Assembly: GCA_017467275.1 (NCBI GenBank) | Contig: JAFTSN010000007.1 | Span: 1 to 32,324 of the forward strand | Origin: Clostridia bacterium | GTDB taxonomy: Bacteria > Bacillota > Clostridia > Christensenellales > Borkfalkiaceae | Length of the DNA stretch: 32,324 nucleotides | Direction: 5' to 3' | Shown here: in pieces, positions 1 through 32,324 of the stretch | Position numbering within the stretch: the first letter of the stretch is position 1 | Layout of the letters: the number at the start of each line of letters is the position of its first letter | The notes under the pieces: generated by a model | Told to the model about the DNA's origin: nothing | Databases searched by the model: none | What the model saw: only the letters and a program-made list of their open reading frames with translations | Program-made: the position numbers and the translations under genes

Positions 1-193
1 GGGGCAGGTATGCGTTGAACGGGTGAATGAAGAACGCTTTATCGTTGTAGCCGATAATATGCAACTTCGTCTTACAGGGGCAGAATTTCAATGCCCGTGC
101 CACTTTGGTAATGTTTTGCTTAATGCGGTTTGCCGTGTCGCCACGGGTTTTAACCGAGCAGTCCACGATATAGTAAATATTCGTTGTTTTCAT
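1..193 (-). CDS. VWA-like protein, N-terminal fragment (runs off the left edge)
   Basis: Reading the minus strand from an ATG at 193 gives 64 codons without a stop before the window ends. A good ribosome binding site (AAGGAGA) lies 7 bases upstream. The protein begins MKTTNIYYIVDCSVKTRG and continues through a basic amphipathic helix to LHIIGYNDKAFFI. A hydrophobic strand followed by DCS (a degenerate MIDAS, DxSxS), then a helix, then a second strand, is how a von Willebrand A domain of the TerY type starts. Only the first third of such a domain is visible, so the family call is an inference. A 10-bp hairpin stands between it and the next upstream signals. Confidence 0.55.
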   Translation of the reverse strand, partial: MKTTNIYYIVDCSVKTRGDTANRIKQNITKVARALKFCPCKTKLHIIGYNDKAFFIHPFNAYLP

Positions 194-226
194 TATTGAT
201 TCTCCTTGTTTTTGTGAAATGGAAAA

Positions 227-252
227 CGCCCACGGTCAACTAACCGTGAGCG
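227..252 (-). terminator. Strong hairpin, terminator or attenuator-like
   Basis: A 10-bp stem (one G-T pair) with a 6-base loop is followed on the minus strand by TTTT. It lies 34 bases upstream of the start codon at 193. It could end a transcript coming from the right or attenuate the VWA-like gene. On the plus strand the stem is followed by CGTGTTTTTG. Confidence 0.5.
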
Positions 253-334
253 CGTGTTTTTGTGTGATTTTTGGTAGAAGGCGGTGTCCTATCCCACCCA
301 CCCCCTAAGCGATTTTTTATGGAAATCTAACCCT

Positions 335-371
335 GTTTTGCCCGTTCGGGCATCCCCCTTTCGGGGGCAAT
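335..371. repeat. Two adjacent short hairpins
   Basis: GCCCGTTCGGGC is followed within a few bases by CCCCCTTTCGGGGG. Both are perfect inverted repeats with tight loops. There is no T-tract, so a terminator is not supported. Their function is not clear. Confidence 0.5.
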
Positions 372-397
372 CCTTACCTATCTATCCTGTTTTAATC

Positions 398-540
398 GGG
401 GAAAGTGGGGAAGGTGGGGATTTGACTTTTTGATAGGGCTTCCCCGACTTCCCCGATATCCCCGTTTATTTTCGGACAGGTAGACATAAAACTTTAAACT
501 TTTAGGTTTAGAGTGGATTTCCCCGTCTTCCCCGTTTTCC
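398..540. repeat. Iteron-like array of 9-bp G-tract repeats in three blocks
   Basis: Block A (398-424, plus) is three 9-mers: GGGGAAAGT, GGGGAAGGT, GGGGATTTG. Block B (442-464) holds CCCC at 442, 451 and 460, so it is the same 9-bp phase on the other strand. Block C (521-540) holds CCCC at 521 and 530 and CC at 539. A and B face each other across about 22 bp and form a large imperfect inverted repeat. An AT-rich stretch (about 485-515) lies between B and C. Phased repeats next to an AT-rich segment resemble replication or regulator binding arrays. No gene is seen between 253 and 700. Confidence 0.7.
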
Positions 541-631
541 ACACTTCTTGGAGCGCATATATCGTTTGGGATAAAACACTTAATGTTCAGGGTCGGGATT
601 TTTGCGCAAAGGTGGTATTTATGAGATTTTC

Positions 632-669
632 GCCCGAAACACAGTAAGAAACTCTATCGTGTTTCGGGC
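632..669. repeat. 11-bp perfect inverted repeat
   Basis: GCCCGAAACAC at 632-642 is matched exactly by GTGTTTCGGGC at 659-669, with a 16-base loop. No T-tract follows on either strand. It lies just past the ssrA terminator and could be a second hairpin for that transcript or a protein site. Confidence 0.6.
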
Positions 670-700
670 TACTACTAATTCCATAGAGAAAAACACTACG

Positions 701-753
701 AAAAAACAAAACACACGCCGCTACACCTTAAAAATCAAGGTTAGTGACGTGTG
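701..753 (-). terminator. ssrA intrinsic terminator
   Basis: On the minus strand CACACG (753-748) pairs with CGTGTG (717-712), with an inner ACCTT/AAGGT stem and one bulged G, followed by TTTTGTTTTTT (711-701). It begins 7 bases after the encoded CCA of the tmRNA. Confidence 0.75.
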
Positions 754-759
754 CTGGAT

Positions 760-1127
760 TGGTGGAGGTGGTGGGAGTCGAACCCACGTCTTACTCGGCT
801 GCCAAAAAACTTTCTACATACTTAGTTTACCTTTTTTACTTAAAAACGTAACGCGGATAAACGCGCTTTACGCTTCGCAGAAAGCTGAATGATCTTTTTG
901 GAACACTTTCCGATCCCGAAAAGATTTTTCCGTCTGTTTGACGCCGCGCCCCCGACCGACGGATAAATCGGGCGCGACGATCGTTTTAAAAAACGAATTT
1001 ACGCTGCAAGAGCGTAGTTTGCATTATTATCTGCATTTAAATTTAGGTGGAATTTTTTTAATGCGGTCACTCCGTCCGCAGTATGCTTATCCTTTCGCTC
1101 ACCGGCAATCGAAGCCGTTGCACCCCC
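760..1127 (-). ncRNA. ssrA: tmRNA (ssrA)
   Basis: Rescues stalled ribosomes by acting first as an alanine tRNA and then as a short mRNA. The 5' end GGGGGTG (1127-1121) pairs with CACCTCC near the 3' end, and the discriminator A and CCA are encoded (763-760). A canonical T arm (GGTTCGACTCCCACC type) is at the 3' end, and the TTCGATTGCC tRNA-like segment follows the 5' end. The tag reading frame (1034-999) encodes ADNNANYALAA and ends with TAA, a typical Clostridia tag. The mature length is about 368 nt. SmpB is not in this window. The reading frames that cross this gene on both strands are not genes. Confidence 0.97.
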
Positions 1128-1139
1128 GTTTCTGTTTTT

Positions 1140-1189
1140 GCAGGTCCTACCTGCCCTATTATTATACACACTTTTCCGAGGAATGTAAA
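1140..1189 (-). promoter_or_regulatory. ssrA promoter and 5' leader hairpin
   Basis: The -35 TTTACA (1189-1184) and -10 TATAAT (1166-1161) are separated by exactly 17 bp. The predicted start near 1154 falls on the first base of a perfect hairpin GCAGGT-AGG-ACCTGC (1154-1140). The primary transcript would therefore begin with a 15-nt hairpin inside a 27-nt leader that RNase P would remove at 1127. Confidence 0.85.
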
Positions 1190-1215
1190 CGCTTTTTACA
1201 TATTTTTTTAATCGT

Positions 1216-1941
1216 TCAACTCTTCTTTTTTCGCAATTTAGCCTTGACCGAGGTACGGTGCTCCTCGCCCGACAAAAGACGAATAATGTTTTTACCGTGT
1301 GCACACCACGTTAAAATATTCAACGTCATTAAAAGTCCAAACAAAAGAAGGACGAGCGGCGAAGCCAAAATAGCCGTATAGCGCAAATAAAAGATTATGC
1401 CCTGCCAGACGGAAAAACCCGTCACGCCGATTAAAGAGCCCATCGCCCCCCATTCCGTGAACACGATATACAGCGCCACGAAGAGGAGAAAGCCAAAGCC
1501 AATCAACAAAAACCAAGGATTCTCACAAGCCAAATTTATCCAAAAAAGCCCCAGCGTGGAGGCGATTCCTTTCCCGCCTTTAAAGTGCATGGTCACGGGA
1601 AAAATATGTCCGATAATAACGAATACGCCACAATAATAGCGCATAAAGTCGGCAACGATCAAATCCGTGCCCGCAAACACTTGGTCAAGATATATGAACA
1701 TACCGATCAAAGACGGTAACCCACCTTTGAACGCGTCGCAAAAAAAGGTGATCAAACCAACCTTGACCCCGAATTCGCGGGTCATATTCATGGTGCCCGG
1801 GTTCCCGCTGCCAATTTTGGTGATATCCTTATTTTTCGAGCGGGAAATTAGGCGTGCGAAATTTATGCACCCAATTAGATAGCAGGAGATCGCCACCACG
1901 ATCAACTGCCACCAATTTTCCGAGAGACTCCACTCTTCCAT
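1216..1941 (-). CDS. plsY: Glycerol-3-phosphate acyltransferase PlsY
   Basis: Membrane enzyme that transfers an acyl group from acyl-phosphate to sn-glycerol-3-phosphate, the first step of phospholipid synthesis with PlsX as partner. The three signature regions are present: GSGNPGTMNMTR at residues 44-55 (the common form is GSGNPGATN), GHIFPV followed by FKGGKG at 111-125, and AHGKNIIRLLSGEEHR at 214-229. Several hydrophobic segments span the protein. At 241 residues it is somewhat longer than the usual 200, with a basic C-terminal tail. The start has a GGAGG site 8 bases upstream. It follows der by 13 bp and is the last gene of the DUF512-der-plsY unit. The ssrA promoter lies just beyond its stop. 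Confidence 0.96.
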   Translation of the reverse strand: MEEWSLSENWWQLIVVAISCYLIGCINFARLISRSKNKDITKIGSGNPGTMNMTREFGVKVGLITFFCDAFKGGLPSLIGMFIYLDQVFAGTDLIVADFMRYYCGVFVIIGHIFPVTMHFKGGKGIASTLGLFWINLACENPWFLLIGFGFLLFVALYIVFTEWGAMGSLIGVTGFSVWQGIIFYLRYTAILASPLVLLLFGLLMTLNILTWCAHGKNIIRLLSGEEHRTSVKAKLRKKKS

Positions 1942-1954
1942 TGGCTTTCCTCCG

Positions 1955-3268
1955 TTATTCGTCGTCTTTTTTCTCTCTCACAACGATCTTAATGGGCGTG
2001 CCCGAAAAGTCGTAAGCCGCGCGAATCGTGTTTTCGAGATACCGTTGATAAGAGAAATGCAACAGATTTTCGTCGTTGACAAACAACGCGAACACGGGCG
2101 GGCAAACCCCGACTTGCGAGGAGAAAAACACCCGCATTCTTCTGCCGAGATAGGAAGGCGGTTCATTCAGGCGAATCGCATCGCCGATGAGATCGTTCAA
2201 CGCGCCCGTGGGTACCTTGAACGAGGCGTGCGCATACACCTCCTCTGCCGCCGCAAGGATTTTCTCCACGCGCTGTCCCGTCTTCGCGGAAATATACACC
2301 GATTTATAATAGTCCATAAATTTAAGATCGGCTTTGAGCTTCTCCTCGAACTTGTTGACCGTGTGCGCGTCCTTTTCAATGAGATCCCATTTATTCATGA
2401 GAATGACGGACGGTTTTCCCTGCTCGTGCACGTAGCCGATAATCTTGACGTCCTGTTCCGTCAAACCCTCCGCACTGTCCACCACAAGCAGACAGACGTC
2501 CGAGCGGCGAACGGCGTCAAACGCACGCATATTGCTATAATACTCCACATTATCGTCCACACTTTTTTTCTTGCGAATTCCCGCCGTGTCGATAAGCGTG
2601 TAGTTCTTGCCACCGCGCGTAAACGTTGTGTCGATCGCGTCACGCGTCGTACCCGCCATGGGCGTGACGATGCTGCGCTCCGTGCCCAACAGTTTGTTTA
2701 CGAGACTGGATTTTCCCGCATTGGGTTTTCCAACAACTGCAATTTTCAAGGAATCAACGGGCTCAGACGTGTTCTTCGGAAAAAGAGCGACCGCTTCATC
2801 GAGCACGTCTCCAATCCCCTTAGAATGCTCTGCCGATACCGCATATGGCTCGCCGAGCCCCAAGGAATAGAACTCGAAAATTTTATCGGGCGAATAGTCG
2901 TCGATTTTATTGACGATCAAAATCACGGGCTTTTTGCTTCTGCGAAGGATATCCGCCACATCATAGTCGGAATTGGTGAGCCCATCTTTTCCGTCTGTAA
3001 AAAACAAAATAACGTCCGCCGTCTCGATTGCAACGTCTGCCTGCTTGGCGATCTCTTTCCACATGACGTCGTCCGATTTAAGCTCGATTCCGCCCGTGTC
3101 GACCATAGTGAAATGCTTGCCGCGCCACTCCGCGTCAGCATAGAGACGATCGCGCGTGACGCCCGGGCGGTCCTCCGTGATAGAGATTTTCCGTCCTGCG
3201 ACCTTATTAAAAAACGTGCTTTTCCCAACGTTAGGGCGCCCCACGAGGGCGATCAAAGGATTTGCCAT
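1955..3268 (-). CDS. der: Ribosome biogenesis GTPase Der (EngA)
   Basis: Double GTPase needed for 50S ribosomal subunit assembly. The first G domain has GRPNVGKST at residues 10-18, DTGG at 57-60 and NKID at 120-123. The second has GKPNAGKSS at 180-188, DTAG at 227-230 and NKWD further on. A KH-like C-terminal domain follows. At 437 residues it matches the usual length. I chose the ATG at 3268 (MANPLIALVG) because AAGGAGG stands 7 bases upstream. A longer frame reaching 3319 would overlap the DUF512 gene. It lies 16 bp after the DUF512 gene and 13 bp before plsY, so the three are probably one transcript. The DUF512-der-plsY order is common in Clostridia. Confidence 0.97.
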   Translation of the reverse strand: MANPLIALVGRPNVGKSTFFNKVAGRKISITEDRPGVTRDRLYADAEWRGKHFTMVDTGGIELKSDDVMWKEIAKQADVAIETADVILFFTDGKDGLTNSDYDVADILRRSKKPVILIVNKIDDYSPDKIFEFYSLGLGEPYAVSAEHSKGIGDVLDEAVALFPKNTSEPVDSLKIAVVGKPNAGKSSLVNKLLGTERSIVTPMAGTTRDAIDTTFTRGGKNYTLIDTAGIRKKKSVDDNVEYYSNMRAFDAVRRSDVCLLVVDSAEGLTEQDVKIIGYVHEQGKPSVILMNKWDLIEKDAHTVNKFEEKLKADLKFMDYYKSVYISAKTGQRVEKILAAAEEVYAHASFKVPTGALNDLIGDAIRLNEPPSYLGRRMRVFFSSQVGVCPPVFALFVNDENLLHFSYQRYLENTIRAAYDFSGTPIKIVVREKKDDE

Positions 3269-3284
3269 TTTAATCCTCCTTGTT

Positions 3285-4610
3285 TTACTTTTTAGTGGAC
3301 AAGATTTCCACGAAACCATATCCGCCGCCTCTGTTCACGCGGATATTTTTAAAGCCGAGCTTTTTTTTCAGCTCGGAGAGCCGCATCCCGCAAAGGAAAA
3401 CGTCCTCAAACTCTTTCATGGTGTTTCCAGCAAGAACAACCTCGTCGAAATCGCCCTTTTCCGCGCGGTAAGTTTGAAGTGCAGACAGGATATCCACGCC
3501 CGTTAAAAGCCCCGTGCAGGTGACGGTTTCCCCGAAAAACTCATTGACGACGGGCAGGACGTCCGCTTGCAAGCCCCCAATCTTCTCCTCCGCTTTTTTA
3601 AGGAGCGTTCGGTTAATTCTTTCGGCGCTTACCCCCGAGACAACAACCGTCCTTTTGGGTTTTTTAAGGGAAAACACCCTGTCTTTACCGACGGGCAGCT
3701 CCTCAAGTGCAGCAAGCGTTTCCTGAACGAATTTACTCGTCATACCGATCCCGTTTTCAATCTGCTCGAACTCACCGTAGAAACTCGCAGGTTTAAATTC
3801 TCGCCCCGCTTTCACAAAATATTCGTCGGCGGGAAGAATAAAATTCACGCCGAACTCCTTATTCAAAGCGTCAACAAGATCGAGAAACTTCGCGGAATAT
3901 TCCCCATCCACGTCGGGTATAGGATAAAGCCCGTCGCGGTATTTAGTGATTCCTGTGGGCACTGCCGCAACGTCCTTGACGTTCGGATAGTAGGCAAACA
4001 GCTCCCGCGCCGTGCGAGCGAACTCTTCTTGATCGTTCATATTCGGCACAATCACGGCTTGACAGTGAATCTCAATCCCGCCCTCGGCGAGCTTTTTGAT
4101 CTGCTCTCTGATTTTGCCCGCAAAACGGTTGCGAAGCATTTTTACGCGAAGCTCGGGATTCGTCGTATGTACGGACACATAGATCGGGGAAAGCTTCAAA
4201 CGGATAATCCGCTCAAGACCTTCGTCCGAGAGGTTAGTCAGCGTGACGAAATTGCCGCAACTAAAGCTCATGCAATAGTCGTCGTCCTTCACATAGAGAC
4301 TTTCCCGCATGCCTTTGGGCATCTGATCGACAAAGCAAAACACGCAATGATTATGGCAAGTGCGGATCGAGGTGTTTTTTTCAAACTCCAAGCCCAGCTC
4401 CTCGCTCTCTTCCTTTTCCACCTCAAAGGTATGTTCTCCCTCGCCGCTTTTATCGCGCACGGTCAAAGAAAAAGAGGGCTGCGTGCAATAGTAGAGATAA
4501 TCCAGCTCGTCCTCTGCGAGGTAGCCGTCGAAAGACAGCACGAAATCGCCCGCTTCTATTCCGAGCTCTTTCGCAATTGATCCTCTTTTTACCTTTGTCA
4601 CCTTCAGCAT
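3285..4610 (-). CDS. DUF512 family protein (PDZ plus radical-SAM-like iron-sulfur domain)
   Basis: 441 residues. An N-terminal PDZ-like stretch (about 1-70: VTKVKRGSIAKELGIEAGD) is followed by a CHNHCVFC motif (C85, C89, C92), the CxxxCxxC spacing that binds the 4Fe-4S cluster in radical SAM enzymes. The C-terminal half contains the DUF512 segment and ends in a glycine-rich RVNRGGGYGFVEIL. The reaction is not known; the family is usually found beside der, as here. The start at 4610 (MLKVTKVKRG) is preferred over an upstream ATG at 4667, because a full sigma-A promoter lies inside that extension and ends 6 bases before this ATG. The mRNA is then probably leaderless, and no real Shine-Dalgarno sequence is present. 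Confidence 0.9.
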   Translation of the reverse strand: MLKVTKVKRGSIAKELGIEAGDFVLSFDGYLAEDELDYLYYCTQPSFSLTVRDKSGEGEHTFEVEKEESEELGLEFEKNTSIRTCHNHCVFCFVDQMPKGMRESLYVKDDDYCMSFSCGNFVTLTNLSDEGLERIIRLKLSPIYVSVHTTNPELRVKMLRNRFAGKIREQIKKLAEGGIEIHCQAVIVPNMNDQEEFARTARELFAYYPNVKDVAAVPTGITKYRDGLYPIPDVDGEYSAKFLDLVDALNKEFGVNFILPADEYFVKAGREFKPASFYGEFEQIENGIGMTSKFVQETLAALEELPVGKDRVFSLKKPKRTVVVSGVSAERINRTLLKKAEEKIGGLQADVLPVVNEFFGETVTCTGLLTGVDILSALQTYRAEKGDFDEVVLAGNTMKEFEDVFLCGMRLSELKKKLGFKNIRVNRGGGYGFVEILSTKK

Positions 4611-4616
4611 AGCCTT

Positions 4617-4645
4617 ATTATAACGCTTTTTTTCGGATTTGTAAA
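4617..4645 (-). promoter_or_regulatory. Promoter of the DUF512-der-plsY operon, leaderless type
   Basis: TTTACA (4645-4640), a 17-bp spacer and a perfect TATAAT (4622-4617), then six bases (AAGGCT) and the ATG at 4610. Transcription starting 7 bases after the -10 would begin on the A of the start codon. Confidence 0.85.
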
Positions 4646-4687
4646 GAAAAAAGCGGCTCTCGGGCAAACAAGAGCTCGCTTTTTTTC
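4646..4687. terminator. Intrinsic terminator, T-tracts on both sides
   Basis: AGCGAGCTCT pairs with AGAGCCGCT (one bulged A), followed by TTTTTT on the minus strand. The plus strand has a T-run at the other side. It ends the lgt-to-small-membrane-protein transcript and directly abuts the -35 of the next promoter (4645). Confidence 0.85.
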
Positions 4688-4700
4688 GTTCGTTGAAAGC

Positions 4701-5021
4701 TTAAAAACCTCTGATAAGTCCAAACACGCAGCCGAACACGTAGACAACGAGCGCAATCCAATAGATCACGCGCCACGCAATATGCTTGCCGCAAGTGAAG
4801 TCGTAAGCGGGAATTCCGATGCCGACAAGGAGCATCAGCTGACCGATGAGGTTTAAAACGCCCGTCAATCTGCCCTGAAAAATTCCGCCGAACAGGAACA
4901 AAAACGCCGAGATAATAAGCGCAAAATAGGAGCAAACGCGAAGCACGTTGGAGGTGCTTGCGGAAGCTCTCGTCGTTCTCGTCGTTCTCGTTGTTTTTTT
5001 CGTTGTTTTTTTGGTAGCCAT
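4701..5021 (-). CDS. Small membrane protein with basic Lys/Thr/Arg N-terminus
   Basis: 106 residues, not a family I recognise. The first 18 residues are a low-complexity run of Thr, Lys and Arg (TKKTTKKTTRTTRTTR), encoded by tandem short repeats in the DNA at about 4965-5015. Three hydrophobic segments follow (about residues 26-46, 52-72 and 81-103), so a three-helix membrane protein with a positively charged cytoplasmic tail is likely. A GGAGG site 8 bases upstream supports the start. It follows the RluA-family gene by 25 bp and is the last gene before the terminator, so it belongs to the lgt operon. Its function cannot be inferred. Confidence 0.8.
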   Translation of the reverse strand: MATKKTTKKTTRTTRTTRASASTSNVLRVCSYFALIISAFLFLFGGIFQGRLTGVLNLIGQLMLLVGIGIPAYDFTCGKHIAWRVIYWIALVVYVFGCVFGLIRGF

Positions 5022-5046
5022 ATTCTTTCCTCCGATGTTTTTTATT

Positions 5047-5985
5047 TTACAGCGTGAAATCCACGCCGTGTTTTTTGGATAACGTTTTTAAAACTTGCTC
5101 GAAATAGTCGGGCAGAGGCGCGGAAAACTCCATTCTCTCCCCCGTCGTGGGATGATCGAGCGAGAGCTTATACGCATGCAAGAGCTGCCCGTTTAAGGGA
5201 AATTTCTGTTTTTTAATTCCGTATAGGGGATCGCCTACGACGGAATGCCCCAAATATTTCGCGTGAACGCGTATCTGGTGGGTACGTCCTGTGTGTAAAT
5301 TGAATTTGCAGAGGGTGTACTCCCCGCCGAAACGGAGCAACACCTCGTAGTCCGTGACGGCAAGCTTTCCTCTGCCGCTCTCCAAAACCGCCATTTTTAA
5401 ACGGTCGCTTGGGCTTCTGCCGATATCCGTCGTTATTCTGCCACTATCCGTCTTTACATTGCCCTCTAAAAGAGCGAGATACGTTCTTTTACACGTCTTT
5501 TCCGCAATCTGGCGAGCCAAGGAGACGTGCGCCTTATCGTTTTTTGCAACGACCAAAAGCCCCGAGGTGTCCTTATCGATGCGGTGCACGATTCCAGGAC
5601 GCAAAACCCCGCCGATCCCGCTCAAGGAATCGAGCACAAATAGAAGCGCGTTGACAAGCGTTCCCTCCGCGTTCCCGTTGCCGATATGCACCGTCATGCC
5701 CTGCGGCTTATTCACGACGGCAAAGTCCTTATCCTCGTAGACGATTTCCACAGGAATATTCTCGGGCTTGACCGCATATTCGACCGCCTCAGGAATTTCG
5801 ACGGAGACTTCGTCTCCCGCCTTGACCTCGGCTCCCGCTTTAGAGGTTTTGCCATTCAATAGGACCATGCCCCCGTCGATTAACTTTTTTAATCGCGAAC
5901 GGGTGAGCTCCTCCATGCGCTCGCTCAAAAATACGTCGAGCCGATTTGCCCCCTCTTCCGCGACAAAAAAACGCTTATCGTTCAT
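5047..5985 (-). CDS. rluD: RluA-family 23S rRNA pseudouridine synthase (RluD-like)
   Basis: Isomerises uridines in 23S rRNA to pseudouridine. An S4 RNA-binding domain occupies about residues 13-62 (NRLDVFLSERMEELTRSRLK). The catalytic motif HRIDKDTSG is at 134-142 with D137 as the catalytic aspartate, and GRTHQIRVH follows in the C-terminal half. The length of 312 is normal. The family contains RluA, RluC and RluD; the N-terminal S4 domain points to RluC/RluD, but the exact target uridines cannot be told from sequence. Its first 11 bases overlap the end of lspA, a common arrangement that suggests translational coupling. Confidence 0.93.
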   Translation of the reverse strand: MNDKRFFVAEEGANRLDVFLSERMEELTRSRLKKLIDGGMVLLNGKTSKAGAEVKAGDEVSVEIPEAVEYAVKPENIPVEIVYEDKDFAVVNKPQGMTVHIGNGNAEGTLVNALLFVLDSLSGIGGVLRPGIVHRIDKDTSGLLVVAKNDKAHVSLARQIAEKTCKRTYLALLEGNVKTDSGRITTDIGRSPSDRLKMAVLESGRGKLAVTDYEVLLRFGGEYTLCKFNLHTGRTHQIRVHAKYLGHSVVGDPLYGIKKQKFPLNGQLLHAYKLSLDHPTTGERMEFSAPLPDYFEQVLKTLSKKHGVDFTL

Positions 5986-6601
5986 CTTCCTTTTCTTCTT
6001 CCTTTTTCTGCGTTTTTTTCGCCTCTTCCCGCTCCTCCGCTTCCTTTTGAAGCAGCTTATATTTTCCTACGGGGAAGAATGCGTCCGTGTCAAAAAACAG
6101 GAACGCAAGCACAAGCATGACCGCTCCCGCCGAAATGAAAAAGTCGGCAAAATTACAGACGGCAAAGCCGAATTTGCTCAAATCCACCATATCGCGAACG
6201 CCCAATGCGCCGTCCACTTTCCAGACCTTATAATACACTCTGTCGATAAGATTTCCCACGCCCCCCGAAACGATAAAGACAAACGCCGTGCGCATAAACG
6301 CCCTGCGCTTATCGATCTTAAAATAGAGAACGCTGAGCACAAGCATGATGACCGCCGTTGCCGCAATCACGCCAATTTTTACGGCAGGCGAAGCGTCGTT
6401 GCCCATACCGAACGAAATACCGCGGTTATAGACGAGCCTAAAATAAATAAGTCCGCCGAACAGAGGATATTCCTCCGATCCCGAAATAAATGTCTCGGCA
6501 ACCGCCTTGGTAAGCTGGTCCACGAGAATGAGAATGGCAAAAATTAATATCCCCCAAAGAGACGAGCCCTTGGTCGGTTTTTCTTTCTTCTTGGTTTGCA
6601 T
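5975..6601 (-). CDS. lspA: Signal peptidase II (lipoprotein signal peptidase) LspA
   Basis: Membrane aspartyl protease that removes the signal peptide of prolipoproteins after Lgt has lipidated the cysteine. The catalytic aspartates are D120 in GNLIDRV and D153 in CNFADFF. The conserved N59 region reads YNRGISFG. Four hydrophobic segments are visible. The protein has 208 residues against about 160 normally, because of a charged, Glu/Lys-rich C-terminal tail of roughly 30 residues. I took the ATG at 6601, with AAGGAGAG 6 bases upstream, rather than the longer frame to 6649, which would overlap pncB. It sits between pncB (10 bp) and the RluA-family gene (11-bp overlap) in the operon started by lgt. 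Confidence 0.96.
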   Translation of the reverse strand: MQTKKKEKPTKGSSLWGILIFAILILVDQLTKAVAETFISGSEEYPLFGGLIYFRLVYNRGISFGMGNDASPAVKIGVIAATAVIMLVLSVLYFKIDKRRAFMRTAFVFIVSGGVGNLIDRVYYKVWKVDGALGVRDMVDLSKFGFAVCNFADFFISAGAVMLVLAFLFFDTDAFFPVGKYKLLQKEAEEREEAKKTQKKEEEKEDER

Positions 6602-6611
6602 ACTACTCTCC

Positions 6612-8060
6612 TTAATCTTCCTCCGTGCACGCGCCGCGAATCTCGGCAATCATGTCGCTTTTCAGCTTATGCAGCTTCTCCGAAAGATCCACCTTATATA
6701 GCTCGGGCATATCGAGACGGAGATATTCCTCCCAAAACGCCGAAAGCTCCCTTTTTGAGAATTCGCGCACCTCGGTGACCGTCGGGAAAGGGTAGACAAG
6801 CTCCCCGCCTTTAACGATCGTCTCAAGAAGGGGCACCGCTTTAATATCCTTGACCGTCGTGCGCTTCCACGTCTCGAGCGGATGGAAGATCGTGAGCGGT
6901 TTACTTTCGTCGACCGTTTCCTCGCGCAGAGTGATCAGATCGGCAATTGCCTTACCCGTCTTATTATGGTAGAGACGGTAGAGATTTTTAAAGGCGGGAT
7001 TGGTGATTTTTTCCGTGTTATCGGAAAGCTTGATTCTCGGAATCAGCTCGCCCTTTTCCCCCTCCGTTGCCGCAAGCTTATACACGCCGCCAAGCGCGGG
7101 CATTTCCTCGGAGGTGATAAGCTTCGTGCCCACACCCCAAAGATCGATCTTCGCGCCCTGCTGAAGCAGCGAGGAGATAGAGCGCTCGTCCAGATCGCCC
7201 GAGGCACAGATAAGAGTCTTTTCAAAGCCCGCTTCATCGAGCGCCTTTCTTGCACGCTTGGAAAGATAGGCGAAGTCGCCGCTATCTAAGCGAATCCCTT
7301 TGGGTTCATGTCCTGCCGCTTTAAGCTCTTGAAACACCCGTATGGCATTCGGAACGCCACTTTTAAGGGTGTCGTAGGTGTCAACGAGTAAGAGACAGTT
7401 ATCGGGATACGCCTTGGCGTAGGCGCTGAACGCCTCGTATTCGGTGGGATACCCCATGACCCAGCTATGCGCCATCGTGCCCGAAACGGGAACGTTAAAA
7501 AGCTGACCTGCAATCACGTTCGAGGTGGATGCGCAACCGCCGATGATTGCCGCACGCGCACCGTAGATCCCAGCGTCGGGAGCCTGCGCCCGACGTAGCC
7601 CGAATTCCATAACCGTACCTTTTCCCGCCGCGCGGCAGATTTTAGAGGATTTTGTGGCGATCAACGTTTGGTGATTGATGATATTCAAAAGTGCCGTTTC
7701 GGCAAATTGTGCTTGAATAAGGGGCGCCTTGACCGTCAAAATAGGCTCTCCAGGAAAGACGGGTTCTCCCTCCTTGACCGCATAGACGTCGCCCGTAAAG
7801 CGCATAGACTCAAGATACTCCAAAAAGCCCTCGTCAAAGAGCTTTAAAGAGCGCAGATAGGCAATATCCTCTTTGGAAAAACGCCAATTTAAGAGATAGT
7901 CTATCGCCTGCTCGAGACCTGCCGCCAACGAATAGGTGATGAGCTTATTCCGACGGAAAAACAGATCGAAAACCGCCTCGTCCTCGTGCTTATTCTGCTT
8001 ATAAAAGCCGTAACCCATCGTGAGCTGATATAAATCGGTGAGCAGTGTGAGATTTCTCAT
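6612..8060 (-). CDS. pncB: Nicotinate phosphoribosyltransferase
   Basis: Makes nicotinate mononucleotide from nicotinate and PRPP with ATP, the salvage entry to NAD. It begins LTLLTDLYQLTMGYGFYK, typical of the family. EFGLRRAQ precedes a Gly-rich segment, TMAHSWVM carries the histidine that is phosphorylated in the catalytic cycle, and GIRLDSGDFAYLS and GVGTKLITS are the phosphoribosyl-binding stretches. The length of 482 is normal. The start overlaps the lgt stop by 4 bp (ATGA), so translation is coupled. Its stop is 10 bp before lspA. No NAD-related regulator site is visible. Confidence 0.95.
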   Translation of the reverse strand: MRNLTLLTDLYQLTMGYGFYKQNKHEDEAVFDLFFRRNKLITYSLAAGLEQAIDYLLNWRFSKEDIAYLRSLKLFDEGFLEYLESMRFTGDVYAVKEGEPVFPGEPILTVKAPLIQAQFAETALLNIINHQTLIATKSSKICRAAGKGTVMEFGLRRAQAPDAGIYGARAAIIGGCASTSNVIAGQLFNVPVSGTMAHSWVMGYPTEYEAFSAYAKAYPDNCLLLVDTYDTLKSGVPNAIRVFQELKAAGHEPKGIRLDSGDFAYLSKRARKALDEAGFEKTLICASGDLDERSISSLLQQGAKIDLWGVGTKLITSEEMPALGGVYKLAATEGEKGELIPRIKLSDNTEKITNPAFKNLYRLYHNKTGKAIADLITLREETVDESKPLTIFHPLETWKRTTVKDIKAVPLLETIVKGGELVYPFPTVTEVREFSKRELSAFWEEYLRLDMPELYKVDLSEKLHKLKSDMIAEIRGACTEED

Positions 8061-9127
8061 TTCTCCTCCTCCCCGCCGTCCGTTTTTGTTTCGTCCTCTT
8101 GTTTTTTGTCCGCTTCCTTGGGCGGTTTTTCCTCATACATTTCAGGGTGAAGCTTGCACATTACGTTAATCTTATTAAAGTACGCCTTTTCAGACGGAGA
8201 GTCCTTGATATATTCCGTGATGCCGTAAGGATCGCCATTGAGGGAGCCGAAGAACACGCCCTCCTTTTTCTTATTGAGATAGAACATCACAATAAGAAGC
8301 GCCGTTCCCGCCACGCACATGAGAATGGACATAACGAGAGACCAAGGCACGCCGCCGCCCGAAAGGATATATTCGGGGTCGCGAAGCGGCTCCATGATCG
8401 AGCGGACCAGCCCATATTGAATGAAATACCAAGCCGTGATCACGCCGTTGGGTTTTTTGGGGTTTTTCCATGCGTAGACGAACATGAGCGCCGCGCCGAG
8501 CAGGTTAAAAAAGCTCTCGTAGAAAAAGAACGCATAGTGCCACGTGCCGCCCGAAATATCCGAGCCGCCGCCCGTGTTAAACAGTTTGGCGAACGTTAAG
8601 GTGAACGTCTGGAAACAGTTGCCGTCCGCAGTATTATTGATATACACCGCAAACGGGAAAAATTGAAGGCTTTCGTTCGTCACCTCCGCGCCGTAAACCT
8701 CTTGGTTAAAGAAGTTCCCCCAGCGGCCGATCGCCTGCGCAAGCAAAAGTCCGATCACGATACAGTCGCCCGCTCGGAAAAAGTTGACTTTTTTAAAATA
8801 GCTGACGAGCACAACGCTGATAACGCCGCCCAAAATGCCGCCGATAATGGAAAGACCGCCCGAGCGGATGGAATCAAGCGCGAACCATTCGGAGATAGGC
8901 AAACCGTCCGTGATGCAGTAAAAAAGTCGGGTCGTGAAAAGCGCCACGGGCAAAGTCACGCAAAAATAGGTCATGAACAGGTCAGTGGACATGTTTCTGC
9001 GCTTAAAAAGCAGGGAAATTACGAAAAAGGCGCATATCATGCCGAAGACGATCACAAGGGCGTAGGCATAGATACGGAAGCCGAAGATCGTAATACCCGG
9101 ATTATCGGCCAAAAGCGAATTAAACAT
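8057..9127 (-). CDS. lgt: Prolipoprotein diacylglyceryl transferase Lgt
   Basis: Membrane enzyme that moves a diacylglyceryl group from phosphatidylglycerol to the lipobox cysteine. About seven hydrophobic segments are visible. The signature IGRWGNFFNQE is at residues 133-143, and RSGGLSIIGG at 88-97 corresponds to the conserved GG..HGG segment. In E. coli the position equivalent to I96 is the essential H103, and other Gram-positive enzymes usually have His or Tyr there; Ile is odd. The protein is 356 residues with a polar Lys/Glu-rich tail of about 40. The ATG at 9127 has AGGAGA 8 bases upstream. It is the first gene of the operon that also holds pncB and lspA. Confidence 0.95.
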   Translation of the reverse strand: MFNSLLADNPGITIFGFRIYAYALVIVFGMICAFFVISLLFKRRNMSTDLFMTYFCVTLPVALFTTRLFYCITDGLPISEWFALDSIRSGGLSIIGGILGGVISVVLVSYFKKVNFFRAGDCIVIGLLLAQAIGRWGNFFNQEVYGAEVTNESLQFFPFAVYINNTADGNCFQTFTLTFAKLFNTGGGSDISGGTWHYAFFFYESFFNLLGAALMFVYAWKNPKKPNGVITAWYFIQYGLVRSIMEPLRDPEYILSGGGVPWSLVMSILMCVAGTALLIVMFYLNKKKEGVFFGSLNGDPYGITEYIKDSPSEKAYFNKINVMCKLHPEMYEEKPPKEADKKQEDETKTDGGEEEK

Positions 9128-9181
9128 CTTGTTTTCTCCTAATTCAGCTCTAAAAGAGCGAAGACTTGGCTGTCTTTTTCC

Positions 9182-9210
9182 ATTATAGCACAAAATCAAA
9201 AAACCGTCAA
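9182..9210 (-). promoter_or_regulatory. lgt operon promoter
   Basis: TTGACG (9210-9205), 17-bp spacer, TATAAT (9187-9182). The -35 hexamer is part of the folT terminator stem (9205-9224), so terminator and promoter share bases. Confidence 0.85.
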
Positions 9211-9231
9211 GGCTTGCCCCGACGATTTTTT
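9198..9231. terminator. Terminator behind folT, overlapping the lgt -35
   Basis: CGTCGGGG and CCTTGACG form a stem with two G-T pairs and a CAAG loop (9205-9224). A T-run follows on the minus strand (9204-9199), and another T-run follows on the plus strand (9226-9231). Confidence 0.75.
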
Positions 9232-9254
9232 AAAATTACCGTTGTTCTTTTCTT

Positions 9255-9992
9255 TTATTTTATTTTGATTTTCAGCCCCTTAATGGAATTCACTGCGGAA
9301 ACAAAAAACAAAAACGCCACCGTATTCACGACGTTGTTAATAATACACAAACGGATAATCAGGCGATAAAAAATATACCAAACATAGGTAACCTCTCCGA
9401 TATAGACGCCAAACACCTTGGCAAACCCGTTTTTTAACGTTTTAAACGCAAGCTTTTTAACATATTTATTGTAGATATAATACCCGCCCGTTTCTATCCC
9501 CACCGAACAGACAAATAAAACAATCACGGAAACAATCAATGCCTTTATGTAAACACCGCCTCTGCATTTAATTGTTACATTGCACATAATCATTCCCGAA
9601 ATAAACCCCGCAAAGGCTTTGGAGAGTCCCACCCAAGGGAAATAGGGAAATCCACGGCTCGTAAAAAGCAAATAGCATAAAAGGTCGCCGATAAAGGCTA
9701 TGGAGAAGCCGTAAACGGGTCCAAATACCGCGCCCGACAAAAGACACAATGCTAAACAGAGCGAGATTACATCCGTACTTCCTCCTATCAACACGGGATT
9801 GGGAACCGTAAGAAAACCGTTTAAAACCGTGCATAATGCCGTCATCATGGCAACGTAAGCAATTTGTCTGCCCATCGATTTTTGAGAAAGGATAAATTCG
9901 GAAAAAAACATTTTCCGAATCCGCTCCTTTAAGAGAGGCTTCTCTTGGGAAAAAGTCTCCGACGTATTAATCCGATCGCTTTTGTAATTCAT
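9255..9992 (-). CDS. folT: ECF transporter substrate-binding membrane protein, probably folate (FolT-like)
   Basis: Membrane S component of an energy-coupling factor transporter, which borrows the shared EcfA/EcfA'/EcfT module encoded elsewhere. It has about six hydrophobic segments, with the AYVAMMTALCTVLN helix after a polar N-terminal stretch of about 40 residues, and the segment FPWVGLSKAFAGFISGMI, which recurs in folate-type S components. At 245 residues it is longer than the usual 170-200. The substrate call rests mainly on the tetrahydrofolate riboswitch directly upstream. No strong Shine-Dalgarno sequence precedes the ATG, because the riboswitch terminator and its T-run end only 4 bases before it. 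It is a single-gene unit with its own terminator. Confidence 0.88.
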   Translation of the reverse strand: MNYKSDRINTSETFSQEKPLLKERIRKMFFSEFILSQKSMGRQIAYVAMMTALCTVLNGFLTVPNPVLIGGSTDVISLCLALCLLSGAVFGPVYGFSIAFIGDLLCYLLFTSRGFPYFPWVGLSKAFAGFISGMIMCNVTIKCRGGVYIKALIVSVIVLFVCSVGIETGGYYIYNKYVKKLAFKTLKNGFAKVFGVYIGEVTYVWYIFYRLIIRLCIINNVVNTVAFLFFVSAVNSIKGLKIKIK

Positions 9993-9996
9993 AAAA

Positions 9997-10025
9997 CAAA
10001 AAAACCTCCGCTATAAACGAGAGGT
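9997..10025 (-). terminator. Riboswitch-controlled terminator before folT
   Basis: ACCTC (10025-10021) pairs with GAGGT (10008-10004) around a loop, followed by TTTTTTT (10003-9997). It stands between the THF aptamer and the folT start codon at 9992, where an expression platform is expected. Confidence 0.8.
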
Positions 10026-10044
10026 CCGCAAAATTGGGCGGGAG

Positions 10045-10157
10045 AGAGTCTCCCCGTTCTTCAAGCGGACGCGCCACAGCACCGCAGAAAGTTTTCCCTT
10101 CTTTCGTCCACCGACAACGTCCCGTTCGGTGACACTTTACGCGCTTATGGCTACTCT
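10045..10157 (-). promoter_or_regulatory. Tetrahydrofolate (THF) riboswitch aptamer
   Basis: The minus-strand RNA carries the conserved blocks of the class: AGAGTAG at the 5' end, GCGCGTAAAGTG, CGGGACGTTGTC, GGTGGACGAAAG, TGCGGTGCTGTGG and a 3' ACTCT that closes P1 with the 5' AGAGT. THF riboswitches in Clostridia typically precede folT-type transporter genes, and here folT follows directly. Binding of reduced folate would favour the terminator at 9997-10025 and switch off uptake. Confidence 0.88.
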
Positions 10158-10167
10158 ATTGCTATCT

Positions 10168-10196
10168 ATTATAATACGCAAAACGGAAGAAATCAA
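10168..10196 (-). promoter_or_regulatory. folT/riboswitch promoter
   Basis: TTGATT (10196-10191), 17-bp spacer, TATAAT (10173-10168), placed about 10 bases before the aptamer begins. Confidence 0.8.
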
Positions 10197-10259
10197 GCGT
10201 TTTAACGCGTTTTCCAAAAAAATACATAAAATAGGAAAGATAAGCCCAAACTTTTTATC

Positions 10260-10946
10260 ATGGGACTGATCTTTATCCGTACGGTAATTATATTTGTAAC
10301 TCTCCTATTCGTCTTGCGCTTAATGGGCAAACGTCAGATTGGAGAAATGCAACCCTTTGAGCTCGTGATCACACTGATCATTGCCGATCTCGCCTGCATT
10401 CCCATGGCGGATACGACGATCCCCTTACTTTACGGAATCGTTGCGATTGCAACCATTTTTCTGTTGCATCAGATCGTCTGCATTCTCGATCTCACGTTCA
10501 AGCCCATGAAAAAAATTTTAAGCGGCTCGCCGAGTATCGTCGTCAATAAAAACGGGATTGACAATTCACAGCTAAAAAAGAACAATCTCGACGTTTCCGA
10601 CCTTATAGAATCCTTGCGGGGCGCAGGCTACTTCTCTCTTGATTCCGTCGATTACGCACTCTATGAAGCAAACGGCTCCTTTTCCGCTCTGCCCAAGCCC
10701 GACTATGAATCGCGGCAAAACTCTCTGCCCGTCGTGATCGTGGACGAGGGTAAGTTCGAGGAAAAAAACATAGCCCTTACCAAGCGAACGAAGTCCTACT
10801 ATTTAGATATTTTAAAAGCACACGGCTGCAAGAGCGAAAAAAAAGCGCTCGTTTTTACCGTGGACGGAAACGGGCGAGTTTATCTGCAAAAAATGGGCGA
10901 GAAATTCGAGGCGTTTGAGCTGAATTGGGAGGAAAAATTATGGTAA
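10260..10946 (+). CDS. DUF421 membrane protein (YetF-like)
   Basis: 228 residues. The N-terminal third has three hydrophobic segments with the family hallmark LRLMGKRQIGEMQPFELVITLIIADLA at about residues 20-46. The rest is a soluble two-part domain (NLDVSDLIESLRGAGYFSLDSVDYALYE) that is thought to face the cytoplasm. The biochemical role is not settled; relatives in Bacillus are spore or general membrane proteins. The ATG at 10260 is the only start that keeps the conserved beginning, but no Shine-Dalgarno sequence stands at normal distance (AGGAAAG is about 20 bases away). It overlaps the DUF4363 gene by 7 bp, which supports a functional pair. It is transcribed divergently from folT. Confidence 0.9.
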   Translation: MGLIFIRTVIIFVTLLFVLRLMGKRQIGEMQPFELVITLIIADLACIPMADTTIPLLYGIVAIATIFLLHQIVCILDLTFKPMKKILSGSPSIVVNKNGIDNSQLKKNNLDVSDLIESLRGAGYFSLDSVDYALYEANGSFSALPKPDYESRQNSLPVVIVDEGKFEEKNIALTKRTKSYYLDILKAHGCKSEKKALVFTVDGNGRVYLQKMGEKFEAFELNWEEKLW

Positions 10947-11317
10947 AAACCTTAACGAGTATTTTTGTGACGATCGCGCTCATTTTCGGTATTTCCTATT
11001 GGGAAATTACGCACGTGAAAAAGACCTTTGCGCAGTTCGATTCCGCACTTACCGCGCTATATAAAAAAGCGGAGAGCGGCGAAGCAACCTATGAAGACGG
11101 AAGTGCGATCCGCACGTTTTGGCGCAACAAAAAACGGACCCTGCACGTTTGGCTCCCTCATACGAGCATTGAAAACGTTGACTATCAGCTTGGAGAAGCC
11201 CTCGGGTATCTATATGAGCGCAAATTCGACGACGCACTACCCAAAATAGAGGTTTTGATCGAGATCTGCAAGCGAATCCCCCGCACCTATTCCATTCGTC
11301 TGGAAAATATTTTTTAA
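10940..11317 (+). CDS. DUF4363 family protein
   Basis: 125 residues: one N-terminal hydrophobic helix (about 4-20) and then a soluble, mostly helical domain with conserved Trp in FWRNKKRTLHVWLPH. The pattern and its place right after DUF421 fit DUF4363, a small family usually found in that pair in Clostridia and Bacillus. The function is unknown. The ATG at 10940 has GGGAGG 8 bases upstream, inside the DUF421 gene; the overlap with the DUF421 stop is 7 bp. A strong terminator follows the stop by 6 bp. Confidence 0.82.
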   Translation: MVKTLTSIFVTIALIFGISYWEITHVKKTFAQFDSALTALYKKAESGEATYEDGSAIRTFWRNKKRTLHVWLPHTSIENVDYQLGEALGYLYERKFDDALPKIEVLIEICKRIPRTYSIRLENIF

Positions 11318-11323
11318 AAAATT

Positions 11324-11353
11324 ATCCTCCGCCCGATTGAGCGGAGGATTTTT
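11324..11353. terminator. Bidirectional terminator between DUF4363 and lacZ
   Basis: Nine-base stem ATCCTCCGC/GCGGAGGAT with an 8-base loop. T-runs follow on the plus strand (11350-11353) and, after two bases, on the minus strand. It serves the convergent DUF4363 and lacZ genes. Confidence 0.9.
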
Positions 11354-11357
11354 GCTT

Positions 11358-14195
11358 TTATTTTGCGAAAAGATCAAAGGAGAATTCGATTTTTCGCTCG
11401 ATTATACGATATTTCACGTCGAGCTCAGGTCCGCACGCCGCGGAGCCGACGCCGCAGTTCCGATAGTCGACGTATAACCAAACGTCGCCCGTATCCACCA
11501 TTTCGTAATCGTGCTTTTTATACGCTTTGACCGCAAACGGAGCCACGGAGAAAGAGAAATTCTTTGCGCTCTGCACCTCAACAGTGTGCTCGCCCGAACA
11601 CAGGCAAACCCGACGGCTGTCGACGTGAGCCCCGTTCTCCTGCGGTTTCGTGTAATGCACGTACATTTCTCCGACCGTCTGTTTATACAGACCGACGGGT
11701 GCGGCAAGCTTGCGATCCTCGTAGGCTTCCACCGTGCCTCTACCGAAATATTCAACGTTTTTAAGCGAGCCGTCAAGCTTGAATTCAAAGCCGATACGGG
11801 GCAATTCGGGTACCCATTCTCGGACGTCGGCAGTAAGGCTCACGCCTATGCCGTTCCCAAAAAACGCATAGGTCACGCAAACGGTTGCAAGCGGACTTCT
11901 TCCCGCCGTGACCAACACGCCGTTTGCAATCACCTTATTTTCCGCAAGCTCGATCGAGCGGCAGAAAAACTTCGCCGTCGTGAAGCCGTAGACCCCCTTA
12001 AGCCACGTCGCCCTCACGTCGTTATCCGTTCTCGCTCGGTAGACGTTGAGCTCGACGGGCTTTTCTATCAGCTCCTTGCCATCCACCTGATAGGAGGCGA
12101 GACGTCCTTTTTGATCGACCGTCGCTTCATAGCTTTCGCCTTTGACCAACACACAGCCGTTTTCCTTTTTAAGCGCTATAGTGCCCTTTTTCTCACGCAG
12201 AGGCAGCGCCTCTTTCACGACCGTCTGACATGAGGAGACGTATTCCCCGTCCTTTTCAAAGAAGAAATTGACGGTCACGTAGCCCGAATATTCATCGGTG
12301 TTGACAAATATCTTTTTCTCGCCGCGAGCGGGGATTCCCGTCACGTCCACAGAAAACGACTTGACTGCCACGCCGTTGACCTCTATTTTGCAGGTGCAAG
12401 AAAGATCGTCGAGGGAGAGGAAATCCCGTCTGTTTCTGACGATATACGCCCCCTCCTCCGTCACCACGCACGCAGGCGCATATACCTCTGCCACCTCTTT
12501 CAAGGAAGAATGCGGCGTTCTGTCCGTGTTCACGAGCCCATCCACGCAGAAATTCCCGTCCGTATGCTCTCCCTCAGCCTCACCGAAATCACCGCCATAG
12601 AGAAGCTTTTCGCCGTCGCGGACGGTGTGATCGCACCATTCCCAAACGAATGCGCCGCAGAGTTCCTCACGCGCATAAATGAGTTCCCAATAGTTCTTTA
12701 CGTCACCGCAGGAATTCCCCATTGCGTGTGTGTATTCGCAAAGGACGTAGGGCTTTTGCATGCCCTTTTCAAGGTCCGCCTGCATAACGGGAACGGAGGG
12801 ATACATCTTGCTCGAAAAATCAAGCCAAGGCGTGTTAAACCACCCCTCGGGGTCCTGATAGACAATGGCTTCATAGTGAATGGGGCGATTGTCCACCGAT
12901 TTCAAATACTTCGCCATGGCGATAAAATTCTCGCCCCAGCCCGCCTCGTTGCCGAGCGACCAAACGACAACGCTCGAACGGTTTTTATCACGCGCATACA
13001 TACGCTCCGCGCGATGAACGAACACGTCCGCCCACGCGGGATCCTCCGCAATCAGGCGAGTGCCCTCATAGCCATAACCTCCCTCGTGCTGGGTTAAGCC
13101 GTGCATTTCCATATCTGCCTCGACCATGAGATAAATTCCGTAAATATCGCAGAGCACGGGAAGCAACGGGTGCGGCGGATAATGCGAGGTGCGAACTGCG
13201 TTAATATTATATTTTTTGAAAAGCTTCAAGTCCTTTTCAAGGTCCTCGATTCCCTCCGTATAGCCCTTATCTGCCGTCATGGAATGACGGTTCACTCCCT
13301 TGAATTTGACGGGTTTGCCGTTGATTTTAAACACCGTGCCGTCCGTCTCCACTTGGCGAATCCCCACGTATTCGCGAATATATTCGCCGTTTGCGAAAAT
13401 GACGAGGGTGTATAATTCGGGCGTCTCACTCGTCCAAAGCTTGGCGTTTTTCACCGCAAAAGTCGCACTTTCGCCGCTTGCTGTCCCGATCAGCTCATCC
13501 TTATAATACAGCTCGATTTCACAAGGAGAATCGGCGTTAAACGCGACCATGCCCCCATCGTCCGTTACTTTAGTCGTAATTTTATAATCGCGCAGATGCC
13601 CCTCGGGACGGCGCAGGATATAAGCGTCGCGGAAGATCCCCGACATGCGCAGCTTATCTTGATCCTCCAAATAGGTTGCCGAACTCCATTTAAAGACAAC
13701 GGCACGAATCTTATTATTTTTCGTAAGATAATCGGTGATATCAAATTCAGCGGTGCAATGTGAAACCGTTGAATAGCCGACAAAGACGCCGTTGACGAAA
13801 AGATAGATACAGCTATCCACGCCCTCAAAATTTATGTAGTAACGACCCGATTTTTCCTCGACGTTATAATCCGTTTCATAAATCCCGCAAGCATTTTCAA
13901 AATCAATAAACGGAGGACGAACGGGAATAGGATAAACGACGTTTAAATATCTATGCTTATCATACCCCCGCATCTGCCAGCAAAAAGGCACCTCCTCCTC
14001 TTTATAAAGCGGAATGGTTTCCGCATTTTCGGGAAGAGAGGGAAAATGGGCGAATCGCCACGTTTTGAGCATGTCCACAAACGGAGAATCGCTTTTATTG
14101 AACGTGAAGTTTTTATCTGCAAACGGGATATAATAACTTCTGGGTTTTACTGCGTTTACTTGAGAAACAATAGACTCGTGATACTCGAAATTCAT
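11358..14195 (-). CDS. lacZ: Beta-galactosidase, glycoside hydrolase family 2 (LacZ type)
   Basis: Hydrolyses terminal beta-D-galactosides, such as lactose. The order of domains is the GH2 one: a sugar-binding jelly-roll at the N-terminus, an immunoglobulin-like domain, the TIM barrel (about 290-580) and beta-rich domains including a small-chain-like C-terminus. FKGVNRHSMTADKG (298-311) is a family signature. E417 in VWSLGNEAGWG is the acid/base and E487 in YVLCEYTHAMGNS is the nucleophile. The length of 945 is slightly short of the E. coli enzyme (1,023). No signal peptide, so it is cytoplasmic and needs a transporter for the sugar. A perfect sigma-A promoter precedes it and no operator repeat is obvious. 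It is a single-gene unit. Confidence 0.96.
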   Translation of the reverse strand: MNFEYHESIVSQVNAVKPRSYYIPFADKNFTFNKSDSPFVDMLKTWRFAHFPSLPENAETIPLYKEEEVPFCWQMRGYDKHRYLNVVYPIPVRPPFIDFENACGIYETDYNVEEKSGRYYINFEGVDSCIYLFVNGVFVGYSTVSHCTAEFDITDYLTKNNKIRAVVFKWSSATYLEDQDKLRMSGIFRDAYILRRPEGHLRDYKITTKVTDDGGMVAFNADSPCEIELYYKDELIGTASGESATFAVKNAKLWTSETPELYTLVIFANGEYIREYVGIRQVETDGTVFKINGKPVKFKGVNRHSMTADKGYTEGIEDLEKDLKLFKKYNINAVRTSHYPPHPLLPVLCDIYGIYLMVEADMEMHGLTQHEGGYGYEGTRLIAEDPAWADVFVHRAERMYARDKNRSSVVVWSLGNEAGWGENFIAMAKYLKSVDNRPIHYEAIVYQDPEGWFNTPWLDFSSKMYPSVPVMQADLEKGMQKPYVLCEYTHAMGNSCGDVKNYWELIYAREELCGAFVWEWCDHTVRDGEKLLYGGDFGEAEGEHTDGNFCVDGLVNTDRTPHSSLKEVAEVYAPACVVTEEGAYIVRNRRDFLSLDDLSCTCKIEVNGVAVKSFSVDVTGIPARGEKKIFVNTDEYSGYVTVNFFFEKDGEYVSSCQTVVKEALPLREKKGTIALKKENGCVLVKGESYEATVDQKGRLASYQVDGKELIEKPVELNVYRARTDNDVRATWLKGVYGFTTAKFFCRSIELAENKVIANGVLVTAGRSPLATVCVTYAFFGNGIGVSLTADVREWVPELPRIGFEFKLDGSLKNVEYFGRGTVEAYEDRKLAAPVGLYKQTVGEMYVHYTKPQENGAHVDSRRVCLCSGEHTVEVQSAKNFSFSVAPFAVKAYKKHDYEMVDTGDVWLYVDYRNCGVGSAACGPELDVKYRIIERKIEFSFDLFAK

Positions 14196-14252
14196 AACTG
14201 TCCTTTTTCGGTCTTCGTGATTTTTAAAAGCTTTGGACCGACTGTTAAAATA

Positions 14253-14281
14253 ATTATAACATACCGCCGCTTGGTTGTCAA
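14253..14281 (-). promoter_or_regulatory. lacZ promoter
   Basis: Perfect consensus: TTGACA (14281-14276), 17-bp spacer, TATAAT (14258-14253). The start codon at 14195 has AAAGGAC upstream. No repeat that looks like a repressor site overlaps it. Confidence 0.9.
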
Positions 14282-14335
14282 GGTATCGACAAAGAATGAA
14301 CCAAAAAATGCAATATTTTCCATATATAACTGCAA

Positions 14336-14365
14336 TGAAAAGACGGCGGACAAACGTCCGCCGTC
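14336..14365 (-). terminator. Terminator after the Cys-rich gene
   Basis: Ten-base GC-rich stem GACGGCGGAC/GTCCGCCGTC (14342-14365) followed on the minus strand by TTTTC. It ends the transcript of 14375-14644. Confidence 0.85.
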
Positions 14366-14374
14366 AAAGTCTCT

Positions 14375-14644
14375 TTAATCGTTCCAGCTGTTATAGCTTC
14401 GTCTGTTGCAAGAATACGCTCTGCCGTTACAGCCCCCAGAATTATAGCCGTTTGTATTCCAAGCCGTGGCGCAGCCGCTACAATGGCAATGGCAACAGCG
14501 GTTACAAGTGTTACCGCAGCCGTTGTTATAGCCGCAGCCGTTATCGGTCAAAGCAGTAATCAGCGAATGGAGCAGATTGTAAACGTATCTACAATCGTTG
14601 TTACGGGTATTCGTATTCCAATTATTACAAGTGTTACAACACAT
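14375..14644 (-). CDS. Cys/Asn-rich small protein
   Basis: 89 residues containing 14 cysteines and about 20 asparagines. It begins MCCNTCNNWNTNTRNN, carries a hydrophobic LLHSLITALT segment at about 24-33, and has a dense cluster CNRCCHCHCSGC near residue 50. No known family is recognised. Similar Cys-dense short proteins in Firmicutes are often spore coat, exported disulfide or metal-binding proteins, but nothing proves any of these. A real gene is supported by AGAGGAC 9 bases before the ATG, a -10-like element further up and a strong terminator 10 bp after the stop. The CHC repeat pattern is unlike a random shadow. It follows the DUF2828 gene on the same strand. Confidence 0.7.
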   Translation of the reverse strand: MCCNTCNNWNTNTRNNDCRYVYNLLHSLITALTDNGCGYNNGCGNTCNRCCHCHCSGCATAWNTNGYNSGGCNGRAYSCNRRSYNSWND

Positions 14645-14690
14645 AACTTCAAAGTCCTCTTACGTAATTTAAGGCAAGCGCCTCATAGTT

Positions 14691-14702
14691 TATTATATGC
14701 GG
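14691..14702 (-). promoter_or_regulatory. Candidate promoter of the Cys-rich gene, -10 resembles SigE/SigK
   Basis: The minus strand reads GCATATAATA before the gene. It contains TATAAT and also fits the published sporulation -10 consensus of SigK (GCATANNNTA) and the SigE form CATAYANT. No convincing -35 of either class was found at the correct spacing, so the sigma factor is open. Confidence 0.4.
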
Positions 14703-14725
14703 ACTTTTCCGTTTTTCGTTCTTGT

Positions 14726-16279
14726 TTAAACTAGATCTCTGACACTTTCAAGAACGGGAGCATAACGCTCGGAAGCAAGCTGCTCAAGCAAGCATTCAAG
14801 CGGGTCGATCTTACCGCTCAACACCATGTTCACGACAATCGGGCTGAACCCGCTGACGAGCGCAACGCCAAGCTTGTTCTCTTTCAAAGGAACAGTGTTC
14901 GAGCGAGAGCAAATGTTCCAGAACACCAAGCGGGGAAGTTTATAGCCATGCTTTTCATAGCGTTCGCCAATCACTTCAAAAAGTCTCTTGAACTGCGGGG
15001 TATTTACGTCGTTTCCGAATCGACTAGAAACGGCGCAGGCGTTGAATTCCATATCCGAAAGGATCAAAATGTTCCTCGGCAAATCGCTTTGCGACATTTT
15101 TCCGTTAATCGCCGTCTTTAAAATGAGATTAAACACTGCCTCGATGTTGGTATCTTCCGCCTCGTCGTGAGAAAGCGCAACGCCAAGTTTATCGTGCAGG
15201 CTCTTACAATGAGAAAAATCGACAAACTGCGGGTTTCTGCTAAACGTGATATACCGATCCTTAAAGGGACCTGAGGAGCGCTCCGAAAAATAGACGGCAA
15301 GCGCATTGGCAACGTCAAGCGCGGAAATATTCGTCTGCCCCACTCTGCTCGTCATGCTCCCCGAGCCGTCTGCCACGCAGATCGTGTCGCTTTGTCCTTG
15401 AACGTAATCGGGAAGCGCCTTCCAAAGAGCCTCCAGCGTTTCGTCGTAAGGACAAAGATCGGGCCAAAACGAATCCCTGCCTATATATTTATTGACGATA
15501 TCATGCGGAAACAAAACGCCCGCATTGATCTTCGCTTCGCCCTGTTCCAGCTTTTTGAGAAATTGGTCACGACGCGCTTTGTCGTTACGAAGAAAGGAAT
15601 TTGCGTAGAGCAGATTAGCGCGCGAGGGCACCGTTTCATAATTGATTTCGCCCCACGCCTTTTTACTCATTTTGACCTCGATTACGTCCGAATAAGCACG
15701 AAGCGAAGCGAGCGTTTTCCGATATTCCTTTTCCGTTATTCCCCAAGCCTTGATCAGCATTTTCGCATATGCCTTCGTCTTTAAAGACGTGGCGTTTGCC
15801 GAGGGCATCCATTTCGCACAAAGACTGATCGAACGGCCGTTTTTCATATCCTTTACGTCGGCGTCGAGCTGTTTTTTTAAAAGCGCGCATACGGCGTCTT
15901 TCAGTCCCGTTTCAAGGAGGGGCAGAAGATTGTCCCAACGGGTATATTCCGCAACGAGCGGCAAGAGGCGTTCGGCGATCTTCGGTTCGCTCTCGGCAAG
16001 GAATTTCATGCCGATCTTAAAGAGCCGACGCTCCCCCAACCCGCCGCGCACGTCGCCAGCAAAAAACAGCCACAAAACCGCCAAGAGTTTATTTTCATAA
16101 AACGCCTTGACAAAATATCGCTTGACGTTTTCCTCGGTACAGTTTCTAAAAGAGGAAACGGCAAAATTCATATCAAGCAACGCATTGCACGTCGTACGGT
16201 AGCCCAAGGCGCCGTTTTCGGTGACAGAGAGGTTAAAATCCTCTTCCAGTGTTCGCTTTAATTCGTCGATGAATGACAT
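14726..16279 (-). CDS. DUF2828 family VWA protein (Ro60/TROVE-like architecture)
   Basis: 517 residues. The N-terminal half is all-helical and holds the family's signature stretches: FFAGDVRGGLGERRLF (72-87), LCAKWMPSANATS (153-165), and the YETVPSRANLLYANSFLRND segment near 215-233. The C-terminal half is a VWA domain: MIDAS D304-G-S306-G-S308 (ADGSGSM), T377 in EDTN and D409 in ILSDMEFN, then LPRLVFWN and LVSGFSP near the end. This matches DUF2828. A helical ring-like region plus VWA of about 520 residues is also how Ro60 is built, which is an architectural resemblance, not homology I can prove. AAGGAGG stands 7 bases before the ATG. Two tRNA-like RNAs sit 57 bp upstream on the same strand. 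Confidence 0.85.
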   Translation of the reverse strand: MSFIDELKRTLEEDFNLSVTENGALGYRTTCNALLDMNFAVSSFRNCTEENVKRYFVKAFYENKLLAVLWLFFAGDVRGGLGERRLFKIGMKFLAESEPKIAERLLPLVAEYTRWDNLLPLLETGLKDAVCALLKKQLDADVKDMKNGRSISLCAKWMPSANATSLKTKAYAKMLIKAWGITEKEYRKTLASLRAYSDVIEVKMSKKAWGEINYETVPSRANLLYANSFLRNDKARRDQFLKKLEQGEAKINAGVLFPHDIVNKYIGRDSFWPDLCPYDETLEALWKALPDYVQGQSDTICVADGSGSMTSRVGQTNISALDVANALAVYFSERSSGPFKDRYITFSRNPQFVDFSHCKSLHDKLGVALSHDEAEDTNIEAVFNLILKTAINGKMSQSDLPRNILILSDMEFNACAVSSRFGNDVNTPQFKRLFEVIGERYEKHGYKLPRLVFWNICSRSNTVPLKENKLGVALVSGFSPIVVNMVLSGKIDPLECLLEQLASERYAPVLESVRDLV

Positions 16280-16336
16280 CTTTTTCCTCCTTTCCTTTTT
16301 AGGCTAAAATTTTGAGCCGAATTGACAAAAAAAGAT

Positions 16337-16448
16337 GAGAGTGGCAGGACTCGAACCTGCGACCTCGTGCTTAGCAAGCATTTGGGTTGCTGTTGAAGGC
16401 TTTGTCAAGTCTCCATTAAACGCGCTCTACAGACTGAGCTACACTCTC
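16337..16448 (-). ncRNA. tRNA-like RNA 1, with 40-nt insert in the anticodon arm
   Basis: 112 nt. Acceptor GAGAGTG pairs with CACTCTC; D arm GCTC/GAGC; T arm GCAGG-TTCGAGT-CCTGC. The D loop AGTCTGTA lacks the normal GG pair. The anticodon arm is interrupted: CGT, then 40 bases (16419-16380), then GC, loop TTGCTAA and GCACG. With the insert removed, a perfect 5-bp stem and a 7-base loop appear with anticodon GCT (Ser), but the variable loop is the short AGGTC, whereas bacterial tRNA-Ser has a long arm. The discriminator is A and CCA is not encoded; T7 follows 3 bases after the acceptor. It may be a tRNA with a tiny intron or a tRNA mimic. Confidence 0.6.
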
Positions 16449-16466
16449 ATTTCCTATTAAAATGTT

Positions 16467-16587
16467 CGGGGTGGCAGGAGTCGAACCTACGTCTCGGACA
16501 CCATCTATAAATAATATACTGTGCGGTTAAAGACTTTTCCAAGTCTCCATTTATATTCCGCGCGCTGCCAAACTGCGCCACACCCCG
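16467..16587 (-). ncRNA. tRNA-like RNA 2, with insert in the anticodon arm
   Basis: 121 nt. Acceptor CGGGGTG/CACCCCG, D arm GCGC-AGTTTGGCA-GCGC and T arm GTAGG-TTCGACT-CCTGC are all good. Between D and T arms lie 71 nt instead of about 23. The outer CGG/CCG could start the anticodon stem, but I found no placement that gives a 7-base loop with U33, so no anticodon can be called. The insert includes AATGGAGACTTG and a perfect hairpin AGACTT-GGAA-AAGTCT. It shares about 25 of 31 positions with the insert of RNA 1. The discriminator is A and CCA is not encoded. It precedes RNA 1 by 18 bp on the same strand and shows no clear promoter, so it may be read together with guaBA. Confidence 0.55.
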
Positions 16588-16592
16588 ATTTT

Positions 16593-16614
16593 GGGGAGCT
16601 ATTAAAATAGCCCC
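16593..16614 (-). other. Hairpin between guaA and the tRNA-like RNAs
   Basis: GGGG-GCTATT-TT-AATAGC-T-CCCC on the minus strand, a 10-bp stem with one bulge and a 2-base loop, ending 6 bases before the 5' end of RNA 2. No T-tract follows, so it is not a normal terminator. It may be a processing or stability element of the transcript. Confidence 0.55.
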
Positions 16615-16643
16615 CTGTAATACTTATTCCTTTAATGCGTCTA

Positions 16644-17621
16644 TTATTCCCATTCGATCGTTGCCGAGGGTTTCGGACTCAAATCGTAAAGCACGCGGCA
16701 AACGCCCTTAACTTCGCTCAAAATACGGTCCGTGATCTTTTTAAGGATCGCCCAATCGATTTCGGGAACGGTGACCGACATGGCGTCAACCGTGTTGACG
16801 GCACGAATGATCACAGGCCAATCGTAAGCTCGCTTACCGTCGCGAACGCCCGTGGAGCGGAAATCGGGAATGACCGTGAAGAACTGCCAAACCTTGGAGG
16901 TAAGTTCCGCCTTATCAAACTCCTCGCGCAAGATCGCGTCTGCCTCGCGGAGGGCATGCAGCCTGTCACGTGTGATCGCACCCAGACAACGAACGCCAAG
17001 CCCAGGACCAGGGAAGGGTTGCCTATCCACCATGGACGCGGGCAAGCCGAGCGCTCTACCCACCATACGAACCTCGTCCTTATACAAAAGACGGACGGGC
17101 TCAACGAGCTCAAACTGCATATCCTCGGGAAGTCCGCCGACGTTGTGATGCGCCTTTACGCCGTCGCTTTCAAGAATATCGGGATAAATCGTGCCCTGTG
17201 CCAGGAATGATATCCCCTCCAGCTTACTTGCCTCTTCGTCGAATACCTTAATGAACTCGCCGCCGATGATCTTTCTCTTCCTTTCGGGCTCGTCCACCCC
17301 CGCAAGAAGATCAAGGAAACGGTCGGTCGCGTCGACGTAGATAAGGTTCGCGTCGAGCTGGTCGCGGAAAACCTCGATCACCTGCTCACTTTCGCCCTTT
17401 CTCATAAGACCGTGATTGACGTGTACGCAGACAAGCTGTTTACCGATTGCTTTAATGAGGAGCGCAGCAACGACCGAGCTATCCACCCCACCCGAGAGCG
17501 CAAGCAGGACCTTTTTGTCTCCCACTTGTGCACGAACTTCGGCGATCTGCTCCGCGATAAACGCGTCCGCGAGCTCCTTGGTGTTGATTCTTTTCATAGA
17601 ATCGGGTCTTGTGTTCATCAT
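16644..17621 (-). CDS. guaA: GMP synthase, ATP pyrophosphatase/synthetase subunit without glutaminase domain
   Basis: Converts XMP to GMP by adenylating XMP and accepting ammonia. The PP-loop SGGVDSS is at residues 43-49 and FPGPGLGVRCLGA is in the dimerisation part; the C-terminus KPSATIEWE is typical. The protein has 325 residues, against about 510 in most bacteria, because the N-terminal class I glutamine amidotransferase half is absent. Archaea split this into two genes, but no glutaminase gene is next to it here (the 99-bp gap to guaB holds none). A partner elsewhere in the genome or direct use of ammonia is likely. The start at 17621 follows AAGGAGA by 8 bases; 17618 is also possible. 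It follows guaB in the same direction. Confidence 0.93.
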   Translation of the reverse strand: MMNTRPDSMKRINTKELADAFIAEQIAEVRAQVGDKKVLLALSGGVDSSVVAALLIKAIGKQLVCVHVNHGLMRKGESEQVIEVFRDQLDANLIYVDATDRFLDLLAGVDEPERKRKIIGGEFIKVFDEEASKLEGISFLAQGTIYPDILESDGVKAHHNVGGLPEDMQFELVEPVRLLYKDEVRMVGRALGLPASMVDRQPFPGPGLGVRCLGAITRDRLHALREADAILREEFDKAELTSKVWQFFTVIPDFRSTGVRDGKRAYDWPVIIRAVNTVDAMSVTVPEIDWAILKKITDRILSEVKGVCRVLYDLSPKPSATIEWE

Positions 17622-17720
17622 GGATTTATTCTCCTTATGTCAAAAAAATTTGTTACCTATTCATGACTTTATGCCTGATAAAACAGCCGAACACGGCACC
17701 CATGTCCCAATCGAACGCCG

Positions 17721-19891
<2,171 letters not shown>

Positions 19892-19922
19892 CGCGCTCCC
19901 TCCTTAAATTATATTATTATAT

Positions 19923-19951
19923 ATTTTACCACATTCGTTTGCAAAAATCAA
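19923..19951 (-). promoter_or_regulatory. Promoter of the membrane protein gene (19253-19891)
   Basis: TTGATT (19951-19946), 17-bp spacer, TAAAAT (19928-19923). guaB may be read from here as well. Confidence 0.75.
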
Positions 19952-20007
19952 CTGTATGAAACAAATTCGTCTGTCATTTTTTCAGACTTTTTTCAATATA
20001 TTATACC

Positions 20008-20703
20008 ATGGACAAAACTTTTCTCTTCCCGTTACGGGTAAAACGCCTTTTTCGCCTCTTTTTCCTCCTGCTTGCCACCCTGCTCTTTGCGCTTTGTTTT
20101 TCCGCTTGCTCTAAAGAGACGGACTATTTCTCGTTCGTGTCCGAAAACAGGAGTAACATTTTTCTGTGCAAAACGGAGGATTTTTCCTTAAAAATCCATG
20201 CAGTCGAACGAGAAAATCCCTATTCTCCCGACGGTGTGCCTCGTGAGAGCTCACCGAGAACCGAGGTGTTTTTGATTGCCGCAGAGACTACGGACGCCCC
20301 TGTTTTAACCCTGATTGTGAACGGAAAGGAATTCGGCGGAGATATGTCTTTCGACAACGCGAAAGCGGAATATTATTATAGCTGCACGCTCGACGTCTCC
20401 CACCTCGCTTCAATCCCCGTTCGGCTCGAATACAAAGGGACCATGGTCGAGACAAACGCTGTTTCCGTCAAGACGCAAACCTCTCTTTCCTCCCGCGAAA
20501 TCCTGTTTTCGGCAATCAACGCGGAACGAGAAAAAATTAACACGCTCACCGACAAAAACGGCTTTGCGGGCGAATTTTATATCCGCCTAATAAGCGAGGA
20601 TGGGCTCTATTACTACGTCGGAATTATCGACCGCAACGGAAAAGTCCTGTCCATGCTTCTTTCTGCGGAAAGCGGAAAAGTGCTCGCAAAACGCGAGGCT
20701 TAA
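20008..20703 (+). CDS. Lipoprotein of unknown function
   Basis: 231 residues. A basic N-terminus and hydrophobic stretch end in the lipobox FSAC with C34 as the lipidation site, followed by SKETDYF. The mature part is beta-rich, with no domain I recognise. Lgt and LspA in this window would process it. No Shine-Dalgarno sequence is seen. TATATT ends 5 bases before the ATG, so the start could be leaderless, though no good -35 accompanies it. A GTCTG/CAGAC inverted repeat at about 19969-19987 lies within the promoter region. A strong bidirectional terminator follows the stop by 22 bp. It is divergent from the gene at 19253-19891. Confidence 0.75.
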   Translation: MDKTFLFPLRVKRLFRLFFLLLATLLFALCFSACSKETDYFSFVSENRSNIFLCKTEDFSLKIHAVERENPYSPDGVPRESSPRTEVFLIAAETTDAPVLTLIVNGKEFGGDMSFDNAKAEYYYSCTLDVSHLASIPVRLEYKGTMVETNAVSVKTQTSLSSREILFSAINAEREKINTLTDKNGFAGEFYIRLISEDGLYYYVGIIDRNGKVLSMLLSAESGKVLAKREA

Positions 20704-20725
20704 AAACCCTACAACATGGAAAACA

Positions 20726-20761
20726 CTCCCGTTCCCCTTTCGGGGCGGGAGCGCATTTTTT
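20726..20761. terminator. Bidirectional terminator after the lipoprotein and the aldolase
   Basis: CTCCCG-TT-CCCC loop GGGG-C-GGGAG with T6 on the plus strand (20756-20761). It separates the convergent lipoprotein gene and the HpaI-type aldolase gene. Confidence 0.85.
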
Positions 20762-21488
20762 ATTCCTCAATGGATTTTACAATCCGTTTGCAGTATTCGG
20801 CGATTGCATTGAGCTCACTGCCTTTGCTATACATCGTGAACCCGCTTTTCTTGGCTTCTTTAATGTAGCTTTCGTTGCCCGTGATAATCCCTGCAAGCTT
20901 TTTCTTTGCTTTCGCCGCTTTACCGACCGTCACAATCGCCGCAAGAATCTCCTCCGCCACCGATTTGTTGAGACACCCATAATCGGCGGAGAGATCGTTG
21001 GGACCCATAAAGCAACCGTCCACCCCCTCAACAGACAAGATCTCGGAGATGTTTTCGACGCCCTTGACCGTTTCCGTCTGCGCATACACCTTTGTTCGGG
21101 CGTTTGCCATGGGCATATAGTCGCAAATTGCGGGCGGGTTATAAAAAGTGTGTGCGCGCATGGTCGAAAGCCCGCGTTCCCCAATCGGCTGATATTTCGC
21201 GTATTTGACGACTTCCTTTATATCCTCCACCGTGCTTGTCATCGGCAAAAGCAAGCCGTCTGCACCCATATCCATAAATTTAATAATATCTTTTCTTGCG
21301 TTATTCGGCAAACGGACAATCACCTCCAAGCCGCAAAGACGGGCATTCATAATCAGCGAGGATACGGCAGCGTAATCAAACCCGCCGTGCTCACAATCGA
21401 TAATAAAGAAGTCGAGCCCCGCATTCTTCATCAAAACGGGCATATTTGAAAAGGGTATTTCCGAAAGCATTAAACCTGATTTTCTCAT
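20760..21488 (-). CDS. HpcH/HpaI-family aldolase
   Basis: Metal-dependent class II aldolase that splits or joins 2-oxoacids and aldehydes. A conserved beginning DFFIIDCEHGGFDY, the RLPNN segment, the AQTETVKGVENI metal-binding stretch and GPNDLSADYG are all present. The length of 242 fits the family (about 250). The natural substrate cannot be told from sequence: the family includes 2,4-dihydroxyhept-2-ene-1,7-dioate, 2-keto-3-deoxy sugar and 4-hydroxy-2-oxovalerate aldolases. The start overlaps the kinase stop by 4 bp (ATGA), so the two proteins are made together and probably act in the same pathway. GAGAAATCA stands before the start. Confidence 0.88.
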   Translation of the reverse strand: MRKSGLMLSEIPFSNMPVLMKNAGLDFFIIDCEHGGFDYAAVSSLIMNARLCGLEVIVRLPNNARKDIIKFMDMGADGLLLPMTSTVEDIKEVVKYAKYQPIGERGLSTMRAHTFYNPPAICDYMPMANARTKVYAQTETVKGVENISEILSVEGVDGCFMGPNDLSADYGCLNKSVAEEILAAIVTVGKAAKAKKKLAGIITGNESYIKEAKKSGFTMYSKGSELNAIAEYCKRIVKSIEE

Positions 21489-22480
21489 TTGATTTCTCCT
21501 TTTGCCAAAATGGAAAGTCCCGCCAGCGCGTCGCTTTCCGAATTCATTTCATAGCGTAAGCCCAAGCGCCCGAGAACGGTTTCAATTAATTCACGACGGT
21601 ATTTGACAAGCCCGCCCGTTGCTAAAACCTTATCTCTGACAGGCAATTTTTTCCGTGCCGCGCCGTATTCTTCCACCAACCGCTCCGCAATTTCCCCGTC
21701 CGTATGTTTGGAAATTACACCCCCGCCGGGAAGTCGGGTAATCGTGCAAAGCGTGCGCCCCGAAAAATAGGGTCTGCTTTCAAACTCGCCCGAAACAAAT
21801 CCCTTTTCCACAAGGCAGAGCTGTCCCGCCGTACCCAAATTTAGGATATAGCCGTCAAACCCGCCGACCGCTTGCGTGGCGCCGAGCACAGCCGCCTGTT
21901 GATCTCCAATCGGCGAATAAATCTCGCTCGACCCGTACATGCCTACCGCATCCACCGAATACAACGCCTCGGGAAGCCTAAAGGGAACCTCCTCTGCCGT
22001 GCGTGTTTTAACGTTATAAAAGCCCGAAGGTGCCGCATCCGTGATATGCGTTGCATTTATGCCTGTGAGCGATTTAACCAAGTAGGAGCCGAGGGTGCAG
22101 AATTCGTCGAATTCCACCGTCTGCGCTTCTAAACTCAACCTCGGAAGATTGGGTTTCAAATCGACCCCGTGCTCTTTGGTCAATGTGAACGCGGGAGAAA
22201 ACGAAGCCCCACGCTCGTCCCGCCAAGAGACGTATTCCGTCACGGGACAGCCGTTTTTTAAGAGCACGTAGCCGTGCATTTGCACGGAAAAAAACACCCG
22301 TTGAGGTTGGCTCTTATCAATGACGTCTTTCACAAGCGACGATATTGCCGACGCACTCACTTCAAAATAGGGATATTCCGCACGTAAAGGCGCGGGAAAA
22401 GGCGTTGCATACGTTTTTTCAGGAAAATCGGAAAACGCCCATTTGAAATTGGTACTGCCGATATCGATAAACAGATCCAC
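21485..22480 (-). CDS. FGGY-type carbohydrate kinase
   Basis: Phosphorylates a sugar with ATP. It starts MDLFIDIGSTNFKWAFSD (ATP-binding fold), and has FSVQMHGYVL, YVSWRDERG, DAAPSGFYN, PIGDQQAAVLGATQ, LNLGTAGQL and ATGGLVKYR, which are the substrate and phosphate motifs seen in the sedoheptulokinase and xylulokinase branches. At 331 residues it is much shorter than the usual 450-500, mainly in the lid regions, with no frameshift visible. The start is GTG at 22480 with GGAGGAAG 6 bases upstream. A strong promoter precedes it. Sugar identity is unknown. Confidence 0.83.
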   Translation of the reverse strand: MDLFIDIGSTNFKWAFSDFPEKTYATPFPAPLRAEYPYFEVSASAISSLVKDVIDKSQPQRVFFSVQMHGYVLLKNGCPVTEYVSWRDERGASFSPAFTLTKEHGVDLKPNLPRLSLEAQTVEFDEFCTLGSYLVKSLTGINATHITDAAPSGFYNVKTRTAEEVPFRLPEALYSVDAVGMYGSSEIYSPIGDQQAAVLGATQAVGGFDGYILNLGTAGQLCLVEKGFVSGEFESRPYFSGRTLCTITRLPGGGVISKHTDGEIAERLVEEYGAARKKLPVRDKVLATGGLVKYRRELIETVLGRLGLRYEMNSESDALAGLSILAKGEIK

Positions 22481-22511
22481 GCTCTTCCTCCGTTACATAA
22501 GTTATTATAAA

Positions 22512-22540
22512 ATTATAACATACTTCAGCGTTTTTTTCAA
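22512..22540 (-). promoter_or_regulatory. Promoter of the kinase-aldolase operon
   Basis: TTGAAA (22540-22535), 17-bp spacer, TATAAT (22517-22512). It lies between the MFS gene and the kinase gene. Confidence 0.85.
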
Positions 22541-22580
22541 GCGGCGAAAGCGATATTTTTTATACAAAAGATGGATTTTT

Positions 22581-23825
22581 TTATAATAATCGTTGTTTCT
22601 TCCGTTCCGCCTTGCGAATGATTGCAAAAATCAGAATTGCGATCAAGGGAAAAATCATGCCGACAAGCATACCCAGCTTCATACCGAGCTGTTCAGCTGT
22701 AAGCCCAAGCTTAACGGCAAACCTTGTCAGCGTGGGGCTGGCTATCGTGACGTCAGTGACCACACCGACAAGCTGCGGTCCGACGGAAGCGCCTAAATCC
22801 CCGCCTGCCGCCATCATGGCATAGATAAACACCCCGCCCGAGGGGAATTTATCGGATGCGACAATTAGACTGCCCGGCCAGAGCATAGAGACGCAAAAGC
22901 CTGTAAATGCGCAAGCGATGAGCCCGAGCACGGGGATATTGGAGATCGCCGCGATCAGATAGCAAGCCGTCGCGCCGATCGCGCCCAAAAGAAGGACTCT
23001 GCCGATATTTTTACCGAACTTCGCATAGAGGCTTCTGCCCAACCCCAAGGCAAGCGCGAATACCGCAACGCCGAAAATATCTCCCCACACTTTGGAAATC
23101 CCAAGCGCCTTTTCAATATAGCTCGATGACCATTGCGCCATAATACACTCGCTCGCACCGCCGAAGAAAATTGCGAAAACACACAGCCACAATCCTCTAT
23201 CTTTCAAGAACTCCTTAACCCTTAAGGTCCTTCCCTCCGTCTCCACGGACGGAACCTCCGAGCCAAAAAAGAACACCGAAGCCAAAAGCGGAACGATCGA
23301 AAAAGCGAGCGCAAGGATATACCAATATTTACTGCCGAACGCAAGCAAAAATAAGGTGGTTATGATTATGACCGCGACCACGCCCCATGCGTAGATAGAA
23401 TGCAGCTTACTCATTTCGCGCTCGGGATTCTCGGACGGAATCGCCGCGATCGTCGGACTTATGAGAACCTCCGAAAGCCCTCCCGAAACAGAAAAAACCA
23501 CCGTCCCGAGAACGAGCCAAAAATAGGCGCTCGAGGAAAACAGGACAGGCATGGTTGCATAAATCAAAAGCCCGAGCACCGTTAAAACGGGCGTAAATTT
23601 TACGACCTTGGGGATGTTGAATTTATGAGAGAAAAAAGAAAATACAAGATCGATGGAAAGCTGTGTGAAAAAATTAATGAGCACCAAAAGACCCAACAGG
23701 GAATAGGAAATACCGTAAAGGGAACGGAAAGTCAAAAATAAGACGGGCGGCAGATTTCCCACTACCGCCATTGAAACGTTCGTCGTGTAGCAACCGAGCT
23801 TAACCCGCGTATATTTGTTCTTCAT
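22581..23825 (-). CDS. MFS transporter
   Basis: 414 residues with about twelve hydrophobic segments in two halves, a central loop near residue 190-205 (EVPSVETEGRTLRVK) and AAGGDLGASVGPQ in the second half, as in sugar-type or fucose-permease-like MFS proteins. A polar C-terminal tail follows. The substrate is not certain; its place before a sugar kinase and aldolase and behind an alpha-galactosidase unit suggests a carbohydrate. The ATG at 23825 has GAGGAGAG 6 bases upstream; the longer frame to 23846 is not preferred. It begins 50 bp after the YhaN-like gene, without a visible terminator, so it may be on the same transcript. Confidence 0.9.
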   Translation of the reverse strand: MKNKYTRVKLGCYTTNVSMAVVGNLPPVLFLTFRSLYGISYSLLGLLVLINFFTQLSIDLVFSFFSHKFNIPKVVKFTPVLTVLGLLIYATMPVLFSSSAYFWLVLGTVVFSVSGGLSEVLISPTIAAIPSENPEREMSKLHSIYAWGVVAVIIITTLFLLAFGSKYWYILALAFSIVPLLASVFFFGSEVPSVETEGRTLRVKEFLKDRGLWLCVFAIFFGGASECIMAQWSSSYIEKALGISKVWGDIFGVAVFALALGLGRSLYAKFGKNIGRVLLLGAIGATACYLIAAISNIPVLGLIACAFTGFCVSMLWPGSLIVASDKFPSGGVFIYAMMAAGGDLGASVGPQLVGVVTDVTIASPTLTRFAVKLGLTAEQLGMKLGMLVGMIFPLIAILIFAIIRKAERKKQRLL

Positions 23826-23875
23826 AATCTCTCCTCTATTTACCAATTTTTAAGGACGAATTGGGCGAGCTCGCT

Positions 23876-26434
23876 TTATATATTCCTACTCTCATGACAG
23901 GAGAAATACACAAGTTGTATCTCGGCGGAAATTACTCTCAAAACCGCTTGCACCTTTTGCATATGCTCGGCGTCGAGATTGACAAACGGGTCGTCGAGAA
24001 TTAAGAACGGCTTTTGCTCACGATACATATTTTTGATAAGCGCCAAACGGAAGCAAAGCGCACAGACGCTCCTCTGCCCTGCGCTCAAATGCTTTTCACT
24101 GCGCTCTTTCCCGCCCCGCTCAAAGCGGAGCTCGAAGTTCTTTGTCATTGTCACCTTTTCGCCGAGCGTTTTTTCAATCAGCGAGGAATAATACAAAAAT
24201 TCCTCCTTAATCGGCTGAACATACCTATCCTTAAGCCGTTGGTCGGCTTGGAGAAGAAGCTCTATCGTTGCCGTCAGAAGCTTATACCGTCTCTTATACT
24301 CCGCAAGGCGCTCCTCTGCTTGCTCCTTATCGCGAAGATATCCGTCCAAACGCTCAAGCTCATATTCGTCCGCGACGATCTCCTGTTTTAAAATGCTATT
24401 CCGCTTACGAAGCGCGTTCAATTCCTCGTTTAACGCCGTCAAATCGGTCTTTCCCTCTGTAGGCTTTTCCGTGAGCCCCTTGTCACGCTTGAAGCTCTCT
24501 GCGTTTGCAACGTTTTTTTGCAGCGATTGTTGTGCCCAATCGTAGGTGCGGATATCCTCCAAAATACGGTCGATGTTCAAATCGGACAGACGGTATTTGT
24601 CAATATACGCTCCGATTGCCGCACGATTTTCTTCGATCGCGATTGCTAATTTTTTACGCTCCTCCGCCGCTCCCGTTCTTCTAGCTCGCAACGACGCATA
24701 TTCGTCCAGCGCGCTCCTTAAATCGGAAAGATTTTTTAAGTAATTCTCTCCCTCCAGACAGTATTCACGGAAAAAGGCAGCAAGAAAAGTCTCCCTCTCC
24801 CGTTTCAACGTCTCCTTTTCCCCGATCAAACGCTGCCGCTCCGCTTCGTTTTCCGTAAAGGCATTGTAGGCAGAAAGGTCGCTTTTGAGCGTTGCAAAAT
24901 CAAAGAGTACACCGTTGCCCGACGAATAACCAAGAGGCAGAAGCAGGGCTTTCAAGGCGTCCTCGGCTGAACGCGCGTCCTCCTCCTGTTTTCGTCTATC
25001 AGGATTTTCAAGAGCATGCTCTTCCTTTTTAGAACCGCTCGCTTTTTTGTTGAGATACAGGAATCCGTCTGCAAACAAAACGACGGCTCCCGCACAAAGC
25101 GCCGCGACGCCTGCAAGCCTTTCCACAAATAGAAGCACAGCCCCGACAACAACAGCCAAAACCGCGAAAAGCGCCGTCAGAAGATAGCCTTTCCGCTTGA
25201 TTTTTTCAGGCGAGTTTGAAGCTGTCCCGCTCGAAAGATAGACGGGTGCTTCTTCCATTTCTCGCTTCGCCGTTTTATATTTTTCAACGTCCGCTTCCGC
25301 TTTTTTAAGCTCCTCTGCCGAGGGAACACGGACGGAAAATTTTGCATGCAGCCTCTTTTCCGCCTCCGAAAGAGAGCGCTCGCGCGCCATTCTAATCTCT
25401 GTGTCCAGCGCGGCAATCGTTTGGATCGACGCCTCTGCGTCCATCATCTCCCGCTCTGTCGGTACACCGTTTTTAAAGACGTCCGCAAGGCGGGAAAGAG
25501 AAATCTCGTCCTCTTTTGAAAAACTTCCGTTTGCCGCCTCAACCTCGTATTTTTCCTCTCGAAGCAAACGCTCTCTCACCGCAAGCGTCTCTTCTTGCGT
25601 AGGAAGCCCCGCAGGATATTTTCCCTCGAGCGCGGCAAGCGTTTCCCTGTCCGCACGAATGAGTGATAACAAATATTCATAGTGCGCCCAATCACTCAAA
25701 ACCTCGTTTTGCCGCTGCGCAACAACGGCGCGCTCTGAAAGCTCTTTTATGCGCACTTCCGCACTCTCATACGCTTCGTATTTCAGCTGGAGCGCCGTCT
25801 GCACCGTCTGCGCGCCTGCAATCTTTTCTTTAAGCGCGAGAATACGTGCCGATTCCTCGCTGATCTTGTCCTTTCCCGCGCGCGCTTTTTTATATTCCTT
25901 GCTTGCTTTTTCAAGCAAAGCAAGTGCGTTATCGAGGTTGCTCTCCTCGTCCGTGCCTTGCAAAAAACGATTCAGCTTATCGTTGATGCTTGAGGTCGAC
26001 GCGATCTCGATATCCTCACTGCCGATAAACGCCGTCCTCTCAAACGACGCCTTATCAATTCCGAAAACACTCCTACCGATATTCTCGCCGAAAATATCGG
26101 TCTTTTCTCCGTCCTCGTAGACAGTGACCTCGTCCATGGTATCGCTCTTTTCGCCAAAAAAGCGTTCGATTTTATAGGTTTTGCCATTCATCGAGAAGGT
26201 CAAATTCCCTCCGAAGCGTCCTCCGTCGAAGGGATAAAAATGCTGACGGTCGCAAAACTCCTTGGTGTTCTGCCGATAGGGCTCGAGACCGTAAAACATT
26301 GCCTTTATAAAGGAAGCCAGCGTCGTTTTTCCCGCGCCGTTCGCCTCGCAAAAGGAGGTTATACCACTGTCAAAGGCGTATTCCTTTTGTTTGAGTTTGC
26401 CGAAGTTTTCGATATAACAAGAGATCAGCTTCAT
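23876..26434 (-). CDS. YhaN-like ATPase, SbcC-related
   Basis: 852 residues. Walker A is at 30-38 (EANGAGKTT), a long coiled coil fills the middle, and the signature HLSAGQRS starts near 782 with Walker B LILDD at about 811-815. Two adjacent hydrophobic helices near the centre (about residues 420-470, LLTALFAVLAVVVGAVLLF) interrupt the coiled coil; this is a feature of the YhaN subfamily and not of SbcC/Rad50. A zinc-hook CxxC was not found. I infer an ATP-driven partner of the nuclease upstream, acting on DNA ends, possibly at the membrane. The start at 26434 overlaps the nuclease stop by 4 bp (ATGA), so translation is coupled. Confidence 0.88.
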   Translation of the reverse strand: MKLISCYIENFGKLKQKEYAFDSGITSFCEANGAGKTTLASFIKAMFYGLEPYRQNTKEFCDRQHFYPFDGGRFGGNLTFSMNGKTYKIERFFGEKSDTMDEVTVYEDGEKTDIFGENIGRSVFGIDKASFERTAFIGSEDIEIASTSSINDKLNRFLQGTDEESNLDNALALLEKASKEYKKARAGKDKISEESARILALKEKIAGAQTVQTALQLKYEAYESAEVRIKELSERAVVAQRQNEVLSDWAHYEYLLSLIRADRETLAALEGKYPAGLPTQEETLAVRERLLREEKYEVEAANGSFSKEDEISLSRLADVFKNGVPTEREMMDAEASIQTIAALDTEIRMARERSLSEAEKRLHAKFSVRVPSAEELKKAEADVEKYKTAKREMEEAPVYLSSGTASNSPEKIKRKGYLLTALFAVLAVVVGAVLLFVERLAGVAALCAGAVVLFADGFLYLNKKASGSKKEEHALENPDRRKQEEDARSAEDALKALLLPLGYSSGNGVLFDFATLKSDLSAYNAFTENEAERQRLIGEKETLKRERETFLAAFFREYCLEGENYLKNLSDLRSALDEYASLRARRTGAAEERKKLAIAIEENRAAIGAYIDKYRLSDLNIDRILEDIRTYDWAQQSLQKNVANAESFKRDKGLTEKPTEGKTDLTALNEELNALRKRNSILKQEIVADEYELERLDGYLRDKEQAEERLAEYKRRYKLLTATIELLLQADQRLKDRYVQPIKEEFLYYSSLIEKTLGEKVTMTKNFELRFERGGKERSEKHLSAGQRSVCALCFRLALIKNMYREQKPFLILDDPFVNLDAEHMQKVQAVLRVISAEIQLVYFSCHESRNI

Positions 26435-27486
26435 GCTTCCACCTCTCTGCCGCCGAGCGCCTTTAAGCCGTAAGCGACAATCTGCGCTTTTTCCTCGTCC
26501 GTAAATTCCCCGCTCGCACAAACCGCGCGCACAAACTCGCCTTTAAGCGATGCGTCGCCCGCGTATGCCGAGACGTCAATCCGTTTGCGCGTTCGATCCT
26601 TCACGTCGAGAAATTCACACTCGGAAGCGAGATATTTTTTCACGTCGTCTGCCAGCGAATCAATGTGTGCGTCCACCTCGCCGATCAGCTCAAGGCGATA
26701 GATGTTTTTGCGCTCGAATTTAATCTCACGCGCACGCAAGGAAACGGCGTAGGCATCGGAGAGCCCCGTGACGTCTAATTGCACTTTAACAATCTTACAC
26801 TCGGAAAATGGCACGAAGGCATGCGTTATCCTTTCGCTTACGTCGACAACGATAAAGCCCTTTTCGCCCGTCTCGTCAAACCCCCTGCCCTCCAGACAGC
26901 CGCAATAGGCATATGTTCCGCGGTCGTCAAGCTTGCCCGACGAATATTCATGGATATGCCCAAGCGCAAGATAGTCGATACTCTTTTCACGGAGCTTGCC
27001 AAGATTTATTTTATCCTTGCCCAACGAATCGCCGATCTGACCGTGCAGCATCACGACGTTCTTTCGCACAGGATTTAACGAGAGCGTGGAATAGATCGCC
27101 GCACAGTTTTCGCGCGTTAGCTCTACGCCGCTGACGGTGACGTCCTCATAATCATAAGACGTCCAATCGGAAGAAAAGGTTTTTAAGTTCGCAAGCGTGC
27201 GCCGCTCGCCCTCGGCGTCGTGGTTTCCGCATAAGTATAAAAAGTCAATCTGTGGATTGTTTTCAATCACGCTGAAGAAAAAATCCTTGTCCTTTTTAAA
27301 GGGCTTATCGGAATCGAACACGTCGCCCGCCAATAAAATGACCTCGATTTTTTCAGCCCTTGCATAATCGACCATACGCTTAAAGGAGTTTCTGACCTCC
27401 TGCTTGCGGCTTTCAGAAACTTCCTTTGAGAATTTTGAATCGATTTTTGAGCCGAGATGAATATCGGCGCAATGAATAATTTTCAT
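26431..27486 (-). CDS. YhaO-like metallophosphoesterase (DNA repair exonuclease, SbcD-related)
   Basis: 351 residues. The catalytic metal-binding motifs are present: MKIIHCADIHLGSKID (D8, H10), LLAGDVFDSDKPF, LCGNHDAEG, MLHGQIG and LALGHIHEYS. These are the five blocks of the SbcD/Mre11 nuclease family. A C-terminal capping part follows. The start at ATG 27486 is preferred because the family begins right there. A TTG at 27507 extends the frame by 7 residues. The ribosome site is weak (CGGA). It lies 21 bp after the alpha-galactosidase stop. With the YhaN-like gene it forms a nuclease/ATPase pair. Confidence 0.9.
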   Translation of the reverse strand: MKIIHCADIHLGSKIDSKFSKEVSESRKQEVRNSFKRMVDYARAEKIEVILLAGDVFDSDKPFKKDKDFFFSVIENNPQIDFLYLCGNHDAEGERRTLANLKTFSSDWTSYDYEDVTVSGVELTRENCAAIYSTLSLNPVRKNVVMLHGQIGDSLGKDKINLGKLREKSIDYLALGHIHEYSSGKLDDRGTYAYCGCLEGRGFDETGEKGFIVVDVSERITHAFVPFSECKIVKVQLDVTGLSDAYAVSLRAREIKFERKNIYRLELIGEVDAHIDSLADDVKKYLASECEFLDVKDRTRKRIDVSAYAGDASLKGEFVRAVCASGEFTDEEKAQIVAYGLKALGGREVEA

Positions 27487-27507
27487 GAGATTGTCCGTTG
27501 GATTCAA

Positions 27508-29667
27508 TTATTTTTCGATAAAACGGTAGGTCGCGCTTGCAAAATCTTCCCAATTCAAACAAACAAGCAAGCCCACCCGCATAAGTGTGGCACCCGTTCG
27601 GGTCAAATCAAGTTCGGGGATATAATAGGTTGCGTCATCCTTTAACCCTCTTGGATATACCCGAATCGCGGGTCCGTTCGGGACGGCGAACGGGCGGAAT
27701 ACGGTCAGATGCGCGTTCGTCTTGTCCTTTGAAACGAGCATTTCTGCAAACAGATTTTCCTTGGCGGGATCGTTTAAGCGATAGAGATCGCCATGGAGAA
27801 CGAGCGCTTCCATCGCCTTATATTCCTCAACCTGTTTTTTAACCTCCTGTAGCTCCTCTTGGGTCATTTTTGCCGTATCCAGCTCATAACCCGTCGCACC
27901 TAAATGTGCGACGTGCCCGCGCGAAGCAAACGGCGTGACCCGTCCGCATTGGTGATTGGGACAGACCGAAACGTGGCAGGAATGCGCAGACAGCGGATAG
28001 CACAGCGAGGTACCGTATTGAATGAACGTCCGCATGTATGCGTCCGTGTCGTCGCTCGTCCAAATCTGCGGGAAATAATAGAGCATGGCGGGATCGAAGC
28101 GGCAACCGCCACTCGCGCATCCCTCGAAAAATACACTCGGGAATCCGTTTACAAGCGCCTCGCAGAGCTGATAGAGTCCGAGAACGTATCTGTGGTGGAA
28201 CTCCTTGCCCTGTTTTTTCAGCCAAGCGGAATAATTATCCGTCAAGGGGCGGTTCATGTCCCATTTTACATAGTCAATTTCATACGCGTTCAAAATCGCG
28301 GAAACGCTGTCGATCACGTATTGGCGAACCTCATCGCGCGTCAAATCGAGCACGAGCTGATCCCGCCCGAGACAGGGTTCGAGCCCATCCGCGTGAATCG
28401 CCCAATCGGGATGCGCACGGTAAAGCTCGGAATCCTTATTGACCATTTCAGGCTCAAACCAAAGCCCGAATTTAAGTCCGTTTTTATGCGTGTAGTCGAT
28501 CACTTTTTTCAAGTCGACTTTCTTTTCGTTGACGACCCAATCCCCGAGCCCCGCTTTATCCGTGTTTCTCGCGCCGAACCAACCGTCGTCGAGAACAAAG
28601 GTATCAATCCCCGTTCCCCGCACGCTGTCCACGATCTCGCAGAGCTTTTGCGTGTCGAAATTCATGTAGGTCGCTTCCCAATTATTGATCACGATCGGAC
28701 GCGAGGCGTTTACAAAGCGAGGATTAATCAAATACGTCCTGTAAAGATCGTGGAAAGAGCGGCTCATGTCGCCCAAGCCGTTTTCCGAATAGACCATGAC
28801 CGCCTCTGGCGTCACAAATTTTTCTCCCGCTTTCAGCAGCCAAGAAAAATCGTAATCGTTTAAGCCGCCCAAAACGCGCAGAGAGTCGTCCTGCTCAATT
28901 TGCGCCTTGAATGTGAAATCTCCGCTGTAAACGAGATTGAAGCCGTAAGCCTCCCCCGTCTCCTCGTCCGTATTTTTTCTAACGATCGCCATAAACGGAT
29001 TCATCTGCGCCGAAGAAACGCCCCGTTTGCTATCCACGGAAAATACGCCGTGGGAAAGGCTCGTTCTCTCCATGAAGCGCTCACGAAGATGCGCCCCGTG
29101 GAGGGTGACCGTTTCCCAATTTTTATCGGGGAAATCGAGACAGAAAGAATACGCACGATCGAGCATGAACGCCTCGTCGCTTTCATTAACGACCTCCGCG
29201 TGACGCAAGATCACAGGCAATTCCTCAAATACCGTGTAATATAAAACCACCCTTGCGCCGTGCAAAACGTCCTTTAAAGAAACGGCGAGCGTCTCCCCTC
29301 CACGGACGGAGGGCATACCCGAAAGTAACGGCTTCGTCTCGTACACGGTATACCCGTCGTAGACAAGATCCCCCACGCGCACGCCGTCGAAATCGAATGC
29401 AAGCATGCTCTCGCGATAGTCGCTGCGTCCATAGGTCGGGCACTCGTTCAAAAAGATGCTTAAGGAATGATCTCTCCCAAAATCGGGCGGGTAAGCCCCG
29501 TGCCCGCGGTCAACACTATGTACGCTGAAGCCAAGCTCCTCGCGGGCAATTCGCTTGCCGAAATACAAATGGTTTAAAAAGCCCGCTTGATCCACGCAAA
29601 ACGCATAGGTCAAGTTCTTGCTTTCCAGATAAAAGGTTTTTGTCTTTACGTCGAAGTAAATCGCCAT
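27508..29667 (-). CDS. Alpha-galactosidase, glycoside hydrolase family 36
   Basis: Hydrolyses alpha-1,6-linked galactose, as in raffinose and melibiose. The N-terminal beta-sandwich is followed by a TIM barrel: DDGWFGARNTDKAGLGDW (360-377), GLWFEPEMVN (401-410), and KWDMNRPLTDNYS with D470 as the nucleophile. TSDDTDAYMR (around 537-546) carries the acid/base aspartate. A CASGGCRFDP segment (517-526) is family-typical. The length of 719 is standard for the bacterial group. No signal peptide, so it is cytoplasmic. The ATG at 29667 has AGAGGT 6 bases upstream. It has its own promoter and is followed at 21 bp by the nuclease gene. Confidence 0.96.
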   Translation of the reverse strand: MAIYFDVKTKTFYLESKNLTYAFCVDQAGFLNHLYFGKRIAREELGFSVHSVDRGHGAYPPDFGRDHSLSIFLNECPTYGRSDYRESMLAFDFDGVRVGDLVYDGYTVYETKPLLSGMPSVRGGETLAVSLKDVLHGARVVLYYTVFEELPVILRHAEVVNESDEAFMLDRAYSFCLDFPDKNWETVTLHGAHLRERFMERTSLSHGVFSVDSKRGVSSAQMNPFMAIVRKNTDEETGEAYGFNLVYSGDFTFKAQIEQDDSLRVLGGLNDYDFSWLLKAGEKFVTPEAVMVYSENGLGDMSRSFHDLYRTYLINPRFVNASRPIVINNWEATYMNFDTQKLCEIVDSVRGTGIDTFVLDDGWFGARNTDKAGLGDWVVNEKKVDLKKVIDYTHKNGLKFGLWFEPEMVNKDSELYRAHPDWAIHADGLEPCLGRDQLVLDLTRDEVRQYVIDSVSAILNAYEIDYVKWDMNRPLTDNYSAWLKKQGKEFHHRYVLGLYQLCEALVNGFPSVFFEGCASGGCRFDPAMLYYFPQIWTSDDTDAYMRTFIQYGTSLCYPLSAHSCHVSVCPNHQCGRVTPFASRGHVAHLGATGYELDTAKMTQEELQEVKKQVEEYKAMEALVLHGDLYRLNDPAKENLFAEMLVSKDKTNAHLTVFRPFAVPNGPAIRVYPRGLKDDATYYIPELDLTRTGATLMRVGLLVCLNWEDFASATYRFIEK

Positions 29668-29725
29668 TTTTTACCTCTTTTTTAGCTTTTCGCCCCCCCA
29701 AATCGGGTTCGGCTTATTCTTTTAT

Positions 29726-29754
29726 AGTATACCATACAAATCAATAAATTGCAA
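29726..29754 (-). promoter_or_regulatory. Promoter of the alpha-galactosidase unit
   Basis: TTGCAA (29754-29749), 17-bp spacer, TATACT (29731-29726). The nuclease, ATPase and possibly the MFS gene may be read from here as well. Confidence 0.75.
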
Positions 29755-29833
29755 GCCTTTGAATGGATGTTTCCGCTTGGCTTTTATCGATCCAAAAGGG
29801 AAATTCGAGCAAAAAAAGCCGTTCCAAAAAAAG

Positions 29834-29861
29834 CAAAACAGAACGGCTTAACGCCGTCCTG
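29834..29861 (-). terminator. Terminator after the repeat-domain lipoprotein
   Basis: CAGGACGGC pairs with GCCGTTCTG (one G-T pair, 5-base loop, 29839-29861) followed by TTTTG and further T-runs on the minus strand. A GCCGTTC upstream could pair alternatively with GAACGGC (29817-29847). Confidence 0.8.
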
Positions 29862-29886
29862 TCTTCATTGCTTATCTCTATTCATT

Positions 29887-30639
29887 TTATTTGAAGCATT
29901 CATACGAAATAATGATGCTTTTGAAGTGAATAATATTTTGTATATTATTCGTTGAAAAGGTCAATTTTATCTGCTGATTTAATAAATCCACAACTTTACA
30001 CGTAAAATATACCTCGTGAGCCGTATATTTACTCGTGGTTTTCAAATCCTCCTCCGCCGTTCCCAGACCGTCCGAATTAAAAATATAGACCTCGTATTTC
30101 GGCGAGCCTGCATACCCGATCGGAAGATCGTAATCCTTTTCATAATAAACGCTATACGAAACCGTAATCCGCATAGTATAGCCCATTTCCGCCAGCTTCC
30201 GCATCTCGAAGCCCGAGGGAGTGATGTACCACGTGACGGCAGGGTCGTAGCCCGCCCAATCCTTTATACTACAGCTAGTGCAATACATAGTATCCGTCAG
30301 CTTTATCCATTTTGCATATAGCGTCATGTCGTAAGCCACCGTCAAGGGAAAGCGCGCAGCATTGGTAAAATCCGAGTCCATAAACCAGCCGTCGAAAAGA
30401 AACCCTGCACGCGAGGTCTTGGGCGCCGAGGTAAGGACTTTAACCTTTGTCGAATCCACCTCATTTCCACCGTTTTCAACGAAATTGACGGTGTAATTTT
30501 TCTCAACGGGACTCACGATGTCCCCCTCTTTATCCTCAACCAAGTTCTGTTGCGACGCTTTTGTGTCACAGCCTGAAAAGGAAAAACTCAATATGCTCAC
30601 CGAAATTAGGGTCAGCAAAAAAGCAAGAAACTTTTTCAT
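29887..30639 (-). CDS. Lipoprotein with one InlB B-repeat (Flg_new-type) domain
   Basis: 250 residues. The signal peptide ends in the lipobox FSGC with C24. After a short linker, residues about 49-111 match the Listeria-Bacteroides type B-repeat: VNFVENGGNEVDSTKV, LFDGWFMDSDFTNAARF and MTLYAKW are the family signatures. The C-terminal part is a beta-rich domain that I do not recognise, with a CTSC pair. It is displayed on the outer side of the membrane. The start at 30639 has GAGAGG 7 bases upstream. The -35/-10 spacer of its promoter is a palindrome that should be an operator for the divergent Xre-type regulator. Confidence 0.85.
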   Translation of the reverse strand: MKKFLAFLLTLISVSILSFSFSGCDTKASQQNLVEDKEGDIVSPVEKNYTVNFVENGGNEVDSTKVKVLTSAPKTSRAGFLFDGWFMDSDFTNAARFPLTVAYDMTLYAKWIKLTDTMYCTSCSIKDWAGYDPAVTWYITPSGFEMRKLAEMGYTMRITVSYSVYYEKDYDLPIGYAGSPKYEVYIFNSDGLGTAEEDLKTTSKYTAHEVYFTCKVVDLLNQQIKLTFSTNNIQNIIHFKSIIISYECFK

Positions 30640-30666
30640 ATGTGCCTCTCAACCAAGTTTTTTATA

Positions 30667-30695
30667 ATTATAACACTATATTTAGTGTATGTCAA
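30667..30695 (-). promoter_or_regulatory. Promoter of the lipoprotein gene, spacer is a palindromic operator
   Basis: TTGACA (30695-30690), 17-bp spacer, TATAAT (30672-30667). The spacer holds the perfect palindrome ACACTA-TATT-TAGTGT (30673-30688). A related half-site with TTTAGTGTA recurs at 30702-30718, 29 bp away, next to the Xre gene's -10. Binding would block RNA polymerase at the lipoprotein gene. Confidence 0.8.
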
Positions 30696-30716
30696 ATAAA
30701 AACACGGTGTTTAGTG

Positions 30717-30728
30717 TAAAATGATATT
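30717..30728 (+). promoter_or_regulatory. -10 element of the Xre gene, leaderless type
   Basis: TAAAAT (30717-30722), six bases, then the ATG at 30729. No Shine-Dalgarno sequence and no clear -35. The second operator half-site overlaps it. Confidence 0.55.
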
Positions 30729-30938
30729 ATGAAAACATTTGGGGAAAATTTAAGATATTTTAGAGAACTGACTAAGATCACGCAAAAAGAATTTGCGGAA
30801 AAGATGCGAACCACGCAACAACGAGTAAGCGAATGGGAGCGAGATAAGGTTGAACCTTCGTTATACAATATTTTAAAGATCTTGAAAGTTTTTGACATCA
30901 CTTTCGAGGAATTAACAGAGGGATTAGAAGACAAATAA
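30729..30938 (+). CDS. Xre-family transcriptional regulator
   Basis: 69 residues, essentially one Cro/C1-type helix-turn-helix domain: MKTFGENLRYFRELTKITQKEFAEKMRTTQQRVSEWERDKVEPSLYNILKILKVF. The TQKEFAEKMRTTQQRVSEWE stretch is the HTH itself. It is divergent from the lipoprotein gene with palindromic operators between them, so it most likely represses that gene and itself. No Shine-Dalgarno sequence precedes the ATG, and the -10 is 6 bases away, so translation is probably leaderless. A strong terminator follows the stop. Confidence 0.9.
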   Translation: MKTFGENLRYFRELTKITQKEFAEKMRTTQQRVSEWERDKVEPSLYNILKILKVFDITFEELTEGLEDK

Positions 30939-30939
30939 A

Positions 30940-30966
30940 CCAAGCCGACACGGCTTGGCTTTTTTA
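30940..30966 (+). terminator. Terminator of the Xre gene
   Basis: CCAAGCC-GACAC-GGCTTGG followed by CTTTTTT. Confidence 0.88.
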
Positions 30967-31051
30967 TGCTTTGAAAAGATTTTAAAATGGATAAAACGTG
31001 AAAAGAACAGGCGCGAAGCGCTGTTAATTCAGCGGTTCTCTCGATTAGCCA
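30967..31051 (+). other. Stretch without gene, hairpin-rich
   Basis: No credible coding frame. AACAG-GCGC-GAA-GCG-CTGTT forms a hairpin at about 31005-31025, and GCTG-TTAATT-CAGC overlaps it as an alternative. A perfect terminator follows at 31055-31092. It may be a small RNA or a remnant. Confidence 0.35.
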
Positions 31052-31054
31052 ACG

Positions 31055-31092
31055 AAAAAAATACGGATGACAAACACCATCCGTATTTTTTT
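31055..31092. terminator. Perfect bidirectional terminator
   Basis: ATACGGATG pairs with CATCCGTAT (31061-31086) with an 8-base loop. A-run on one side and T-run on the other, so it works for both strands. It lies 48 bp beyond the stop of 31141-32181. Confidence 0.9.
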
Positions 31093-31140
31093 GGTGGAAT
31101 AAGAGTGACTTAAATCGACCTAGTTAATGCTAATAACATT

Positions 31141-32181
31141 TTACGAATTTATTATTTCAAAATTAACCATTGTATACATTGAAATTTCAATATGATAATT
31201 TAAAGGAATTTCAAGCTGTATGGTTTTACCTTTACTTCCTGACTCAAAAGTATACATTTTTGAATCAACGCTTTCTAAATAACCCGCAGAATTTTTCTTC
31301 ATTTCATTGCTATCCAAAAAAATCGCTCCACTATCTCCATAATTTGTAATTATATATTTACCAGCTGGTATATAATAAAAAATATATTTCTCCCCATCAA
31401 TACTTTCTTCTTTTCCATAATCACCCAAAACTCCATAAATTAGATTTATTCCACTTGCGGGCATTGTATATTTATATGGATTTTTGGGCTCAACTTTTTT
31501 TCGTTCCTCGCTAGATTTGTAGCTATTTAAATAATTAAATTGGTTTTTCCCATCCATAATAAGATATATGGGCTTATATTTCATACTGTTATTTTCTTCA
31601 ATTACATTGTACGCAATCTTAAAATCAATGATAGAATATACGCCAAAAGCATTAGAGGCTTTTACAAAGCTACTTAAATAATAGATATTATTATATCTTG
31701 CTACGCCCCAATCAGCAGAATTATAAGAAAACTTAGCAGTAAGTGGATAATTCAAATATAAGGACACGACCTCTTCCGCCTTCATTTGTAAATCCAGGAT
31801 ATACGATGATTTGTAAACGTAATGATTAATATTATACGACTCGTATCCACGGCAATATATTTTTTCCTCGTTGTAATTAATAGATTCTACTGTTGAGCCT
31901 GCATTACAATAAACTATTAGCGTTATTTTATCATCATAAATAAAACGATAGCGTTCACCACCTGCCCAATTATCTATTTTTTCAATATTTGATATTTTTG
32001 TATGATCCGCCTCAATTTCATTCAATGCATTGATAAAGTCGTCTTTTAGATAGGAATCGCTAATCACATTATATTGATTTTTCTTGTTAATTATTGAATT
32101 AATCCGACCTATAATAACAATAATTAAAACTATTGCAATAACAATATATATCCAGTGTTTCTTTTTAAATCTTTTCTCCAT
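31141..32181 (-). CDS. AT-rich membrane-anchored protein of unknown function
   Basis: 346 residues. One hydrophobic helix (about 9-27) after a lysine-rich N-terminus, then a large exterior domain rich in Tyr, Asn, Ile and Lys. No domain is recognised; GKYIITNYGDSGAIFL near the C-terminus suggests a beta-rich fold. The gene is clearly more AT-rich than the rest of the window and uses AT-ending codons, which suggests recent acquisition. AGGAGG stands 6 bases before the ATG, and a perfect sigma-A promoter is upstream. It is divergent from an Xre-like partial gene at the right edge. Confidence 0.8.
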   Translation of the reverse strand: MEKRFKKKHWIYIVIAIVLIIVIIGRINSIINKKNQYNVISDSYLKDDFINALNEIEADHTKISNIEKIDNWAGGERYRFIYDDKITLIVYCNAGSTVESINYNEEKIYCRGYESYNINHYVYKSSYILDLQMKAEEVVSLYLNYPLTAKFSYNSADWGVARYNNIYYLSSFVKASNAFGVYSIIDFKIAYNVIEENNSMKYKPIYLIMDGKNQFNYLNSYKSSEERKKVEPKNPYKYTMPASGINLIYGVLGDYGKEESIDGEKYIFYYIPAGKYIITNYGDSGAIFLDSNEMKKNSAGYLESVDSKMYTFESGSKGKTIQLEIPLNYHIEISMYTMVNFEIINS

Positions 32182-32206
32182 ACCTACCTCCTAAAAACAT
32201 ATGTAT

Positions 32207-32235
32207 ATTATATCAGGTCTTTTCACCTATGTCAA
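32207..32235 (-). promoter_or_regulatory. Promoter of the AT-rich membrane protein gene
   Basis: TTGACA (32235-32230), 17-bp spacer, TATAAT (32212-32207). The spacer contains AGGT-CTTTTC-ACCT (32215-32228), and a second GACCT lies at 32242-32247, possible operator sites. Confidence 0.85.
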
Positions 32236-32256
32236 TACTTTCGACCTAATATTGTG

Positions 32257-32268
32257 TATAATTTTTAT
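32257..32268 (+). promoter_or_regulatory. -10 element of the right-edge gene, leaderless type
   Basis: TATAAT (32257-32262), six bases (TTTTAT), then ATG at 32269. No Shine-Dalgarno sequence, same layout as the DUF512 and Xre genes. Confidence 0.5.
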
Positions 32269-32324
32269 ATGTGGTATATGGATATTATTAGACAAATTAT
32301 GCAAGAAAGAGGATTATCTCAACA
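32269..32324 (+). CDS. Xre-like regulator, N-terminal fragment (runs off the right edge)
   Basis: Reads MWYMDIIRQIMQERGLSQ before the window ends. The pattern of a short helix RQIMQERGLSQ is the start of a Cro/C1-type HTH domain. The start may be 32269 or the ATG at 32278. It is divergent from 31141-32181, repeating the regulator/exported-protein arrangement at 29887-30938. Only 18 codons are visible, so the call is tentative. Confidence 0.55.
   Translation, partial: MWYMDIIRQIMQERGLSQ

Follow-up and report, generated by a model that had tools for sequence, protein, structure and literature searches.

Tandem tRNA-like RNAs with an interrupted anticodon arm as probable Y RNA-like partners of a DUF2828 Ro-like protein

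What are two adjacent, tRNA-shaped RNAs that carry similar extra sequence inside the anticodon arm? The window (the whole analyzed stretch of 32,324 nt from a Clostridia bacterium) encodes both on the minus strand, RNA2 first and RNA1 second, between guaA (ORF 16644-17621) and a gene for a 517-aa protein. The features discussed below are as follows.

14726-16279, minus: DUF2828 plus DUF7788 (vWA-like) protein, 517 aa, Ro60/TROVE-like (Pfam, phrog_850, hhalign)
16336-16448, minus: RNA1, unpermuted tRNA-type RNA, 113 nt (covariance model R1, 92.2 bits, as an R1 seed; anatomy; ARAGORN with introns)
16381-16420, minus: 40-nt insert in the 5' strand of the RNA1 anticodon stem, its ends sliding by 1 nt
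16395-16414, minus: RNA1 side hairpin GGAGACTT-GACA-AAGCCTTC, putative protein-binding helix
16386-16395, minus: RNA1 CAACAGCAAC motif, 3' of the side hairpin
16466-16587, minus: RNA2, tRNA-type RNA, 122 nt (Rfam RF00005, 42.6 bits; R1, 81.0 bits, as an R1 seed)
16529-16548, minus: RNA2 side hairpin GGAGACTT-GGAA-AAGTCTTT
16522-16529, minus: RNA2 TAACCGCA motif

Both RNAs turned out to have the complete acceptor, D, and T stems ascribed to them in a preliminary description of the locus, and in both the anticodon arm is interrupted, unlike that of a functional tRNA. The anticodon stem of RNA1 is split (CG, then TGC, opposite GCACG), its loop is UUGCUAA, and its discriminator base is A. Removal of the 40 nt that had been described as extra leaves a 73-nt tRNA with the anticodon stem CGTGC/GCACG and the loop TTGCTAA. 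RNA2, whose body we take to resemble tRNA-Pro, retains an outer anticodon stem (CGGA/TCCG) and has a loop without U33. The lack of an encoded CCA in either RNA and of GG in the D loop of RNA1 was confirmed, as was the homology of the inserts, which share the element AATGGAGACTTG--AAAG-CTT-AAC-GCA (16388-16417 and 16522-16551) with 25 of 30 positions identical and a hairpin in each. The 6-bp stems proposed to close the inserts are possible pairings, yet they are absent from the minimum-energy folds. Comparative structure places the side hairpin within the 5' strand of the split anticodon stem, of which RNA2 has the outer part. The folding z-score of RNA1 was -1.6. A promoter scan returned four promoters against 2.5 expected, with none upstream of RNA2.

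A comparison with Rfam, suggested at the outset, recognized RNA2 as a tRNA (gathering cut-off, 29 bits), a match overlooked by a fast scan of the whole window, and gave no tRNA match for RNA1 in the window scans. Plain ARAGORN found neither RNA. With introns allowed it found both, RNA1 as 'Ser gga' and RNA2 as 'Tyr ata', with an anticodon placement unlike that of the manual reading.

We then determined what the adjacent gene, which along with its Y RNA connection had gone unseen in the preliminary description, encodes. Its start codon lies 56 nt from RNA1, and both RNAs fall within 308 nt upstream of it on the same strand. The protein matched DUF2828 (5.4e-31) and DUF7788 (3.4e-43) in Pfam, with a weak vWA match, and phrog_850, 'RNA-binding protein' (1.1e-128). 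The TROVE domain (PF05731) is absent from it by sequence, DUF2828/DUF7788 being present instead, and there was no TROVE match in G000. A sequence search of the PDB gave no significant match (two LpoA sequences at E 0.11-0.14, TROVE below them at 0.75), and PADLOC and NCBIfam searches returned nothing informative. When a profile of 52 DUF2828 sequences was compared with one of four TROVE proteins using hhalign, the two aligned with Prob 89 and E 2.2e-6 over 249 columns, covering the C-terminal half, vWA included, and the homology rests on this alignment. By profile, the product of the adjacent gene looks like a distant relative of TROVE/Ro60/Rsr (PF05731; vWA_Ro60, PF25045); by Pfam, in which DUF2828/DUF7788 and TROVE are separate families, it lies outside the TROVE family.

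Among 50,697 phage records, 680 encode a DUF2828 protein, several mycobacteriophage copies being annotated 'Ro-like RNA binding protein', and, at E <= 1e-20, in 5 of 200 genomes of the order. Listeria phage CKA15 encodes a member of the same family (H19), CKA15_055 (OR088597.1). Its published description reports an HHpred connection to Rsr and the presence of the protein in purified particles, where 20 peptides covered 57% of it (PMC12282133). That this protein is injected together with RNA is speculation.

Allowing three mismatches, the insert pattern occurred in 1 of 57 genomes of the genus, namely the window's own, and in 2 of 396 genomes of the order, the window's and G180, both of which belong to the five carrying DUF2828. 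In G180 it lies inside a tRNA-like RNA beside the same DUF2828 gene, which is cut by the contig end. Since the only other match in the 57 genus and 396 order genomes is such an RNA, the similarity of the inserts is not due to chance. In 80 relatives of guaA, the flanking sequence that was fetched, which in several cases stops shortly after the gene and in some is shortened by a contig end, showed no such RNA, and a conserved guaA-linked RNA was rejected on that basis. Unseen in these flanks and present beside DUF2828 in G180, the RNAs seem to travel with the protein rather than with the neighborhood. A DNA similarity search with both RNA genes in relatives gave only short matches to tRNA arms. 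The exact insert pattern, with 19 specified bases, had zero matches in viral contigs because the letters of the hairpin vary.

A structural search covered DUF2828 loci of viral contigs, of named phages, and of two plasmids, with a script requiring acceptor, D, and T stems and an anticodon arm that contains both a hairpin and ACNGCRA. It returned 57 raw candidates in 104 sources (778 kb); the 80 guaA control loci, 468 kb in all, yielded a single candidate of poor quality. Quality filtering and the discarding of identical copies left 41 unpermuted RNAs in 26 of the 104 sources. All lay on the strand of the gene (41/41), comprising 39 of 39 in viral and phage loci and those in the window and in L142. 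In the locus with the closest viral protein (L175, 65% identity), three such RNAs lie upstream of the gene, no more than 660 nt away. The window RNAs have everything that defines this class: a tRNA cloverleaf with a side hairpin and ACNGCA in its anticodon arm, and a DUF2828 gene close by on the same strand. The earlier suggestion that the two RNAs form a tRNA-derived family and are not ordinary tRNAs is supported: they have many relatives, which share a motif and are linked to a single protein family.

Thirty-seven of the 41 RNAs, together with RNA2, were aligned (A4, 38 RNAs). The invariance of ACNGCA in A4 is by construction, all members but RNA2 having been selected with ACNGCRA, and the selection was partly by pairing too. 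In A4, 89.9% of the cells were paired, compared with 58.6% in shuffled and 39-45% in slid alignments, a figure that leans upward with the pairing-based choice of members, and compensatory changes occurred in all six helices. The side hairpin was paired in 90.2% of cells, with double changes in all seven of its pairs. Unguided RNAalifold recovered the side hairpin, both the acceptor stem and the T stem, and all but one of the four D-stem pairs and did not predict the split anticodon stem, which was paired in 61% (outer part) and 73% (inner part) of cells. Because A4 members had been chosen partly by pairing, a second pairing test was run on 75 candidates selected by sequence motif only: 51 formed the hairpin, 48 a 7/7 acceptor stem, and 45 both, where shuffled sequences reached 19.6%, 3.0%, and 0.5%. 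One candidate came from the control loci, and it had neither hairpin nor acceptor.

The anticodon stem is split yet paired in 24 of the 38 RNAs, RNA1 and RNA2 included, and is not kept in the other 14. Among the 24, anticodons are diverse, a purine occupies position 37 in 23, and U33 is present in 21, whereas about 7 would have it by chance (mean T frequency, 0.28). Two other tRNA-like RNAs near DUF2828 genes were observed, one seemingly without an anticodon arm (L161, 3830-3886; 57 nt, 41.9 bits) and one in which the arm seems to be replaced by hairpin and motif (L171, 1692-1782).

The covariance model that had been proposed at the outset as a check was built from A4 (R1); the window RNAs and the RNA of G180 (71.3 bits) are among its seeds. 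Over 107 DUF2828 loci, R1 scored 63.5 bits or more 60 times, in 31 loci and always for RNAs of 110-141 nt, 38 of which had served to build the model. These counts were made by hand; L142 and L152 are one place, L178/L179 are identical, and L212/L215/L218 have equal scores. The remaining 76 loci had no match at that level. Control loci (ordinary tRNAs, guaA) reached 57.1 bits at most. Below 63.5 bits, ordinary tRNAs were mixed with some long RNAs, and ordinary 73-nt tRNAs reached 63.7 bits. Of 15 long nonseed matches inspected, 12 of them at 63.5 bits or more, 4 contained an exact ACNGCRA, and the other 11 had, by eye, UCAGCAA, UCAGCAU, UCUGCAA, ACAGCAU, or ACAGCUA in its place. Across 200 genomes of the order, in which about 18 candidates per genome were scored, R1 exceeded 64 bits only in the window's genome (two matches) and G180 (one); the next best scored 63.7 bits and was 73 nt long. 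Simple motif stem-loops lie near the DUF2828 gene in G112 and G042, two of the five DUF2828 genomes of the order, and no convincing one was seen near the gene in a third, G235. A further candidate RNA in the G180 locus (L152, about 1100-1290, minus), with GUCGAGUCUUGCAAUAAGGCUUCUGACUGCAACC and the possible pairing GGGGACG/CGUCCCC, sits between tRNA genes and the DUF2828 gene.

We also searched in the opposite direction, from the RNA alone. A pattern of D arm, ACAGCAA, and T loop gave 55 matches in 54 stretches of viral contigs, 44 of which (in 43 records) were well structured. For 21 of these, from 20 records, the fetched stretch also encodes DUF2828. When unstructured matches are counted too, 26 share their stretch with DUF2828, and every one is on the strand of the gene. 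Of the 23 structured records without it in the stretch, 12 have DUF2828 elsewhere in the record, bringing the total to 32 of 43 structured records, compared with 680 of 50,697 phage records overall; at least three of the 32 (L301, L302, and L329) were already in the DUF2828 set. Nine of the 11 records without DUF2828 are shorter than 57 kb, and the other two measure 133 and 95 kb.

The same motif also occurs outside cloverleaves. Open stem-loops beside DUF2828 genes carry it, in several cases as AAAG...-NACAGCAA...CUUG. We counted 210 of them among 97 loci, 79 of which had one or more; 197 share the strand of the gene and 13 lie opposite, compared with 30 (14/16) in the 80 guaA control loci and a shuffled mean of 32. 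In loci with full flanks they peaked in the 500 nt just before the gene (57) and just after it (29). Sixteen further RNAs with the motif and stem had the YrlA-like permuted order of T arm, closed acceptor, and D arm; the control had 0. That of phage Porthos matched the YrlA family model (RF02553) with 47.8 bits (E 5.6e-10; family cut-off, 69). A permuted RNA is also present in PJN02, whose host is Bacillus subtilis, and in Gabriela, whose host is M. smegmatis. When the permuted RNAs were rotated in silico, 13 of the 16 matched the A4 profile colinearly, from position 2-7 to 110-118, while without rotation 11 of the 16 matched it in two pieces in swapped order. For example, L245 scored 74.3 bits rotated and 36.9 and 23.9 bits unrotated. 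L154, L155, and L193 gave a partial match even after rotation. Because 13 of 16 match nearly end to end once rotated, the two kinds of RNA look like a single fold in two circularly permuted versions. By eye, a Subdoligranulum plasmid (L162, about 2397-2494) combines tRNA and motif in yet another, third manner, in which a tRNA-like fold with D, anticodon, and T arms sits atop a AAGGCACC..GGUGCCUUG stem with AACAGCAA.

How do these RNAs compare with known ones? Phage Ro-like proteins and bacterial Y RNAs that mimic tRNA have been described (PMC7824862, PMC7765460, PMC8394870, and PMC7790460). YrlA and other bacterial Y RNAs (RF02553), the ligands of Rsr/Ro60, are likewise encoded beside a Ro-like protein and, like the window RNAs, contain a tRNA-like module in which the acceptor, D, and T arms are present. 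The protein-binding helix of YrlA stands where an anticodon arm would be, which is the place of the putative site here. The two differ in topology. YrlA runs from T arm through closed acceptor to D arm, with its ends in the Ro-binding stem, whereas the window RNAs keep the tRNA order, end at the acceptor, and have the hairpin inside. They appear to be an unpermuted counterpart of YrlA-type Y RNAs in topology, sharing the circular order of elements and differing in where the ends lie. In the window scan, RF02553 matched neither RNA1 nor RNA2 as a unit. Its one match there (22 bits, E 0.019) joined the T arm of one gene to the D arm of the next and was rejected. Below the cut-off, RF02553 also matched 13 of 41 genomes, and it responded in 7 of 14 control genomes as well. 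We suspect the matches in relatives to be tandem tRNA genes (a T arm followed by the next D arm), which could mislead searches for Y RNAs.

The Y RNAs read next to true TROVE genes (L282 and L284) are permuted and, by eye, have the stem motif GAGGCGC..GGGUUACUUCG / CCUCGG, which is absent from the window RNAs; these have the hairpin and YNACNGCA instead. For phage CKA15, Y RNAs upstream were offered as one explanation for abundant transcripts, and the accessible text gives no motif or structure for them (PMC12282133). That record contains three simple stem-loops at 25289-25553, outside the transcript region given there as 26,236-26,727. The latter, the one abundant region with coordinates in the accessible text (two others are without), has no such motif. 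In the part of the open-access literature that was searched, we found no description of the unpermuted form, with its tRNA-order topology, open acceptor, and presumed protein site in the anticodon arm.

We consider it likely that RNA1 and RNA2 are Y RNA-like, tRNA-mimicking noncoding partners of the downstream DUF2828/vWA Ro-like protein. The tRNA fold, the common motif, the covariation, the association with the gene, the same-strand arrangement, and the relation by circular permutation, all read from sequence, argue for this. The RNAs would be transcribed and would keep the insert when mature, with the hairpin and YNACNGCA in the anticodon arm as a putative protein-binding site. The DUF2828 protein, presumed to be a ring like Ro60, would hold hairpin and motif, and the tRNA-shaped part would project outward, where it could gate the ring or recruit and tether enzymes that recognize tRNA, possibly RNase P, modification enzymes, nucleases, or RNA ligases. 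This model parallels what has been described for YrlA and Rsr with PNPase (PMC8394870).

Several other explanations have to be weighed against such a partnership. Extra sequence in the anticodon arm is familiar from archaeal and eukaryotic tRNA introns and from bacterial group I tRNA introns. That the two are ordinary tRNAs, or tRNAs with a standard group I-type intron, is hardly conceivable: the tRNA body of RNA2 does match Rfam, but the RNA1 insert measures only 40 nt and is inside the anticodon stem, not the loop. Ordinary tRNAs were rejected on the insert and the R1 scores, and a group I or other known intron on the lack of any Rfam intron match up to E 1. Decay of tRNA pseudogenes with repeated insertion would accord with the missing CCA, the D loop of RNA1 without GG, and the absence of the RNAs from 56 other genomes of the genus. 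It is very improbable given the compensatory changes in six helices, which contradict it, the pairing of the sequence-only set far above shuffles, and the recurrent link to one protein family. A more serious proposal, though still an unlikely one, is that these are intron-bearing tRNAs from which a protein-guided pathway cuts out the insert, the halves then being ligated into functional tRNAs. RNA1 is a clean 73-nt tRNA once the insert is removed, the 24 split stems mostly keep U33 (21) and a purine at 37 (23), and RNA ligases are encoded in 9 of 102 viral and phage DUF2828 stretches (two of them query loci), compared with 0 of 80 controls, and near the G180 DUF2828 gene as well. On the other hand, RNA2 lacks U33, 14 of the 38 RNAs lack the split stem, and RNA1 would combine a Ser anticodon with no long variable arm in a genome that already has an ordinary tRNA-Ser(GCU). 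We consider splicing unlikely because motif and stem occur also in non-tRNA RNAs and in permuted tRNAs, where excision yields no tRNA, and because no RtcB was found in the incomplete (79%) host genome. The insert further differs from those of tRNA introns in occupying the 5' strand of the stem and in having a motif that is linked to a protein.

The split but intact anticodon stems could mean inheritance from recent tRNAs, splicing, or the display of anticodon loops as bait. The last of these, in which protein-bound intact loops of many isotypes serve as decoys or sensors for anticodon nucleases, is compatible with a Y RNA-like partnership, to which it adds a function, and we regard it as doubtful, if less so than splicing. 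It is consistent with the retained U33 loops and diverse anticodons, with the phage setting and the RNA ligases near some loci, and with the suggestion of Hughes et al. (PMC7790460) that YrlA could competitively inhibit an anticodon nuclease. The loops may, however, be mere inheritance from recent tRNA ancestors, and both the 14 RNAs without a split stem and the U33-less loop of RNA2 speak against it. Equally tentative is the wider proposal of a phage ribonucleoprotein in which one Ro-like ring displays tRNA-shaped RNAs whose intact anticodon loops represent many isotypes and act as baits or sensors for anticodon nucleases and tRNA repair, the RNA shuttling in evolution between the two circular permutations. 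On that view, Y RNAs would be tRNAs whose anticodon arm gained a binding site for the protein before the permutation took place.

With RNA1 and RNA2 as Y RNA-like partners of the DUF2828 protein, the 'RNA-binding proteins' of hundreds of phages would gain a concrete, searchable RNA partner and motif. The presence of both circular forms beside one protein family links tRNA genes to Y RNAs directly and so makes the origin of tRNA mimicry in Y RNAs testable. Phage and bacterial tRNA counts may include such nondecoding look-alikes.

Two observations concern other parts of the window. Just downstream of the DUF2828 gene, an 89-aa ORF (14375-14644, minus) is very rich in Cys and Asn and may not be a gene. 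A THF riboswitch (10061-10160, minus; 63.2 bits) lies just upstream of ORF 9255-9992, whose membrane-protein-like product is, at a guess, a folate transporter.
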